Shown in pieces: positions 1 to 64,000 of a stretch of DNA of 64,000 nt; positions within the stretch are counted from its first letter, which is position 1; every line of letters starts with the position of its first letter. The notes beneath the pieces are model-generated. The model was not told the origin of the DNA. It worked only from the letters and a program-made list of their open reading frames with translations, and did not search any database. Position numbers and translations under genes: made by a program. Origin of the DNA: Modestobacter sp. DSM 44400 (GTDB lineage: Bacteria; Actinomycetota; Actinomycetes; Mycobacteriales; Geodermatophilaceae); the NCBI RefSeq assembly GCF_900107175.1, contig NZ_FNOZ01000011.1, positions 47,008 through 111,007 on the forward strand, given 5' to 3'.

Positions 1-176
1 CGTCGGTCGCGGTGAAGCGCCGGGCCGCCGCGTCGGCGGTGGCGAGCAGTGCGTCGACGTTGGCGTAGGGCCGGTTGTCGCGGACCGCCGCGGCCCATGG
101 CCGGGACGTCGCAACAGGCCAGCAGCGCCGGAGTGAGTTCTGCGGCGGGGGCGGAGTTGAAGCCGGGCAGGTCCAT
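1..176 (-). pseudogene. uraD: uraD (OHCU decarboxylase), N-terminal part, frameshifted, runs off the left edge
   Basis: This is the N-terminal ~60 residues of 2-oxo-4-hydroxy-4-carboxy-5-ureidoimidazoline decarboxylase, which turns OHCU into S-allantoin after urate oxidation. The ATG at 176-174 follows a GAGAGGAGG ribosome site. The first frame reads MDLPGFNSAP through ACCDVPA (base 99). The family sequence then continues only in the next frame (WAAAVRDNRPYANVDALL, from base 97 leftward), so one extra base lies near 98. The rest, including the catalytic His region, is beyond the window. Uricase and HIU hydrolase genes would be expected further left by analogy with other actinobacteria. The shift may be true inactivation or an assembly error. 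A second decarboxylase domain is fused to the permease at 1182-3116. Confidence 0.72.
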
Positions 177-246
177 GACGACCTCCTCTCATGTGACGGA
201 GGTGACGTTCCCGTCTGCCGAGAGGTTGTCAGCTGCCCCGAGCTAC

Positions 247-263
247 GTCAACAGTTTGTTGAA
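247..263. promoter_or_regulatory. Palindromic operator candidate, copy 1
   Basis: GTCAACAGTTTGTTGAA contains the arms TCAACA and TGTTGA around a 3-base centre. The same 17 bases occur in reverse complement at 1076-1092. This copy lies about 70 bp upstream of the leftward uraD start. Matched copies in front of both arms of the purine locus suggest one repressor site. The cognate regulator is not known; the neighbouring YheO-type protein or a regulator outside the window could bind it. Confidence 0.6.
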
Positions 264-331
264 GTTGGCCTTGAGTGGCCCTCTGCAGGGACCCGCCGCG
301 AGCCTGCGAGTGGTGGGGGGCAGGGGGTCCT

Positions 332-745
332 TCAGCGGTCGCGGTTCAGGTAGTTGTAGACGGTGAACCGGCTGACCCTGAGCGCCTCGGCCACGGTCTC
401 GGCCGACTTCCGGTAGGTGAACGCCCCGCGCTCTTCCAGCAGCCGGACGGCGCGCTGCTTCTGCGGCCGGGGAAGATCGCCCAGGGGGGCGCCGAGCTCG
501 GTGGCCAGGTCCTCCAGGAGCCTGCCGAGGTCACCGACGGCCTCCACCGGGAGGTGTGTCGCCTGGTCGGCGAACCGGACTCCCGCAATGGTCTCGCCGT
601 CCCACAGCAGCGGGACGTCCGCAGCGGTGATCGCATCCGCCCCGACGAGGACGGCGTCGGTCCGGGTGAGCAGCGGGGCGATCGCCACCAGGAGCGGGTG
701 CTCCGGGTCGAGTCGCGCCGAACCGGCCGCCGGGTCAGTCGTCAA
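332..745 (-). CDS. YheO/DauR-type helix-turn-helix transcriptional regulator
   Basis: About 137 residues. The N-terminal part (LDPEHPLLVAIAPLL, then GADAITAADVPLLWDGE) resembles the PAS-like sensor half of YheO-type regulators, shortened. The C-terminal 45 residues (KQRAVRLLEERGAFTYRKSA ... VSRFTVYNYLN) are the typical HTH_22 DNA-binding tail. I chose the TTG at 745-743, which gives an 11-base overlap with the upstream gene; no ATG or GTG fits as well, and longer starts run through unrelated sequence. It lies between uraD and the permease-xdh genes, so control of purine catabolism is a reasonable inference, not shown. The two flanking palindromes are candidate targets. Confidence 0.65.
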   Translation of the reverse strand: MTTDPAAGSARLDPEHPLLVAIAPLLTRTDAVLVGADAITAADVPLLWDGETIAGVRFADQATHLPVEAVGDLGRLLEDLATELGAPLGDLPRPQKQRAVRLLEERGAFTYRKSAETVAEALRVSRFTVYNYLNRDR

Positions 746-977
746 TGCGCTCGACCTGCAGCGAGACGCGCGTGGCCCCATGGGCGAACGCAGCGGAGAG
801 CACCTGACCGAGCACCGGGAGCAAGGTGTCATCCTCGCCGGTCAGGGACGTGCCCAGTGGCCCGAACTCGCAGATCACCCCCGACTCCTGCACGACGTGC
901 AGCGTCTCGATGGCATGTGCCGGCGCGGGGCCCTCGCCGACGAAGGGCTCGGTCGTGAACTCCGCTACCAGTCGCAT
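735..977 (-). CDS. Thiamine-binding-fold protein (DUF77/MTH1187/YqgV type)
   Basis: 80 residues, MRLVAEFTTEPFVGEGPAPA to VSLQVERIDD. The small ferredoxin-like fold and internal segments (HVVQESGVICEFGPLGTSLTG; VLGQVLSAAFAHGATRVSLQ) match the DUF77 family, whose members bind thiamine or related pyrimidines. Length is normal for the family. Its stop overlaps the start of the downstream regulator by 11 bases, so the two are probably translationally coupled. Why a thiamine-binding-type protein should sit with purine genes is unknown. A ligand-sensing or buffering role is possible, and nothing in the sequence decides it. Confidence 0.72.
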   Translation of the reverse strand: MRLVAEFTTEPFVGEGPAPAHAIETLHVVQESGVICEFGPLGTSLTGEDDTLLPVLGQVLSAAFAHGATRVSLQVERIDD

Positions 978-1075
978 GGCGGCAGGTTATGCCGTCGCGA
1001 GCCGGTTGCGGTGCGGTCGCGGTCCGGTCGTAGCGGCAGCCAGGGCGTCGCCCAGCGGGCCGTCGACCACGTCGA

Positions 1076-1092
1076 TTCAACAAACTGTTGAC
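1076..1092. promoter_or_regulatory. Palindromic operator candidate, copy 2
   Basis: TTCAACAAACTGTTGAC is the exact reverse complement of 247-263. It is placed between the leftward DUF77 gene (start 977) and the rightward permease (start 1182), about 90 bp upstream of the permease. An exact 17-base repeat in two control regions of one pathway is very unlikely by chance. Confidence 0.65.
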
Positions 1093-1181
1093 CTAGGGTG
1101 TGACTCACATTACGTTGGCCGTTACGGGAAGCCCTTTTCCGTATGGCGGAAGCCGTCCCGACTGGCCCAACGAGGAATGCC

Positions 1182-3116
1182 ATGTCCCAGGCAGCACCCC
1201 AGCAGGCGCCCCCCGCACGCCGCAAGCACCCCGTCGACGAGGTCCCGCCCGTGGGGAAGCTCGTGGTCTACGGCATGCAGCACGTGCTCGCCTTCTACGC
1301 CGGCGCGGTCGTCGTCCCCATCTTGCTGGCCGGGGCGATCGGGCTCTCCGACCGCGAGCTCATCCACCTCATCAACGCCGACCTGTTCACCTGCGGCATC
1401 GCGTCGATCATCCAGTCGGTCGGCTTCTGGAAGGTCGGCGTCAAGCTCCCGCTGCTGCAGGGCGTCACCTTCACCGCCGTCTCGCCCATGATCGCGATCG
1501 GGCTCGCCGCCGGCGGTGGCACCGACGGGCTGCTGGTCATCTACGGCGCAGTGATCGTCGCCGGGCTGTTCACCTTCCTGATCGCCTCCTACTTCAGCCG
1601 GCTCATCCGCTTCTTCCCTCCGGTGGTCACCGGGTCGGTCATCACCATCATCGGGATCGCCCTGCTGCCGGTCGCCGCGGCCGACATCGTCGGTGGCGCG
1701 GCCAACCCCGAACCGGGCAACGGCCGCAACCTCGCCTACGCAATGGGCACGCTCGCCCTGATCGTGCTGATGCAGCGGTTCTTCCGCGGCTTCCTCGCGA
1801 CCGTCGCCGTCCTCGTGGGGCTTGTCGTGGGAACGCTGGTCGCATGGGCGCTCAGCGACGCCGCATTCGGCGCGGTCGGGGACTCCTCGTGGGTCGGCGT
1901 CACCACACCCTTCTACTTCGGCTGGCCGAAGTTCAGCACGGCCGCCATCATCTCGATGATCGTGGTCATGCTGATCACCGCCGTGGAGACCACGGGCGAC
2001 GTCTTCGCCACCGGCGAGATCGTCGACAAGCGGATCGGGCGTAAGGACATCGCGGCTGCGCTGCGGGCCGACGGCCTGGCGACCACGCTCGGCGGCGTCT
2101 TCAACTCCTTTCCCTACACCTGCTTCGCCGAGAACGTGGGCCTGGTCCGGCTGACCCAGGTGCGCAGCCGGTGGGTCGTCGCCGCGGCGGGCGGGTTCAT
2201 GATCCTCATCGGGTTGGTGCCCAAGGCCGGCGCCGTAGTGGCCGGCATCCCGCACCCCGTGCTCGGCGGCGCGGCGCTGGCGATGTTCGCCACCGTGGCC
2301 GTCGTCGGGATCCAGACCCTCTCGCGGGTGGACTTCAACGACCACCGCAACGTCGTCATCGTCGCCACGAGCCTCGGCCTGGCGCTGCTCGTCACCGTCC
2401 AGCCGGGCGTCGTCGGCGCGGTGCCCTCGTGGGCGGGGATCATCTTCGGCAGCGGGATCACGCTGGGAAGCATCGTTGCCATCGCGCTCAACGCCGTCTT
2501 CCACCACCTGGGGCGCGGCCGGGGAGCCGCCCTGGCCGGAACGCCGGGGCGCGGGCAGATCCGGCTGGACGACGTCAACGCGATGAGCCGCGAGGAGTTC
2601 GACGGCACCTTCAGCACGCTGTTCCAGGGCCCGACGCCGGTCGTCGAGAACGCCTACACCCAGCGGCCGTTCAGCGACACCAGTGCACTGCGGACCGCGC
2701 TCCAAGAGGCCTTGTTCGCGGCCACGCCGGAGCAGCATCGCGAACTCATGGCTGTCTACCCGGCCCTGGGCGGCGACGTGGTGTGCGACGGGGAGGCCGG
2801 CGAACAGTCGACCCTCGACCAAGCGTCCGCGGGTCTGACGCAGCTCACCGAAGAGGACCACGACGCCCTCCGGGAGGTCACTACCGCCTACCGGGAGAGG
2901 TTCGGCTTCCCGCTGATCGTCTGCGTCCGGGACAACCCCAGCCGGGAGCGCATTCTGGCACAGGGCTGGGCCCGGCTCCAGAACTCACCCACTCAGGAGC
3001 ACGCGGCAGCGCTCATCGAGATCGCCAAGATCGCCGGGTACCGGTTCGACGACCTCGTCGCGGACGCCAACCCGATCCACAGCGCCCGCACCCAGCGGTA
3101 CGGGGCCGCCTTCTGA
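1182..3116 (+). CDS. NCS2 purine (urate/xanthine) permease fused to a C-terminal OHCU-decarboxylase-like domain
   Basis: 644 residues. Residues ~20-450 form an NCS2/uracil-xanthine permease with about a dozen hydrophobic spans and the family signature ENVGLVRLTQV near residue 313. Residues ~466-640 are a complete UraD-like domain (NAMSREEFDGTF ... IAGYRFDDLV), so uptake and a late step of urate breakdown are on one chain, with the domain presumably cytoplasmic. The usual catalytic HP(D/R)(L/I)G motif reads YPALGG here (Tyr526 for His). The downstream Ser543 and Gln547 of the conserved ES..EQ.GAGL region remain. I chose the ATG at 1182, which has GAGGA six bases upstream; an in-frame ATG at 1143 lacks a ribosome site. 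First gene of the rightward purine set. Confidence 0.85.
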   Translation: MSQAAPQQAPPARRKHPVDEVPPVGKLVVYGMQHVLAFYAGAVVVPILLAGAIGLSDRELIHLINADLFTCGIASIIQSVGFWKVGVKLPLLQGVTFTAVSPMIAIGLAAGGGTDGLLVIYGAVIVAGLFTFLIASYFSRLIRFFPPVVTGSVITIIGIALLPVAAADIVGGAANPEPGNGRNLAYAMGTLALIVLMQRFFRGFLATVAVLVGLVVGTLVAWALSDAAFGAVGDSSWVGVTTPFYFGWPKFSTAAIISMIVVMLITAVETTGDVFATGEIVDKRIGRKDIAAALRADGLATTLGGVFNSFPYTCFAENVGLVRLTQVRSRWVVAAAGGFMILIGLVPKAGAVVAGIPHPVLGGAALAMFATVAVVGIQTLSRVDFNDHRNVVIVATSLGLALLVTVQPGVVGAVPSWAGIIFGSGITLGSIVAIALNAVFHHLGRGRGAALAGTPGRGQIRLDDVNAMSREEFDGTFSTLFQGPTPVVENAYTQRPFSDTSALRTALQEALFAATPEQHRELMAVYPALGGDVVCDGEAGEQSTLDQASAGLTQLTEEDHDALREVTTAYRERFGFPLIVCVRDNPSRERILAQGWARLQNSPTQEHAAALIEIAKIAGYRFDDLVADANPIHSARTQRYGAAF

Positions 3117-3239
3117 CCCCGGCCCAGCCCCGGGCACGCCCGGACGGGCCTCGGCCGCTCCCCTCGGAATCCTGCACCGCAGGGCGTCCACCGATGTCCA
3201 CAACGCCGATTTCCATGACGCTGAACAGGGAGCAATCTC

Positions 3240-4696
3240 ATGCCGTCGCCCACAGCCACCGTGAACGGACAGGTGCTGTCCCTCTCCGGGGTGGACCTGC
3301 ACACCACGGTGCTCGACTGGCTCCGCAGCCGCGGTCTCCTCGGGTGCAAGGAGGGATGTGCCGAAGGGGAGTGCGGGGCGTGCTCGGTCCTGGTGGCCCG
3401 CCCGGGCATCTCCTCCCCGACCCGGTGGACGGCCCTGAACGCCTGCCTGCTGCCGGTCCTCACCCTCGACGGTCAGGAGCTGATCACGGCCGAGGGACTC
3501 GGGGCCCCCGACGCCCTGCACCCGGTGCAGCGCGAGATGGCCGTGCGTGGCGGCTCGCAGTGCGGCTACTGCACCCCGGGCTTCGTCTGCAGCATGGCCG
3601 CGGAGTTCTACCGACCGGACCGCGTTCCGGCGGAGCCGTCGGAGACCGGCCCGGCACCGTCCGACCACCTGCACGGGCCGAACGGCTTCGACCTGCACGC
3701 CCTGTCCGGCAACCTGTGCCGGTGCACGGGCTACCGCCCCATCCGAGACGCTGCCTTCGCCCTGGGAGCACCGGCTGACGACGACCGGATCGCAACACGG
3801 CGGGACCAACCGCCGCCCCCGGTGCCCGGGACCCGGGTGGCCGGTGGCGGTGCCCGGTTCGCCCGTCCGGCCGCCCTCACGGAGGCGCTGAACCTGATCG
3901 CGGAGCATCCGGGCGCCCTGCTCGTGGCCGGTTCGACCGACTGGGGCGTCGACGTCAACCTGCGGGCCGCGCGCGCCGCTTTCGTCGTCGCGATCGACCG
4001 GCTGCCGGAGCTGCGCACCTTCCGCGTGGACTCCGACGCCGTCGAGATCGGTGCGGCGCTGACGCTCAGCGAGGCCGAGGAGTTGCTGGACGGGCACGTT
4101 CCGCTGCTCGACCAGTTGTTCCCGCAGTTCGCCTCCCGGCTCATCCGCAATGGCGCCACGATGGGCGGGAACCTGGGCACCGGCTCGCCGATCGGCGACA
4201 CGGCTCCCGCGCTGCTCGCGCTGGACGCGTCGCTGATCCTCGCCTCTGCGAACGGGGAGCGCGAGGTGCTGCTGGCCGACTACTTCACCGGCTACCGGCG
4301 CAGCGTGCGGCTCCCCGGCGAGCTCATCCGCGCGGTGCGGATCCCGCTGCCGCAGCCCGGCCTGGTCGGCTTCTCCAAGGTGGCCAAGCGCCGGTTCGAC
4401 GACATCTCCAGCGTCGCCGTCGCCTTCGGCCTGGACGTCGAGGACGGCGTGGTGCGCCGTGCGCGCATCGGGCTGGGCGGCGTCGCCGCGACGCCGCTGC
4501 GTGCCCGGGCCACCGAGGACGCGCTCACTGGCCGGCCCTGGACCGCGGAGACCGTCCGGGCGGCGGCCGATGTGATGGCCGCGGAGGGCACGCCGCTGGA
4601 CGACCACCGCGCCAGCGCCCGCTACCGATCGGCCATGTTGCGGCAGGCCCTGCTCAAGTTCCACGCCCAGCACGAGACTCCCTTGGAGGTGGGAGC

Positions 4697-4700
<4 letters not shown>
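3240..4700 (+). CDS. xdhA: Xanthine dehydrogenase small subunit (2Fe-2S and FAD)
   Basis: 486 residues. The N-terminal plant-type [2Fe-2S] domain has C40, C45, C48 and C69 (CAEGECGAC; NACLL). The second helical cluster domain has CGYCTPGF and NLCRCTGY. An FAD-binding domain of the molybdopterin-dehydrogenase type starts near residue 200 (LIAEHPGALLVAGSTD; NGATMGGNLGTGSPIGD). It passes electrons from hypoxanthine/xanthine oxidation at the XdhB site to NAD. A joined 2Fe-2S/FAD chain is the usual two-subunit bacterial layout. Start ATG 3240 sits 123 bp after the permease. The stop overlaps xdhB by four bases (ATGA), indicating coupled translation. Confidence 0.92.
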
Positions 4701-7141
<2,441 letters not shown>

Positions 7142-7151
7142 GGAGATTGAC

Positions 7152-7988
7152 GTGCACTGGTTGAAGGCCGTCGAACAACTGCGCGCCGCGCGCGATCCCG
7201 CGGTGCTGGTCACCATCGCGTCCGTCCGCGGGCACGCGCCGCGGGAGGCCGGTACGAAGATGGTGGTCGCCGCCGACCGGACCTGGGGGACCGTCGGCGG
7301 GGGCAATCTGGAGGCCGTGGCCATCGCCCGCGCCCGGGTACTGCTGGCGGCGGGGACGACGCAGCCGGAGCTGCTGCCGGTGACGCTCTCGGACAAGGTG
7401 CGTTTCCGGTACGGCGTCCAGTGCTGCGGAGGAGAGGTCACCATGGTGCTCGAGCCACTGTCGGTGGTCCCGGCCGTGGCGGTCTTCGGGGTCGGTCACG
7501 TCGGGTTGGAGCTGGCCCGGATCCTGGCGCGGCAGGACCTCGAGCTGCACCTCGTCGACTCCCGTCCCGAGCAGGTCACCCCGGAGCGGCTGGCGGTGCT
7601 GGCCGACGCCGAGGCCCGGGTCCACGTGCACCACGTGCCGGTCCTGCCGGAGCTGGTGCTGGCCGAGCTGCCGCCGGGCGCGCACGTGCTGATCATGACC
7701 CACGACCACGCCGAGGACGCGGCGCTGTGCGACGCCGCTCTGCGCACGCAGCACCTGGGCTCTATCGGACTCATCGGCTCTGCGGGCAAGTGGGCGCGCT
7801 TCCGGCACAAGCTCGCCGCAGAGGGGCACTCCGCCGAGGCCATCGAGCGGATCACCACACCCATCGGCCTGCCCGGCATCACCGGCAAGGATCCGTCGAC
7901 CATCGCGGTGAGCGTCGCCGCGGCACTGGCGGGTGCCTTCGAGCAGGACCGGGCCGCCGTGCATGCCGGGCAGCGGGCCGGCTCATGA
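7152..7988 (+). CDS. xdhC: XdhC-type molybdenum cofactor maturation factor
   Basis: 278 residues from the GTG at 7152, chosen because GAGGAG lies six bases upstream; an ATG at 7134 has no ribosome site. The N-terminal XdhC/CoxI domain includes SVRGHAPREAGTKM, GGGNLEAVAIA and CCGGEVTM. A Rossmann-type C-terminal half begins at VFGVGHVGLELARIL and ends in GLPGITGKDPSTIAVSVAAAL. XdhC proteins bind the cofactor and load its sulfurated form into xanthine dehydrogenase. The gene overlaps guaD by four bases. The order permease-xdhA-xdhB-xdhC-guaD is a classic purine catabolic set. Confidence 0.88.
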   Translation: MHWLKAVEQLRAARDPAVLVTIASVRGHAPREAGTKMVVAADRTWGTVGGGNLEAVAIARARVLLAAGTTQPELLPVTLSDKVRFRYGVQCCGGEVTMVLEPLSVVPAVAVFGVGHVGLELARILARQDLELHLVDSRPEQVTPERLAVLADAEARVHVHHVPVLPELVLAELPPGAHVLIMTHDHAEDAALCDAALRTQHLGSIGLIGSAGKWARFRHKLAAEGHSAEAIERITTPIGLPGITGKDPSTIAVSVAAALAGAFEQDRAAVHAGQRAGS

Positions 7989-9334
7989 CGCTGTTCCGCG
8001 GAACGGTCCTCGACACCCCGGACGACCCGTTCACCGGCGGGGCCCTCCGGGCCGAGGCCGACGCCGGGCTCCTCGTGCGAGCGGGCGTGATCGTCGAGCG
8101 GGGCAGCTTCGCTGAACTGCGTGGCCGGCACGCCGAGGAGGACGTCGTCGATCTCACCGGCGGGCTGGTGCTGCCCGGGTTCGTGGACACCCACGTGCAC
8201 TTCCCGCAGGTCCGCGCGATCGGCGGGCTGGGCATGCCGCTGATGGACTGGCTCGAGCGCTGTGCGCTGCCGGAGGAGGTGCGGCTGGCCGACGAGCACT
8301 ACGCGCGGGCCGTCGCCGGGGAGTTCATCAGCGGTCTGGCGCAGGCCGGGACGACGACGGCGCTCGTCTTCGGCGCGCACTTCGCCGGAGCGGTCGACGC
8401 CCTGTTCGCCGAGGCCGCGCGGGTGGGTCTCCGGCTGACGTCCGGGCTGGTAGTCAGTGACCGGCTGCTGCCCGAGGAGTTGTTGACCACCCCGCAGCGG
8501 GCCCACGACGAGGGTCTGGCCCTCGCGCGTCGCTGGCACGGTGTCGGCCGTAACCGCTATGCCGTCACGCCGCGGTTCTCGCTGTCCTGCGGCGACGCAC
8601 TGCTGGACTCCTGCGGGTCGCTGCAACGGGACGTGCCCGGGGCGTGGTTCACCTCGCACATCAACGAGAACGCCGTCGAGATCGCCACGGTCGCGGAGCT
8701 CTTTCCGGGCTGCCACTACCTCGACACCTACGACCGGCACGACCTGATCGGTCGACGCAGCGTCCTGGCGCACAACGTGCACCCCACCGACGAGGAGCTG
8801 CAGCTGCTGGCCCACCGCGGGGCGAGCGTCGCCCACTGCCCGACCAGCAACGCAGCGCTGGGCAGCGGGATCTTCTCGCTCAAGCGGCACCTGGCGTCCG
8901 GCGTCCGAGTGGCCCTCGGGTCCGACGTCGGTGCCGGCACGGGCTTCTGCCTGCTCAAGGAGGGGCTCCAGGCCTACTTCCTGCAGCAACTGCTGGGCGG
9001 TGAGGGCCAACAGTTGGCGGCCGCACAGCTGCTGCACCTGGCGACTGCAGCGGGTGCCGAGGCTCTCGGACTGGAGGAAGTGGGTGACCTGAACGTGGGG
9101 AAGCGGTTCGACGCGGTCTGGATCAGGCCGCGCCCCGGGACGACCCTGGACGTGGGCCTGCGCAACGCGGCGGGGACGGAGGAGGCGCTCGCGAAGGCCT
9201 TCGCGCTCGGCTCTCCGGCCGACATCGACTCGGTGTGGATCGACGGTGAGCCGCTCCACACCGTCTCCGCCGGTGGCGGGTCGTCGACGCCGGCACCGAC
9301 ACACCGGCCCCCGGCGGCCGCTCCCGTCGGCTGA
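7985..9334 (+). CDS. guaD: Guanine deaminase
   Basis: 449 residues. An amidohydrolase with the metal ligands in DTHVHFPQ, the substrate/metal region HINEN, HNVHPTDEEL, and the late Asp in GSDVGAGTGF. The PRFSLSCGD and LPEEVRLAD stretches are typical of GuaD. It deaminates guanine to xanthine, feeding XdhAB. The ATG overlaps the xdhC stop (ATGA). The last ~25 residues are a low-complexity Pro/Ala/Ser tail. Last gene of the operon; a short GTGAG/CTCAC hairpin follows at about 9341-9355 but has no U tract. Confidence 0.9.
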   Translation: MTLFRGTVLDTPDDPFTGGALRAEADAGLLVRAGVIVERGSFAELRGRHAEEDVVDLTGGLVLPGFVDTHVHFPQVRAIGGLGMPLMDWLERCALPEEVRLADEHYARAVAGEFISGLAQAGTTTALVFGAHFAGAVDALFAEAARVGLRLTSGLVVSDRLLPEELLTTPQRAHDEGLALARRWHGVGRNRYAVTPRFSLSCGDALLDSCGSLQRDVPGAWFTSHINENAVEIATVAELFPGCHYLDTYDRHDLIGRRSVLAHNVHPTDEELQLLAHRGASVAHCPTSNAALGSGIFSLKRHLASGVRVALGSDVGAGTGFCLLKEGLQAYFLQQLLGGEGQQLAAAQLLHLATAAGAEALGLEEVGDLNVGKRFDAVWIRPRPGTTLDVGLRNAAGTEEALAKAFALGSPADIDSVWIDGEPLHTVSAGGGSSTPAPTHRPPAAAPVG

Positions 9335-10284
9335 GGTGGTGAGTCGCAGCTCACGCCCGCTGCCTCGACGGCGCGCGGCCGCTCCCACGAAGAGCTCGGC
9401 CGTGGACTCAGCTGTCCGCCGCGTGGCGGCGTGCCCCCGGCTCATGTGTGGGGAGCGACGAGGCCGGGCGTCGTCACGGTTCGGTCGGCAGCGGCCGGGG
9501 GAGTGGTGGCAGCCGTCGCGCTCTCCGCGGTGATCTGCCCGATGGGCCGACACACTGGTCTGCCGGCTTGCCGGGCTTGCTGCTGATCAGTCCGCTGCCG
9601 ACCGCGACCTCGCGCTCGAGCTGGCCGCCGCGCTCCGCGCGCTGGACGACGGGTCGAGTGCCAGCTCCGGGTGGTCTCAGCGGCTGCTCGCGTCGCACCC
9701 ATCTCTCGCTCTACGGATCAGCGCGCTCTTGATGGCGCCCCGCGGAGGGGTGAGGGTCCATGGCCCGCATCGCCTCCTTGCTTCCACGGCGCAGGACATG
9801 CCAGGGGTGGGGGAGGAGATACAGCAACCGGTACAGCAACGCGGTTCGAACGACGGCGTACCGCGGCGGACGGCAACGGACGCGGCAAGGCTTCGACCAG
9901 CGCAAATCGATCCAGGTGAACGGCGACGGACCGTGCGCAGGTGACTGCGGGTCAAGGGGCCGCAGGTTCAAATCCTGTCAGCCCGACTGAAAAACGCAGG
10001 TCAGGGGCCGTTTCCGGGAGACTGGGAGCGGCCCTCCGGTGGGTGGGCGTCGACCTCGACCGAGGAACTCGCGGTGGCCGCCACCGCGGTGCTGGCCTCC
10101 GCCGGCCTGCTGCGGGGGGCCCACCGTCCTCGGGTTTCCCCGTTCATGGACGGAGGCGCTGGTGCTGGCTGCGGTGGCTGCCGGTCTCGCAGCCGTCCCC
10201 GGCCTGTTGCGTGCGCTCCGTGCCCCCGTGGCTCGGTCGGCCTAGCTCGGGGATCACCTGCTCGCGCGCTCCGGCGACGTCGTC
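9335..10284. other. Gene-poor stretch with remnants
   Basis: No intact gene is seen. Bases ~9585-9730 rightward read DRDLALELAAALRALDDG and ASHPSLALRI, resembling the tail of an M48-type metalloprotease but with no upstream domain. TACAGCAAC is repeated at 9820-9828 and 9832-9840, a spacing seen in some integrase arm sites. The 3' half of a tRNA lies at 9944-9987. Bases 10055-10245 hold two hydrophobic rightward pieces in different frames (EELAVAATAVLASAGLL, then WTEALVLAAVAAGLAAVPG) that may be one small frameshifted membrane protein. The whole looks like scar tissue from a lost element. Confidence 0.45.
9944..9987 (+). other. 3' half of a tRNA (tRNA-Pro-like), probable attachment-site remnant
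   Basis: The sequence runs from anticodon-arm-like TCAAG through GGGGCC to a clear T-arm (GCAGG-TTCAAAT-CCTGT) and an acceptor 3' strand ending CAGCCCGAC. No D-arm or 5' acceptor strand precedes it, so it is not a functional tRNA. Integrative elements that insert into tRNA genes duplicate exactly this 3' half. The arm sequences suggest tRNA-Pro, but this cannot be proven without the intact gene. Confidence 0.6.
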
Positions 10285-10572
10285 ATGGTGGAGGGCAACG
10301 CCTACTTCCCCGACTCAGCGATCCGGCCGGGCGTGCTGAGCCCTACCGAGACCCGGACGGTGTGCCCGTGGAAGGGCGTGGCCAGCTACTACACGGTCAC
10401 CGTCGACGGGGTCGTGCACCGAGACGCCGCGTGGACCTACCGACGTCCGTGGCCTCTGGCCCGGCGGGTGGCGGGACGTGTGGCGTTCTGGGGAGATGTC
10501 GACGTGCGGATCGACCACGGCCGCCACACGGCCCTGGACGGTGTGGGCGGCGCGGACGATGACGAACGTTGA
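10285..10572 (+). CDS. DUF427 family protein, N-terminus doubtful
   Basis: 95 residues from the ATG at 10285. The family signature is clear: VEGNAYFPDSAI, TVCPWKGVASYYTV, RDAAWTYRRP and GRVAFWGDV. DUF427 proteins normally begin about 14 residues earlier with W.G..LA.S. The in-frame codons upstream (LGDHLLARSGDVV) match that segment, but a TAG at 10243-10245 closes the frame and no start codon lies between. The gene has therefore lost its normal start, or uses the internal ATG and makes a shortened protein. Function of the family is unknown. It is followed 44 bp later by an SRPBCC gene. Confidence 0.7.
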   Translation: MVEGNAYFPDSAIRPGVLSPTETRTVCPWKGVASYYTVTVDGVVHRDAAWTYRRPWPLARRVAGRVAFWGDVDVRIDHGRHTALDGVGGADDDER

Positions 10573-10616
10573 GAGACCGACGATGGCAGCAGAGACGACG
10601 AGCGAAGGAGCTTCGC

Positions 10617-11015
10617 GTGGCTATGTTGCGCAGTGACATCACCATCGACCGTCCGGCCGAGGAGGTGTGGGCGGTCGTCAGTGACGCCGGCCGGATCTCG
10701 GAGTGGTTTCCGTCCATCGTGACGCCGTCGGCGAACAGTGACGAGCGCAGCTGTGAGCTCGAGGGCGGGGTGCCGTTGACCGAGGGGGTCGTCACCAACG
10801 ACTCCTCCTTGCGGCGCTTCCAGTACCGCATCACCGGCGGCGGGGTTCCCGTCGAGTCCCAATTGGGCACCGTCGACGTTCTTGCCCTCGACTCCGGCCG
10901 CAGCCTTGTCGTCTGCAGCACGGAGGTCACGCCGGATGAGTTGGCCGGTGCCCTCGGGCCGGCGATAGACGACGGGGTCAAGGGACTGAAGGAGCACTGC
11001 GAACGCCGCGGGTGA
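10617..11015 (+). CDS. SRPBCC/START-like lipid- or polyketide-binding fold protein
   Basis: 132 residues. The start GTG at 10617 has GAAGGAG six bases upstream; ATG 10623 is possible. The fold is indicated by DITIDRPAEEVWAVVSDAGR at the N-terminus, a run of beta strands in the middle (CELEGGVPLTEGVV; RFQYRITGGGVPVE) and a C-terminal helix ending IDDGVKGLKEHCERRG. Such helix-grip proteins bind hydrophobic ligands or act as cyclases or hydrolase-like enzymes. No catalytic residue can be assigned. It converges on the selenoprotein operon. Confidence 0.75.
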   Translation: MAMLRSDITIDRPAEEVWAVVSDAGRISEWFPSIVTPSANSDERSCELEGGVPLTEGVVTNDSSLRRFQYRITGGGVPVESQLGTVDVLALDSGRSLVVCSTEVTPDELAGALGPAIDDGVKGLKEHCERRG

Positions 11016-11089
11016 TTTCCTTCCGACGGCGGCGGAGCGGCGCGTGTCCACGGGGTGCGGACGCGGCGTCGCCCCCGCGGCGGTCGGGG

Positions 11090-12049
11090 TCAGCGGGGGA
11101 TTCCGAGGAGCTCTGCCACGAAACGGAGCCGCTCCGGGGCGGGGCAGCCGGTCGCATCGAGGATGCGGTTCATCATCTCGAAGTTGGCGCATACGCCGAT
11201 CGCGGCGGCGGCCATCTGCGGACCCGCCGCACGGGACAGGGCGGCGCGGGTCTCCTCGAGTCGCTGACCGGTGACCATGGCGGTCGCCAGGCTGCGCAGC
11301 TCGAGGCCCGCCGGGAGTTCCGGATCGATGCGGTCGTCGACCACCGCTCGGAGGTCGACGGTCGTCCCGGTCGTCTTCTGCACGCTCACCCGGAGCATGT
11401 TGGCATGGGCGAGCAGCTAGTAGAAGCAGTCGTTGAGGAGCGACACGCGCGCGGCCAGCAGCTCCATCTGGGCCCGGGACAGCACCCCCCGGTAGGTGAA
11501 GTCGGCCATCTGCTCGGTGCTGAGGTACAGGACGGCATGCAGCTGGTCGCGCGCGTGCTCCTCGACGGGTACCGCAGAGAGGGCGAAGCGGGCGCCGTCC
11601 TCGGGTGCGGTGGGGACGAACGCCTGCCGCCACCGGACCCGGTTCTCGTGTTCGCCGGTGGGCCGCCCCGGCGTCGGCTCGGGCAAGGGCTCTTCTTGGG
11701 CTCCGATGCCCCGTAGGTAGGAGTCCACCGCGGCGAGCCTGCTGACGACGCCCACGACCTCGACGTACTGCTCGATCGTGACGCCGCGGGCGACCAGGTC
11801 GACCACCCATTCGCGGGTGATGAGATGCGCCGCGGCCGACACGGACTGTGCCGCCTCGATCAGCGGCTCGGGCAGTTCGCTGTGCGCGTCGGCGAACGTC
11901 CGAGCGGTCCGCGCCTCTGCGGCCACCGCGAGCCGCTGCCGCCCGGTCAGCCATGTTCCCGGCGCGGCGAGGCGCTGCCATTCACGGCGCAGCTCCTCCC
12001 CGACGCGGTCGGGCACCGGCAGGACGGCATCCGCCAGTTCGAAGCTCAT
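11090..12049 (-). CDS. AhpD-like alkylhydroperoxidase selenoprotein with in-frame UAG (CxxU)
   Basis: One open frame of 319 sense positions is interrupted only by TAG at 11419-11417 (codon 211). Before it: MSFELADAVLPVPDRVGEEL ... EQMADFTYRGVLSRAQMELL ... NDCFY. After it: LLAHANMLRVSV ... GPQMAAAAIGVCANFEMMNR ... RFVAELLGIPR, then TGA. The context C208-F-Y-[UAG]-L-L-A-H215 is the AhpD redox motif CxxCxxxH with the second Cys replaced by UAG. The Cys relative at 15308-15850 has CSYCQSAH at the same place. A 7-bp stem-loop with loop CGGGT follows 20 bases after the stop. Reading as selenocysteine fits better than termination, which would remove the catalytic half. ATG 12049 follows AGGGGAGAGAC. 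The next gene upstream also has a UAG. Likely role: thiol/selenol peroxidase or disulfide reductase in the cytoplasm. Confidence 0.82.
11381..11399 (-). promoter_or_regulatory. SECIS-like stem-loop of the AhpD-like selenoprotein
   Basis: On the mRNA strand this reads CATGCTC-CGGGT-GAGCGTG: seven pairs (one G-U) closing a five-base loop with GGU. The loop lies at +28 to +32 counting the U of UAG as +1. Bacterial SECIS hairpins sit 16-37 bases after the Sec codon and carry G/GU in the apical loop. An alternative lower pairing CTCGCC/GGTGAG also exists. Confidence 0.6.
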
Positions 12050-12116
12050 GTCTCTCCCCTATCGGTCCGGGCGGATCGAGAGCCGCTCGACCCGGTGGAC
12101 TCCCGTCCGCGCTGGC

Positions 12117-13049
12117 TCAGAGGTCGAGTCGCGTCTCCGGGCCGTCGGCCTGGGTCAGGAGTCCCAACGCGGCCTCCACCACCTGGCGTTGCCGGGCCCG
12201 GTCGCCGGCCGGGCCAATGGTGCGGCCCATCAGGTGCGGGGTGACCAGCACCCGGGGCAGCCGCATCCGTCCGGCGACGTGCGCGAAGGCGCGGATGAAC
12301 ACCGCGACGGTGGGGATTCCTGCCGCCTCGAGGGCGCGCGCGACGAGTCCGACCGACTCGTGGCAAGCCGGCTAGGTGGCGACCAGTAGGCAGGCGTCCA
12401 CGCCGTCGGCGACCAGTCGGTCCGCCCATTCCGGCGCCACCTGGGTACGTAACCGGACCTGGGAGGTGGCCCCGGTGAAGGCGTAGTGAATGTCGGCCAG
12501 CTGCACGCTGCCCTCGGACTCGAGCTCTCGGAGGACGGCGAGCGGGAAGACGGTTCCGGGATCGCGCTGCGCGGTGAGCGCGTCGTAGCCGGGATGACGT
12601 GCGGTCAGAGCACTGTCCGGGGTGTTCTTCGGGATCACCGAGAGGGTGGGCGCGCCGCGCAGGAAGTCCTTGATCAAGCCCAGAGACTCCGCCTGGGTGG
12701 GGCCGTCGGGGCCCATCGGGTCGTCGTCGGCGCGGAACACGCCACCGGCGGAGACCAGGGCGAGGCGCAGATCGGCCAGCGGGGCGGGCAGCGGGGTGAA
12801 CGGCGCGTCGTCGACGACGGGCGTGTCGTCGGCCTGGTAGGCGGCGACCTGGGCGGCGTAGACCGCGTCGCGGACGCCGGTCAGGGCGCCGGTGTCCAGA
12901 GCCTCACCGACCCGAGCCAGCACCTCTGCGACAGTGTCCGCCGCCGCCTCGTCGCCCATCCCGGCGAGGAACTTGAACTGCATGTCGGAGCGGTCGCCGT
13001 AGGAGAAGCTCCTGCGGAACGCCTCGAAGCTCATCGGCTCCTCGCCCAT
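12117..13049 (-). CDS. GrdB-like (glycine/sarcosine/betaine/D-proline reductase B family) selenoprotein with in-frame UAG (UxxC)
   Basis: 310 residues including codon 226, a TAG at 12374-12372. Before it: MSFEAFRRSFSYGDRSDMQF ... HPGYDALTAQRDPGTVFPLA ... DIHYAFTGATSQVRL ... VDACLLVAT. After it: PACHESVGLVARALEAAGIP ... RVLVTPHLMGRTIGP ... LDL, then TGA. In Cys homologues this site reads C-P-x-C-H, so U226-x-x-C229 forms the expected redox pair. A perfect 7-bp stem with loop GGTCG follows 13 bases later, almost where the E. coli fdhF SECIS loop (GGUCU) lies. The start ATG 13049 overlaps the HAD stop (TGATG). The family includes true Stickland reductases and many aerobic proteins of unknown reaction; this one is likely the latter. 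Confidence 0.87.
12343..12361 (-). promoter_or_regulatory. SECIS-like stem-loop of the GrdB-like selenoprotein
   Basis: ACGAGTC-GGTCG-GACTCGT on the mRNA strand: seven perfect pairs, five-base loop GGUCG at +21 to +25 from the UAG. In E. coli fdhF the SelB-recognised GGUCU loop is at +22 to +26 (from memory). The stem can extend past one C-C mismatch (TTGC below). This is the best selenocysteine insertion signal in the window. Confidence 0.72.
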
Positions 13050-13735
13050 CACTGAGCTCCTTCTCCGTCGAGCACGTCGGCGAGCTCGGCGAGGCTGGTC
13101 GCGGTCAGCGCGGGGGCTGTGAAGACGTCGGGGTAGCCGCTGCCCTCGCGGTTGATCCAGGCGGTGGCCATGCCGGCGCGGGCCGCGCCGTCGATGTCCC
13201 ACGGGTGGACGGCGACCAGCAGCATGTCGCCCAGGTCGATGCCGCAGGTGCGGGCGGCGTACTCGTAGGCGGCGCGGGCCGGCTTCCAGGCGCCGGCGTC
13301 CTCCACCGACAGCAGCGCCTCGAACTCCTCACGGATGCCGGCGTCGCCGAACAGCCGCTCGGCGACCTGGGCGGACCCGTTGGAGAGGGTGACCAGCCGG
13401 CGTCCGGAGCGGCGCAGCGCGCGGACGCCGTCGGGCACGTCCGGATGGACGCCCAGATCGCTGAAGCCGCTTATGACGTGGTCGATGGCCGCGTCCAGGC
13501 TGCGGTCGAGGTTCACGTCGTGCAGCACCGTGTGCAGGGCGTCGACGCCCAGCTGGGCGAAGGGCCGCTGGCCGCCGGCGGCGGTGAGCGCGAACCCGTC
13601 GCGCAGCAGGGTGGCGAACCACAGCTTGGCCAGGTGCTCCGGTGCCCCGATGTCGATGAAGCGCTGCGCCATCGGGCTCATGTCGGACAGGGTCTCGTTG
13701 ACGTCGAAGACGATCACGGACGGGGCGGGGCTCAT
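13049..13735 (-). CDS. Haloacid dehalogenase type II / HAD-superfamily hydrolase
   Basis: 228 residues. HAD motif I FDVNETL (nucleophile Asp), motif II TLSNGS, the Lys of motif III in WKPARAAYEYA and motif IV VAVHPWDIDGAA. The cap segment MSPMAQRFIDIGAP ... LWFATLLRDGF is that of L-2-haloacid dehalogenases and related enzymes. The ATG overlaps the stop of the upstream hydrolase by four bases and its own stop overlaps the GrdB-like start, so it is inside a tightly packed leftward operon. True substrate unknown; release of halide or phosphate from a small acid is the family range. Confidence 0.85.
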   Translation of the reverse strand: MSPAPSVIVFDVNETLSDMSPMAQRFIDIGAPEHLAKLWFATLLRDGFALTAAGGQRPFAQLGVDALHTVLHDVNLDRSLDAAIDHVISGFSDLGVHPDVPDGVRALRRSGRRLVTLSNGSAQVAERLFGDAGIREEFEALLSVEDAGAWKPARAAYEYAARTCGIDLGDMLLVAVHPWDIDGAARAGMATAWINREGSGYPDVFTAPALTATSLAELADVLDGEGAQ

Positions 13736-14601
13736 CGGGTCTCCAAAGGTGTGCTCGGCAGCTGCGCGTCCTGCGCGTCCTGCGCGCCGGCCGGCGGGAG
13801 GAGGTCGTTGATGGCGGCGGCGAGGATCTCGGGGTGGTCTTCGGGCGTGAAGTGCCGGCCGCGGGGGATGGGCAGCAGGGTGGTGCCGAGGTCGGCGGCG
13901 AGCCGCCGGCCGTAGGAGACCTTCTGGAACCGGTCGACACCGCCCCAGACCACCCGGGCGGGCAGGCCGAGGGAGGGCAGCTGGTCGGCCACGGCGAGGG
14001 TGTCGCGAGTGTGCAGCGCACTGACTTGGCGCATCAGGGCGGCCGCGGCGCCGTGGGTGACGTAGGGCTGCCAGTGGACGCCGATGGACTCCAGCGCCCG
14101 GGCTCGGTCGTCGTGCCCGCGGTGGATCAGCTGGACGATGGCCGAATAGAGCGAGGTCTGGGGCAGGTGGCGCAGCAGCGGTGTGGCGTGCTGCATCGCG
14201 GCCACGCTGGGGTCGGCCACGAGTCGTAGCAGACGGCGTTGGTGAGCACGAGGCCGCCGCAGGCCTCCGGGCGTCGTACGGCGGCGATCTGCGCGACGCC
14301 GCCGCCGAGGTCGTGGCCGACGGGCACCGGTGCCTCTAGCCCGAGCACGTCGACCCAGCGGGGGAGCCGGTCGGCCTGTGCGGCCAGGCTCAGGTCCCGT
14401 CCGACGCCGTCGGGGATCGAGGTGCCGTAGCCGGTCATCTCGATCGCCAGGCACCGGCCGCGGAGCCGCGGAAGGACGTGGCGCCACAGCAGCGGCGAGG
14501 TAGAAGCCGTGGACCAGGACGACCGGGTGGCCTTCCCCGGCCTCCAGCCACCGCACGGGCGCTCCGTCGACGACGGCCTCCTGCAGCTCTGCGGGGCTCA
14601 T
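13732..14601 (-). pseudogene. Alpha/beta hydrolase (haloalkane-dehalogenase/epoxide-hydrolase type), two frameshifts
   Basis: The family sequence is complete but spread over two frames: MSPAELQEAVVDGAPVRWLE to VLVHGFY; then LLWRHVLPRLRGRCLAIEMT, GHDLGGGVAQIAAVRRPEA, NAVCYDSWP; then back to PSVAAMQHATPLLRHLPQTS ... LPIPRGRHFTPEDHPEI. Breaks lie near 14500 and 14210. Nucleophile Asp (GHDLGG) and C-terminal His (GRHFTPED) are both encoded. ATG 14601 overlaps the VKOR-like stop and the stop overlaps the HAD start, so the operon architecture is intact. Because every segment is well conserved, two single-base assembly errors are as likely as recent inactivation. Confidence 0.7.
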
Positions 14602-15189
14602 CGCCGGCCCCGCGAGGCGCGCCAGGCAGCCCGCGCCTCGGGCAGCGCCAGCGGCAGCGTCGCGATCTGGGCCAGCGCGGCGAGCGTGCACCAGGAACAG
14701 ACGGCCCGGTGCTTGGTCACTTGCTCGGCGAGCAGATAACCGCCGCCGGCGGCGTCCGCGGCGGTCTCCGCCGCCAGCGCCAGCGGTGTTCATGGCGCCG
14801 CGCGGGCCCGGTCGCGGGCGCCCATCCCGGCGAGTCACCAGGGTGGCGCCCGCGCTGACCAAACCGAGTGCGGCGTCGGGGGTCTTGAACGCCTGGTAGG
14901 CCTCGCCGGAGGCGTCGACGGCGTCGGCGTTCAGGAACCGCAGCGGCGGCTCGGGAACCCGATGTAGCACGCCGAACTGGTACGGGCCCACCACTCCGAG
15001 AGCGGTGCCGGCCAGCGAACCGAGCCCGGCGATCCACCGGCGCTGCTCGAGGAAGTCTCCGGAGCCGCGGCGCAGGTCGTCGCTGACCCGCTCGGCCGCC
15101 GCCGAGGACGACCGGCCGATGCCACCCGAGCCGGGGCGCACCGACTCGGCCGGTGGGCCGGCCGGCCGCCGCCTGGTGGTCGCTCTCAT
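14598..15189 (-). pseudogene. Vitamin K epoxide reductase-like membrane protein, frameshift plus in-frame TGA
   Basis: The start ATG 15189 has AGGAGGAG five bases upstream. First part: DFLEQRRWIAGLGSLAGTAL ... LRFLNADAVDASGEAY ... VSAGATLV. One extra base near 14840 moves the reading to LAGMGARDRARAAP, then a TGA where Trp is likely, then TPLALAAETAADAAGGGYLL and the active-site CSWC (AVCSWCTLAALAQ). VKOR-type proteins shuttle disulfides in the membrane through such a CxxC. As read, the redox half would not be made from the first start. It neighbours two selenoproteins with redox motifs. Decay or sequence error cannot be separated here. Confidence 0.68.
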
Positions 15190-15266
15190 GTCCACTCCTC
15201 CTGCCGTCGGTGGCCGTTCCCGAGTGTTCTGCCCGGTAGCGAGGCAGGGTATGCCCGCTGCCTGGC

Positions 15267-15302
15267 GGGCGTTCCGCGGCCGGGGCCGGCCGCGGAACGC
15301 CC
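15267..15302 (-). terminator. Strong hairpin terminator after the AhpD-like gene
   Basis: A perfect 15-bp inverted repeat, GGGCGTTCCGCGGCC with its complement, around a six-base loop (15282-15287). It begins five bases past the stop of the 15308-15850 gene. There is no clear U tract, as is common in GC-rich actinobacteria. It separates that gene from the VKOR-like/hydrolase/selenoprotein operon that starts at 15189. Confidence 0.75.
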
Positions 15303-15307
15303 GGACC

Positions 15308-15850
15308 TCACAGGCCGGGAGCGGGCGGGAGATCGAGGTCGGTCTCCACCAGGTGGTTGAAGTGGTTGGTGAACAGGTTCAGCGCGATGTGCAGCGACAC
15401 CTCGGTGAGTTCGGTGTCGCTCCAGCCGGCGTCCAGCGCCGCCTGCCACACCTCGTCGGACACGTGTCCCAGGTTCGAGGAGGAGGCGCGGACGAGGGTC
15501 AGCAGCGCGGCGAGCTTGGGGTCGAAGTCGACCCGGCCCTCGCGGATGGCGACGGTCTGCTCCTCGGTGAGCCCGGCGCGCTTGGCGCCGAGGGTGTGCG
15601 CCGACTGGCAGTAGGAGCAGCGGTCGACGTTGCCCACCACGAGCGCGATCGCCTCGCGGGTGGCGGCGCCGAACGTGCCGTAGTCGCCGATGACCTGCTG
15701 CAGCGCGACGTAGCCCGCCAGCACCACCGGCGCATGGGCCATCTCGCCGTGGATGTTGAGCACCTTGCCGAACTGCACCTCCAGCGCCTTCAGCTCGTCG
15801 CGGCTGTTCTCAGGGGCGTCGGCGACGGTGTGCACGGGGATGCGCGGCAT
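15308..15850 (-). CDS. Carboxymuconolactone decarboxylase/AhpD-family protein with CxxC
   Basis: 180 residues; the start ATG 15850 follows GGAGG with five-base spacing, preferred over ATG 15862. It carries the AhpD catalytic motif C-S-Y-C-x3-H (DRCSYCQSAH) and the usual flanking helices AATREAIALVVGN and GLTEEQTVAIREG. These proteins reduce peroxides or peroxidase-bound disulfides using the Cys pair; the carboxymuconolactone decarboxylase name is only the Pfam label. The all-cysteine motif makes it a local comparison for the UAG-containing relative at 11090-12049. It is likely a single-gene transcript ended by the 15267-15302 hairpin. Confidence 0.88.
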   Translation of the reverse strand: MPRIPVHTVADAPENSRDELKALEVQFGKVLNIHGEMAHAPVVLAGYVALQQVIGDYGTFGAATREAIALVVGNVDRCSYCQSAHTLGAKRAGLTEEQTVAIREGRVDFDPKLAALLTLVRASSSNLGHVSDEVWQAALDAGWSDTELTEVSLHIALNLFTNHFNHLVETDLDLPPAPGL

Positions 15851-15926
15851 TCGTTCCTCCATGATCTCGATGGGCTGACCCTGCGGTAACCCGGCGAGAG
15901 CACAGGGGCCTTCCCGGTGCCGATCG

Positions 15927-17789
15927 TCAGCGTGTCGACGGCGGCCGGCGGTGGACGCCGGCAGATCCGTCCGCGAGCTCGGCGATCGCGTATGCAGCGG
16001 TCACCAGGCCGACGTGGCTGAAGGCCTGCGGGAAGTTGCCCAGCATGTGCCCGGTGCGGGGATCGACCTCCTCGGCCATCAGCCCGAGGTCGTTGCCCGC
16101 GGTCAGTGCCGTGGCGAAGACCTCTTTGGCCTCGTCGACCTGTCCGGTCAGGGCGAGGGCGTGGGCGAGCCAGAAAGTGCACAGGACGAACGCGCCCTCG
16201 GTGCCGGCGAAGCCGTCGCTGCCGTCCTCGTACCGGCGAACGAACCCGCGCTCGTCGCACAGCCGGTCCTTGACCGCCTTGATGGTGCCCAGCACACGCG
16301 GGTCGTCGCCGGGGAGCAACCCGACGATGGGCACCATGAGGGCGCTGGCGTCGATCACCGTCGACCCGAAGGCCTGGGTGAACGCGCCGACCTCCTCGTG
16401 GAACCCGTCGGTGAGGATCGTGGCGGCGATCGCCTCTCGGGTCGCCGTCCAGTCCTCGACCCGGTCCCGGGCCTGCAGCAGCCCGGCGAGGTCGATCGCC
16501 CGGTCCATTGCCACCCAACACATGAGCTTGGAGTACAGGTGGTGCTGGGGGGCACCGCGCAGCTCCCAGATGCCCTGGTCGGGCTGCAGCCAGGCAGCAG
16601 CCGCAGCGTCGGCGACGCCGATGAGGAACCGCCGCTGGACCTTGTCGAGTTCGCCGATCTGGTCGGCCAGGGTGTGCACGGCGTCGAGCAGCTCGCCGTA
16701 GACGTCGAGTTGGTGCTGACTCCACGCGTCGTTGCCGATGCGGACCGGCCGGTTCCCGTGCCAGCCGGACAGGTACGGCAGCTCCCGTTCGGTCAGATCG
16801 TGCTCGCCGGCGACCCCGTACATGATCTGCAGCGGCCGGCCGGCCTGAAGATCAGTGAAGGCCGCACCGACCAGCCAGTCGAGGAACGTGCTCGCTTCGT
16901 CCGGGCAGGCGGCGACCCACAGCGCCCGCAGGGTGAGGCTGGCATCGCGGATCCAGCCGTAGCGGTAGTCCCAGTTCCGCCCGGCGCCCGGAGCCTCGGG
17001 CAGGGAGGTGGTGGGGGCGGCGACGATGGCGCCGGTGGGCTGGAACGTCAGCCCCTGCAGCACGATGCCGGCCAGCCGTACCTCTTCGGCCCACGGCCCG
17101 TCGAACCGCTGATGTTCCGCCGACCAGGACCGCCAACCGGTGAGGGTGTCCTGCAGCCGGCCGCGGATCTCTTCCGCTGCGCACGGCGCGGGGGGCGGTT
17201 GCCAGGACCTGCTCCAGCTCAGCGCGCCGGCCAGCGACTGCCCGGCGCGCAGCCGCACCCGCCCGGACGCCGACGCGCCGTCCACGTCGAGCGGATGGGT
17301 GCTGGTGAGCACCAGCCGGTCCGGTCCGCCGCGGGTGGTGAGAGTGGTGCCCTCGCCGTTGATGTCGCGTTCCAGCAGCGGGCGGCCGACGCCGTACTCC
17401 GGGCGGGGCACGTACTCGACGTCGACGTCCACCTCGCCGGCCACACACTCGGCCACCCGCAGTAACAGGTGCGGGGCTCCGGCGCCGATCTCGTGCCCGC
17501 GGTTGTCCGCGCCCAGGGCCAGCGCATCGGTCAGCGTCAGAATGCCGGTCGCCGTGGTGAACTCCGTGCGCAGCACGAGGCTGTCCGGGAGGTAGGCGCG
17601 CTGGATGCCGGTCGCGGCGGCGGCGGTGATGCTCCAGTGCCCGGCCGCGTCGTCCAGCAGCCGGGCAAACACCGACGGGGAGTCGAATCGCGGAAAGCAC
17701 AGCCAGTCCACCGAGCCCGCCCGGGACACCAGCGCCGCGCTGTGGCAGTCGGACAGGAAGCCGTACTCGCCGATCGGCAGGTCGCTCAC
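15927..17789 (-). CDS. Glycoside hydrolase family 15 protein (glucoamylase/trehalase type)
   Basis: 620 residues, GTG start at 17789. The N-terminal beta-rich domain begins IGEYGFLSDCHSAALVS and VDWLCFPRFDSPSVFARLL. The (alpha/alpha)6 catalytic domain has the diagnostic RNWDYRYGWIRDASLTLRAL and a C-terminal GNFPQAFSHVGLVTAA segment. There is no signal peptide, so it is cytoplasmic. Proteins of this form in actinobacteria include glucan hydrolases and the mycobacterial-type trehalase, so either starch-like glucan or trehalose is possible. A 76-bp gap separates it from the AhpD-like gene. The region upstream (17790-18051) has no gene I can support. Confidence 0.88.
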   Translation of the reverse strand: MSDLPIGEYGFLSDCHSAALVSRAGSVDWLCFPRFDSPSVFARLLDDAAGHWSITAAAATGIQRAYLPDSLVLRTEFTTATGILTLTDALALGADNRGHEIGAGAPHLLLRVAECVAGEVDVDVEYVPRPEYGVGRPLLERDINGEGTTLTTRGGPDRLVLTSTHPLDVDGASASGRVRLRAGQSLAGALSWSRSWQPPPAPCAAEEIRGRLQDTLTGWRSWSAEHQRFDGPWAEEVRLAGIVLQGLTFQPTGAIVAAPTTSLPEAPGAGRNWDYRYGWIRDASLTLRALWVAACPDEASTFLDWLVGAAFTDLQAGRPLQIMYGVAGEHDLTERELPYLSGWHGNRPVRIGNDAWSQHQLDVYGELLDAVHTLADQIGELDKVQRRFLIGVADAAAAAWLQPDQGIWELRGAPQHHLYSKLMCWVAMDRAIDLAGLLQARDRVEDWTATREAIAATILTDGFHEEVGAFTQAFGSTVIDASALMVPIVGLLPGDDPRVLGTIKAVKDRLCDERGFVRRYEDGSDGFAGTEGAFVLCTFWLAHALALTGQVDEAKEVFATALTAGNDLGLMAEEVDPRTGHMLGNFPQAFSHVGLVTAAYAIAELADGSAGVHRRPPSTR

Positions 17790-18051
17790 GGTCGGCCCTC
17801 AACTGGGACGCGGCGGACGTGGGCTGCTCTCTGGCTTCCGCCGGCCCGACCCGGTGGGTGGGCGCCCCGGAACGGCGCTTCTGCTGCTGCCATTGCGTTT
17901 CCTCTCGTCGGCGGGAGAAACCCGGCCCGGGCCTCCGGCGCTTCCCGTGCCGCCAACCGAGCCCGTCGGATCCGGCCGGGGAAAGCGTGTGTCCGCCTGT
18001 TAGGTGCCCGTCCGCAGGTTTCGACCGACCCACTCGTGGAGGAGCACAGCG

Positions 18052-18330
18052 ATGAACCTACGGAGCACCCTGCCCGACGCCGCCGCGGCGACCGCGGCCA
18101 GCGCTGTGCTCGGCGTCGAGCTCTCCAGCGCGGCCGCAAGAGACGGTTCGGCCGGCCACCGGCGCGTCGGGCCCGGCGTGGAATGCGGTGGGAGTGACAT
18201 CGTGCTCGGCCTGCTTCACCACACCGTGTACGCCGCCGCGACCAGCGTGGTCTACGGGGCCCCTGCCACACCGCCGCCCACGGCGGCACCGCTGAGGACT
18301 CCGCGGCCGGCCGCCTTTCCGATGGAGTGA
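18052..18330 (+). CDS. Small hypothetical protein, possibly damaged
   Basis: 92 residues from ATG 18052, which follows GGAGGAG by eight bases. MNLRSTLPDAAAATAAS to LGLLHHTVYAAATSVVYGA resembles the hydrophobic end of DUF1440/YagU-like membrane proteins. The part just before reads better in another frame (WNAVGVTS at about 18178), suggesting a frameshift, and the last 20 residues are Pro-rich and unconserved-looking. It lies beside several gene fragments. I cannot assign a function, and it may not be translated into a working protein. Confidence 0.35.
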   Translation: MNLRSTLPDAAAATAASAVLGVELSSAAARDGSAGHRRVGPGVECGGSDIVLGLLHHTVYAAATSVVYGAPATPPPTAAPLRTPRPAAFPME

Positions 18331-18620
18331 GGGGAGGGGTCTGGGGCCGTGTGATCCAGCCACGCGCGTCGGAGCCGGGCCGCGACGCGCAGCGCTGGCC
18401 CGACCGGCGGGCGGACCAGTCGAGAGCGGACGTCGGCGACCGCTGCGTTCCACGCAGCGTCGTTGTAGGTGGGGTAGGGGTGGGTGGTGCCGGCGAGGTC
18501 GCGGGTGGTCAAGCCGTGCCGGACGGCGAGGGTCAGATCGCTGAGGATCTCCCCGGCGCGGGGGCCGACGAGGGTGGCGCCGACCAGCCGGCCGAGCACG
18601 AGACGGGCCGCGCGTTTGAC
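18330..18620 (-). pseudogene. C-terminal fragment of a flavin disulfide reductase (mercuric/dihydrolipoyl reductase-like)
   Basis: LVLGRLVGATLVGPRAGEIL, then LAVRHGLTTRDLAGTTHPYP and TYNDAAWNAAV match the dimerisation domain of the mercuric reductase/dihydrolipoamide dehydrogenase-like oxidoreductases. The FAD and NAD domains and the redox-active Cys pair are absent. Upstream sequence switches abruptly to a rightward egtA piece. It is a 3' remnant of an otherwise deleted gene. Confidence 0.6.
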
Positions 18621-18634
18621 ACCGGCAGCCGTGG

Positions 18635-18930
18635 GCCCGGTCGGGCTGGAGCTGGAGGCCCACCTCGTCGACCTGGACGCCCCGGCCGTGCGGGTGCCCT
18701 GGCCGCGGGTGCGGGCCGTCGTCGACGCGCTGCCCGCACTGCCGGGCGGCAGTCGGGTGACCTGGAACCTGGCGGACAGGTGGAGCTGTCCGGGCCGCCG
18801 CCGGGCCGGGACGACGGTGCTGCCGTTGCCGCGCTACGCGTCGACCGCGCCGCTCTCGATGCGCCCCTCGGTCAGCACCGGCTTGGCCTGGCGTGTCTGG
18901 GCACCGATCCGTTGCGCCCGTCCGGCGCGG
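18635..18930 (+). pseudogene. egtA-like (glutamate-cysteine ligase) fragment
   Basis: VGLELEAHLVDLDAPAVRVP, VVDALPALPGGSRVT, then in another frame LEPGGQVELSGPP and LDAPLGQHRLGLACLGTDP match the N-terminal region of the actinobacterial glutamate-cysteine ligase EgtA of ergothioneine synthesis. There is no start codon with a ribosome site, at least one frameshift near 18765, and the sequence stops after about 100 residues of a ~420-residue family. Non-functional. Confidence 0.55.
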
Positions 18931-19525
18931 ACTTCCTCACCGAGCTGGCGGCCACCTTGCAGCCCGGGGGAGTCGTTGACGACGACGTCGGTCTGCCCAG
19001 TGTGCGCACCCAGCCGCGGGTCGACTCCCCGACCTCCGGAGCGGTCTCCGGGGCGACGACGACCTCGACCAGCTCGGAGGCCGGCACCGGGTTGAAGAAG
19101 TGCATGCCGAGGAAGCGTGCCGGCCGCTACAGCGCCGCGGCGAGCTCGGTGATCGACAGCGAGGACGTGTTGGTCGCCAGCACGACGTCGGCCCCAGCGC
19201 CGTCTCCGCCGCGGTGAGGACGGCGATCGTGAGGTCGGCCCGCTCGGGGACCGCCTCGACGACCAGGCCGGTGCCGGGGGAGAGCTCCGCCGCCGAGTCG
19301 ACGAGCGAGAGCGTGGCCCAGAACGGCGTTGACGTCTCCGGTCAACGTGCCGCGGCGGGCGGCCTCCTCCTGGCCGTCGGCGACCCGGCCGCGGGCCGCC
19401 TCGTCGGCCTCGTCGTCGGCCTCCACGACCTCCACCTGCGCGCCGACGGCCAGGAACACCTGGGCAATCCCAGCCCCCATCCGGCCGCCGCCGATCACGC
19501 CCACCCGGGCTGGGACGCCCGTCAC
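18930..19525 (-). pseudogene. 3-hydroxyacyl-CoA dehydrogenase (paaH/hbd-like), decayed
   Basis: It begins RVGVIGGGRMGAGIAQVFLA (NAD-binding GxGxxG), then drifts through several frameshifts with recognisable pieces in different frames (LTGDVNAVLGHA; GADVVLATNTSSLSITELAA). An in-frame TAG at 19129-19127 follows, then RPARFLGMHFFNPVPASELV, another shift and VVVNDSPG. The C-terminal half is gone. The TAG aligns with an acidic or small residue rather than Cys and the gene is broken elsewhere, so it is a mutation, not recoding. Confidence 0.72.
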
Positions 19526-19745
19526 GCCGACACCCCCGGCCGGTCGCGGCCCCGGCGCGTGTCAACCCACCGAGCCCGGTTCCTGAGGGTTTTGGACCCG
19601 GGCACGGATCTCCCCGGCGCCGAGAACGTGCTACGCGACACCATGCCACAAGTTGATGATGTGTAGCTCGCTGGTCGTGCTCGCGACCGACGATGGGACA
19701 GTGAGCCGCAGGGTCCGGCCCGCCACGGAGAACGGAGAGCCCGCA

Positions 19746-20606
19746 GTGCTTGACGGTCATGTGCTCGTCGACGCGCACGTCCACGTGCCGCAGCTGTCCA
19801 CGCTGGCGCCCGCCTGGGTCGACCGGGCCCGCACGTTCGGCCGGCCGGGCATTCTCGAGGAGGTCTGGGCGGCCGACGGCACGCCGAAGCCGGCGGAGCT
19901 GGACCGGTTGTTCGCCGACGAGGGCGTCGACGTCGCACTGTTGTTCTGCGAGTACAGCCCCAAGGCCACCGGCTACCAGCTGTTCGACGACCTGCTGCCC
20001 ATCGTCGAGCAGAACCCCCGCCGCTTCCGGCCGGTGGCCAACGTGAACCCGCACCTGCACTTCCCGATCGCCCGCGAACTCGAACGGCAGCTCGACCTGG
20101 GCGCGGCCGCGCTCAAGTTGCACCCCGTGCACGGCGGCTTCCGCGCCGACGACGCGGCGCTGTACCCCGCCTACGCGGTGCTGGTCGAGCGGCGGGTGCC
20201 GCTCGTCGTGCACTGCGGGACGAGCACCTTCCCGGGGTCGACCAACGCCTACGCCGACCCGGTGCACCTCGACGCGGTGCTGCGAGACTTCCCCGACCTG
20301 CAGGTGGTGCTCGCCCACGGGGGGCGCGGCTGGTGGTACGACGCGGCCGCCTTCCTCGCGGTCTCCCGCGACAACGTCTGGATCGAGCTGTCCGGCCTGC
20401 CCCCGAAGCGACTGCCGGAGTACTACAGCCGGTTCGACCTCGGCCGGCTGTCGCGCAAGTGGATCTACGGCACGGACTGGCCCGGCGTCCCCGGGCAGGC
20501 CGCCAACGCCCGCGCCGTCGCCGCGCTCGGGTTGTCCGAGGACGTCGTCCCATTGGTGCTCGGCGGCAACGCGCTCCGGGTGTACTCGGGGCTCGACCCC
20601 GCCTGA
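19746..20606 (+). CDS. Amidohydrolase-2 family metal-dependent hydrolase
   Basis: 286 residues from GTG 19746 (GGAGAG seven bases upstream); ATG 19653 is an alternative. TIM-barrel hydrolase with the N-terminal HxH (DAHVHVPQ), KLHPVHGGFRADD, HCGTSTFPGSTN, LAHGGRGWW and the late Asp in YGTDWPG. Family members decarboxylate or hydrolyse aromatic and CoA-pathway intermediates. It stands next to the box benzoate genes and a dehydrogenase pseudogene. A broken copy occurs at 36265-36536 beside paa-type fragments. The specific substrate is not clear. Confidence 0.82.
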   Translation: MLDGHVLVDAHVHVPQLSTLAPAWVDRARTFGRPGILEEVWAADGTPKPAELDRLFADEGVDVALLFCEYSPKATGYQLFDDLLPIVEQNPRRFRPVANVNPHLHFPIARELERQLDLGAAALKLHPVHGGFRADDAALYPAYAVLVERRVPLVVHCGTSTFPGSTNAYADPVHLDAVLRDFPDLQVVLAHGGRGWWYDAAAFLAVSRDNVWIELSGLPPKRLPEYYSRFDLGRLSRKWIYGTDWPGVPGQAANARAVAALGLSEDVVPLVLGGNALRVYSGLDPA

Positions 20607-20626
20607 CGCGCGGGGTCCGGCCGGTC

Positions 20627-20637
20627 GATGTGCTACA
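20627..20637. promoter_or_regulatory. GAYGTGCTACA motif, copy before the SDR gene
   Basis: GATGTGCTACA, 40 bp upstream of the SDR start, differs by one base from the GACGTGCTACA found before boxC and before the ABC substrate-binding gene. It may be an operator shared by the benzoate regulon; the call is weaker than for the other two copies. Confidence 0.35.
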
Positions 20638-20677
20638 TGGACATCGCGGCACGGTGTTCGACCCGTAGGGTGAGTGG

Positions 20678-21394
20678 ATGACGGAGAGAGGCACGGTGCT
20701 CGTCCTCGGGGGTAGCAGCGGGATCGGCGAGGCGACAGTCCGGCGCCTGGCGGCCGACGGGGTGCCGGTGCTCTTCACGCACCGCGCCGGCGCCGAGCGG
20801 GCGCAGCAGCTGTGCGCCGAGCTGGGCGCCGGGGTCCGCACCACGCACTGCGACGTCCGCGATCCCGGCTCGCTGGCCGCCGCCTTCATGGCTGCAGGGG
20901 AGGGGCTGGCCGGCGTCGTCCACTGCGCCGGCGCCTGGACCTACACCCGGCTCGCCGAGCTGACCGTCGACGAACTCGACGACGCCTGGACCCTGAACGG
21001 CCGGTCGGTGGTGCTCACCCTGCAGCACGCCGGCCGATTGCTGCCTGAGGGCGGGGCCGTCGTGGTCGTCTCGTCGGTGGCCGCCGAGCTCGCGCCGGCC
21101 CGGCAGGCCAGCTACGCCATGACCAAGGCTGCGGCCGAGGCGGCCGCGCGGGTCGCGGCGAAGGAACTGGGCAGGCAGGGGATCCGGGTGGTGGTGGTGC
21201 GGCCCGGCGCCACCGACACCCCGCAGCTGCGCTCGGGCACCAGTGAGAAGGCGATCGAGGCGATGGCCGGGGCGCCCGCGCTGCGCCGGCTGGGCACCCC
21301 CGACGACCTTGCCGGCGTGATCGCCTTCCTGCTCGGGCCGGACGCCCGCTGGGTCACCGGCACCGTCGTGGAGGCCACCGGCGGACTGCGCTGA
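20678..21394 (+). CDS. Short-chain dehydrogenase/reductase
   Basis: 238 residues. Nucleotide site GGSSGIGEATVRRL, Asp after beta3 (CDVRD), the catalytic Ser in VVVVSSVAAE, and YAMTK as the Tyr-x3-Lys pair. The C-terminus ends VTGTVVEATGGLR. The Asn of the NAG motif is replaced (HCAGAW), a common variation. It is a classical SDR oxidising or reducing a hydroxyl/keto group with NAD(P). It converges with the carbonic anhydrase gene 12 bp away. The box-like upstream motif suggests it may serve the aromatic pathway. Confidence 0.85.
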   Translation: MTERGTVLVLGGSSGIGEATVRRLAADGVPVLFTHRAGAERAQQLCAELGAGVRTTHCDVRDPGSLAAAFMAAGEGLAGVVHCAGAWTYTRLAELTVDELDDAWTLNGRSVVLTLQHAGRLLPEGGAVVVVSSVAAELAPARQASYAMTKAAAEAAARVAAKELGRQGIRVVVVRPGATDTPQLRSGTSEKAIEAMAGAPALRRLGTPDDLAGVIAFLLGPDARWVTGTVVEATGGLR

Positions 21395-21406
21395 CCGCGC
21401 TCGAGG

Positions 21407-21925
21407 TCAACCGACCCGGGTGAGCCCATCTCGGTAACGGCGGGCGTTCTCCACGTACACAGCGACGCCGTAGTCGACGGCGCGCGCGATGTCCGCCCCC
21501 GGCCGTACGCGCGCCGGTACGCCCAGCGCCCGGTGGCCGGGCGGGATCTCGGTGTCCTCCGGGACGAGTGCGCCGGCACCGACCAGCGATCCGTCGCCGA
21601 TCACGACGCGGTTGAGGACAACCGAGTTCGAGCCGATGAGGCAGCGGTTGCCGACCGTGCAACCCTCGAGGTGAGCCAGGTGGCCGACGACGCAGTCGTT
21701 CCCGATCACCGTTGGCCACTGCTCGGTCGTGTGCAGCACCGTGCCGTCCTGGATCGACGTCCGGGAGCCCACGCGGATCTCCCCGTAGTCACCGCGCAGC
21801 ACGGCCTGAGGCCAGACGCTGGCCTCAGGCCCGATCCACACCCGGCCGATCACGGTGGCCTCCGGGTGCACCCACGCGGTGGGATGGACCTCGGGGGCGA
21901 CGCCGTCGAGCGCCCAGAGAGCCAT
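21407..21925 (-). CDS. Gamma-class carbonic anhydrase-like / PaaY-type hexapeptide protein
   Basis: 172 residues with left-handed beta-helix hexapeptide repeats (IGRVWIGPEASVWPQAVLRG, RTSIQDGTVLH, VIGNDCVVGHLAHLEGCTVG). Archetypal gamma carbonic anhydrases bind zinc through three His, the last two in GHxAxLHG. Here that motif is GHLAHLEG, so the third His is Glu and an extra His lies two positions earlier. PaaY relatives act as thioesterases in aromatic CoA pathways, which fits the location. The start ATG overlaps the ferredoxin stop by one base (TGATG), making it the last gene of the box operon. Confidence 0.82.
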   Translation of the reverse strand: MALWALDGVAPEVHPTAWVHPEATVIGRVWIGPEASVWPQAVLRGDYGEIRVGSRTSIQDGTVLHTTEQWPTVIGNDCVVGHLAHLEGCTVGNRCLIGSNSVVLNRVVIGDGSLVGAGALVPEDTEIPPGHRALGVPARVRPGADIARAVDYGVAVYVENARRYRDGLTRVG

Positions 21926-22254
21926 CAGACCTCGGCGACCAGTTCGGTGTCGATGCCGATCCTCCCCACCTTGGTGGCGCCACCGGGACTGCCCAGTGGG
22001 GCGTCGCGGCCCGGCAGCGGCTCGATGAAGAAACGTCGGTTGTCGGCGATGTGCGGCTCGTTCTCCGGGCTCACCCGACGGTCCTGCGAGATCGCCTCGA
22101 CCGGGCAGACCGGCTCACAGGCGCCGCAGTCGATGCACTCCTTGGGGTTGATGTAGAGCTTGCGGTCGCCCTCGTAGATGCAGTCGACCGGGCACTCCTC
22201 GACGCAGGACATGTCGGTGGTGTTGATGCACTCGGCGCCGATGACGTAGGGCAC
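21925..22254 (-). CDS. 7Fe-8S ferredoxin
   Basis: 109 residues, [16 protein letters not shown] at the start. Cluster motifs [13 protein letters not shown] and [16 protein letters not shown] bind one [3Fe-4S] and one [4Fe-4S]. This is the common actinobacterial FdxA type. It lies 27 bp after the FNR-like flavoprotein and one base from the carbonic-anhydrase-like gene. With no boxA found, this ferredoxin and the flavoprotein are the obvious electron chain from NAD(P)H to the BoxB di-iron oxygenase. Confidence 0.9.
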
Positions 22255-22281
22255 GGGATGTCTCCTCGGGTGCGGTCGGGC

Positions 22282-23349
22282 TCAGGCGGGGGCGCCGGCG
22301 CCGATGCCGGCGGGGTCGTCGCTGCTGTGGCCTGGGAAGAGCGGCTGGTCGGGGTCGAGATAGGTGGCGGCGTTGTTCACGGCCGTGGCTGCTTCGCCGA
22401 AACCTACCGAGATCAGCCGGACCTTGCCGGGGTACTCGGTGATGTCGCCGGCGGAGTAGACCCCGGACAGCGTCGTGCGCATCGCGGTGTCGACCAGGAT
22501 CTTGCGGTCGATGATGTCGATGCCCCAGGTCTCCAGCGGGCCGATGTCCGCGGTGAAGCCGAGGGCGGCGATCACGGACTGCGCCTTGTACGGGGTGACC
22601 GTGCCGTCCTTGTGCCGCACGTGGACGGTGTGCACCCGGTCCGCGCCCTCCACGGAACTCACCTGGGCATCGGTGACGACGATGGTCGGGCCCGCCTCCA
22701 TGTCGCCGACGCTGGCGGCGTGGGCGCGGAAGTTCTTGCGCCGGTGCACCAGCGTGACGGAGGCGGCGATGTCGGCTAGTGCCAGGGCCCAGTCCACCGC
22801 GCTGTCCCCGCCGCCGACGATGACGACGTCCTGCCCAGCGTGGGCCGCGAGTTCCTTGACCACGTAGGTCAGCCCGCGGCCCTCCCACTCCGCCCCGCCG
22901 GGCAACGGTCGAGGGGTGAAGGTGCCGATCCCGCCGGTGACCACGACGGCGCCGCAGCGGATGCGGGTGCCGCGGTCGGTGGTCACCAGCAGGCGGTCGC
23001 CGGGCCGGGGCCGCTGACCCGCGTCGTTGGTGAGGCTGTCGGCGCGCTCGCCGAGAACGTACACCGGGTCGAACCGGGCGGCCTGTTGCACCAACCCGGC
23101 CACCAGGTCGCGGCCCTTGATCGCCGGGAGCGCAGCCACGTCGTAGATGTTCTTCTCCGGGTACAGCGCCATCACCTGGCCGCCGGGCTCGGTCAGGCTG
23201 TCGACGATCGCCGTGCGCAGTCCGCGGAACCCGGCGTAGTAGGCGGCGTACAGGCCGGCCGGGCCGGCCCCGACGACGAGCAGGTCGACCTCGACCTTGC
23301 GGCCCGTGCCTGCTGCGTCGGTCGGGGTCAGCGTGTCCGTGGCGGTCAT
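22282..23349 (-). CDS. Thioredoxin-reductase-like ferredoxin-NAD(P) reductase
   Basis: 355 residues. The FAD site VVGAGPAGLYAAYYAGFRG, NAD(P) site VVIVGGGDSAVDWALAL with HRRKNFRAH, and the C-terminal GVYSAGDITEYPGKVRLISV are those of the type-2 ferredoxin/flavodoxin reductases. The CxxC of true thioredoxin reductases is absent. ATG 23349 overlaps the ligase stop (ATGA), so it is translationally coupled to benzoate activation. In box clusters of proteobacteria the reductase is BoxA (FAD plus two 4Fe-4S on one chain). Here the job is probably split between this protein and the next-door ferredoxin. Confidence 0.87.
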   Translation of the reverse strand: MTATDTLTPTDAAGTGRKVEVDLLVVGAGPAGLYAAYYAGFRGLRTAIVDSLTEPGGQVMALYPEKNIYDVAALPAIKGRDLVAGLVQQAARFDPVYVLGERADSLTNDAGQRPRPGDRLLVTTDRGTRIRCGAVVVTGGIGTFTPRPLPGGAEWEGRGLTYVVKELAAHAGQDVVIVGGGDSAVDWALALADIAASVTLVHRRKNFRAHAASVGDMEAGPTIVVTDAQVSSVEGADRVHTVHVRHKDGTVTPYKAQSVIAALGFTADIGPLETWGIDIIDRKILVDTAMRTTLSGVYSAGDITEYPGKVRLISVGFGEAATAVNNAATYLDPDQPLFPGHSSDDPAGIGAGAPA

Positions 23350-25031
23350 GCGGGGGCTCCCGGGTGGAGAGGGGCGGGAATGGTCGCACCGTCGATGCGG
23401 GCGAGGGCCATCTCGCGGACGCGGAAGCGCTGGAGCTTGCCGGTCGCCGTCTGCGGCAGTTCGTCGAAGACGAGGACGTGCCGGGGTCGCTTGAAGGCGG
23501 CCAGGCCCTCGCGGCAGTGGCTGACCAGGTCGGCGGTGGTCGTGGCAGAACCGGGGGTCAGGACTACGCACGCCACCGGCTTGTCGAGCCCGTCAACGTC
23601 GGGAACCGACACCACGACGACCTGCAGGACCTCGGAGTGCGTGCGCAGCCGTTCCTCCACCTCGGTCGGGGAGACCCAGATCCCGCCGGCCTTGATGATG
23701 TCGTCGGTGCGGCCCAGCGACGTGTAGTAGCCGTCGGCGCTGCGCACGTATGTGTCGCCGGTGCGTACCCAGGCTCCCTCGAAGACCCCGCGGGTCGTCG
23801 CGGTGCGGCACCAGTAGCCGGTGGCCGCCGAGTCGCCCTGCACGTACAGGTTGCCCGGCGTGCCGTCCGGGACGGGCTGTCCGTCGTCGTCGACGATCTT
23901 CGCCTCGTAGCCGGCCACGATCTCGCCGGTGGCCCCCGCGCGGGTACGCCCGGGGCGGCCGGAGATGAAGATGTGCAGCATCTCGGTGGAGCCGATGCCG
24001 TCGAGCATCTCCACGCCGAAGGTGCTGGTGAATCGCTCGAACAGGGGCGCCGGGAAGGCCTCGCCGGCCGAGACGCACGCCCGGACCCCGGCGAAGGAGT
24101 CGAGGGGCAGCCCGGCGGACAGCAGCGCGGCATAGTACGTGGGGCCGCCGAAGAACAACGTCGGGCGGTGTTCCTGCAGGACCCGGAGGGTGCCGGCCGG
24201 GCTGGGTCGCGACCGGTCCAGCACGGTGCTCGCGCCGACCGAGAATGGGAAGGTGAGGGTGTTGCCGAGGCCGTAGGCGAAGAAGAACTTCGCGACGGAG
24301 AAGGTGACGTCGTCCGGGCCGATGGCGAGCACGTCCTGGGCGTAGGTCTCCGCGGTGTCGCGCAGCGACCCGTGCCGGTGCATCGCCCCCTTGGGGGTGC
24401 CGGTGGTGCCGGAGGTGTAGAGCCAGAAGGCCGGGGAGTCGGGCACCGTGGGGTACGGCACGGCGACCCGGTCCAGCAGGTCGGCGCCGGCAGACACGAA
24501 CGTGTCCCAGTCGCGGACCCGCGTTCCGGCGACGTCGGGCAGCGGGTCGTTGGTCAGGACCACGACGTCGGCGAGGTCCGGCAGGCCGCCGACCGCGGGC
24601 GCCAGTGCAGCGAACTCCGAGCTCACGACCAGCATCCGCGCCCGGCTGTCCCGGGCGATCAGGCCGATGTCCTTGGGCTTGAGCATCGTGCTGACCGGCA
24701 CGGGCACCGCACCGATCCGCATGCCGGCCAGGAAGGCGGTGAGCAACTCCGGGCTGTCACCCAGGCAGAGCAGCAGGCGCTCCTCGGGGCGGACGCCGGA
24801 GGCGAGCAGCGCGGCGGCGAACCGGTGCACCTCCGCTTCGAGCTGACCGTAGCTGAGCGTGCGGACACTGCCGTCAAGGTCGACGGCGGTGATCGCCCGC
24901 CGGTCGGGCGTCGCGAGGGCGTGCCGGGTCACCAGCCACTCAGCGGCGTTGAAGCTCTCGTGTCGTGAGGAGGTCGCGGTGTCGGCCGGCAGGCCGGGGT
25001 GCGCGGGCGGTGCGGTGTCGAGGATGGCCAC
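23346..25031 (-). CDS. bclA: Benzoate-CoA ligase family protein
   Basis: 561 residues of the ANL superfamily. A3 loop YTSGTTGTPKGAMHRH at 205-220, the aromatic-acid pocket region FFFAYGLGNTLTFPF, GIGSTEMLHIF, hinge YVRSADGYYTSLGRTDDIIK and A10 Lys in TATGKLQRFRV. The AYGLGN and GSTEMLHIF segments are characteristic of benzoate and hydroxybenzoate CoA ligases. It forms benzoyl-CoA from benzoate, ATP and CoA, the substrate of BoxB. ATG 25031. It lies 162 bp after boxB across a hairpin and four bases into the reductase gene. Confidence 0.9.
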   Translation of the reverse strand: MAILDTAPPAHPGLPADTATSSRHESFNAAEWLVTRHALATPDRRAITAVDLDGSVRTLSYGQLEAEVHRFAAALLASGVRPEERLLLCLGDSPELLTAFLAGMRIGAVPVPVSTMLKPKDIGLIARDSRARMLVVSSEFAALAPAVGGLPDLADVVVLTNDPLPDVAGTRVRDWDTFVSAGADLLDRVAVPYPTVPDSPAFWLYTSGTTGTPKGAMHRHGSLRDTAETYAQDVLAIGPDDVTFSVAKFFFAYGLGNTLTFPFSVGASTVLDRSRPSPAGTLRVLQEHRPTLFFGGPTYYAALLSAGLPLDSFAGVRACVSAGEAFPAPLFERFTSTFGVEMLDGIGSTEMLHIFISGRPGRTRAGATGEIVAGYEAKIVDDDGQPVPDGTPGNLYVQGDSAATGYWCRTATTRGVFEGAWVRTGDTYVRSADGYYTSLGRTDDIIKAGGIWVSPTEVEERLRTHSEVLQVVVVSVPDVDGLDKPVACVVLTPGSATTTADLVSHCREGLAAFKRPRHVLVFDELPQTATGKLQRFRVREMALARIDGATIPAPLHPGAPA

Positions 25032-25117
25032 GCTGGGAGTCCCTTCAGTGCCGAGGAGCCGCTCCGGCTGGGTCCGGTACCGGCGGTGCTGCCGATGGAG
25101 TGCCGGGCGTCATGGCC

Positions 25118-25147
25118 GCGGCCGGGCCATGGAGAGGGCCCGGCCGC
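25118..25147 (-). terminator. Hairpin between boxB and the ligase gene (partial terminator or processing site)
   Basis: GCGGCCGGGCC and its perfect complement (11 bp) close an eight-base loop at 25129-25136. It lies about 46 bases downstream of the boxB stop and 86 bases before the ligase start, in the only long gap of the box operon. Without a U tract it may attenuate or mark an mRNA cleavage site rather than fully terminate. Confidence 0.45.
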
Positions 25148-25193
25148 GACCTTCGGGTGCGCCGTTCACACGCGCACCCGACCGGCGATGAAC

Positions 25194-26675
25194 TCAGAAG
25201 CGGACGTAGTCGTACTCGACCGGCAGGGAGTTGATGCCGACCGACGGCGGCGAGATCCAGCCGGCGAACTCACCCGTCTCGTAGTGCGGCACCATCAGCT
25301 CGGCAACCTGGGCCCGGTCCTCGGGGCTGGGCAGGTACCCGCCGACCGTCCGCTCCCACGTGGCGTCGTCCACGATCTCGCCCGCTGGTGTGACGTTGTG
25401 GCTGGCGAACACCCCGACCTTGCGGTTGAACCCCTGGTGGGGGACGGTCAGCCGCTCGTCGAGCCCGGCCTCCTCCAGCTCCTGGTTCCACCGCTTGACG
25501 CCGTTCTCGCAGTCGGCCGCGTACTCGTTGCGGAGGTCGAGGTTGAGCGCGGTGAGCATCGGCACGGTACGGGTGCTCATCTTCCCGTCCTCGATGAGCG
25601 GAACGTCCATCGTGAGGTCGTGCAGCACGTGGTCGTCCTTGCGACGGGTCTCCATCCAGCGGCCCTTGAGCCCGGAGGTGTAGTACCCGGCCACGTTGGA
25701 CGACGTCTCGGAGCCGAAGAGGTCCATCGACACCGAGTACTGGAAGTTCAAGTACTTCTGGATGACCGACAGTGGGATGCCGCCGTACTCCCAGATGTCG
25801 TCCGTGCCGTGCTGCTTCATCAGCTCGGCGGTCCGCTGGACGGTGCGCTGCACGCCGGTGGTCCCGACGAACATGTGGTGCGCCTCTTCCTTGAGCATGA
25901 ACTCGCAGGTGCGGGCCAGCGGATCGAAGGCGCTCTCCTTCAGCGTGCCGAGCTGGTACTTGCCGTCCCGGTCGGTGAAATAGGTGAACATGAAGAACTG
26001 CAGCCAGTCGGTGGTCTCCTCGTTGAAGGCCCCGAGGATGCGAGGGCTGTCAAAGTCGCCGGAGTTGCGCTTGAGCAGCTGCTCGGCCTCTTCGCGCCCG
26101 TCCTTCCCGAAGTAGGCCTGCAGCAGGTACACCATCGCCCACAGGTGCCGGCCCTCCTCCACGTTCACCTGGAAGAGGTTGCGCATGTCGTAGAGCGAGG
26201 GCGCGGTCATGCCCAGGTGCCGCTGCTGCTCGACCGAGGCGGGCTCGGTGTCGCCCTGGACGGTGATCAGTCGCCGGAGGTCGGAGCGGTACTCGCCCGG
26301 TATCTCCTGCCAGGCAGGTTCGCCCTTGTGCTGGCCGAAGCTGATCTTCCGGTCGGGGTCCTGTTCGGCGAGGAAGATGCCCCATCGGTAATCCTCCATC
26401 GGTACCCGATCGAAGTGCGCCCAGCCGTCCCGGCCGACCGCGACGGCGGTGCGCAGGTAGACGTCGTGCGTCGGGATGGACGGGCCGAGGTTCTTCCACC
26501 AGTCCAGGAACTTCGGCTGCCAGCTCTCCAGGGCGCGCTGTAGCTTCCGGTCGTTCTTCAGGTTGACGTTGTTCGGGATCTTCTCGCTGTAGTCGATCTT
26601 CGACACCGGACCGGTGGGGGTGGGGGCTTCGCCCGTGACCGTCCCGGTCGAGGGGGTGCTCTCAGTCGTGGTCAT
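25194..26675 (-). CDS. boxB: Benzoyl-CoA 2,3-epoxidase oxygenase component BoxB
   Basis: 493 residues, the normal size. Di-iron ligand motifs of the ferritin-like fold are EEGRH at 173-177 and EEAHH at 263-267; the N-terminal KIDYSEKIPNNVNL and DRKLQRALESWQPKFLDWW are highly typical. It uses O2 and two electrons to form 2,3-epoxybenzoyl-CoA in the cytoplasm. It starts at ATG 26675, three bases after the boxC stop, in the order boxC-boxB-ligase-reductase-ferredoxin-PaaY-like. The electron donor is inferred to be the local ferredoxin. Confidence 0.95.
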   Translation of the reverse strand: MTTTESTPSTGTVTGEAPTPTGPVSKIDYSEKIPNNVNLKNDRKLQRALESWQPKFLDWWKNLGPSIPTHDVYLRTAVAVGRDGWAHFDRVPMEDYRWGIFLAEQDPDRKISFGQHKGEPAWQEIPGEYRSDLRRLITVQGDTEPASVEQQRHLGMTAPSLYDMRNLFQVNVEEGRHLWAMVYLLQAYFGKDGREEAEQLLKRNSGDFDSPRILGAFNEETTDWLQFFMFTYFTDRDGKYQLGTLKESAFDPLARTCEFMLKEEAHHMFVGTTGVQRTVQRTAELMKQHGTDDIWEYGGIPLSVIQKYLNFQYSVSMDLFGSETSSNVAGYYTSGLKGRWMETRRKDDHVLHDLTMDVPLIEDGKMSTRTVPMLTALNLDLRNEYAADCENGVKRWNQELEEAGLDERLTVPHQGFNRKVGVFASHNVTPAGEIVDDATWERTVGGYLPSPEDRAQVAELMVPHYETGEFAGWISPPSVGINSLPVEYDYVRF

Positions 26676-26678
26676 GGG

Positions 26679-28406
<1,728 letters not shown>

Positions 28407-28460
28407 GCTGCCTCCAGGGCTCACATGCGAGGGAGTCTCGCGGGCTTCCGGGTCAATCCT

Positions 28461-28471
28461 GACGTGCTACA
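28461..28471. promoter_or_regulatory. GACGTGCTACA motif before boxC
   Basis: An 11-base sequence located 55 bp upstream of the boxC start and repeated exactly at 34088-34098 before the importer's binding-protein gene, in the same orientation relative to both leftward genes. Here it extends into TGCTACACGGAATAGTGCA, which is imperfectly palindromic. Probable binding site of the benzoate regulator, perhaps the PaaX-family protein. Confidence 0.5.
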
Positions 28472-28589
28472 CGGAATAGTGCAACCCGTCAGTCGAGTGT
28501 AGACATGCGGATTCTTGACTCTTCCTCGATCCGGCGGCCATCTGCGAGGCTGGGGCCGGTCCAGGACGGGCCGACCGGGAGGAGTCGAC

Positions 28590-29240
28590 ATGGTGACGGT
28601 GGACGCGGGAACAGCTCGACTGCGCTGGGCGAAGGAGGAGGACCCACGCTGGGACGCCGACCGGGAACGGGTCTTCGGCACCGTTCCGGAGGGTGTCTTC
28701 CGCGCCGAGGAGCGGCGCCCCGGCGACCGGCTGTCCGGTGACTGGTGGCGGGTCGAAAGTCCCGACGGGGTCATTGGGTACGGCTGGCTGGACGACGTGT
28801 GGGGGGACGCGGAGATCCTGCTGGCCATCGAGGCCGACGCCCGCGGCACCGGGGCGGGGGCCTTCGCGCTCGCCCGGCTGGAGGAGGAGGCCGCCGCACG
28901 CGGCCTCAACTACGTGCTCAATGTGGTGCGTGACACGCATCCGGAACGAGACGCGGTGGTCGCGTGGTTCCAGGCCCGGGGGTTTGCCGGCACCGAGGAC
29001 GGCCGGCTGCGCAAGCAGGTGAGCGACCGGGGACGCGACATCGGGCAGCACCAGCGTGGTCGGCCCGGCACAGGTCGGGCTGCGGAGCCCGACGAGGCGC
29101 GGCGCGCCCGGTACGTGGCCGAGCGGGACCGCGCCGTCGGCCGGCCGCGGTCGGACGCCCCTGACGCGGACGGCGAACCGCTCGGACCTGGCGCGGAGGA
29201 GCAGGGCGGCTACGTCGACCAGGAGCAGCACCGCTTCTGA
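28590..29240 (+). CDS. GNAT-family N-acetyltransferase with a polar C-terminal tail
   Basis: 216 residues; ATG 28590 follows GGAGGAG by five bases. Residues ~1-145 form the acetyltransferase fold: ARLRWAKEEDPRWDADRERV, GYGWLDDVWGDAEILLAIE, and the acetyl-CoA loop RGTGAGAFALARLEEE. After FQARGFAGTEDGRLRKQV comes a ~65-residue tail rich in Arg, Gly, Asp and Gln (RGRPGTGRAAEPDEARRARY) that looks disordered. Substrate unknown. It is divergent from boxC and convergent with livF. Confidence 0.82.
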   Translation: MVTVDAGTARLRWAKEEDPRWDADRERVFGTVPEGVFRAEERRPGDRLSGDWWRVESPDGVIGYGWLDDVWGDAEILLAIEADARGTGAGAFALARLEEEAAARGLNYVLNVVRDTHPERDAVVAWFQARGFAGTEDGRLRKQVSDRGRDIGQHQRGRPGTGRAAEPDEARRARYVAERDRAVGRPRSDAPDADGEPLGPGAEEQGGYVDQEQHRF

Positions 29241-29287
29241 AGGACCGGGAGGGCTACGCCCCGGCTGCGCCGAGCGCCTCCCATGTT

Positions 29288-29334
29288 CCGCTCGACCGGC
29301 GCGGGATGCTCCGCATGCCGCGGCGGTCGAGCGG
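29288..29334. terminator. Bidirectional terminator hairpin
   Basis: CCGCTCGACC pairs perfectly with GGTCGAGCGG, and the pairing continues inward (GGCGCGGGATGC against GCATGCCGCGGC) with two mismatches and a TCC loop, about 22 pairs in all. It fills the space between the convergent acetyltransferase (stop 29240) and livF (stop 29335), so it can serve both. Confidence 0.78.
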
Positions 29335-30036
29335 TCAGGCCACCCCGAGGAGGGCGTGTGCGACCGAGCTGTCGCGACGGAACTGCGGGGTCGGCGACCG
29401 GTGCACGACCCGGCCCTTGTCCATGACGGCGATTTCGTCGGCGATGGCGAAGGCCAGGTGGAGATCCTGCTCGACCACCAGCAGGGTCACCCCCTCGGCC
29501 TTCATCCCGCTGAGCGCCTCGCCGATCAGGTCGACGACTGCGGGGGCCAGCCCGTCGGAGGGCTCGTCCATGAGCACCAACCGGGGGTTGGTCAGCAGCG
29601 CCCGGGCGATCGCCAGCATTTGCTGCTCACCGCCGGACAGCTGCCCAGCGCCGTGTCGGCGCCGCTCGCCCAGCCGGGGCAGCAGCTCCAGGACGCGCTC
29701 GATGGTCCACGGGCCCTGGCCGCGGCCCCTGCGGGCCGCCAGATCCAGGTGTTCGGTCACTGACAGCGGTGCCCAGACCCGGCGTCCCTGGGGCACCAAC
29801 GCCACGCCGGCGCGGGCGACGACGTCCGGGCGTCGTCCGGTGACGTCCCGGCCGTCTACCCTGACCGTGCCCGCCGAGGCGTGTACCAACCCCATGAGCG
29901 TGTTGACCAGGGTGCTCTTGCCGACTCCGTTGCGGCCCAGCAGGCCGAGCACACGCCCGGACTCGAGGTCCAGGTCGAGGCCCTGCAAGACCGTGCTGCG
30001 CCGGTAGCCGGCCTCCAGTCCGCGGACCTCCAACAC
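29335..30036 (-). CDS. livF: Branched-chain-type ABC importer ATPase LivF
   Basis: 233 residues. Walker A GRNGVGKST, signature LSGGEQQMLAIARAL, Walker B LVLMDEPSDGLAP and the switch His replaced as usual in this family (VVEQDLHLA). One of two ATPases powering the five-gene importer (livK-livH-livM-livG-livF) transcribed leftward from 34066. It starts immediately after the livG stop. Given the box genes alongside, the transported compound is probably an aromatic acid rather than an amino acid; that is inference. Confidence 0.88.
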   Translation of the reverse strand: MLEVRGLEAGYRRSTVLQGLDLDLESGRVLGLLGRNGVGKSTLVNTLMGLVHASAGTVRVDGRDVTGRRPDVVARAGVALVPQGRRVWAPLSVTEHLDLAARRGRGQGPWTIERVLELLPRLGERRRHGAGQLSGGEQQMLAIARALLTNPRLVLMDEPSDGLAPAVVDLIGEALSGMKAEGVTLLVVEQDLHLAFAIADEIAVMDKGRVVHRSPTPQFRRDSSVAHALLGVA

Positions 30037-30852
30037 TCAGACCACCTCCGTACGGACCGATGTCCCTGGCGTGCCGGCCGTCGACGACGGCCCGTCGAGG
30101 AAGAGATTCTCGCGGCCGGTACCCAGGTAGGCCTCCTGAACGGCCGGGCTGGCGCGCACCTCGTCCGGCGTACCGGTGAGCAGAACCCGGCCCAGGTGCA
30201 GCACCGTCACCGCGTCGGCGAGGGCGAAGACCACGTCCAGGTCGTGCTCGACGATGACGAGCGTGACGCTGGCCGGCAGCGAGCGGAGCAGCCGGACCAG
30301 CCGCCCGCTCTCTGCCGGGGACATGCCCGCGGCCGGTTCGTCGAGCAGCAACAGTTGGGGTTCGCAGGCCAGCGCGACCGCGACCTCCAGCTGCCGCCGT
30401 TCGCCGTGCGAGAGCGAGGCCACCGGAGTGCCCGCCCGGTCCTCCAGCCCCACGTCCACGAGCAGGCCGCCGACCCGGTCCCGTGCCGCAGCCTGCCGAC
30501 GGGGGAGCAGGGAGTGCCGGGAGCCGTGCCGGCGCTGTGCGGCGAGCAGCACGTTGTCCTCGACCGTTTGGCTGAGGAACAGGCTGGAGTGCTGCAGCGT
30601 CTGGCTGATCCCGCGCCGGGCCCGCTGCGGCTCCGACCGGCCGGTGAGGTCCTGGCCGGCCAGGGTGAGAGTTCCGGCGGTGACCGGCATGCTCCCGGTG
30701 ATCAGCTTGAACAGGGTGCTCTTGCCCGCGCCATTGGGTCCGATCAGGGCATGTCGGGCACCGGCCGGGACGTCGAGGGAGACGTCGTCGACCGCCTTGA
30801 GTGCACCGAAGTGCCGGCTCACTCCGGACAGCGACAGCAGCGGCGAGGTCAT
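30037..30852 (-). CDS. livG: Branched-chain-type ABC importer ATPase LivG
   Basis: 271 residues from ATG 30852, overlapping the livM stop by four bases. Walker A GPNGAGKST, signature LSHGERRQLEVAVAL, Walker B LLLLDEPAAGMSP, then VTLVIVEHDLDVVFALAD. The LivG-specific RRGISQTLQHSSLFLSQTV region is present. About 20 extra residues trail at the C-terminus (DGPSSTAGTPGTSV). Confidence 0.88.
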   Translation of the reverse strand: MTSPLLSLSGVSRHFGALKAVDDVSLDVPAGARHALIGPNGAGKSTLFKLITGSMPVTAGTLTLAGQDLTGRSEPQRARRGISQTLQHSSLFLSQTVEDNVLLAAQRRHGSRHSLLPRRQAAARDRVGGLLVDVGLEDRAGTPVASLSHGERRQLEVAVALACEPQLLLLDEPAAGMSPAESGRLVRLLRSLPASVTLVIVEHDLDVVFALADAVTVLHLGRVLLTGTPDEVRASPAVQEAYLGTGRENLFLDGPSSTAGTPGTSVRTEVV

Positions 30853-31892
30853 GCGGTGCCTCCGGTGGGGCCGGTGGGGCCGGTGCGGCGGGCGCGGAGC
30901 CCGGCGAGGCCGGCGAACCCACGGGGCAGCACGTAGACGGCGATGACGAACACCAGCCCGAGCACCAGTGGGCCGTGCCCATCCAGGTTCGGACCGAGCG
31001 CGTCCCGGACCCAGACGACGACGGCCGCGCCGAGCACCGGCCCCCACAGCGTGCCGGCGCCGCCGAGGATGACGGCCAGCAGGACCAGTGAGCTGGCCGC
31101 GGTCCCGGCCTCGGACGGCGTCACGAGTCGGACCTGGGCGGCGAACAGTCCGCCCGCCAGGCCCGCGAAGCCACCGGCCAGCACGAACGCGGCCAGCTTG
31201 TAGCGAAACGGGGAGTACCCCAGCGACCGCATCCGCGGCTCGTTGTCCCGGATGCCCCGCAGCACCGCGCCGAAGGGGGAGCGGGAGATCAGCCACATCA
31301 TGCCGAAGCCCAGGACGGCGACGACGAGCACGAACCAGTAGACGTACCCGGGCAGCGTCAGTGCCGCGCCGCCGACGCGCACTGCCGGGATGCCGAAAAG
31401 CCCGTTGGAGCCGCCGGTCACCGACGACAGGCTCTGTGCCAGCTGGAAGACGAGCTCGCCGATGGCCAGGGTGAGCATGAGGAAGAAGACGCCGCTGCTA
31501 CGGACTGCGAGCCACCCGGTGGTCGCCGCCGCGACCGCGCCGGCTCCCGCGGCTGCGAGCACCGGGACCACGCCCTCGCTGGTCACGTGCAGCGAGATCA
31601 GACCGGCGGTGTACGCGCCGACGCCGAAGTAGGCGGCGTGACCGAGCGAGGGGAGTCCGGTGACCCCCACCAGGAGGTCCAGGCTGACGGCGAACAGGGC
31701 GAAGACCAGGACGCGGGACAAGGTGCTGGTGCCGAAGGGGTCGACGAACAGCGGCACCGCGGCGAGGACCAGCAGGATCAGCAACGCCAGCACGGCCGGC
31801 ACCACCCGGCGGGGGCCTCGGCCGGGCGGGCGGCCGGGGGATGCCGGGGGAGGAGCGGACTCGGCCGCCGGGACGATGGCCACGTCGCTCAT
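30849..31892 (-). CDS. livM: Branched-chain-type ABC importer permease LivM
   Basis: 347 residues with about nine hydrophobic spans and the LivM hallmarks GLPSLGHAAYFGVGAYTAGL and GVFFLMLTLAIGELVFQ, and the loop ALRGIRDNEPRMRSLGYSPF equivalent near residue 210. An N-terminal Pro/Arg-rich cytoplasmic stretch precedes the first membrane segment. It overlaps livH and livG by four bases on each side. Confidence 0.88.
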   Translation of the reverse strand: MSDVAIVPAAESAPPPASPGRPPGRGPRRVVPAVLALLILLVLAAVPLFVDPFGTSTLSRVLVFALFAVSLDLLVGVTGLPSLGHAAYFGVGAYTAGLISLHVTSEGVVPVLAAAGAGAVAAATTGWLAVRSSGVFFLMLTLAIGELVFQLAQSLSSVTGGSNGLFGIPAVRVGGAALTLPGYVYWFVLVVAVLGFGMMWLISRSPFGAVLRGIRDNEPRMRSLGYSPFRYKLAAFVLAGGFAGLAGGLFAAQVRLVTPSEAGTAASSLVLLAVILGGAGTLWGPVLGAAVVVWVRDALGPNLDGHGPLVLGLVFVIAVYVLPRGFAGLAGLRARRTGPTGPTGGTA

Positions 31893-32779
31893 GTGCCTGC
31901 CAGCTTCCGGGGGCCGAAGAGACCGCGCGGCCGTAGCACCAGGACGAGCGCGAGGGTGCCGAAGAGGATGAAGGAGGCGAGGTCGGGCAGCAGGGCGCGG
32001 CCCAGCGACTCGACCTGACCGATGACGAGCGCGCCGATGAGGGCTCCCTTGACCGAGCCGAGGCCGCCGATGACGACCACGACGAGCGCGAGGATCAGGA
32101 TGGTGTCGTCCAGGCCGGGGCGGGCCCCGTACACCGGGCCGCCGAGGACGCCGGCGACGGTGGCCAGCATGGACCCGATGGCGAGCACGGCCACCTTGAC
32201 CTTGCGGTTGTCGATGCCCATCGCCGACACCATGTCGCGGTCGGCGACGCTCGCGCGCACCAGGGCGCCCACCGACGTCCGCTCGACCACGACGAAGACG
32301 ATGACGGCCAGCACGAGACCGACCCCGATGAGGGCGAGCCGATAGGTCGGATAGGCGTTGCCGGCCACCGCGACGCTGCCGTCGAGCCCGGGGGGCGGGG
32401 AGATGGAGAAGACGTCGTTGCCGTAGATGATCGACAGCACCTCGGCGACGACCAGCGAGACACCCAGGGTCAGCAAGGCCTGGTCGAGGATCGGCCTGCG
32501 GGCCAGCGGCTCGGTCATGCCCGAGAGTGCGCCCCCGGCGATCAGGCCGGCCAGCGCGGCGATGCCCAGCGCGGTGAGGAAACCCCCCCAGGACGGCTCG
32601 CCTGCGGCGAAGGTCACCGCCAGGTACGACCCGACCAGGTACAACGCCCCGTGCGCGAGGTTCAGCACGTCCATCATCCCGAATACGATGGACAGTCCCA
32701 CCGCGAGGATGAACAGCAGCGAGCCGATGGCGAAACCGTTCAGGATGCTGACCAGGTTCGCGTCGAACCAGCCGGCCAT
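31889..32779 (-). CDS. livH: Branched-chain-type ABC importer permease LivH
   Basis: 296 residues, polytopic. Characteristic FGMMDVLNLAHGALYLVGSY near the N-terminus and LVVVVIGGLGSVKGALIGAL near the end, with RASVADRDMVSAMGIDNRKV as the coupling loop. It starts at ATG 32779, 75 bp after the binding-protein gene. Confidence 0.88.
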   Translation of the reverse strand: MAGWFDANLVSILNGFAIGSLLFILAVGLSIVFGMMDVLNLAHGALYLVGSYLAVTFAAGEPSWGGFLTALGIAALAGLIAGGALSGMTEPLARRPILDQALLTLGVSLVVAEVLSIIYGNDVFSISPPPGLDGSVAVAGNAYPTYRLALIGVGLVLAVIVFVVVERTSVGALVRASVADRDMVSAMGIDNRKVKVAVLAIGSMLATVAGVLGGPVYGARPGLDDTILILALVVVVIGGLGSVKGALIGALVIGQVESLGRALLPDLASFILFGTLALVLVLRPRGLFGPRKLAGT

Positions 32780-32854
32780 GGGCAGGCTCCTATGGGTGTG
32801 GGCAACGGTCCGGGCCGGGGCGTCCGCCCCAGCCGCGGACCGGCGGCGGGAGGA

Positions 32855-34066
32855 TCACGGCTGGTCGTAGACGCCCAGCTCGCTCACCACCGCGTTGATC
32901 GGGCTGCTGCCCTGCATCGTGACCTCCCGCAGGTAGACCGTCTGCTTGGGGTTCTGACCGCTGAACGTCCACGGCCCGCGGGGGCTGTCGTCGATCACGC
33001 CCAGGCCATCGAGCGCGCCGGACAGGGCGTCGCCGGTGACGTCCCCCGCCTCGGCCAGTGCCCGGTTGAGCACGTTCGCCGCATCGAAGGTGGCCATCGC
33101 GAAACACGTGGGAAGGGCGTCGTAGGCCTTCTGGTAGGCCGCCACGAAGGCGGTGTTCGCCTCGTTGTCGATCTCGGTCGAGTAGTGCAGTGCGGTCTGC
33201 ACCCCGACCGCCGAGGCGCCCTGGCCCTTCAGCACGCTGCCCTCGGTGAGGAAGCCCGACCCGTACAACGGGGTCGTGGCCTTGAGACCGAACTGGTCGT
33301 ACTGCTTGACGAAGGTGACCGCCTCGCCACCGGAGTAGAAACAGAACACCGCCTTGGCCCCGGATTCCTGCACGCCGGAGAGGAAGGGCTGGTAGTCCTG
33401 AGTCGTGCCGAACGGGGTCAGTGCCTGGCCGGCGAGCGTGCCGCCGCCGCCCTCGTAGGCCTTGGTGAACGCCACGACGTTCTCCTGACCGGCGGCGTAG
33501 TCCGGCGCCATGATGTAGACGGGGCCGACGCCCTCCTTGGCGAGGTGCTCACCCATGGCCGCCGAGTTCTGCGCGTTGGTGAACGAGGCCCGCCACACGT
33601 AGGGGGTGCGGGCCGCGCCGGTGATCGCCACTGCGCCGGCGTTGGAGATCAGCAGCAACTTCTTGGCCTCGGCGAACTGGGCGGCGGCACCCAGCGCCGT
33701 CGCCGAGTTCACGATGCCGACGACCACGTCGACCTGCTCGTTCTGCAGCAGGCCCTGGATGGCGGGCACGCCGGTGTCGGGGCCCTCGCCCTCGTCGGCG
33801 GTCACGGTCGTGACGGTGTAGTCGCCCATCTTCCCGCCGTTCTGGTCCAGCCAGAGCTGCCAGCCGTTCTGCATGTCGACGCCCAGCGGCGTGTAGACCC
33901 CGGCCTGGGGGATGACCAGACCCACCTTGACGGCACCGCCGCCCGAGCTGCCTGCGCCGCTGCCGCCGCCGAGGCTGCCGCCACCGCAGGCGGAGAGCGC
34001 GAGGGTCCCGGCCCCAGCACCCAGGACGCCGAGGAAGGACCGGCGGGACAGATCTGGGAAGTCCAT
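32855..34066 (-). CDS. livK: ABC importer substrate-binding lipoprotein
   Basis: 403 residues. The leader has a twin-arginine pattern (SRRSFLGVLGAG) ending in the lipobox LSAC, so the mature protein begins at Cys27 and is probably exported folded by Tat and then lipidated. A Gly/Ser linker follows, then a periplasmic-binding-protein type I fold: VKVGLVIPQAGVYTPLG, NEQVDVVVGIVNSATALGA, KAVFCFYSGGEAVTFVKQYD. First gene of the importer operon. GACGTGCTACA at 34088-34098 lies just upstream, matching the site before boxC. Confidence 0.9.
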   Translation of the reverse strand: MDFPDLSRRSFLGVLGAGAGTLALSACGGGSLGGGSGAGSSGGGAVKVGLVIPQAGVYTPLGVDMQNGWQLWLDQNGGKMGDYTVTTVTADEGEGPDTGVPAIQGLLQNEQVDVVVGIVNSATALGAAAQFAEAKKLLLISNAGAVAITGAARTPYVWRASFTNAQNSAAMGEHLAKEGVGPVYIMAPDYAAGQENVVAFTKAYEGGGGTLAGQALTPFGTTQDYQPFLSGVQESGAKAVFCFYSGGEAVTFVKQYDQFGLKATTPLYGSGFLTEGSVLKGQGASAVGVQTALHYSTEIDNEANTAFVAAYQKAYDALPTCFAMATFDAANVLNRALAEAGDVTGDALSGALDGLGVIDDSPRGPWTFSGQNPKQTVYLREVTMQGSSPINAVVSELGVYDQP

Positions 34067-34087
34067 GAGGGTCTCCGGAGTGGCAGG

Positions 34088-34098
34088 GACGTGCTACA
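34088..34098. promoter_or_regulatory. GACGTGCTACA motif in the livK/paaX divergent region
   Basis: An exact copy of 28461-28471, 22 bp upstream of the leftward importer operon and about 155 bp upstream of the rightward PaaX-family gene. The position close to a start codon suits a repressor. Confidence 0.5.
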
Positions 34099-34254
34099 GA
34101 TGCACGTCGATCGTCAACGAAGGGTGTAGAAGGCGCAGTGCTGTGTCAAGTATCGCGTCCCCGAGCGAGAAATGGTTACAGGTAGGTGCCCTCCCGAAGC
34201 GGACCCTCGGGAGGTCGGGCGCGCTGTTCGGACTCGAAGACGAGGAGTGTCAGG

Positions 34255-35109
34255 ATGCCCGGTGTGGAGGCCGTCGAGGGTCCGTTCGTCACGCGGCGTC
34301 AGGAGCTGGGAACGGCCAGCGCGCGGAGTCTGCTGCTGACCGTGCTGGGCGAGTTCGTGCTGCCCAGTGGACGACCGGTGTGGACGGCCACGCTGATCGA
34401 GCTGCTCGCTGATCTGGAGGTCGCCGAGAAGGCCGCTCGCCAGGCCATCATGCGGACCGCGGACAGCGGGTGGATCCAGGGCAATCGGGTCGGCAGGGAG
34501 ACCCGCTGGCAGCTCACCGATGCGGGCACCCGCCTGCTGCGAGAGGGGACCGACCGGATCTACGGCTTCGCGTCGAATGCGCGGGCCTGGGACGGTCAGT
34601 GGCTGGTGATGACGGTCGGGGTCCCCGAGAACGAGCGGGCACTGCGCCAGCGGCTGCGAACCCAACTCGGGTGGGCCGGCTTGGGATCGGTGAATGCCAG
34701 TACGTGGGTCACCCCGTGGACGGACCGGGAGCCCGAGGCGCTGGGCGTGCTCGACGACCTCGGATTGCTGTCCGGCAGTTGGTCCTTCGTGGCCGCGGCA
34801 GGGAAGATCGGTGACGAGCGGTCGCTGGCCCGCAGTGCCTGGGACCTCGACGTCATAGAGCGCCGCTACGAGGAGTTCCTCGACCTGGTGAGCCGGCGTC
34901 GGCCGCGGACCGACCGGCAGGCGCTGGTCGCGCAGGTCCGGCTGATCCAGGAGTGGCGCCGGTTCCCGCTGTTGGACCCCGGGTTGCCCCGCGAGCTCCT
35001 GCCGCCCCGGTGGAGCGGCAACCGGGCTGCGGAGGTCTTCCGAGAGCGGCACGCCAGCTGGGCTCCGCGAGCCCAGCTGGCGTGGGACTCCGTGGCGCGG
35101 CAGGACTGA
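34255..35109 (+). CDS. PaaX-family transcriptional regulator
   Basis: 284 residues; ATG 34255 with GAGGAG eight bases upstream. The N-terminal winged helix (SARSLLLTVLGEFVLPSGRP; AARQAIMRTADSGWIQ) is followed by the PaaX middle domain (RAWDGQWLVMTVGVPENERA, STWVTPWTDREPEALGV) and the C-terminal helical domain (QVRLIQEWRRFPLLDPGLPR). PaaX proteins repress phenylacetate-type operons and are released by the aryl-CoA. Divergent from the importer, and the likely sensor of benzoyl-CoA here (inference). Its last 60 bases contain a perfect hairpin. Confidence 0.88.
   Translation: MPGVEAVEGPFVTRRQELGTASARSLLLTVLGEFVLPSGRPVWTATLIELLADLEVAEKAARQAIMRTADSGWIQGNRVGRETRWQLTDAGTRLLREGTDRIYGFASNARAWDGQWLVMTVGVPENERALRQRLRTQLGWAGLGSVNASTWVTPWTDREPEALGVLDDLGLLSGSWSFVAAAGKIGDERSLARSAWDLDVIERRYEEFLDLVSRRRPRTDRQALVAQVRLIQEWRRFPLLDPGLPRELLPPRWSGNRAAEVFRERHASWAPRAQLAWDSVARQD
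35050..35084 (-). terminator. Hairpin inside the 3' end of the paaX-like gene
   Basis: CACGCCAGCTGGGCT and its perfect 15-bp complement surround a five-base loop (35065-35069). It starts 27 bases beyond the stop of the convergent gene at 35111-35665, whose transcripts it can terminate, yet it is entirely within codons of the paaX-like gene (HASWAPRAQLAWDSVA region). Confidence 0.6.
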
Positions 35110-35110
35110 C

Positions 35111-35665
35111 TCAGGCGGGTACGGCATGCTGCGCCAGCCAGGCCCGCCCGGCGTCGGTGATGACCCGCATGTCCCGCTCGGCATGCAGCAAGGACGGTTC
35201 CTGCCGGTAGAGGCGGGCGACGAGGTGGCTGTCCGAGGTCAGCTCGCGGGCGAGGTGGTGCGCCTCGAGCTTGTGCAGTTGGCCGCCCGGGGCCTCGGCG
35301 AAGCGCTGCAGAAGGGCGGCCTGGGCCGTCGCAGCGTCCGGTCGCGGGGTCCCGGCCCCCGACGTCGCGGGCGGTTCCTCGTCCAGGAGGGCGGTGATCG
35401 CCCGAGAAAAGGTCTGCACCAGGTCCCGGATCCGGTCGTCGCGGGAGCCGGCGGCGGACTCACCGCCTGATCCCTGCCACGTGCGCTGCGGGTGCCGGCG
35501 GAGGTACTCCTGTTCCAGTTCGAGCATCCGTTCGGTGTGCGTGCGGAACTGCTCGGCGGTGCCGTGCAGGAAGACCCAGTGCCGCATGGCGTGCGCGTGC
35601 ACGCCCTGACGCTCCAGCTCCTCGTCGGACAACTCGCGGGCCGGGATGCCCGGTCGGTCGGTCAT
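35111..35665 (-). CDS. Conserved hypothetical protein (DUF6158-like) of the benzoate locus
   Basis: 184 residues; ATG 35665 with GAGGGAG six bases upstream. N-terminal [20 protein letters not shown] and [20 protein letters not shown], then RRHPQRTW, a linker, and a second helical part [20 protein letters not shown]. It resembles actinobacterial proteins I know as DUF6158. It lacks membrane spans and is rich in His. It sits one base from the convergent paaX-like stop. Function unknown; company with box genes suggests a role in aromatic-acid handling. Confidence 0.65.
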
Positions 35666-35924
35666 GGCCGCTCCCTCGCTCGATGGCCGGCCGCGATGTG
35701 ACCGGCGCTTCATCGTGCTGGGTCCGACGGCCGGTGTCACGCGGGGCCCGGACGGCGCAGGTGCGGTCAGCGGGCGACGGCGGTCCACCGGTGCACGTCG
35801 CCGGGGCTGCCGACCACCAGTCGCCGGGCTGCCAGCAGTCGTAGGTGCGCGTCCGTCTCGGTGACGGCGAAGATCCGCATCCGGCGCAGCACCGTGCTGT
35901 CCTACGACGGGACCGGCCACGCCG
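35666..35924. other. Intergenic with a leftward C-terminal scrap
   Basis: No gene is supported. Leftward 35885-35785 reads [20 protein letters not shown] then [16 protein letters not shown] and a stop. It looks like the end of a real protein but has no recognisable domain and no upstream part. The rest is unremarkable. Confidence 0.3.
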
Positions 35925-36200
35925 TCGCGCTGGCTGCACGGGGGCACACCGCCGATCGCCCACGTTGCCCGCGAGTTCGTGCGCGGCGCGGCGCACGCGC
36001 ACGGCCGGATCCTCGTCCTCGACCGCGACGACGCGGAGGAGAGCACCGGGCACGGCATCCCCATGCCGATGCTGGTGCACGGCGGCCCGGGTCGGGCGGG
36101 AAACGGCGAGGAGTTGGCGGCATGCGGGGTGTCGTGCGGTACATACAGCGGACTGCCGTGCAGGCGTCCCCGGCACTGCTGGCCCGCGTCGGCGACGGTG
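35925..36200 (+). pseudogene. paaZ/paaN-like aldehyde dehydrogenase C-terminal fragment
   Basis: [53 protein letters not shown] and, after a frameshift near 36118, [20 protein letters not shown] match the end of the phenylacetate-pathway ring-opening aldehyde dehydrogenase. There is no start, no N-terminal domain and no hydratase domain. Debris of a former phenylacetate gene set. Confidence 0.62.
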
Positions 36201-36264
36201 CCGGTTCCCGTCGTCCTGACGGTCGGACGGGACGCCCGACCCCGCAGCCGGGGACTGGCTCCGG

Positions 36265-36536
36265 GCCGGCGAGGGTGTGGTCGGTGTGCTGCTCTTCTGC
36301 AAGTACAGCCCCCAGGCGACCGGCTACCAGCCCATTCGACGCTCCTGCTCTTCGTCGAGCCGCACCCGCGCAGGCTCCGCCCAGTGGCCAACGTCGACCC
36401 GCACCGACACTGGCCCGGCGTGTCCGGGCAGGCCGTCAACGCCCGCGCCATCGCCATCGCTCCGGCTCCGGGAGGACGTCCCCAGATGCCAGGTCAGAAC
36501 GCCCTACGGGTCTACTCGGGCCTCACCGTGGCCTGA
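36265..36536 (+). pseudogene. Truncated second copy of the 19.7-kb amidohydrolase
   Basis: [14 protein letters not shown], then in another frame [33 protein letters not shown] and [12 protein letters not shown] mirror LLFCEYSPKATGYQ, PVANVNPHLHF, WPGVPGQAANARAV and [12 protein letters not shown] of the intact gene at 19746-20606. The central ~100 residues, including the metal site, are deleted and the frame is broken. Confidence 0.75.
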
Positions 36537-36570
36537 GGGCCGCTCGCCACTGCCAGCACCTCGTGCGGCC

Positions 36571-36990
36571 TCACGAACTTGCGGCCGGCGGCTCGACCAG
36601 GCAGGTCAAGCGACCGCTGTAGGCGAGCCGCCCGTCGTCCGAGGACACCTCGATCAGGTAGGTGGCGAGAGGCAGCTCCGCGCCGGCCGGTGTGAAGACC
36701 GCCGTCACGTGCCCCGACGTGACCGACAGGTGGTAGCTCGCATTCAATTCGATGCCCACGACGCGTGCACCGGTCCGGCACCGAGTGCGGCGGCATACGA
36801 GCCCGCGGTCTCGATGAGGCTGGGTATTGCCATCTACGGGCATCCGGGCGACGACGTGCTGCGGGTCCCGGTCGACGATCTCGATGCCCAACTTTTGGTC
36901 GAGCGCGCTCGCGAGGTCGGTGGGGAACCAGGCCGGTGCGGTGACGCGCGCAGCGTAGTCAGGGCAGTTCAGACCTGCCTGCGTGCTCAG
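36571..36990 (-). pseudogene. PaaI-like hotdog thioesterase, internally deleted
   Basis: WFPTDLASALDQKLGIEIVD and QHVVARMPVDGNTQP, then a jump: the conserved LLHGGAS stretch is missing and ETAGSYAAALGAGP appears in another frame, before RVVGIELNASYHLSVTSGHV and RLAYSGRLTCLVE. The deletion removes the catalytic Asn/His-Gly-Gly loop, and no start codon fits. Non-functional phenylacetyl-type thioesterase. Confidence 0.7.
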
Positions 36991-37123
36991 CCGTGCGGCG
37001 GAGCGTGGGTGCCCAGCTCCTTCAGCTGTCGGACCGGCACCCGGTGATTGATCGCAACCGCGGCCACCGGACCGGAACTTGTCCCCGTCGACGGACGTCT
37101 CGAGGGCGAGCACAGTCACATGC

Positions 37124-38275
37124 TCACGCCACCACGCCACGCTCGCGGAGCGTCGCGATCTGCTCGTCGTCGAATCCCAGCCCGGCAAGCACCGCGTCGG
37201 TGTGCTCGCCGGCGGGCACCGGCGGCCACCGGACCTGGGTCGGGGTGCGACTGAAGCGCGGGGCGGGTGCGGGTTGTTGAACGCCACCGACCTCAGTGAA
37301 GGTGGCCCGGGCAACATTGTGCGGATGGTGCAGGGCCTCGCTCATAGTCAGCACCGGCGTGACACACGCGTCGCTGCCCTCAAGGAGAGCGCACCACTCG
37401 TCTCTGGTTCGCCGCCGGAACGCAGTGGCAAGCCGCTCCTTCGTCCGCGGCCACTCTGTGCGGTCCCACTGGTCGGGCAGTTGGGAGGCGTCGATGCCCA
37501 GCCCGTTCATGAGTTCGGCGTAGAACTTCGGCTCCATTGCTCCGACGGCGACGAACTTGCCGTCGGAGGTTTCGTAGACCTCGTAGAAGGGAGCGCCTCC
37601 GTCGTTGAGGTTGGCCTCCCTGCGCTCGTCCCAGGCACCCCGGCCGAGCAGTTCGTACATCATCGTCATGAGCAGCGCGGAACCGTCCACCATCGCGCTG
37701 TCCACCACTTGGCCCCGGCCCGACGAACGCCCCTCAAAGAGCGCCGCAACGATGCCCAGCGCCAGGAGCATGCCGCCGCCACCGAAATCCCCGACGAGGT
37801 TCAAGGGCGGGACCGGACGCTGCTCTCGCCGCCCGACGTGCGCAAGGACACCGGACAGTGCAACGTAGTTGATGTCGTGGCCGGCGGCTCGCGCATTGGG
37901 CCCTTCCTGTCCCCAGCCGGTCATCCGGCCGTATACGAGGGAGGGATTTCGCGCGAGGCAGTCGTCGGGGCCCAGCCCCAATCGCTCGGTCACTCCAGGA
38001 CGGAAGCCCTCGATGAGGACATCGGCCCGGTCGAGCAGTTGGAACGCCGTTTCCAGACCATCGGGCGACTTGAGGTCGATGGCCACCGAACGACGTCCCC
38101 GTCCCAACGTGCCCTGGGTCATGGCAGCGATGGGGTTGTCCGGCGCCGTCCCGACCGTGGACGGCCGGTGGACGGAGATGACGTCGGCACCAAGGTCACT
38201 GAGAAGCATGGCGCAGAACGGTGCCGGGCCGGCCGCAGCCAGCTCGATCACCGTCACACCGTCAAGAGGCCCCAT
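37124..38275 (-). CDS. CaiB/BaiF-type CoA transferase or acyl-CoA racemase
   Basis: 383 residues, ATG 38275. N-terminus MGPLDGVTVIELAAAGPAPF with FCAMLLSDLGADVISVHRP and the catalytic-Asp neighbourhood GHDINYVALSGVL; NLVGDFGGGGMLLALGI and DACVTPVLTMSEALHHPHN are typical of the alpha-methylacyl-CoA racemase branch. It transfers CoA between carboxylates or inverts 2-methylacyl-CoA. Divergent from a TetR gene with a probable operator between them. It probably belongs to the second catabolic island. Confidence 0.85.
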   Translation of the reverse strand: MGPLDGVTVIELAAAGPAPFCAMLLSDLGADVISVHRPSTVGTAPDNPIAAMTQGTLGRGRRSVAIDLKSPDGLETAFQLLDRADVLIEGFRPGVTERLGLGPDDCLARNPSLVYGRMTGWGQEGPNARAAGHDINYVALSGVLAHVGRREQRPVPPLNLVGDFGGGGMLLALGIVAALFEGRSSGRGQVVDSAMVDGSALLMTMMYELLGRGAWDERREANLNDGGAPFYEVYETSDGKFVAVGAMEPKFYAELMNGLGIDASQLPDQWDRTEWPRTKERLATAFRRRTRDEWCALLEGSDACVTPVLTMSEALHHPHNVARATFTEVGGVQQPAPAPRFSRTPTQVRWPPVPAGEHTDAVLAGLGFDDEQIATLRERGVVA

Positions 38276-38474
38276 CGCCCAGCCCGCTCTCGTTGGTCGC
38301 AGGTCCGCGATCGGGGTGCCCCGCCGACGGTGGCCGTTCGTTCCACACGGCCGAACGCATCTGCATGGCGGTCCGCTGTGCCGATGACTCGGCGCACGGC
38401 AAGACGACCTGCAAGCCATCTCCGGGTAGCGTCCGTATCCTCCCGCTGGCTGGAGACGGCAACCGACCGACCGC

Positions 38475-38494
38475 CCTTACTGTACGATCATTAG
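38475..38494. promoter_or_regulatory. TetR operator candidate, copy 1
   Basis: The core CTTACTGTACGATCATTAG (38476-38494) closely matches CTTACTGCACGCTCGTTAAG at 40101-40120 (three differences in the shared core). It lies between the divergent CaiB and TetR genes, about 75 bp upstream of the latter. Confidence 0.5.
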
Positions 38495-38568
38495 CCACAC
38501 TAGGTGGCTCGAACATCAGCGTCAAGCCGCGGCTGAGGTAAACCTCGGCATGGTCCCGGGGAGCAGGC

Positions 38569-39246
38569 ATGGCACAGCAACCAGGCAGGGCTCAGCCCAA
38601 GGGTGGACCCCGCAGCAATAGCCGTCGGCCGGCGGCCGAGACCGAAAGTGCGTTCATCAGTGCTGCTACCGAGTTGTTTGCCGAGCGGGGATACAACGGA
38701 ACGTCGATATCGGACCTTGCCGCGCGGCTGGGCTTGACCACGGCGAGCCTCTACTACCACGTTTCGGGTAAGCAAGAACTCCTTCTGCGTGTCCTGGACA
38801 CCGGCATGGCGGAATTTCTCGACCGCCTCGAAAGCATTGCAGCACAGGACATCGATCATCGGTCGAAGCTGCGGCAGGCCGTCGAGAACCACCTGTCCTT
38901 CGTGCTGCACCACAAGGACGCCGTGACCGTGTTCCTGCGCGAGCGCCGCTTTCTCGAGTCTCCCTACAAGGAAGAATACGAGCACCGTGTCGACCGCTAC
39001 GACGCACTGTTCGCTGGCATAATCGAAGATGGAATGGCTTCTGAAGAGGTGCCAGCCGGCGATCCCCATCTCGTCCGGCTGGCCATTCTCGGCATGATCA
39101 ACTGGATCGTGGAGTGGTACGAACCCGGCGGCCGACTCAGTGCTGACGAGATCCTCGCTACCTTCGCCGACCTGGTCACCGAGCGCATGTTGAGTGCGCC
39201 TCCAGCCCGGCGTCCCCTACCCGCCGAAGGCGGCCTCGGCGACTGA
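38569..39246 (+). CDS. TetR-family transcriptional regulator
   Basis: 225 residues. N-terminal HTH: SAATELFAERGYNGTSISDL, ARLGLTTASLYYHVSGKQEL. The C-terminal ligand domain is all-helical with WIVEWYEPGGRLSADEILAT, as in regulators responding to acyl-CoA or steroid-type ligands. It probably autoregulates and controls the island through the two similar sites at 38475 and 40100. The inducer is unknown, probably a CoA ester of the island's substrate. Confidence 0.88.
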   Translation: MAQQPGRAQPKGGPRSNSRRPAAETESAFISAATELFAERGYNGTSISDLAARLGLTTASLYYHVSGKQELLLRVLDTGMAEFLDRLESIAAQDIDHRSKLRQAVENHLSFVLHHKDAVTVFLRERRFLESPYKEEYEHRVDRYDALFAGIIEDGMASEEVPAGDPHLVRLAILGMINWIVEWYEPGGRLSADEILATFADLVTERMLSAPPARRPLPAEGGLGD

Positions 39247-40099
39247 GCCGCTCGGTAGCGTGGCGCAGCGTTGACCTTCACGGATGTTGTAGGGGGATGG
39301 TGGCAGCTCGTTTGAGGAGTCGCTGCTGTGTCCCTCACTGTCCTTGCTGTGACCGCGGAGCTATCCGAGCTCGGTGATTCGCTGACCTGCTGGAGACGTG
39401 GGCGGTCGCGATGCGCGAGGAGTTGCCCGCTGCAGGGCTCTGGCGAGCGCAGGATGCAGCGCAGAAGGCGCCGTCCTCCGAGTCGCCGACGGTGTAGCCG
39501 AGCACTTCTCGGTGCCCGTCGGCAGCCAAGCCGGTGGCGATGACGACGGTCTGGCAGACGACTCCGCGCTCGACCCGGTTTCTTGCAGTAGGGCGCGTCC
39601 ACAGGCCAGCCGCAGGCGGCGAAAGCCAGGTGAACCGCCCCGGCGAGTCCGGAGACTCCAGCCCTCGAGACGGAGTCGTGGCAGATCGGACTACCCGTTG
39701 GGCACCGGCTCGACCGAGACGGTGCCTACGTGGGTGCGCCGTGCCGAGGTCGATACCGGGGAACAGCCCGGGGTGATCAGCGAGGACTGTGCCGATCTGC
39801 GCCGAGCTGCGCCGGCTGCGGGCAGAGAACCGGGGACTGCGCCGGGCGAACTACTTCCAGGGGCTCACTCGGCCTGCAGGAGCAGAGCGGGCCGGGCGGC
39901 CAGGGCGCAGCCGGCGATCCTCGCCGGGTCATCTGCCCCCCACCACATCGCGCCCGTTCGCCGGTAACTGACGACGTACGACACCGACCTGGGATCGAGC
40001 GCTTGCCGCTGAGCGCTGCGGTCAGCCACTGAAGAGCATCGACAGGCCGGTGGTCCCCCGGCATACGGCATTGACAACTGAGAGGCAGGTCACCAGACT
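39247..40099. mobile_element. Transposase remnants, no intact gene
   Basis: Leftward 39600-39335: VVIATGLAADGHREVLGYTV then GDSEDGAF is the catalytic-core segment of an IS256/Mutator-type transposase, followed by unrelated codons. Rightward 39750-39870: EQPGVISEDCADL, then in the next frame AELRRLRAENRGLRRAN, is the coiled-coil end of an IS3-type OrfA. Neither has a start or full domain. The insertion scars lie between the TetR gene and the importer it seems to control. Confidence 0.6.
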
Positions 40100-40120
40100 C
40101 CTTACTGCACGCTCGTTAAG
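40100..40120. promoter_or_regulatory. TetR operator candidate, copy 2
   Basis: CTTACTGCACGCTCGTTAAG lies 17 bp before the importer's first start codon (40137), a position where repressor binding would block transcription or initiation. It is similar to 38476-38494. Confidence 0.5.
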
Positions 40121-40136
40121 TGGAGAGGGAGCGACC

Positions 40137-41390
40137 ATGAGTAGTCGACTGTTGCGGTTTCACGCGTCGCGGGGCGTCATCGGCGCGGTTGCCGTCGCCC
40201 TCGCGCTCGCGGCATGCGGTGGTGGCGACGTGGGAGGCACAGGTGCCGCCGGGGGCACGGTCAAGATCGGACTCCCGCACCCCTTGACCGGGGTATGGGC
40301 GGAGGGGGGCCAGAACGCGCTGAACGGCGCGCTGCTGGCCATCGACGACGTGAACGCCGCCGGAGGTATCAAGTCCCTCAAGGGCGCCAAGCTGAGCGGT
40401 GTCCCTGCTGACACCAGTTCCGATGATCCCGGGCAGGCGGCCTCCGTTACCCGCCGACTCGTCCAGCAGGACGGGGTCAGCGCACTGATCGGCGCCTACG
40501 TCTCGGCGCTGAGCCTGACGGCGAGCACCGAAGCCGAGAAGGCGGGTGTTCCCATGTTGACCCAGGCGTACACGGACGAGCTGACGAAGCGCGGCTACCA
40601 CTTCCTCTTCCAGCTTCCGCCGCCGTCCTCGGCCATCGGCGCACAGACGGTCCCCTACGTCCAGGACGCCTTCGCCACCGCGAACATCCCCCTCCAGCGA
40701 GTAGCGGTGGTGTCCTCGAACGATGCGGCACTCAAGGCGCAGGCGGAGGGCACGGCCAGTGTCGCGCAGTCCAAGGGCCTGGAGGTCGTCTCCACGGAGT
40801 TCTACCCGATCGACATCACGGACGCGTCCGTGATGTCCCAGCAGGTGATCGGCACCCGTCCCGACATCGTGTTCCTCGGTGGCCCCACGGCAGCCTCGAT
40901 CCTGGTCGTTCAGACCTTGCGCAGCCTCGGGTACACCGGACCCGTCGTGGGCCTTGGCGGCGGCGGAATCCTGGACAAGGGCTTCGGCGACGCGCTGGGA
41001 GACAACGTCAATGGCGTGCTCAGCATGGCCGCGTGGAACTGGGACATGCCCTTCGACGGGATGGTCGACGTCAACAAGCGCTACATGGACCGCTTCGACC
41101 AGCCGTTCATGCCGCAGGAAGCCGGCGAGTCGTACGTGGCCGTCTGGGATCTCGCCCAGTCCATGGAGGACGCCGGCAGCAGCGAACCCAAGGACATCGC
41201 GACCGCTTTGCAGATGCTGTCCATGACCACCGGCCCGGGGTCGTTCATGCCGGGCCAGAAGGTGAGTTTCAGCGAGAGTGGATTGAACCCCGACACATTC
41301 CCGATGCTCATCCAATGGCAGGACGGCGTACCGAAGGGCGTCTGGCCCATGGACGTCCAGGCCGTCCCGCCGATCGCTGCCAGCCAGTAG
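40137..41390 (+). CDS. ABC importer substrate-binding lipoprotein (second system)
   Basis: 417 residues; ATG 40137 after GGAGAGGGAG. Signal peptide ending in lipobox LAAC (Cys27). Type I periplasmic-binding fold: TVKIGLPHPLTGVWAEGGQN, QDGVSALIGAYVSALSLTAS, GTRPDIVFLGGPTAASILVV. No twin arginine, unlike the 32.8-kb protein. First of five importer genes. Its stop is TAG (41388-41390), the rightmost end of an otherwise TGA-only stretch. Substrate unknown. Confidence 0.9.
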   Translation: MSSRLLRFHASRGVIGAVAVALALAACGGGDVGGTGAAGGTVKIGLPHPLTGVWAEGGQNALNGALLAIDDVNAAGGIKSLKGAKLSGVPADTSSDDPGQAASVTRRLVQQDGVSALIGAYVSALSLTASTEAEKAGVPMLTQAYTDELTKRGYHFLFQLPPPSSAIGAQTVPYVQDAFATANIPLQRVAVVSSNDAALKAQAEGTASVAQSKGLEVVSTEFYPIDITDASVMSQQVIGTRPDIVFLGGPTAASILVVQTLRSLGYTGPVVGLGGGGILDKGFGDALGDNVNGVLSMAAWNWDMPFDGMVDVNKRYMDRFDQPFMPQEAGESYVAVWDLAQSMEDAGSSEPKDIATALQMLSMTTGPGSFMPGQKVSFSESGLNPDTFPMLIQWQDGVPKGVWPMDVQAVPPIAASQ

Positions 41391-41412
41391 CGCGCGGCGA
41401 AGCGGAGCATCG

Positions 41413-42285
41413 GTGACAACCTTCGCGCAAGCGGCCATCACAGGGTTGCTGCTGGGCGGTGTCTACGGTCTGGTCGCGATGGGACTGAGCCTCGTGTTCG
41501 GTGTCATGCGAGTCGTGAACTTCGCACACGGCGAGTTCGTCCTCATCGGGATGTACGGGACCCTGGCCCTCTACACCGGGCTTCATCTCAACCCGTTCGT
41601 CGCACTCCTCATCATCGTGCCGGGGGCGCTGCTTCTCGGCGCCGCCCTGCAGCAGGTGCTCATCAGTCGGGTCACCCGCACGACTGATTTGCGTCAGCTC
41701 CTGCTCACGCTCGGGCTGTCGCTGATCATCCAGAGCCTGGCACTGATCATCTTCTCGCCGAGCCAACGGTCGCTGCCTGGGTTCGCCTGGGGCTCGGAAC
41801 TCGTCCGGCTCGGGCCGATCTACGTCAGACCCGCCCACGTCGTGGGCTTCGTCATCGCCGTCGTGGTCACCGGCGCCTTGGCTCTGCTGCTCACCCGGAC
41901 CGACCTCGGCCGGGCCATGCGGGCGACTGTCGATGACGCTGAGATGGCGGAGTCCTCGGGAGTTCGTACCAATCGGATCTACGTCGTAGGAATGGCCATC
42001 GGTGTGTGCATCGCGTGCATCGCCGGCGCAGTGCTCATCACGTACTACCCCGCGTCCCCGAACGCAGGGCAGACGTTCCTCGTGATCGCCTTCGTCGCAG
42101 TCGTCCTCGCGGGCCTCGGCAACGTCGTCGGAGCTTTTCTCGGCGGCCTGATGGCGGGCCTCATGCAGCAGTTCACGGCCTCCTTCATCTCGGTGGAACT
42201 GCAGGACGTGGGCCTGTTCGCGCTGTTCATCGCCGTTCTCGTCCTCCGTCCCAACGGGTTGTTCAGCAGGAAGCAGGCAGCGTGA
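41413..42285 (+). CDS. ABC importer permease LivH-type (second system)
   Basis: 290 residues, GTG 41413 with GGAG six bases upstream. About eight membrane spans; LSLVFGVMRVVNFAHGEFVL near the N-terminus and RATVDDAEMAESSGVRTNRI as coupling loop; FVAVVLAGLGNVVGAFLGGL near the end. It overlaps the next gene by four bases (GTGA). Confidence 0.88.
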   Translation: MTTFAQAAITGLLLGGVYGLVAMGLSLVFGVMRVVNFAHGEFVLIGMYGTLALYTGLHLNPFVALLIIVPGALLLGAALQQVLISRVTRTTDLRQLLLTLGLSLIIQSLALIIFSPSQRSLPGFAWGSELVRLGPIYVRPAHVVGFVIAVVVTGALALLLTRTDLGRAMRATVDDAEMAESSGVRTNRIYVVGMAIGVCIACIAGAVLITYYPASPNAGQTFLVIAFVAVVLAGLGNVVGAFLGGLMAGLMQQFTASFISVELQDVGLFALFIAVLVLRPNGLFSRKQAA

Positions 42286-43313
42286 TACGGACGATAGGCA
42301 AGCTGGCCGGCCCGCTCTTCTTCGTCTTCGCGGCGACCGTCCCGCTCTGGCTGCTCCAGAACGACTACCTACGCGGCATCGGCGTCCGGGCGCTCATCGT
42401 GGCGGTCCTCGCCGTCTCATGGAACATCATCGGCGGTTTCGGAGGCCGCCTGTCGTTCGGGCACGCGGCCTTCTTCGGCATCGGGGCCTACACGAGTTCA
42501 CTGCTCCTCGTCGACCACGGGATCTCCCCGTGGATCGGCGGGGTCGTGGGGATGCTGGTCGCCGCCGTCGTTGCCCTGCTCGTCGGTCTGCCGACCCTGC
42601 GGCTACGTGGCATTTTCTTCACCCTCGTCACCTTCGTCTTCACCCTCATCCTGCTGACTCTCGCGCGATACTTCAGCGGCCTGACTGGCGGAGACGTCGG
42701 GCTCAGCCTGCCTCTGACCGAGCCGTCGCTGGGAATGATGCAGTTCCGCGGGCAGCTCGCCTACTACTACCTCGCGCTCGCGGTGCTGGCCGTCTACGTC
42801 GTGATCGCTGCGGTCGTGTCGGCGTCGTCCTTCGGCTACCGCCTCCGGGCCATCCGGGACGACGAAGAGGTCGCGGAAGCGTTGGGTGTGCCCACGACCA
42901 AGGTGAAGCTCCAGGGCTTCATGCTCAGCGCAGGGATGGCAGCGTTCGCTGGCACCCTCGCCGCCCAGCAGGACCTCTTCATCGATCCGGGCAGCGCATT
43001 CGGGGTCACCCGGTCCGTCGAAATCGCCCTCGGTGCCATCTTCGGCGGCATCGGAACGGTTTGGGGACCGGTCGTCGGCGGCATCGCTCTCGTGGCGATG
43101 TCCGATGGCCTCAACAACGTTCTGCAGGACGTCTTCGCCGGCGCCGACACGATCGTCTACGGGATCGCGTTGGTCGCCGTGGCGCTGTGGCTCCCGGGCG
43201 GCCTGGCCTCCCTGCCCCGACGACTCGGGCTGCTGGGTCGGCGACGGCATGCGCCCACCCCGCCGGAAGCCTCGATGGCCAGCTCCACGGAGAAGGAGCA
43301 CGAACTGCGATGA
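42282..43313 (+). CDS. ABC importer permease LivM-type (second system)
   Basis: 343 residues from GTG 42282 inside the previous stop. GGFGGRLSFGHAAFFGIGAY and RLRAIRDDEEVAEALGVPTT are the family marks; ALGAIFGGIGTVWGPVVGGI near the C-terminus. It overlaps the ATPase gene by four bases. The last 25 residues are a polar cytoplasmic tail. Confidence 0.88.
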   Translation: MIRTIGKLAGPLFFVFAATVPLWLLQNDYLRGIGVRALIVAVLAVSWNIIGGFGGRLSFGHAAFFGIGAYTSSLLLVDHGISPWIGGVVGMLVAAVVALLVGLPTLRLRGIFFTLVTFVFTLILLTLARYFSGLTGGDVGLSLPLTEPSLGMMQFRGQLAYYYLALAVLAVYVVIAAVVSASSFGYRLRAIRDDEEVAEALGVPTTKVKLQGFMLSAGMAAFAGTLAAQQDLFIDPGSAFGVTRSVEIALGAIFGGIGTVWGPVVGGIALVAMSDGLNNVLQDVFAGADTIVYGIALVAVALWLPGGLASLPRRLGLLGRRRHAPTPPEASMASSTEKEHELR

Positions 43314-44053
43314 GCGATGTCTTCGTGGGGATGAGGAAGGTGTCCAAGTCCTTCGGTGGGCTGCGAGCCGTCCGGGAGGTCGACCTGGAGCTCGCCGAGG
43401 GCGGGATCGTGGCCCTGGTCGGCCCCAACGGGGCAGGAAAGAGCACCCTGTTCGATCTCATCACCGGTGTTCAACCGCTCGACGAGGGCCGCAGGATCAT
43501 CCACGGGCGCGACATGACCCGTGCCCGCAGCCACAACATCGCCGCCGTGGGCATCGCCCGGACGTTTCAGAAGGTGCGGCTCTTCCCGTCGATGACGGTG
43601 CTGGACAACGTGGTGGTCGGTGGACTGGTCAAGCACCGCAGCGTCTCGGAGTCCAAGCAGGAAGGACGTCGGGCGCTGGACCGGGTCGGCCTGCTCGACC
43701 GGGCGGACCAGAGCCCTTCCGAACTGACCTTGATCGACCGGAAACGCCTCGAGATGGCGAGGGCGCTGGCGTCGAACCCGTCCCTCTTGCTCTTGGACGA
43801 GGTGATGACCGGCCTCACTCCGCACGAGGTGGAGGACGCCGTCGGACTCATCCAGCAACTGACGGGGGAGGGCGTGACGGTCCTGCTGGTGGAGCACCTG
43901 CTCAAGGTCGTCATGCGGATCAGCCAGCGGGTGATCGTGCTGAACCAGGGCCAGGTCATCGCAGACGGAAGCCCCCAGGACGTCCAGCGGGACCCCGCTG
44001 TCGTCGAGGCGTACATCGGATCAGCGGAGGGACACGGTCATGCTGCGGATTGA
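43310..44053 (+). CDS. ABC importer ATPase LivG-type (second system)
   Basis: 247 residues. Walker A GPNGAGKST, Walker B LLLLDEVMTGLTP, and LLVEHLLKVVMRISQRVIV. The signature is degenerate (LTLIDRKRLEMARAL rather than LSGGQ), as occurs in some LivG-type ATPases, so the competent signature at one ATP site may come from its partner. It overlaps the next gene by 14 bases. Confidence 0.87.
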   Translation: MSDVFVGMRKVSKSFGGLRAVREVDLELAEGGIVALVGPNGAGKSTLFDLITGVQPLDEGRRIIHGRDMTRARSHNIAAVGIARTFQKVRLFPSMTVLDNVVVGGLVKHRSVSESKQEGRRALDRVGLLDRADQSPSELTLIDRKRLEMARALASNPSLLLLDEVMTGLTPHEVEDAVGLIQQLTGEGVTVLLVEHLLKVVMRISQRVIVLNQGQVIADGSPQDVQRDPAVVEAYIGSAEGHGHAAD

Positions 44054-44753
44054 GAACCTCCGGGCCGCCTATGGCGATGCCATTGCGCTGCACGACGTCT
44101 CGATGACCGTGCAAGCGGGCGAGATCACGGGCATCCTGGGCCCCAACGGTGCCGGCAAGTCCACCTTGCTGAAGTCCATCGCCGGTCATCTGAGGCCGAG
44201 CGGGGGGGCCATCTACCTCGACGACGAGCCGATCCACCGACTGGCACCGTACGACGTCGCGGAGCGGGGGATCGCACTCGTTCCCGAGGGACGGCGCGTG
44301 TTCTCGAGTCTCAGTGTCCAGGACAACCTCCTGGTGGGCGGTTCCGCGAAGCGCGCCAGGAGCCAGCGCCGCCGGCAGCTTGATGAGGTCTACGCACTGT
44401 TCCCGCGACTGCAGGAACGACGTCTTCAGGACGCTGGCACCCTGTCCGGCGGCGAACAGCAGATGGTGGCGATTGGTCGGGCCCTCATGCTGCAGCCCCG
44501 GCTCATCCTCCTCGACGAGCCGTCGCTGGGACTGGCTCCGCTGGTGACTGCGCTGGTGTTCGAGACCATCCGGCAGATCGGTGACACCGGGGTCACCATG
44601 CTGCTGGTCGAGCAGAACGCGTCCCAGGCCCTCACCAGTGCCGCACGCGGATACGTGCTGGAGCAGGGACGCGTCGTCTTCTCCGGAGACCAGCACGAGC
44701 TGCGTGGGTCCCCTGCCGTCCGGGACGCCTACCTGGGTGTCACGAGCGACTAG
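44040..44753 (+). CDS. ABC importer ATPase LivF-type (second system)
   Basis: 237 residues. Walker A GPNGAGKST, signature LSGGEQQMVAIGRAL, Walker B LILLDEPSLGLAP, then VEQNASQALTSAARGYVLEQ. A complete ATPase that compensates for the degenerate signature of its partner. It ends in TAG (44751-44753) and is followed by a tandem repeat. Confidence 0.88.
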   Translation: MLRIENLRAAYGDAIALHDVSMTVQAGEITGILGPNGAGKSTLLKSIAGHLRPSGGAIYLDDEPIHRLAPYDVAERGIALVPEGRRVFSSLSVQDNLLVGGSAKRARSQRRRQLDEVYALFPRLQERRLQDAGTLSGGEQQMVAIGRALMLQPRLILLDEPSLGLAPLVTALVFETIRQIGDTGVTMLLVEQNASQALTSAARGYVLEQGRVVFSGDQHELRGSPAVRDAYLGVTSD

Positions 44754-44829
44754 GGCCTGTCCTGGGGATGACCCGCAGGTCCAGCGATCGTCGTCAGGGT
44801 CTGAGACCGCCCGGCACGAGACCGCCCGG

Positions 44830-44897
44830 CACGAGAACGCATCCGGCACGAGAACGCATCCGGCACGAGAACGCATCCGGCACGAGAACGCATCCGG
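44830..44897. repeat. 17-bp tandem repeat, four exact units
   Basis: CACGAGAACGCATCCGG is repeated four times without change, preceded by two shorter relatives (CACGAGACCGCCCGG at ~44800-44829) and followed by a partial unit (CGCGAG). It lies between livF and the dehydrogenase start (44919), running up to about 20 bases before it. There are no spacers, so it is not a CRISPR array. Confidence 0.9.
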
Positions 44898-44918
44898 CGC
44901 GAGGGGGGAACAGCAATC

Positions 44919-45968
44919 ATGGCGGCGGATCTGCCGGCGACGATGCGTGTCGTGGAACTGGCCGGTACCGGGGGCCCGGAGGTCCTGGTGCCGGCCACCT
45001 GGCCGGTACCGCGCCCCGCGCCCGGGCAGCTGCTGGTCCGGGTCGGCGGCTGCGGGGTGTGCGGGCACGACGCGCTCGCTCGCCGAGGGGCCCTGGCTGC
45101 CCGCGCCGGGGCGGTGCTCGGCCACGAGATCGCCGGCCGGGTCGTCGCCACCGGGTTCGGGGTGGAGGACGGGTGGCTGGGCCGCCGCGTCGCTCTGGTG
45201 CAACGCATCCCATGCGGTGTCTGCGCGGACTGTTCGGACGGGTTGACCACGCTGTGCCGGCAGGGCCCGGGTTTCTACGGAGAGGACCTGCCCGGCGGCT
45301 ACGCCGAGTACGTCGTGGCCAGCCCGCTCAACGCCGTTCCCCTGCCGGAGGGGATCGACGAGGCCACCGGGGCGATCCTGTCGTGCGCGGTGGGCACCGG
45401 GCTGCGCGCGCTGCGCAGCGCCGGCGTCGGCACGGGCGACATCGTCGTCGTCACAGGGGCGGGCGGCGGGGTGGGTGTGCACACGGTGCAGCTGGCGCAC
45501 CACTTCGGATGCAGGGTCGTCGCGGTGACCGGAAGCCCCGACAAGGCCGATGAGCTGGAGCGGCTCGGCGCGGACCGCGTTGCCGTGCGGCCCGACGCAC
45601 GCGCCCTGCGCGCAGCGGTCGGTGAGGTCGGTGGCAGGCGCGGTGCCGACGCGGTCATCGAAATCACCGGCGGTCCCACGTTCGCCACCTCAGTGCGCGC
45701 TCTGGCACCCCGCGGGCGCCTGGTGCTCGTCGGCAACACCGAGCCCGCCCCCCTCCCGGTGGAGCCGGGCCTCATGATCCTCAAGGAGCTTCGCATGCAC
45801 GGTTCCGCTCATGCCGATCGCGGCGACCTCGCCGAGGTGATCGATCTCGTACTCGCCGGCGCGGTCACGCCGGTGCCCGCCCACCGCTGGTCACTGGCGG
45901 AGGCCTCGAGTGCACATTCGGCTCTCGACGCACGCACCGTCACCGGGCGGGCGGTGCTCGTCCCGTGA
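44919..45968 (+). CDS. Zinc-type alcohol dehydrogenase (MDR superfamily)
   Basis: 349 residues. Catalytic-zinc region GGCGVCGHDALARRGALA and GHEIAGRVV; structural-zinc-like cysteines CGVCADCSDGLTTLC; Rossmann site VVVTGAGGGVGVHTVQLAHH. It oxidises an alcohol or reduces an aldehyde/enone with NAD(P). ATG 44919 follows GAGGGGGGAA. The stop overlaps the ligase GTG by four bases, starting a run of translationally linked genes (44919-50733). Confidence 0.87.
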   Translation: MAADLPATMRVVELAGTGGPEVLVPATWPVPRPAPGQLLVRVGGCGVCGHDALARRGALAARAGAVLGHEIAGRVVATGFGVEDGWLGRRVALVQRIPCGVCADCSDGLTTLCRQGPGFYGEDLPGGYAEYVVASPLNAVPLPEGIDEATGAILSCAVGTGLRALRSAGVGTGDIVVVTGAGGGVGVHTVQLAHHFGCRVVAVTGSPDKADELERLGADRVAVRPDARALRAAVGEVGGRRGADAVIEITGGPTFATSVRALAPRGRLVLVGNTEPAPLPVEPGLMILKELRMHGSAHADRGDLAEVIDLVLAGAVTPVPAHRWSLAEASSAHSALDARTVTGRAVLVP

Positions 45969-47566
45969 ACCTCCCGGATAGCCCGACCCTGCCTGCCCTG
46001 GTTCGGGACAACGCGACCGCGACACCGGACGCCCCGGCGCTGGTGGCCGGCGAGGTCCGGTGGACCTACAGCGAATTGGACGTGGCGGTCCGCTGCGCCG
46101 CGGCCGTGCTCGCGGGCCTCGGGGTGCGCAGCGGCGAAAACCTCGGCCTGCTCGCGACCAACACCGCGACGTGGCCCGCCATCGCCCTGGGAGCGATGCG
46201 GACCGGCGCCCGGGTCGACGCGTTCAACACCTGGGCGAAGGCGTGGGACCTGGACCACCTGCTCGGGACGTCACGGTGCCGGGTGCTCGTCACGGAGTCC
46301 CGCGTCCGGTCGACCGACGTGCTCGCCGAGCTGCGCGAGCTGGTGCCCGAGCTGTGGTCGGGCGAACCGGGTGAGTGGCGCAGCGAGCGCTTCCCGGCGC
46401 TGCGCCACGTCGTGGTCCTCGGCGAGGACGTCCCCCGCGGTGCGCTCAGCTGGCAGGACCTGTACCGGGCGGCTCAGCCGGCGGATCGGGAGGCGATCGA
46501 CGCGCGCCCGGAGGAACCCGCCTTCGTGCTCTACACCTCGGGGTCGACCCGCTACCCCAAGGCGGTACCGCTCCTGCACCGCGACATGATCCTCAACGCC
46601 TTCCACATCGGCGAGCGGATGGGTCTGACGGCGGCCGACCGCGTGTGGCTGGGGTCGCCGCTGTTCTGGAGCTTCGGCGGGGCGAACGCGATGCCGGCGA
46701 CCTTCACCCACGGCGCCTGCCTGGTGATGCAGGAGCAGTTCACACCCGAGAAGGCGGCAGAGCTGCTCGCCGAGGAGCAGTGCACCGCGGCCTACCTGCT
46801 ACCCAGCATCACCGACGCGTTGTGCGGGGTCGCCGACCGCGTCCGCGCGGTGCCGAGCCTGCGCACCGGGGCAACCATCGGCCGCCCCGACGAGGTCCGC
46901 CGAGCGGTCGAGGAGCTCGACATCCCCGACATCTGCAACGTCTACGGGTCCACGGAGACCTACGGCAACTGCTGCGTCACCCACCACAACGCCCCGCTCG
47001 AGCTGCGGCTGACCACGCAGGGCCCGCCGTTGCCTGGCGTCGAGCTGCGGGTGGTCGACTCCACGGGCCGGGTCCTGGACGCCGGCGAGCTGGGTGAGCT
47101 GCAGGTGCGCGGCCGCGTCATGCCCGGCTACCTCGGCGACGATGAGGCCAACGCCAAGGCGATCACCGACGACGGCTGGTACCGCACCGGCGACCAGATG
47201 CGGATCCGGCCCGACGGGGCGGTGGAGTTCGGCGCCCGTCTCACCGACATGATCAAGACCTCCGGGATCAACGTCGCTCCGGCCGAGGTGGAGAGTTTCC
47301 TGTCCGCGCATCCTGCGGTGGCCGACGTGGCCGTCGTCGGCGCGCCGCACCCCGCGCGCGGGGAGGTGGTCATCGCCTTCGTCACCACGACCGCCGAGGT
47401 CGACGGTGAGGAGCTGCGGCAGTACTGCCGCGACGGCATGGCCGGCTACAAGGTCCCCTGGGACGTCTTCGTGGTGCCGGAGCTGCCCGCCACGGCCACC
47501 GGCAAGCTCATCCGCCGGACGCTGGTCGAGCAGGCCACCGAGCGGATGCGGACGGCGAAGTCGTGA
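45965..47566 (+). CDS. Acyl-CoA ligase / AMP-binding enzyme (ANL superfamily)
   Basis: 533 residues, GTG 45965. The A3 loop reads YTSGSTRYPKAVPLLHRD, where the usual TG-x-PKG has Arg and Ala substitutions. NVYGSTETYGN, WYRTGDQMRIRPDG, and the A10 Lys in TATGKLIRRTL are intact, so adenylation chemistry is likely. The pocket region LFWSFGGANAMPATFTHGA resembles aryl/alkyl acid ligases, but substrate cannot be read. It would activate the imported acid of this island. Confidence 0.85.
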   Translation: MNLPDSPTLPALVRDNATATPDAPALVAGEVRWTYSELDVAVRCAAAVLAGLGVRSGENLGLLATNTATWPAIALGAMRTGARVDAFNTWAKAWDLDHLLGTSRCRVLVTESRVRSTDVLAELRELVPELWSGEPGEWRSERFPALRHVVVLGEDVPRGALSWQDLYRAAQPADREAIDARPEEPAFVLYTSGSTRYPKAVPLLHRDMILNAFHIGERMGLTAADRVWLGSPLFWSFGGANAMPATFTHGACLVMQEQFTPEKAAELLAEEQCTAAYLLPSITDALCGVADRVRAVPSLRTGATIGRPDEVRRAVEELDIPDICNVYGSTETYGNCCVTHHNAPLELRLTTQGPPLPGVELRVVDSTGRVLDAGELGELQVRGRVMPGYLGDDEANAKAITDDGWYRTGDQMRIRPDGAVEFGARLTDMIKTSGINVAPAEVESFLSAHPAVADVAVVGAPHPARGEVVIAFVTTTAEVDGEELRQYCRDGMAGYKVPWDVFVVPELPATATGKLIRRTLVEQATERMRTAKS

Positions 47567-48456
47567 CGAACGGACCCATGCCGAGTGGGTTCGGCAACTG
47601 GGGGCGCTGGGGGGCCGACGACGAGGCGGGCGCGCTCAACCTCGTCGACCCGGCCGCCGTGCTGGCCGCCACCGACCTCGTCCGCGAGGGCCGCGTGGTA
47701 TCGCTCGCGCAGCCACTCGGGCCGCAAGTGCCGGTCCCACCCCATCGCCGCGCGCCGCAGCGGTTCATGGATCGCGACGCGGGCGACTACGCCGCCGGCG
47801 CCCGCGCGCCGGACGGCTTCCGGTTCGCGGAGGACACCGTGCAGCTGAGCACCCACAGCGGGACCCACCTCGACGCCCTCGCCCACGCATGGAGCGGCGA
47901 CACGCTCTACAACGGACACCCCGCCTCGGCCGTGCGCTCCACCCGAGGGGCCCAGCGGTGCGGCGCGGAGAAGCTGCGACCCGCGGTGACCCGCGGGGTC
48001 CTTGTCGACCTCGTCGCCGGGCACGGCGGCCCGCTGCCCGCCCGCACCCCGGTCAATGCGGCCATGCTCTCGGGCGCCTGTTCGCGGGCGGGGGTCGAGC
48101 CACACGCCGGCGATGCCGTGCTCCTGCGGACCGGCTGGTGGGAGCAGCACCTGGGGGCGGTCGACTACTTCGACAACGAGCCCGGCCTCGACGACGACGC
48201 CGCCGCGTGGCTCGCCGCCCGCGACGTCGCGATCGTCGGTGCCGACAACTACGCAGTCGAGGTGCAGCCCTCGGCTCCGGGGTCGACGTTCCCGGTGCAT
48301 CTCACGCTGCTGCACCGGCACGGCGTGCCGCTCCTCGAGAACCTCGAACTGCGCGAGCTCGCAGCGACCGGGCGCACCACGTTCCTGCTGGTCGTGGCAC
48401 CTCTGCCGCTGGCGGGCTCGACCGGCAGCCCGGTCAACCCCGTGGCGGTGCTGTGA
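47563..48456 (+). CDS. Cyclase family protein (kynurenine-formamidase-like metal hydrolase)
   Basis: 297 residues, GTG start overlapping the ligase stop. The family metal motif is STHSGTHLDALAH (HxGTHxDxxxH); WGADDEAGALNLVDPAAVLA and ILADNYAVEV-like VGADNYAVEVQPS follow the polyketide-cyclase/formamidase pattern. Such Mn/Zn enzymes hydrolyse amides, lactones or cyclic ketones. Placed between a CoA ligase and a CoA-transferase-like gene, it may open a ring in the island's pathway. Confidence 0.84.
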   Translation: MTNGPMPSGFGNWGRWGADDEAGALNLVDPAAVLAATDLVREGRVVSLAQPLGPQVPVPPHRRAPQRFMDRDAGDYAAGARAPDGFRFAEDTVQLSTHSGTHLDALAHAWSGDTLYNGHPASAVRSTRGAQRCGAEKLRPAVTRGVLVDLVAGHGGPLPARTPVNAAMLSGACSRAGVEPHAGDAVLLRTGWWEQHLGAVDYFDNEPGLDDDAAAWLAARDVAIVGADNYAVEVQPSAPGSTFPVHLTLLHRHGVPLLENLELRELAATGRTTFLLVVAPLPLAGSTGSPVNPVAVL

Positions 48457-49751
48457 GAAACCCGGCCGCGGCGCACGGAACGGACGCCGGCGCGCCCGTG
48501 CCCGGTGCGGCGTGGATGACCGACGTGCTCCGGCCGGGCGATCTCGTCGTGGTCGCCCAGGGAGTGGGCGAGCCGACCCCGCTGCTCGAACAGCTCGTGC
48601 GGGCCGGCGGGTCGCTGCGCGACACCGAGGTGTTCGTCGGGCTCAGTCACAGTGCCGCGCTCACCGAGGACGCCGCGCGATCGCTCTCGCTGGTGTCGTT
48701 CGGCGGCATGGGCCCGCTCGCCCGGCTCGCCGCCACGAACACGGTGTCGATCATCCCGTGCCACTTCGCCGACGTGCCCCGCCTGCTGGCGCTGCGGGCA
48801 CCGGGGCGCCTCGTCGTCCTGATGCAGGTCTCGCCCCCCAACGACGACGGCTTCCACAGCCTGGGCATGGCGGTCGACTACACCTACGAGCTCGTCGGGC
48901 AGGCCCGGGCGGTCATCGCCGAGGTGAACGAGCAGCTGCCCGTGACCTCGGCTCCATGCCTCCACGCGTCGGCCTTCGCCGCGACGGTCCGCACGTCGCG
49001 CCCACTGCCGGTGATACCGCCAGCGAATGTGAGCGAGGTGCACCGGCAGATCGCGGCGCACGTGGTCAAGCTCGTTCCCGACGGAGCGACGATCCAGCTG
49101 GGGATCGGCGCCGTCCCGTCGGTCGTCGGGGCCGCCCTGACGCGGCGGCGGGACCTGCGGGTGCACTCGACGCTCGTCGGCGACTGGCTGCTCGGCCTCG
49201 CCGAGGCCGGGGCCCTGTCCACCGAGCCCGGGTCCGTGCGGATCAGCGAGGCGGCCGGCTCGGCCGCCCTGTACGAGTACGTCACCCGATCCGCCGTACT
49301 CGTCCGGCCGGTCCGCGAGCTGAACAGTCCCGACGTGCTGGGCAGGCTCGAGGGCTTCGTCGCCATGAACTCCGCACTCCAGGTCGATCTCTCCGGCCAG
49401 GTCAACGCAGAGGAGATCGAGTCCGGATACGTCGGGGGCATCGGCGGCCAGCCGGAGTTCCTGCGCGCGGCGCAGCGCTCGGTCGGCGGCCGGTCCATCG
49501 TGATGCTCCCGGCGACGGCAGCGCGCGGCCGGCAGTCACGCATCGTCCGGCGATTGCACCAGGGCACGGTCACCACACTGCGCTCCGGCGTCGACTTCGT
49601 CGTGACCGAGTTCGGGGTCGCGGACCTGCGCGGCACGAGTCTCGACGAACGCCCGGAGGCTCTGATTGCCGTGGCTGCACCACACCACCGAGACGCTCTG
49701 CTGGCGGTTACGGAACGAGGAGATCGAAGGGAAGTGGACGATGGACGGTAG
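48453..49751 (+). CDS. Acetyl-CoA hydrolase/transferase family protein
   Basis: 432 residues from GTG 48453, four-base overlap upstream. The N-terminal half has VVVAQGVGEPTPLLEQLV and VQVSPPN-like MQVSPPNDDGFHSLG; the C-terminal half has IQLGIGAVPSVVGAAL, ESGYVGGIGGQPEFLRAAQR and the end VVTEFGVADLRG. It resembles 4-hydroxybutyrate/butyryl CoA-transferases. It ends in TAG (49749-49751) and overlaps the next gene by 11 bases. Confidence 0.85.
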   Translation: MRNPAAAHGTDAGAPVPGAAWMTDVLRPGDLVVVAQGVGEPTPLLEQLVRAGGSLRDTEVFVGLSHSAALTEDAARSLSLVSFGGMGPLARLAATNTVSIIPCHFADVPRLLALRAPGRLVVLMQVSPPNDDGFHSLGMAVDYTYELVGQARAVIAEVNEQLPVTSAPCLHASAFAATVRTSRPLPVIPPANVSEVHRQIAAHVVKLVPDGATIQLGIGAVPSVVGAALTRRRDLRVHSTLVGDWLLGLAEAGALSTEPGSVRISEAAGSAALYEYVTRSAVLVRPVRELNSPDVLGRLEGFVAMNSALQVDLSGQVNAEEIESGYVGGIGGQPEFLRAAQRSVGGRSIVMLPATAARGRQSRIVRRLHQGTVTTLRSGVDFVVTEFGVADLRGTSLDERPEALIAVAAPHHRDALLAVTERGDRREVDDGR

Positions 49752-50733
49752 CTCGACGGTCAGCGACCGGTTGCAGAAGTACATGTCGGCGCAGTTCGAC
49801 GACGGAAACCCACGCATCGTCGACCTGGCCCGCATCGGGGTGGGCCGGTCGCGAGAGAACTGGGTGTTCGACCTGATGACCGACGGGGGAGAGCGCGACC
49901 CGCTCATCCTCCGCAGCGACCCGGACGGGGGGCTCGTCGACACCGACCGCGGCGCGGAGTTCGCCCTGCTCCGAGCGTTGGAGGCCAGCCCGCTGCCCAC
50001 CCCCCGCGCGCGCTGGCTCGACGCCGACGGGACGTGGCTGGGAAGCCCGTCCATGATCATGCAGCGCGCTCCCGGCGTCACCGACTACCGGGTCCTCAAC
50101 AGCGATCGCCCGCTCGCCGTTCGCCAGGACCTGGCGCGACAGTTCTGCGACCTGCTCGCGCAGGTCCATGAGACGGACTGGCGCGGCCTGGGCATCGGCG
50201 ACCTGATGCCCGACCCCGGGGAACGTGCGGCGCTGCACGAGCTGGATCGGTGGGTGCAGATCCTGCGCGCCGACCAGCTCGAGGCGTATCCGGAACTGGA
50301 GCTGGCGATCGATCGGCTCCGCGAGTCCGCACCCCGTTCGGCACGGACGGTGCTGGTGCATGCGGACTTCAAGCCGGGCAACGTCCTGCTCGTCGATGAC
50401 CGCGTCGTCGCGCTGCTCGACTGGGAACTGGCGCACCTCGGAGATCCGCTCGAGGATCTGGGGTGGGTGACCCAGCCGCTGCGCGCCGTCGAGCACACGA
50501 TCGCCGGGACGTGGGAGCCTGCCGATCTGCTGGAGCACTACGCGCACACCACGGGGTCCGGGGTCGACCCGACGAGCCTCGCCTGGTGGGTGGCCTTCTC
50601 GACGTTCAAGACCGTCGTGATGCAGGTGAGCGGGCTCCGGTCGTTCCTGGAGGCCCGCAGTGACGAGCCCTACCGCCCGACCCGCAGGGTGCTGCGCACC
50701 CTGCTGGCGGCGATCACCGATGGGAGCAGCTGA
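49741..50733 (+). CDS. Phosphotransferase (APH/choline-kinase fold) family protein
   Basis: 330 residues, ATG 49741. Kinase fold with the catalytic loop VLVHADFKPGNVLL and metal-binding ALLDWELAHLGDPLEDLGW. Such proteins are often found with acyl-CoA dehydrogenase genes in actinobacterial catabolic clusters, where their substrate is unknown; antibiotic resistance is unlikely from context. Followed after one base by a small helical protein. Confidence 0.85.
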   Translation: MDGSSTVSDRLQKYMSAQFDDGNPRIVDLARIGVGRSRENWVFDLMTDGGERDPLILRSDPDGGLVDTDRGAEFALLRALEASPLPTPRARWLDADGTWLGSPSMIMQRAPGVTDYRVLNSDRPLAVRQDLARQFCDLLAQVHETDWRGLGIGDLMPDPGERAALHELDRWVQILRADQLEAYPELELAIDRLRESAPRSARTVLVHADFKPGNVLLVDDRVVALLDWELAHLGDPLEDLGWVTQPLRAVEHTIAGTWEPADLLEHYAHTTGSGVDPTSLAWWVAFSTFKTVVMQVSGLRSFLEARSDEPYRPTRRVLRTLLAAITDGSS

Positions 50734-50734
50734 C

Positions 50735-51175
50735 ATGCGACCGACGATCGACGAGCAGCTCGACGGCGTGCGGCGACTTCTCGACGGCGTCGGGAGCGAC
50801 GATGGGCTCTCCGCCGCGTCGAGGGAGCTACTGCGCAACGCCGGGCGCCTCGTGAAACACGTCCGCGGATCGTGGGCGCCGATGCTGCCGTTCCTCGTCG
50901 AGGACAACGCGAAGATGACGACACTGCTCACCGGCCTGTCCGCGGTGGTGCCGCAGCTGTCGGCCGACATCGATGCCGCAGTCGGTCATGCCGCGGAGGG
51001 TGCCGACCTGGAGCGGTCGGACCTCGACGTCGCGGCCGTGTCCGCACGCAACGCCGAGCTGCGGGCACTGCTGGCCCGCGCGATCCACGAGCTGCCCCGA
51101 TCTCCTGCCGGTCTCAGCGCACGTACCGAGATCGGGGCGTACCTGACGCGGCGCGTCGACATCGACCCGACATAG
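50735..51175 (+). CDS. Small helical hypothetical protein paired with the phosphotransferase
   Basis: 146 residues: MRPTIDEQLDGVRRLLDGV, NAGRLVKHVRGSWAPMLPFL, AELRALLARAIHELP. Almost wholly alpha-helical, acidic, no membrane span or signal. It directly follows the phosphotransferase gene (one-base gap), a pairing I recall in other actinobacteria, so the two probably work together. It ends with TAG (51173-51175). I do not recognise a named domain. Confidence 0.7.
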   Translation: MRPTIDEQLDGVRRLLDGVGSDDGLSAASRELLRNAGRLVKHVRGSWAPMLPFLVEDNAKMTTLLTGLSAVVPQLSADIDAAVGHAAEGADLERSDLDVAAVSARNAELRALLARAIHELPRSPAGLSARTEIGAYLTRRVDIDPT

Positions 51176-51200
51176 CCGGTCCCACACGAGAGGCGACGCC

Positions 51201-52346
51201 ATGAACGATCTTCCACCAGCCCCGACAGTGAGTGACGAGCATTTCGCCGAGCAGTTCCCGCTGTCGCCCCTGGACGACTTCATGATCCACCAGACGCCGG
51301 ACCCCGTCCGGGTGATGTGGACCGGCGATCCACGTGCCTACGAGCGGTACTGGGTGATCTGCCATGACCCTGCGGGGGAGGTGATCATCGCGACCGGTGG
51401 GAGCTTCTATCCGAACCTCGACCGCGCCGAGGCCTACGCGATCGTCAACCACCGCGGGAAGCACACCTCCGTGCGCAGCTTCCGGCGACTCGGGGTCGAC
51501 CGCGCCGACCTGCGCGTCGGCCCGATCGCGCCCGTGATCGTCCGCGGGCTGCGCGAGTGGCGCTTCGTGCTCGAACCCAACGAGTGGGGCATCAGCTACG
51601 ACCTGACGTTCGTCGACTCGACCCGTCAAGTCTTCCGCGAGCCCCTGTCCGACTCGGCGCACGGCACGCCGGCGGGCAGGCGCAACGACGTCACCACCGG
51701 GTTCGAGGGATTCGGCAGCGTGTCGGGCTGGTTCGAGAGTGACGGCGTGCGCGTCGACATGCCGCCCGGGTCGTCCGGCACGCGCGACCGCCACTGGGGT
51801 ACCGGCCGTGGCGTCGGTGGGCCTTCGATGTCCCTGGGCGGGCGGCTGCACGTCGGTGTCAACGGCAACGCGTTCGTCGCGTACCCGGAATGGAGCCTGT
51901 GGGGTGACCGGGTGTACTACCCCTTCGGCCACAGCAGGCGCGGAGCGACGCGCGTGGCGAAGCCGACGCGGCGGCTGCGCTTCGAACCCGACACCGACAT
52001 CTTCGTCGAGGGGATCGTCGACTACGCGTTCGACACGGGCGAGAAGCAGCAGTTGCACTACGAGCGGATCGACCAGCAGACGGCGTACCTGCGCTGCGCG
52101 ATGTACGGAGGCACGCCGGAGAGCGGAATCCATCAGGGCGGGTACGACGGGCCGGACCTCACCGAGGGCGAGACCTACGACCTCTCCAGGCCGGAGACGC
52201 GCATCGGGATCCGCGGACTCGATGAGCACCTCTGCCGCGTGACGGCGGACGACGGGACCACGTCGATCGGGGTGTACCAGACGATCGATCCGGTCGCCTA
52301 CGAGTCCTGCGTGTCCGGCCGGCCGGGTTGGGACTTCCTGACGTGA
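51201..52346 (+). CDS. Conserved hypothetical protein, beta-rich (CrtC/lipocalin-like?)
   Basis: 381 residues; ATG 51201 after GAGAGGCGACGCC. Aromatic- and Gly-rich beta sequence: ERYWVICHDPAGEVIIATGG, FVLEPNEWGISYDLTFVD, GTRDRHWGTGRGVGGPSMSL, then a second half RVTADDGTTSIGVYQTIDPV. The RDRHWG and two-half pattern recalls hydroxyneurosporene-synthase/lipocalin-like proteins found near CoA-ligase genes. No catalytic assignment is possible. No signal peptide. Last gene of the island. Confidence 0.7.
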   Translation: MNDLPPAPTVSDEHFAEQFPLSPLDDFMIHQTPDPVRVMWTGDPRAYERYWVICHDPAGEVIIATGGSFYPNLDRAEAYAIVNHRGKHTSVRSFRRLGVDRADLRVGPIAPVIVRGLREWRFVLEPNEWGISYDLTFVDSTRQVFREPLSDSAHGTPAGRRNDVTTGFEGFGSVSGWFESDGVRVDMPPGSSGTRDRHWGTGRGVGGPSMSLGGRLHVGVNGNAFVAYPEWSLWGDRVYYPFGHSRRGATRVAKPTRRLRFEPDTDIFVEGIVDYAFDTGEKQQLHYERIDQQTAYLRCAMYGGTPESGIHQGGYDGPDLTEGETYDLSRPETRIGIRGLDEHLCRVTADDGTTSIGVYQTIDPVAYESCVSGRPGWDFLT

Positions 52347-52392
52347 CCCGACGCTAGCGGAGGTTCGTACAGATCGTGGGACCGCTTCGGGC

Positions 52393-52500
52393 GTGAAGAT
52401 CATCGAGCTCGCGGGAGTCGGCCCGACGTCGCTCTGCGCCATGCTGCTGCTCAGCGACCTCGGTGCCGGCGTGATCAGCGTGCACCGATCCTCGACTTGG
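52393..52500 (+). pseudogene. N-terminal fragment of a CaiB/BaiF CoA transferase
   Basis: From GTG 52393: KIIELAGVGPTSLCAMLLLS then DLGAGVISVHRSST, matching VTVIELAAAGPAPFCAMLLS and DLGADVISVHRPST of the intact gene at 37124-38275. It breaks off after about 36 residues into unrelated codons. Probably the stump of a lost paralogue. Confidence 0.65.
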
Positions 52501-52627
52501 GTCCGTCTCGCTTTGACGCGCCGCAGAGCTAGCGCCATGCTGCGCCGGTGCCCGGAGCTGCGCACGTGGAGCCATGGGGCTCCAGCTCCGGGGAGCGGTG
52601 GGCGCGCCGCGACCGAGAGGGGACGCG

Positions 52628-53443
52628 ATGACAGCGACGCAGGAGAGCGGGACCAGGACCGGCGACAAGCTCCTGGGCAAGGTGGCCTTCGTGACCGGCG
52701 GGACCCGCGGCATCGGCGCCGCGATCTCTCGGAGTCTGGCGTCGCAGGGCGCCGACGTCGCCGCCGGCTACAGCGGCAACCAGCAGGCGGCCGAGAAGTT
52801 CGCCCAGGACTTCACCGCCACCTTTCCGGACCGCGACGTGACGGTGCACCGCGGTGACATCGGCTCAGCGGAGGACTGCCGTCGGTGCGTCGCCGAGGTG
52901 GTCGAGCAGCACGGCCGGCTGGACGTCCTGGTCAACAACGCCGGCATCACCGTCGACCGGACCGTGGCCAAGATGGTCGACGCCGACTGGAGCCGGGTGA
53001 TCGACGTCAACCTGTCCGGCGCGTTCTACCTGTCCCAGGCCGCGCTGAAGCACATGCTCGAACGGGGCAGTGGGCGGATCGTGATGATCTCCTCGGTGAT
53101 CGGCGAGACGGGTGGGATCGGGCAGGTCAACTACGCCTCGGCCAAGTCAGGGCTGTTCGGGCTCACCAAGACCCTCGCCCGGGAGGCGGCTATGCAGCTG
53201 CAGCGCTCGGGCAACACCAACGGCATCGGCATCACCGTCAACGCCGTGACGCCGGGCTACACCGCCACCGAGATGCTCGACGCCGTTCCGGAGAAGGTCC
53301 TCGACGGCCTCCGGGCGAAGATCCCGCTCGGCCGGCTGGGGCAGCCGGAGGAGGTCGCCCGCGTCGTGCACTTCCTGGCCGCCGACGCCTCGTCCTACAT
53401 CACCGGGCAGGTGTGGGGCGTCAACGGCGGCCTCGACATGTGA
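52628..53443 (+). CDS. 3-Oxoacyl-/acetoacetyl-CoA reductase (PhaB/FabG-type SDR)
   Basis: 271 residues; ATG 52628 after GAGGGGACGCG. Nucleotide site TGGTRGIGAAISRSL, NNAGITVDRTVAKM, catalytic SSVIGETGGIGQVNYASAKS (Ser, Tyr, Lys) and C-terminal YITGQVWGVNGGLDM. The NYASAKSGLFGLTKTLA pattern is that of PhaB-like reductases making (R)-3-hydroxyacyl-CoA with NADPH. It is 73 bp upstream of the giant carboxylase, with which it may form an operon. Confidence 0.87.
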   Translation: MTATQESGTRTGDKLLGKVAFVTGGTRGIGAAISRSLASQGADVAAGYSGNQQAAEKFAQDFTATFPDRDVTVHRGDIGSAEDCRRCVAEVVEQHGRLDVLVNNAGITVDRTVAKMVDADWSRVIDVNLSGAFYLSQAALKHMLERGSGRIVMISSVIGETGGIGQVNYASAKSGLFGLTKTLAREAAMQLQRSGNTNGIGITVNAVTPGYTATEMLDAVPEKVLDGLRAKIPLGRLGQPEEVARVVHFLAADASSYITGQVWGVNGGLDM

Positions 53444-53516
53444 GGCCGCCTCGGCGGTGCGCGCTCGGTCCCGCGCCGACGACCTGACCGATCCATCGAC
53501 GGGGGGAGGGGTGCGG

Positions 53517-56500
53517 GTGTTCAACCGCATCGCAGTGGTCAACCGGGGCGAACCCGCCATGCGGCTCATCCGAGCCGTGCGCGAGCTCAACGCCGAGCAC
53601 GGCACCGGGACCCGCGTCATCGCGCTGCACACCGAGGCCGAGCGCCGGGCATCGTTCGTGCGCGCTGCCGACGAGGCCGTCGTGCTCCAGGAGACCGGTG
53701 CGGCCAGCCCGTACCTGGATCACGCCGAACTGGGCCGGGCGCTGCGGACGAGCCGCGCCGACGCAGCCTGGGTCGGCTGGGGGTTCGTCGCGGAGGACCC
53801 CGCGTTCGCCGAGCTCTGCGCCGACCTCGGCGTGACCTTCATCGGGCCGCCACCGGAGGCCATGCGGCTCCTGGGCGCCAAGATCGAGGCCAAGGTCCTC
53901 GCCGAGCAGACCGGCGTGCCCGTAGCGCCGTGGAGCGGCGGACCGGTCGAGACTCTCGATGACGGCCGCCGGCACGCGGCCGTCATCGGCTACCCGCTCA
54001 TGGTCAAGGCCAGGAGCGGAGGCGGCGGCCGGGGCATCCGGGTGGTCCGCACCGAGGAGGAGCTGGAGGAGGCTCTCACCCGCACGCAGGCCGAGGCGGC
54101 GCGGACCTTCGGAGACCCCATCGTGTTCATGGAGCGCCTGGTCGAGGGCGGCCGGCACGTCGAGGTGCAGGTGATCGCCGACCAGCACGGGGCGGTGTGG
54201 GCACCGGGGGTGCGGGACTGCTCGGTGCAGCGGCGCAACCAGAAGGTGCTGGAGGAGTCCAGCTCGCCGGTCCTGAGCCGCGAGCAGGACACCGTGTTGC
54301 GCGAGTCGTCGATCGCGCTGGTCCGGGCCGCGGGCTACGTCGGTGCCGGCACGGTGGAGTTCCTGTACCAGCCCACCGAGCAGCTGTTCACCTTCCTGGA
54401 GGTGAACACCCGGCTCCAGGTGGAGCACCCGGTGACCGAGGCGACGACCGGGCTCGACATCGTCAAGTTGCAGTTGCACATCGCCGACGGCGGCCGGCTC
54501 GTCGGGGACCCGCCTCCGGAATACGGCCACGCCGTGGAGGCACGGCTCAACGCCGAGGACGCCGAGCAGGGGTTCGCCCCCGCGCCCGGGCGGGTCGCGC
54601 TCATGCGCCTGCCGAGCGGGCCGGGTGTCCGCGTGGACACCGGCATGACCGTCGGCGATGTCATCCCCCCGGCCTACGACTCGATGGTGGCCAAGGTCAT
54701 CGCCTGGGGGCGGGACCGTCCCGAATCCCTCGCACGCCTGCGCTGTGCGCTGCGCGAGACCACCGTGGTACTGCACGGGGGCACCACCACGAAGTCCTTC
54801 CTGCTCGGCCTGCTCGACCGGCCGGAGGTCGTGGCGGGCACGGCGGACACCGGCTGGCTGGATCGCACGGGCAGCGGGGAGGCGGAGTCCGCGCCCAACG
54901 GCTTCGTGGCCCTCCTCCAGGTGGCCATCGGCGTCTCCGACGCCGAGGAGGCCCGGGAGCGCGCGGCTTTCCTGGCGTCCGCGCGGGGCGGACGACCGCG
55001 CGCCCCGCACGAGGTGGGACGCACGGTGGAGCTCGGCCACCGCGGACAGGTCTACCGCCTGACCGCCGCGAAGGTCAGCCGCAACCGGTACCGCGTGGTG
55101 CTGGACGGCCGGTCCGTCGACGTGGACGTCGACCGGCTCAGCCCCCTGGAGAGCTGGCTCACCGTCGACGGTCGACGGTTCCCCGTCGTCGCCGTGACGG
55201 CCGCCGGCTCGCACCTGGTCGAGGTCGACGGCGCGTCCCACCGGGTCACGCGCGACGCGGGCGGCCTGGTGCGCGCGCCCGCCCCGTCGGTCGTCGTCGC
55301 CCTGCGCGTGCAGGCCGGGCAGGAGGTTGAGGCCGGCCAGGCGGTCGCCGTGCTGGAGAGCATGAAGATGGAGACCGCGGTCCGGGCGCCGTTCGCCGGC
55401 CGGGTCCGCGAGGTGCTGGTCGCGGCGAACGCCCAGGTCGATGCCGGCGCCGCGCTGCTGGACCTGGAGCGGACCGGTGGGGACGTCGAGGAGGCTTCGG
55501 GCGAGCGGATCGCGTTCCCGAGCGTCGCTGACGCGCAGCAGCCCGACCCGCGCGACGCGGCGCTGCTGCTGCTGGCGGAGCTGCAGGCGCTGATCACCGG
55601 TTACGACCTCGACGCCGGCCACGCGCGGGCGCTGGTGGCGGCGTACGGCACGGCCCGCGGCGAGCTGCCGGTGGACGATCCGGAGCTGCTGCACAGCGAG
55701 CTCACCGTCCTCACCACCTTCGCCGATCTCTGCGAGCTGGCGCGCAACCGTCCGGCCAGCGAGGAGGAGGAGGCCGACCAGCAGGTGCACAGCCCGCGGG
55801 AGTACTTCCACGCCTATCTGCACTCCCTCGACGTGGAGCGGGAGGCACTGCCGGAGAGCTTCCGCGGGCGGCTCTGCCGGGCCCTGCTGCACTACGACGT
55901 CGGCGAGCTCGAACCCGGCCCGGCCCTCGAGGAGGCCGTGTACCGCATCTTCCTGGCCCAGCAACGCGTTCCCGATCAGCTGCCGGCGGTCCTCGCGCTG
56001 CTGGACCACTGGCTCGGCGCCGGCAGCCCTCCTCCCGGGCCGCCCCGGTCGGAGGTGGGGGAGGTGCTCGACCGGCTGGTCACCGCGACCCAGTTGCGCT
56101 ACCCGACGGTGGGCGACCTGGCCCGCGCCGTCCGCTTCCGCTGGTTCGAGGAGCCGGTGCTGCAGCGGGCCCGCCAGGAGGTGCTGGACGAGGCCGACCG
56201 GCTGCTGACCGAGCTCGACGAGGCCGGCGCGCGCGGCGACACCGGCGCGAGCATGGCGAGGATCGAGACGCTGGTCGCGAGCCCCGAGCCGTTGATCCGG
56301 CTGCTGGGTCAGCGTGCCGGGCGGCCGACGACGGAGCCCGACCCCGTCCTGGAGGTCCTCACCCGCCGCTACTACCGCAGCCGCGACCTGCAGCACGTGC
56401 GGTCCTCCCTGCTCGGCGGTCACTCGTGCGTCTCGGCGGACTACGAGCTGAACGGGACCCGGCTGCACCTGGTCGCCCTGATGGCGGAGCGGAACGCCCT

Positions 56501-59069
56501 GCCCGCCGCCCTCTCCGCGCTCGCGGGGGCGGCCGAGGACGTCGCCGACCCGCCGCACCTGCTGGTCGACCTCTACCTGTCCTGGCCGGACCGCCCGACG
56601 GACGCCGACACGATGGCGGCGGAACTGCGCGACCTGCTGGACGCGGTCGCGCCGCTGCGGACGGCCCGCCGGGTGACGGTGACGGTCTCCACTCCCGAGG
56701 GCGACGTCGAGGCCGTGACCTTCCGGCCGGCGCCGGACGGCAGGGGAGCAGACGACAGGGACGCGGGTGGGCTCGTCGAGGACCGGATCATCCGCGGTCT
56801 GCACCCGCTGACCGCTCAGCGGCTCAACCTGTGGCGCCTGAAGAACTTCGACGGTGTGCGCCTGCCGTCGGCGGAGGACACCTACCTGTTCTCCATCGTC
56901 GCGAAGGAGAACCCGAACGACGAACGGTTCATCGCGATGGCGGAGGTCCGCGACCTGACCCCCGTCCGGGACGACGCGGGCGAGGTCGTGGCGTACCCGA
57001 CGGTCGAGCGGCAGCTGACGGCCTGTCTCGACGGCCTGCGCCGGGCGCAGTCCCAGCGGAGGTCCCGCCGCCCCCTGGACCACAACCGGGTCTTCCTCTA
57101 CGCCTGGCCGTCCATCGAGGTCCCGCTGTCGGAACTGGCGAGCCTCGCGCGGGCGTCGGCGCCGCTGACGGCCGGAGCGGGCCTGGAGGAGATCATCCTG
57201 CTGGCCCGGTTGCAGGAGGAGGGCTCCGAGACGCCCCGGGAGGTGGCGCTGCGCTTCGCCTACGCCCCCGGCACCGGCGTCAGCATGCGGGTGACCGACC
57301 GGCCGACCGAGCCGATGCGGCCGCTGGACGACTACACCCAGAAGGTGCTGCGCTCGCGCGCCCGGGGCACGGTGTACCCCTACGAGCTCGCGCCGCTGCT
57401 GGCCGGTCAGGGCGGTACGTTCGTCGAGCACGACCTGGACGACGCCGGCCGGCTGGTGCCGGTCGAGCGCCCACCCGGCCGCAATGGGGCCGGCCTGGTC
57501 GTCGGGGTGGTGGACACGCCCACGAAGCGGTACCCCGAGGGCATGTCGAGGGTGGTCCTGTTCGGCGACCCGACGAAGGCGCTCGGCACTGTGGCCGAGC
57601 CCGAGTGTGCGCGCGTCGTGGCAGCGCTCGACCTGGCCGAGGAGCGCGGCATCCCGCTCGAGTGGTTCGCGCTGTCCTCCGGTGCCCGCATCTCGATGGA
57701 CAGCGGCACCGAGAACATGGACTGGGTCGCCCGCGCGCTGCGCCGGCTGATCACGTTCACCCAGGCGGGCGGCGAGGTCAACGTCGTCGTCGCCGGCATC
57801 AACGTCGGCGCGCAGCCGTACTGGAACGCCGAGGCCACGATGCTGATGCACACCAAGGGCATCCTCGTCATGACCCCGGACAGCGCGATGGTGCTCACCG
57901 GAAAGCACTCCCTGGACTACTCCGGCGGCGTGTCGGCCGAGGACAACTTCGGGATCGGCGGCTACGACCGGGTCATGGGGCCCAACGGGCAGGCGCAGTA
58001 CTGGGCGCCGAACCTGACCGCCGCGGTCGACCTGCTGTTCGAGCACTACGAGCACGCCTACGTCGCACCCGGCGAACGCTGGGCCCGGCCGGCCGACACC
58101 GACGACCCGGCGGACCGCGACGTGCGCTCGTTTCCGCACCAGCACCCGTCGAGTGAGTTCACCACCGTCGGCGACATCTTCTCGGCCGACGCCAACCCCG
58201 ACCGGAAGAAGGCCTTCGACATCCGGACGGTCATGCGGGCCGTCAGCGACCAGGACCATCCGGTGCTCGAGCGCTGGGCGGGCATGGCGGACGCCGACAC
58301 CACCGTCGTCCACGACGCCCACCTGGGGGGCCATCCCGTCACGATCCTGGGCATCGAGTCCCGGCCCATCCCCCGACGCGGCAGCTTTCCGGCGGACGGG
58401 CCCGACCAGTGGACCGCCGGGACGCTGTTCCCGAAGTCGTCGAAGAAGGCCGCGCGGGCGATCAACGCGTGCAGCGGCAATCGGCCGCTGGTGGTGCTGG
58501 CCAACCTGTCGGGCTTCGACGGATCACCGGAGTCGCTGCGCAACGTGCAGCTGGAGATCGGAGCCGAGATCGGCCGGGCGATCGTCAACTTCGACGGCCC
58601 GATCGTCTTCTGCGTCATCTCCCGGTACCACGGCGGTGCCTTCGTGGTGTTCTCCGGCGTCCTGAACGACAACATGGAGGTGCTGGCCGTCGAAGGCTCC
58701 TACGCCTCGGTCCTCGGCGGGGCGCCTGCTGCCGCCGTGGTCTTCACCGGCGAGGTCGACAAGCGCACCGCCGCCGATCCCCGGGTGCGCGACCTGGAGG
58801 CAGCGCTGGCTGCGGCCGACGGGGTGGAGCAGGCCCGGCTCCGGGTGGAGCTCGCCGCGCTGCGCAGCGCCGTCCGCTCCGAGAAGCTGGGTGAGGTCGC
58901 CGCTGAGTTCGAGGCGGTGCACAACATCGAGCGGGCCCGCGAGGTGGGTTCGGTGCACGCCATCATCCCCGCCGCCGAGCTGCGCCCCCGCCTCATCGGC
59001 GCCGTGGAGCGGGGGATGCAGCGCGCCACCCAGAGCCAGCCGCACGCTCTTCAGAAGGGACCGACATGA
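53517..59069 (+). CDS. Single-chain biotin-dependent acyl-CoA carboxylase
   Basis: 1850 residues from GTG 53517 (purine-rich GGGGGGAGGGG just upstream; GTG 53511 or a longer start at 53457 possible). Biotin carboxylase ~1-450: NRIAVVNRGEPAMRLIRAV, ATP-grasp KARSGGGGRGIRVV near 165, EVNTRLQVEHPVTEATTG. Biotinyl site ESMKMET at ~612-618. A long middle region without known motif follows (~640-1280). Carboxyltransferase ~1280-1850: RARGTVYPYELAPLL, GARISMDSGTENMDW, DNFGIGGYDRVMGPNGQAQY, SRYHGGAFVVFSGVLND. All activities on one chain resembles eukaryotic ACC rather than the usual split bacterial enzymes. Substrate probably acetyl-CoA or another short acyl-CoA. It overlaps the KAS III gene by four bases. 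Confidence 0.88.
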   Translation: MFNRIAVVNRGEPAMRLIRAVRELNAEHGTGTRVIALHTEAERRASFVRAADEAVVLQETGAASPYLDHAELGRALRTSRADAAWVGWGFVAEDPAFAELCADLGVTFIGPPPEAMRLLGAKIEAKVLAEQTGVPVAPWSGGPVETLDDGRRHAAVIGYPLMVKARSGGGGRGIRVVRTEEELEEALTRTQAEAARTFGDPIVFMERLVEGGRHVEVQVIADQHGAVWAPGVRDCSVQRRNQKVLEESSSPVLSREQDTVLRESSIALVRAAGYVGAGTVEFLYQPTEQLFTFLEVNTRLQVEHPVTEATTGLDIVKLQLHIADGGRLVGDPPPEYGHAVEARLNAEDAEQGFAPAPGRVALMRLPSGPGVRVDTGMTVGDVIPPAYDSMVAKVIAWGRDRPESLARLRCALRETTVVLHGGTTTKSFLLGLLDRPEVVAGTADTGWLDRTGSGEAESAPNGFVALLQVAIGVSDAEEARERAAFLASARGGRPRAPHEVGRTVELGHRGQVYRLTAAKVSRNRYRVVLDGRSVDVDVDRLSPLESWLTVDGRRFPVVAVTAAGSHLVEVDGASHRVTRDAGGLVRAPAPSVVVALRVQAGQEVEAGQAVAVLESMKMETAVRAPFAGRVREVLVAANAQVDAGAALLDLERTGGDVEEASGERIAFPSVADAQQPDPRDAALLLLAELQALITGYDLDAGHARALVAAYGTARGELPVDDPELLHSELTVLTTFADLCELARNRPASEEEEADQQVHSPREYFHAYLHSLDVEREALPESFRGRLCRALLHYDVGELEPGPALEEAVYRIFLAQQRVPDQLPAVLALLDHWLGAGSPPPGPPRSEVGEVLDRLVTATQLRYPTVGDLARAVRFRWFEEPVLQRARQEVLDEADRLLTELDEAGARGDTGASMARIETLVASPEPLIRLLGQRAGRPTTEPDPVLEVLTRRYYRSRDLQHVRSSLLGGHSCVSADYELNGTRLHLVALMAERNALPAALSALAGAAEDVADPPHLLVDLYLSWPDRPTDADTMAAELRDLLDAVAPLRTARRVTVTVSTPEGDVEAVTFRPAPDGRGADDRDAGGLVEDRIIRGLHPLTAQRLNLWRLKNFDGVRLPSAEDTYLFSIVAKENPNDERFIAMAEVRDLTPVRDDAGEVVAYPTVERQLTACLDGLRRAQSQRRSRRPLDHNRVFLYAWPSIEVPLSELASLARASAPLTAGAGLEEIILLARLQEEGSETPREVALRFAYAPGTGVSMRVTDRPTEPMRPLDDYTQKVLRSRARGTVYPYELAPLLAGQGGTFVEHDLDDAGRLVPVERPPGRNGAGLVVGVVDTPTKRYPEGMSRVVLFGDPTKALGTVAEPECARVVAALDLAEERGIPLEWFALSSGARISMDSGTENMDWVARALRRLITFTQAGGEVNVVVAGINVGAQPYWNAEATMLMHTKGILVMTPDSAMVLTGKHSLDYSGGVSAEDNFGIGGYDRVMGPNGQAQYWAPNLTAAVDLLFEHYEHAYVAPGERWARPADTDDPADRDVRSFPHQHPSSEFTTVGDIFSADANPDRKKAFDIRTVMRAVSDQDHPVLERWAGMADADTTVVHDAHLGGHPVTILGIESRPIPRRGSFPADGPDQWTAGTLFPKSSKKAARAINACSGNRPLVVLANLSGFDGSPESLRNVQLEIGAEIGRAIVNFDGPIVFCVISRYHGGAFVVFSGVLNDNMEVLAVEGSYASVLGGAPAAAVVFTGEVDKRTAADPRVRDLEAALAAADGVEQARLRVELAALRSAVRSEKLGEVAAEFEAVHNIERAREVGSVHAIIPAAELRPRLIGAVERGMQRATQSQPHALQKGPT

Positions 59070-61024
59070 ACGCGTTCGTCCTCAACCGGCACGGTCGCCT
59101 GGTGCTGCCCTCGAACATCTTCCCGCAGCTGGACTTCTCCACCATGGAGTCCCTGGAACAGCTCGACAGCGTCATCCGCCGGGACTTCGAGACCAAGGCC
59201 CCCAGCGGCACCGACATCCTGGACAAGGTCCGGATCGGCGGCTACGAGAGCCGGTACACCCTGATGCGCGACCTCGCCCTGAACCTGTTCTGGGCCAACC
59301 GCTTCGCGATGACCATGTACGACAAGCGCCCGACGCGATGGGCCGACGTGCCCCGGACCCGGACCGACGTGTTCCTGCCCGTGCTGGAGCCCTGGGAGGA
59401 CGGCGACACGAAGATTGCCGCCGTCCAGGCGGCCTACCCGACGCTGCCGGCCCAGTGGGACAGGGCCGTCGAGGACCGGATCTTCGGGATCCTCTTCGAC
59501 GTCTTCGGCAACCGCAGGAACCACGCGACCACGCTCCCGGCCATCAAGCCGACGGTCGCCCAGTTCCTGGAGACGCCGGGCAACCTCACCTTCCGGCTGC
59601 CGAACTACGACCCCGACTACCCGGTCTACGACTATCCCGACATCCTCGACTGCGACGAGGAGGTGCCCGAGCTCGAGGCGCTGCTCCGGTGGGCGATGGT
59701 GCTGCACAACCAGTACCCGTGGGACCGGTCGCAGGTGGAGCTGGTCGAGGCCGGCCAGCTGGCCGACGACGACTACGTGGTCACCTTCCATCCCCGCGAC
59801 GCGGAGGTACGGGCCTTCCTGCGGCGCCTGGCCGGCGGCGTCCGGAGCCGGCCCGCGGCGGCCGCCCGGGAGACCCGGCTCCCGGTGCGGCCGTTCCCGG
59901 AGATCGACGTGCGCCGACAGTTCGCCGTCCTGCCCCGGCTGGAGTCGCTGGCCGCCGTGCACGGCGACCAGGTGTGCAGCAACGACGACCTGATCCGCAA
60001 CTCCGCCTACAACTGGTCGCCGATGGGTGCGGCCGAGATCAGCGCCAAGACCGGCATCGAACGGCGCCGGTACAGCTCGCTGAGCCTGGAGGAACTCGGC
60101 CTGCAGGCCGCGCTGGCCGCGCTGGCGAAGGCGCAGCGGGAGCCGGAGGAGATCGGCGGTGTCCTGGTCTGCACCTGCACCAGCTCGCGGCTGATCCCGT
60201 CGCTGGCCACCTACATCTGCGGTCAGCTCGGGATCTACCAGACCCACGCCGCCTACGACATCGTCGCCGCCTGCGCGGGCATGCCCTACGGACTGGCCGA
60301 GGCCACCCGGCTGCTGCAGGAGGTGGACCGGCCGGTCCTCGTGGTGTGCGTCGAGAAGTTCTCCGACAAGATCGGCAACGTCCGCACCTCCCGGATGATC
60401 TTCGGGGACGGCGCGGCGGCGATGGTCGTGGGGCCGGCGCCGGATGGCGCAGCGCCCGACTTCCACTACCTGCAGACCTACGCCAGCGGCCCGGCCAGCG
60501 AGGTGAACTCCATCATCTGGCCCAACCCGGTCTTCGACAACAACATCACCGTCTTCGGCCCGCACGTGAAGGCGCTGGCGGGCCGCTACCTCGCGCAGAT
60601 GATCGAGGAGATCACGGCCCTGCCCGACCCCGACGGCAAGGTGGGCTCCCTGCTGGACAGCATCGACCTCATCGTTCCGCACCAGGCCAACAAGACCATG
60701 GTCCTGCAGTTGGCCAAGCAGGCCGGGCTCAGTCCCGAGCAGCTGTACTTCAACATCGAGGAGGTCGGCAACACCTCGTCCGCGAGCATCCCGCTGGCCA
60801 TCCACGACGCGGTGCGGGACGGCGTCATCACCACGCCGGTGCGCATCTTCGCGCCCGGCTTCGGCGCGGGAGCCGTGGCCGGCTACACCGTCCTGACGCT
60901 GGACCCCGCGGTCGTCGCCGTGCAACAGGGGGCCGTCCCGGACCTCAGCTCGCCGGAGCCGGCCCTCCCCGCGTCGGACGGACCCTCGCCGGCGTCGGAA
61001 GAGATGCGGGTGGCCTTCGGCTGA
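59066..61024 (+). CDS. Ketoacyl synthase III (FabH-like) with a large N-terminal extension
   Basis: 652 residues, twice the usual KAS III length. Residues ~310-620 are the thiolase-fold synthase: catalytic Cys ~403 (IVAACAGMPYGLAEA), His ~538 (IVPHQANKTM), Asn ~568 (GNTSSASIPLAI) and GFGAGAVAGYTVL. Residues 1-310 have no domain I recognise; features are NRHGRLVLPSNIFPQLDFST, ANRFAMTMYDKRPTRWADVP and FRLPNYDPDYPVYDYPDILD. A short Pro/Ser-rich tail ends the protein. ATG 59066 overlaps the carboxylase stop, so malonyl-type product and synthase are made together; condensation of acetyl-CoA with malonyl-CoA is the simplest reading (inference). Confidence 0.85.
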   Translation: MNAFVLNRHGRLVLPSNIFPQLDFSTMESLEQLDSVIRRDFETKAPSGTDILDKVRIGGYESRYTLMRDLALNLFWANRFAMTMYDKRPTRWADVPRTRTDVFLPVLEPWEDGDTKIAAVQAAYPTLPAQWDRAVEDRIFGILFDVFGNRRNHATTLPAIKPTVAQFLETPGNLTFRLPNYDPDYPVYDYPDILDCDEEVPELEALLRWAMVLHNQYPWDRSQVELVEAGQLADDDYVVTFHPRDAEVRAFLRRLAGGVRSRPAAAARETRLPVRPFPEIDVRRQFAVLPRLESLAAVHGDQVCSNDDLIRNSAYNWSPMGAAEISAKTGIERRRYSSLSLEELGLQAALAALAKAQREPEEIGGVLVCTCTSSRLIPSLATYICGQLGIYQTHAAYDIVAACAGMPYGLAEATRLLQEVDRPVLVVCVEKFSDKIGNVRTSRMIFGDGAAAMVVGPAPDGAAPDFHYLQTYASGPASEVNSIIWPNPVFDNNITVFGPHVKALAGRYLAQMIEEITALPDPDGKVGSLLDSIDLIVPHQANKTMVLQLAKQAGLSPEQLYFNIEEVGNTSSASIPLAIHDAVRDGVITTPVRIFAPGFGAGAVAGYTVLTLDPAVVAVQQGAVPDLSSPEPALPASDGPSPASEEMRVAFG

Positions 61025-61049
61025 TGCTCATCGCCGGGAGTACGCCTCC

Positions 61050-61921
61050 ATGAGTACTCGCGAGGTGCGCGGCGCGGACGGGACCGCCCTCCGCGCCTGG
61101 TGCAACGACGGCACGGGCATCCCGGTGCTGTTGTGCAACGGCCTGGGCGCCCCGCCTACGCCTGGCCGCGGCTCATCGCCCCGGACAGCGGCTACCGGGT
61201 GGCCACCTGGTACCAGCGCGGTCTCGGCGGCTCCGAGCGCCCGGCCGACCGGAGCCGGGTGCGGGTCGAGGACCACGCCGACGACGCACGTGCCGTGCTC
61301 GACGCCTACGGGATGCGGTCGGCGATGGTCGTGGGCTGGTCGCTGGGGGTCAACGTGGCGTTCGAGCTGGCGCTGGAGGACCCGGCCCGGGTGAGCGCCG
61401 TGCTCGCCGTCGCCGGTGTCCCCGGGGGCAGCTACTCCGCGCTGTTCGGCACCTACCGCGTGCCCCGACGGCTGCGGGCGCCGATGGGCCGGCTCGGCAG
61501 CCGGCTGCTGCCGGTCGTGGGTCCGCTGCTGCCGCTGGTGGCGGCCGGCCTGCCGCCCTGGCAGGACCTGTTGTCCCCGGCGGCGATGCGCGGACCCGCG
61601 CAGGAGGCGGCCCACCCGGGCCTGCTGCACACGGTGCTGCACGAGTTCTCCCGGAACGACTGGACCTGGTTCCGGTACCTCGCGGACGCCGTCGCCCAGC
61701 ACGCCCCCCTCGACGTCTCCCCGGTGCGCTGCCCGGTCACCTTCGTGGCGGGCCGTCATGACTCCCTGGTCGACGTCGCCGACGTCCGGGCGGCGGCCCG
61801 GTCGGTGCCCGATGCCCGGCTCCGCGAGATGGCGGGTACCCACTTCCTACCGCTGCAGTACCCCGAGGTGATGGCCGAGGAGCTGCGGCGGCTCTCCGGC
61901 CGTTCGCCGCGCGGCGGCTGA
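61050..61921 (+). pseudogene. Alpha/beta hydrolase with one frameshift
   Basis: From ATG 61050: STREVRGADGTALRAWCNDG and IPVLLCNGLGAP, then the family sequence continues in another frame as YAWPRLIAPDSGYRVATWYQ, nucleophile elbow VVGWSLGVNVAFELAL, acid VTFVAGRHDSLVDVADV and the late His GTHFLPLQYPEV. One base is missing near 61153. All catalytic residues are encoded, so a sequencing error or very recent mutation is likely. It follows the KAS III gene by 25 bp and may be a thioesterase or lipase of the same operon. Confidence 0.75.
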
Positions 61922-62439
61922 GCTCCAGCTGCCGGTACGGTGACGGAAGCAGGAGCCGGGCCCCGGCTCGTCGGGCGGGTGGATGGCGGTGCCGAGAGCC
62001 TCGGGGGGCCGGGCTTTGGTGTCGCAGCGCCTCCGCTCGTCGGCACCTCCCTGCCCGCTCGACCGAGGCTGCGAGTCCCTGCTGCCTGCGCACTCCCCGT
62101 TCGGTCGGTCGGGCTACCGAGCACATGCTGGACCCTTGCCAGCGACTCGGGGTCGGGCGCCTCGGCGAGCAGGGTGAGCACTTCCTCGCCGACAATGACG
62201 GAGCCAGTGGCCCCGCCGATCGTGGCCGTAGCGGCACCGCCCTCAGCCGTTGGCCGGGTGTGGACGGCTGAGGGAGCGAATTAGGCTAGGAAAAAGTCGC
62301 CGTCGACCACGGGTGACGACCGATGGTGGCCGACGGCTCACCGGCCCTGCAACCTCGACATCAGACGATGGTCGCCCCTCCTCCGCGAGCTGCTGGAGCG
62401 GGATCGCGGCTTCGCCGAGGCTCGTGAGGAGTACGCACG
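61922..62439. other. Intergenic, no supported gene
   Basis: GAGCCGGG and CCCGGCTC form an 8-base inverted repeat with almost no loop at 61953-61969, a weak terminator candidate after the hydrolase. Leftward codons from about 62220 read IVGEEVLTLLAEAPDPESLA and RVQHVLGSP, protein-like but without a start, continuation or known family. The stretch just before the DAHP synthase includes AT-richer GAATTAGGCTAGGAAAAAG (62278-62296), a possible promoter zone. Confidence 0.35.
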
Positions 62440-63711
62440 ATGGCACAGCTCGAGGACATGTCAGCCGACCGAATACTGGGTGTGTCGAGGCGCATCGCTG
62501 ATCACTTGTTGGACGTGCAGCGTCGGGTCAACAGGCAGATGGATGCCACGCAGTCAGAGCTGCTGCCGGAGGTCCGGCGGCAACTCGGCTATCAGCACGC
62601 GGAAGCAGTTGACCTGTCCGGCCTGGTGAACACCAGGATTGCCGGCCTCAGCAGCGTCGTCACCCCGGAAGCGGTCGCGACCCTCCTGCCGCTCTCGGCT
62701 GCGTCCGCCACCACGACGCGGGCCGGGCGCCGCGCCATGACCGACATCGTCATGGGTGCCGAGGGTCGGCTGGCCGTCATCGCCGGCCCGTGCTCGATCC
62801 ATGATCCGGTCGCCACGCTGGAGTACGCCGGCTTCATCCGTCGCATGCGGGACAGGCACGGCGACGATCTGGAAATCGTCATGCGCACGTACACGGAGAA
62901 GCCGAGGACCGAGGTCGACTGGAAAGGATTCGCCTACGACCCGTACCTCGATGGTTCGAACCACATCAGCGTCGGCCTGATCGCAAGCCGGATGCTCATG
63001 TGCGGGATCACGGCGATGGGCGTACCGGTGGCGGCCGAGCCGCTGAACGCCCTGACGCCTCAGTACGTCGATGGCCTGGTGACCTACAACGGCGTCGGTG
63101 CGCGCAATGTCACCGACCAGACCGCCCGCGAGCGGGTGTCCGGCTTCTCGTCCGTCATCGGCTTCAAGAACTCACCGGAAGGCAGCATCGAGGCAGCCAT
63201 CCAGGCCGTCATCGCTGCCCGGGCAGGGCACCATTTCCTGGGCGTCGACCGCCACGGGATGACAGCCCAGCTGTCGACGACCGGCAACGAGACCGGCCAC
63301 GTGATCCTGCGTGGCGACAAGCGCGGCCCGAACTACTCCGCAGCCCATATCGCCGACACCAAGGCCGAACTCCGAAAGCGCGGCCTGCCGGGAGTCGTCG
63401 TGGTTGACGCCTCGCACGGCAACAGTCAGAAAGATCACCTGCGCCAGGTCGACGTCGTGCACGACCTGGCCGGCCAGATTGCTGGAGGCGAGTCGGCGAT
63501 CCGCGGCGTGATGCTGGAGAGCAATCTCGTCGCCGGGCGGCAGGACCTGGATCAGCAGCACCCCGGCGCGCTGGAGTACGGCAAGAGCGTCACCGACGCC
63601 TGCGTCGATCTCGACATGACCGCGGCGATGCTGGACGAGCTGGCGGACGCTGCCCGAGCACGGCGCGGCGCGGCCGTGGCGGACGAAGCCGTCGCTCTGC
63701 ACGCCGGCTGA
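62440..63711 (+). CDS. aroF: Class I 3-deoxy-7-phosphoheptulonate (DAHP) synthase, AroF/G/H type
   Basis: 423 residues, about 70 longer than E. coli AroG at the N-terminus plus a short tail. Metal and substrate residues are intact: Cys in AGPCSIHD, RTYTEKPRT, GARN (Arg), FKNSPEG, ILRGDKRGPNYS, DASHGNSQKDH (His), GVMLESNLV (Glu) and TDAC (Asp). The usual GWKG reads DWKG and the RTTESQ loop reads RNVTDQ. It joins PEP and erythrose-4-phosphate at the head of the shikimate pathway. Class II enzymes are the housekeeping form in many actinobacteria, so this may be a pathway-specific or acquired copy. Flanked by transposase pieces. Confidence 0.87.
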   Translation: MAQLEDMSADRILGVSRRIADHLLDVQRRVNRQMDATQSELLPEVRRQLGYQHAEAVDLSGLVNTRIAGLSSVVTPEAVATLLPLSAASATTTRAGRRAMTDIVMGAEGRLAVIAGPCSIHDPVATLEYAGFIRRMRDRHGDDLEIVMRTYTEKPRTEVDWKGFAYDPYLDGSNHISVGLIASRMLMCGITAMGVPVAAEPLNALTPQYVDGLVTYNGVGARNVTDQTARERVSGFSSVIGFKNSPEGSIEAAIQAVIAARAGHHFLGVDRHGMTAQLSTTGNETGHVILRGDKRGPNYSAAHIADTKAELRKRGLPGVVVVDASHGNSQKDHLRQVDVVHDLAGQIAGGESAIRGVMLESNLVAGRQDLDQQHPGALEYGKSVTDACVDLDMTAAMLDELADAARARRGAAVADEAVALHAG

Positions 63712-63784
63712 GAGCAGTGGGGTGTACCAAACGATCTTGGACAGTGACTCGCTGCTGAGAGGATTTTTTCACGCCAGAGCAGCG

Positions 63785-63910
63785 GTGAAGGTCCAGCCCG
63801 CAGGGGCCGAAGCCGTGCAGATGGTGCTCGAGGCCGGTAAGCCCATCGCCGAGGTCGCCCGCGACCTGGGGATCAACGGGTGCACCATGGGCAACTGGCC
63901 CCGGGGCTAG
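63785..63910 (+). mobile_element. IS3-type OrfA N-terminal fragment
   Basis: AEAVQMVLEAGKPIAEVARD then LGINGCTMGNW and a stop: the helix-turn-helix start of an IS3-family OrfA, cut off after the recognition helix. There is no OrfB. Non-functional remnant. Confidence 0.65.
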
Positions 63911-63956
63911 AGCGTGTCTGCCAAAGATTGGCGGGTTGGTGGGCGACGCTGGACGA

Positions 63957-64000
63957 ATGTTGCGTACCGACGAGATCCCGGACGAGTTGTGGGAGTTGAT
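63957..64000 (+). mobile_element. Start of an IS5-type transposase, cut by the window end
   Basis: MLRTDEIPDELWEL is typical of the N-terminus of IS5-family transposases (DUF4096 type, DELW motif). GAGCGTGTCTGCCAAA about 45 bases upstream resembles terminal inverted repeats of such elements. Completeness cannot be judged. Confidence 0.6.

Follow-up and report, generated by a model that had tools for sequence, protein, structure and literature searches.

Selenocysteine encoded by UAG is said to have been described in the Geodermatophilaceae by Mukai and colleagues in 2016. For three genomes of this family, the accessible part of a later study reports a tRNA-Sec with the anticodon CUA, together with UAG codons in Fdh, UGSC and AhpC genes (Santesmasses 2017, PMC5330540). 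The AhpD-related (seleno)protein family NF041238 corresponds, according to the accessible part of a review (PMC13188914), to the 'hypothetical protein 1, Sargasso Sea metagenome' with a CxxU motif. The use of UAG for selenocysteine in Geodermatophilaceae is already known, and the present case represents this rare code variant of the family; the precedent that an earlier note on this DNA had named is borne out by the accessible part of PMC5330540. No earlier report of UAG in AhpD-related or PrdB-like genes was found in the literature examined, as far as its text was accessible.

Here, we describe two neighbouring genes of an actinobacterium, probably a Modestobacter, in the window, i.e. the whole stretch of 64,000 nucleotides that was analysed. 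We predict with near certainty that both are selenoprotein genes in which the tRNA-Sec(CUA) of the same genome decodes UAG, instead of UGA, as selenocysteine. This prediction is based on the TAG codons at sites of selenocysteine or cysteine and on the matching anticodon of the tRNA-Sec.

Two reading frames with a single in-frame TAG

Translation of the frames confirmed that each gene has one in-frame TAG, at codon 211 and codon 226, respectively, and ends in TGA, as had been noted before. The AhpD-related frame starts with ATG and comprises 319 residues including the TAG, its sole internal stop (...LLNDCFY-[TAG]-LLAHANML...). The PrdB-like frame also starts with ATG, comprises 310 residues and is interrupted only by its own TAG (...LLVAT-[TAG]-PACHESVG...). 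Codon 211 aligns with the second cysteine of the CxxCxxxH motif in the AhpD structure 6k40, which is the redox position to which the earlier note had assigned it. The AhpD-related protein passes the equivalog cut-off of NF041238, and the gene product is probably a redox enzyme of the AhpD type with a CxxU motif.

The PrdB-like protein passes the gathering cut-off of the Pfam GRDB family (22 bits). Its score with the D-proline reductase PrdB model TIGR04483 lies under the equivalog cut-off of 300 bits, and we therefore refer to the gene as PrdB-like rather than PrdB. The score with the UGSC family NF041046 (20.6 bits) is likewise under the equivalog cut-off (125 bits). The earlier label 'GrdB-like' holds with respect to the Pfam domain, but the best score was obtained with the PrdB model, so that 'PrdB-like' is the closer description. 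The product is probably a redox enzyme as well, namely a UxxC protein of the PrdB type.

A haloacid dehalogenase type II gene is located directly upstream of the PrdB-like gene, with one base in common, and the second PrdB-like gene of the genome has a haloacid dehalogenase of the TIGR01428 family about 1 kb upstream. The occurrence of this enzyme family at both loci is a weak hint at alpha-substituted acids as substrates. AhpD-related and PrdB-like genes are not neighbours in general. In 80 named AhpD loci, most of them with about 4 kb on each side, we detected no PrdB-like match that spans the selenocysteine codon. The database protein P0033 reads like the end of a PrdB-like protein running into the start of an AhpD-like protein, and at least one other organism may therefore have such a pair. 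Matches of an alpha/beta-hydrolase frame obtained with tblastn were dropped as composition artefacts.

Table. Position and basis of assignment of the features discussed; positions are those of the window.
Feature	Position	Strand	Basis
AhpD-related gene, predicted selenoprotein	11090..12049	-	NCBIfam NF041238 'AhpD_rel_CFYUT', 238 bits vs cut-off 175
UAG codon 211, predicted selenocysteine of CxxU-xxx-H motif (CFYU-LLA-H)	11417..11419	-	frame translation and aligned relatives
SECIS-like mini hairpin GCUC-CGGGU-GAGC, AhpD-related gene	11384..11396	-	columns 24-36 counted from U of UAG
PrdB-like (Pfam GRDB) gene, predicted selenoprotein	12117..13049	-	PF07355 49.4 bits, TIGR04483 100.6 bits
UAG codon 226, predicted selenocysteine of UxxC motif (U-PA-C-H)	12372..12374	-	relatives carry TAG, TGA or Cys there
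SECIS-like hairpin, apical loop GGUCG (loop 12350-12354), PrdB-like gene	12336..12368	-	comparison of 9 sequences
Haloacid dehalogenase type II gene	13049..13735	-	TIGR01428 173.2 bits, cut-off 125.4

The tRNA-Sec, the sel genes and the codons of relatives

The earlier note had proposed a search of the genome for a tRNA-Sec with a CUA anticodon and for selA, selB and selD, and all four were found. The tRNA-Sec search, in which scoring covered 150 of 1260 first-look candidates, gave five matches: a single tRNA-Sec with the anticodon CTA (Rfam RF01852, 66.9 bits), three tRNA-Ser and one tRNA-Leu. The other match over the RF01852 family cut-off was a tRNA-Ser, and no second tRNA-Sec with a UCA anticodon was present among these five matches. 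The CUA tRNA covers the full RF01852 model, long variable arm included, and does not have the short variable arm of a tRNA-Pyl. ARAGORN calls it 'tRNA-Pyl'. Profile searches located selA (419.7 bits) and selB (283.2 bits), both over their cut-offs, and selD (386.3 bits) within about 5 kb of the tRNA-Sec gene on the same contig (C78), the whole spanning about 10 kb. Three further genes of the same kind with an in-frame TAG were identified in the genome, namely a second PrdB-like gene, a UGSC gene and an FdhA gene. The 16 PF00578 (AhpC-TSA) matches of the genome were all without an internal stop.

In the aligned loci, the selenocysteine sites hold TGA, TAG or a cysteine codon and never another residue, which agrees with the earlier expectation that homologues would have selenocysteine or cysteine there. 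Among the best 80 of 399 AhpD loci from named genomes, 76 have TGA at this codon, three have TAG and one has TGC; thus, a stop codon occupies the site in 79 of 80 loci from several phyla. The three TAG loci all belong to Geodermatophilaceae (Modestobacter caceresii, Geodermatophilus chilensis and Blastococcus sp. DSM 46786). When the PrdB-like gene was searched for across the class at E 1e-60, the genome of the window was the only one of 345 with a match, and relatives were therefore taken from a set of 117 genomes. In this set, all five AhpD rows have TAG, while the 13 PrdB-like rows comprise 6 TAG, 5 TGA and 2 Cys, and the 54 UGSC rows 30 TAG, 6 TGA and 18 without a stop. The FdhA motif was present in 19 of 20 loci (16 fetched and 4 from the TIGR01553 listing; the motif-less copy of genome G058 was not counted), with 13 TAG and 6 TGA codons. 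TIGR01553 itself listed 13 rows with an internal stop: 10 TAG, all from Geodermatophilaceae, and 3 TGA (G086, G112 and G058). G058 is a CTA genome, and the TGA of its FdhA row is not at the selenocysteine site, because that copy is without the segment bearing selenocysteine. TIGR01591, with 5 TGA and no TAG among its listed rows, was discarded as unsuited to the selenocysteine-type Fdh of this family, for which TIGR01553 is suited.

The 117 genomes include 69 Geodermatophilaceae, and the anticodon of the tRNA-Sec was typed in 64 of these, i.e. in all except G002, G015, G044, G051 and G068; it was CTA in 57 (one of them also with TCA) and TCA alone in 7. In all four gene families, the selenocysteine codon was the one read by the tRNA-Sec in every typed genome, the rows of G044 (TGA), G002 and G015 (both TAG) being those without a typed tRNA-Sec; the compared sequences are kin, so that these counts represent non-independent events. 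The only genome with both selenocysteine codons has both tRNAs-Sec. In the SelD tree, which was rooted at the midpoint, 25 CTA rows are located on one side of a branch with a support of 100/99; G044 and G051 are labelled TCA by genus alone, and long branches lead to G097, G106 and G071. The tree fits a single UGA-to-UAG switch inside the Geodermatophilaceae.

Selection, hairpins and rival explanations

After the TAG, dN was 0.143-0.203 and dS 0.606-0.671 in four pairs of AhpD-related genes, and dN was 0.110 and 0.191 and dS 0.773 and 0.681 in two pairs of PrdB-like genes. The values of dN are well below those of dS and similar to those for the part before the TAG, in line with the previous observation that the frames are conserved on both sides. 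The sequence after the TAG is under purifying selection. Since this low dN is accompanied by aligned TGA, TAG or TGC codons in 80 loci, the in-frame TAGs must be more than chance.

The comparisons showed that SECIS-like hairpins are common to TAG and TGA genes. All four pairs of the AhpD mini hairpin are complete in 78 of 81 sequences, and its codons are strongly constrained at synonymous positions, with CTC for Leu in 79 of 81 (background 0.36), CGT for Arg in 56 of 74 (0.12) and AGC for Ser in 73 of 77 (0.28); G is the third base in 80 of 81 (33.4 expected). RNAalifold detected no common structure across all 81 sequences or in a subset of 49, and only the four-pair hairpin in a subset of 30. 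The sole Cys member of the AhpD set (L036) retains the four-pair hairpin. The structure of the PrdB-like hairpin was drawn from one of the nine compared sequences, in which 77.8% of the pair cells were paired as compared to at most 51.9% in slid controls. Neither its covariation score nor its share of paired cells was reached by any of the 500 shuffles or any slid version. Four of its pairs were changed on both sides, a result also reached by 317 of 500 shuffles. For UGSC, with the motif present in 26 of the 30 loci fetched, 8 of 8 pairs are formed in all 18 stop-codon genes (14 TAG, 4 TGA) and 3 to 6 of the 8 in eight Cys genes. The FdhA loop [A/G]GUCU is present in 19 of 19 genes, both TAG and TGA. 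The folding energies after the TAG were not exceptional relative to synonymous shuffles, which were at least as stable in 67 of 500 cases for the window's AhpD-related gene, 206 for its PrdB-like gene, 39 for the second PrdB-like gene and 490 for G067b. The case for the hairpins therefore rests on the comparison of sequences.

The TAGs might be real stops, either in decayed genes or in genes whose products comprise only 210 and 225 residues. Indeed, according to a motif test on the C-terminal residues of database proteins, 105 of 110 AhpD matches and 117 of 120 listed PrdB-like matches (out of 301), the window's own included, end just before the selenocysteine site. However, such short forms are the usual output of standard gene calling at any selenocysteine codon. 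UAG can terminate translation in a related CTA genome, since the full-length selB ends in TAG there. Yet, purifying selection is equally strong after the TAG as before, and a stop at the same site in nearly all other AhpD loci, across phyla, is difficult to reconcile with decay. We therefore consider true termination at these codons very improbable. Crude ORF calling in the window gave 35 ORFs, 29 ending in TGA and 6 in TAG (one of these being the AhpD frame itself); several of them look spurious, and stop-codon usage was therefore set aside as evidence.

It is extremely improbable that UAG specifies a standard amino acid or pyrrolysine. This view would be favoured by the ARAGORN label of the CUA tRNA, but this tRNA fits the full tRNA-Sec model with its long variable arm and is encoded inside the sel locus, and the aligned sites never hold a residue other than cysteine. 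A sequencing or assembly error behind both TAGs is barely conceivable, as TAG also occurs in the AhpD genes of the three named Geodermatophilaceae and at the selenocysteine site of 6 of 13 PrdB-like rows, 30 of 54 UGSC rows and 13 of 19 FdhA loci. Plain readthrough, which was weighed along with pyrrolysine, decay and sequencing error, was rejected. Judged from sequence data, the view of the earlier note that this genome employs UAG as a selenocysteine codon is supported by the tRNA and sel genes, the match of codon and anticodon in relatives and the SECIS-like hairpins.

Proposed mechanism and comparison with known systems

By analogy to the known bacterial pathway, SerRS would load the tRNA-Sec(CUA) with serine, which SelA would turn into selenocysteine with selenophosphate from SelD. 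SelB would then bring the charged tRNA to ribosomes at a UAG followed by a hairpin, where it would compete with release factor 1. At a UAG that lacks the hairpin, translation would end as usual. Because SelB would recognise the hairpin rather than the codon, the selenoprotein genes would have passed from UGA to UAG through an ancestral switch of the anticodon (UCA to CUA) combined with changes of their codons. In the relative G036, a tRNA-Sec(CUA) is accompanied by a second tRNA-Sec with the anticodon UCA, which lies on an island adjoining a TGA selenoprotein candidate. The chances seem about even that the crown Geodermatophilaceae switched from UGA to UAG once and that G036 later re-imported UGA-encoded selenocysteine on a mobile island encoding a tRNA-Sec(UCA) and a selenoprotein with UGA, borrowing SelA, SelB and SelD from the host, so that one cell would run both codons. 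If true, G036 would allow a direct test of how one SelB serves two selenocysteine codons.

The system would represent a clean natural codon reassignment for one amino acid, brought about by a new tRNA anticodon and by codon substitutions in a small number of genes, with the hairpins kept. This event can be assigned to a single branch, and UGA-using sister genera are available for comparison. The case also bears on annotation, given the database proteins of both families that stop short at the selenocysteine codon and the tRNA-Pyl label.

The system described for Geodermatophilaceae and the present one share the family, the tRNA-Sec(CUA) and an in-frame UAG with a downstream hairpin, and TAG-containing UGSC and FdhA genes are present here too. 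Whereas the accessible part of PMC5330540 names Fdh, UGSC and AhpC, NF041238 and PF07355 occur here besides, so that the list of UAG selenoproteins given there grows by two families. The AhpD-related protein resembles the NF041238 (seleno)proteins in its score over the curated cut-off and its CxxU motif, but its gene has UAG at the position occupied by UGA in 76 of the best 80 named loci (out of 399). With the selenoproteins D-proline reductase PrdB and glycine reductase GrdB, the PrdB-like protein has the Pfam GRDB domain and the UxxC motif in common, but it scores under the PrdB, GrdB and UGSC equivalog cut-offs and its codon is UAG. Lastly, tRNA-Sec, SelA, SelB, SelD and SECIS-like hairpins are all shared with the standard UGA system, which combines the anticodon UCA with the codon UGA, whereas here the anticodon CUA is combined with the codon UAG.

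UAG codons of the two genes and the selenocysteine machinery

Rereading of the AhpD-related and PrdB-like frames confirmed what the earlier note had described, namely a single in-frame TAG in each gene and a TGA at each end (Table). The AhpD-related protein belongs to NCBIfam family NF041238, 'alkylhydroperoxidase-related (seleno)protein' (238 bits, cut-off 175), and alignment with the AhpD structure 6k40 placed its TAG at the second Cys of the CxxCxxxH motif, as had been proposed. The other gene had been called GrdB-like. Its Pfam domain is indeed GRDB (49.4 bits against a cut-off of 22), but the best-scoring model is PrdB, which itself stays below its cut-off (100.6 of 300 bits); no solved structure matched this protein at E 0.1. 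A third AhpD-domain protein is encoded close to the pair (window 15308-15862). It has Cys (CSYCQSAH), its gene lacks an in-frame stop, and it matches the YciW-related (seleno)protein model weakly (23 of 310 bits).

The tRNA-Sec with a CUA anticodon and the selA, selB and selD genes, for which a search had been suggested, were all found on one contig of the assembly (5.0 Mb, 182 contigs, 99.93% complete). The other four matches of the tRNA-Sec search comprised one tRNA-Leu and three tRNA-Ser, and one of the latter scored above the family cut-off. It should be noted that ARAGORN labels the CUA tRNA-Sec 'tRNA-Pyl', both here and in all 17 CTA rows of one typed set, and that this name is an annotation trap. 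Altogether, at least five genes with an in-frame TAG are present in this genome, including the two in the window. On the plasmids NZ_CP110115.1 (Arthrobacter, locus L285) and NZ_LR134459.1 (Tsukamurella, locus L286), selA, selB, selD and formate dehydrogenase genes surround a stretch matching tRNA-Sec.

Coordinates of the features in the window, in its genome and in the relative G036 (C, contig of the named genome; L, locus taken for study)
Feature	Position	Strand	Details
AhpD-related gene	window 12049-11090	minus	ATG to TGA open frame; single internal stop, TAG at codon 211 (CFY-TAG-LLAH)
TAG codon 211	window 11417-11419	minus	
PrdB-like gene	window 13049-12117	minus	ATG to TGA open frame; single internal stop, TAG at codon 226 (TAG-PACH)
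TAG codon 226	window 12372-12374	minus	
tRNA-Sec	C78:57174-57265 (L001:1501-1596)		anticodon CTA; 66.9 bits; single tRNA-Sec found in genome
selD	C78:52546-53454		386.3 bits; same contig as tRNA-Sec
selA	C78		TIGR00474, 419.7 bits; same contig as tRNA-Sec
selB	C78		TIGR00475, 283.2 bits; same contig as tRNA-Sec
Second PrdB-like gene	C56:2334-2951 (locus L165:1824-3023)		one in-frame TAG
UGSC gene	C94:24893-24895 (TAG; locus L290)		TAG at Sec site
FdhA gene	C98:47089-47091 (TAG; locus L302)		TAG at Sec site
G036, second tRNA-Sec	C17:1173-1263		full-length; anticodon TCA; 81.8 bits
G036, stretch with tRNA-Sec(TCA) and TGA selenoprotein candidate	C17:1-14000 (L163)		GC 0.68; at least two transposase genes (Pfam)

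Four AhpD gene pairs gave a dN of 0.143-0.203 and a dS of 0.606-0.671 downstream of the TAG, and values of 0.173-0.214 and 0.683-0.805, respectively, upstream of it. Two pairs of PrdB-like genes, in one of which the partner carries TGA, likewise gave similar dN and dS values before and after the codon. Because the values after the TAG resemble those before it, this part of the genes appears to be translated. In public protein sets, 105 of 110 AhpD matches and 117 of the 120 PrdB-like matches listed (of 301), the window's own protein among the latter, stop at the residue preceding the Sec codon, as judged by a motif test. The tRNA-Sec(CTA), the selection seen after the TAG and the match of codon and anticodon across relatives bear out the earlier reading of UAG as a Sec codon.

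Codon and anticodon across the relatives

For 64 of the 69 family genomes in the 117-genome relatives set, the anticodon of tRNA-Sec was determined. Of these, 57 have the CTA form, one of them (G036) together with a TCA form, and 7, spread over three genera (g6, g8 and g10), have TCA alone. The 30 best-scoring tRNA-Sec loci, 24 of which are from outside the family, were all TCA. The alignment of homologues at the Sec sites, also proposed in the earlier note, gave TGA in 76, TAG in 3 (Modestobacter caceresii, Geodermatophilus chilensis and Blastococcus sp. DSM 46786) and TGC in 1 of the AhpD relatives from named genomes (best 80 of 399). Five loci (L040, L079, L084, L089 and L093) have two AhpD-family copies a few kb apart, both with TGA at the site. 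Within the 117-genome set, AhpD genes were found in 5 genomes, with TAG in all, and PrdB-like genes in 11 (13 rows: 6 TAG, 5 TGA, 2 Cys). UGSC genes were present in 32 genomes (54 rows: 30 TAG, 6 TGA, 18 stop-free), and 19 of the 20 FdhA loci inspected had the motif (13 TAG, 6 TGA). In every typed case the Sec codon was the one read by the tRNA of the same genome, a match that leaves out the untyped genomes G044 (TGA), G002 and G015 (TAG). One FdhA row of the CTA genome G058 is listed as TGA and represents a copy without the Sec-bearing segment; this copy (L303, G058:C12:811500-817000) appears broken.

A tree of 44 SelD proteins, rooted at its midpoint and with the TCA labels of G044 and G051 assigned by genus only, contains a branch (support 100/99) that separates the 25 CTA rows from the family's TCA genera. 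Comparison of 26 tRNAs revealed that the 17 CTA tRNAs and the family's 7 TCA tRNAs differ at the anticodon and the adjoining pair, where the T-A next to the anticodon loop of the TCA tRNAs is C-G in the CTA tRNAs. Judged from these sequences, the simplest history would be one change from UCA to CUA on the crown-group stem, with the selenoprotein genes following. In the SelD tree, G007, which is classed in the window's genus, clusters with g4 instead; this may reflect a transferred sel locus.

Hairpins after the Sec codon

In bacterial Sec insertion, SelB reads a hairpin in the mRNA. The nine PrdB-like sequences with TAG or TGA have a hairpin directly after the codon, in most cases with a GGUC-type loop, in which 77.8% of cells are paired versus at most 51.9% when the hairpin is slid. 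Its paired-cell share and covariation score exceeded those of all 500 shuffles, and the number of pairs changed on both sides (4) was unremarkable, being reached in 317 of 500. The AhpD family has a short hairpin, GCUC-NNNNN-GAGC (columns 24-36). All its pairs are present in 78 of 81 sequences, and the sole Cys member has kept it as well. Here Leu is encoded by CTC in 79 of 81 cases (0.36 elsewhere in the genes), Arg by CGT in 56 of 74 (0.12) and Ser by AGC in 73 of 77 (0.28), and the third base is G in 80 of 81 (33.4 expected). Synonymous codons that form the hairpin are strongly favoured. An eight-pair hairpin was complete in all 18 UGSC genes with a stop codon (14 TAG, 4 TGA), and the eight Cys genes have 3 to 6 of the pairs. 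The FdhA loop [A/G]GUCU, which resembles the SECIS loop of E. coli fdhF, was found in 19 of 19 genes, TAG and TGA alike. Folding energy alone did not make the sites special. Since the hairpins are common to TAG and TGA genes, they stayed while the codon changed, as would be expected if SelB reads them in these genes too. The full-length selB of G036 itself ends in TAG; on the evidence of this one gene, UAG can still terminate a gene in the CTA group.

Gene products, a relative with two tRNA-Sec, and known systems

A CxxU protein of the AhpD type should be a thiol or selenol redox enzyme. The Sec of UxxC serves PrdB and GrdB in reductive cleavage beside a carboxylate, and by analogy the window's PrdB-like protein may share this chemistry. 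The window's PrdB-like gene is immediately preceded by a gene for a type II haloacid dehalogenase (TIGR01428, 173.2 bits). Such a gene also lies some 1 kb upstream of the second PrdB-like gene (181.2 bits with this model), about 1 kb from the relative of the latter in genome G067, and 2.6 kb from the Blastococcus AhpD gene. No adjoining dehalogenase gene was seen for the other 10 of 13 PrdB-like rows (flank mostly 1.5 kb or less), and 2-haloacid substrates are therefore just a hint.

G036 carries the usual tRNA-Sec(CTA), selA, selB and selD on its contig C11, and its UGSC and FdhA genes have TAG. On C17, 0.3 kb from the second tRNA-Sec, is a TGA gene with the motif CFY-TGA that belongs to the AhpD-like family TIGR01926 (112.3 bits, cut-off 81.8). 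The rest of C17 has a GC content of 0.75-0.77, and the genome's own SelA and SelB as queries matched nothing anywhere on this contig. No other genome among the 64 typed has two tRNA-Sec, and the TCA stretch may represent contamination or misassembly. If the case is real and active, two Sec codons would be served by one SelA/SelB pair.

The statement in the earlier note that UAG-encoded Sec with a CUA tRNA-Sec had been reported from Geodermatophilaceae agrees with PMC5330540, which describes tRNA-Sec(CUA) in three genomes of the family. It cites Mukai 2016 for Fdh and UGSC genes with UAG, and it gives a UAG-containing AhpC gene for Blastococcus saxobsidens. Other papers mention UAG use by some bacteria (PMC8124441), sea water selenoproteins including AhpD-like and PrdB (PMC2398784), and, in a 2026 review, NF041238, GrdB and PrdB as selenoproteins, with UAG mentioned for engineered Sec insertion and as stop (PMC13188914). 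In the literature searched, as far as its text was available and Mukai 2016 aside, there was no mention of AhpD-related or PrdB-like genes with UAG, or of a genome that combines tRNA-Sec(CUA) with tRNA-Sec(UCA). The UAG-Sec code variant is already known, and the two genes of the window add to its membership. What makes the case interesting is how far the switch extends, that it apparently arose once, and the lead offered by G036. Mukai and colleagues reportedly also described, in 2016, an unusual tRNA-Sec from Aeromonas salmonicida, and this may be a different sort of precedent for a genome with two Sec codons.
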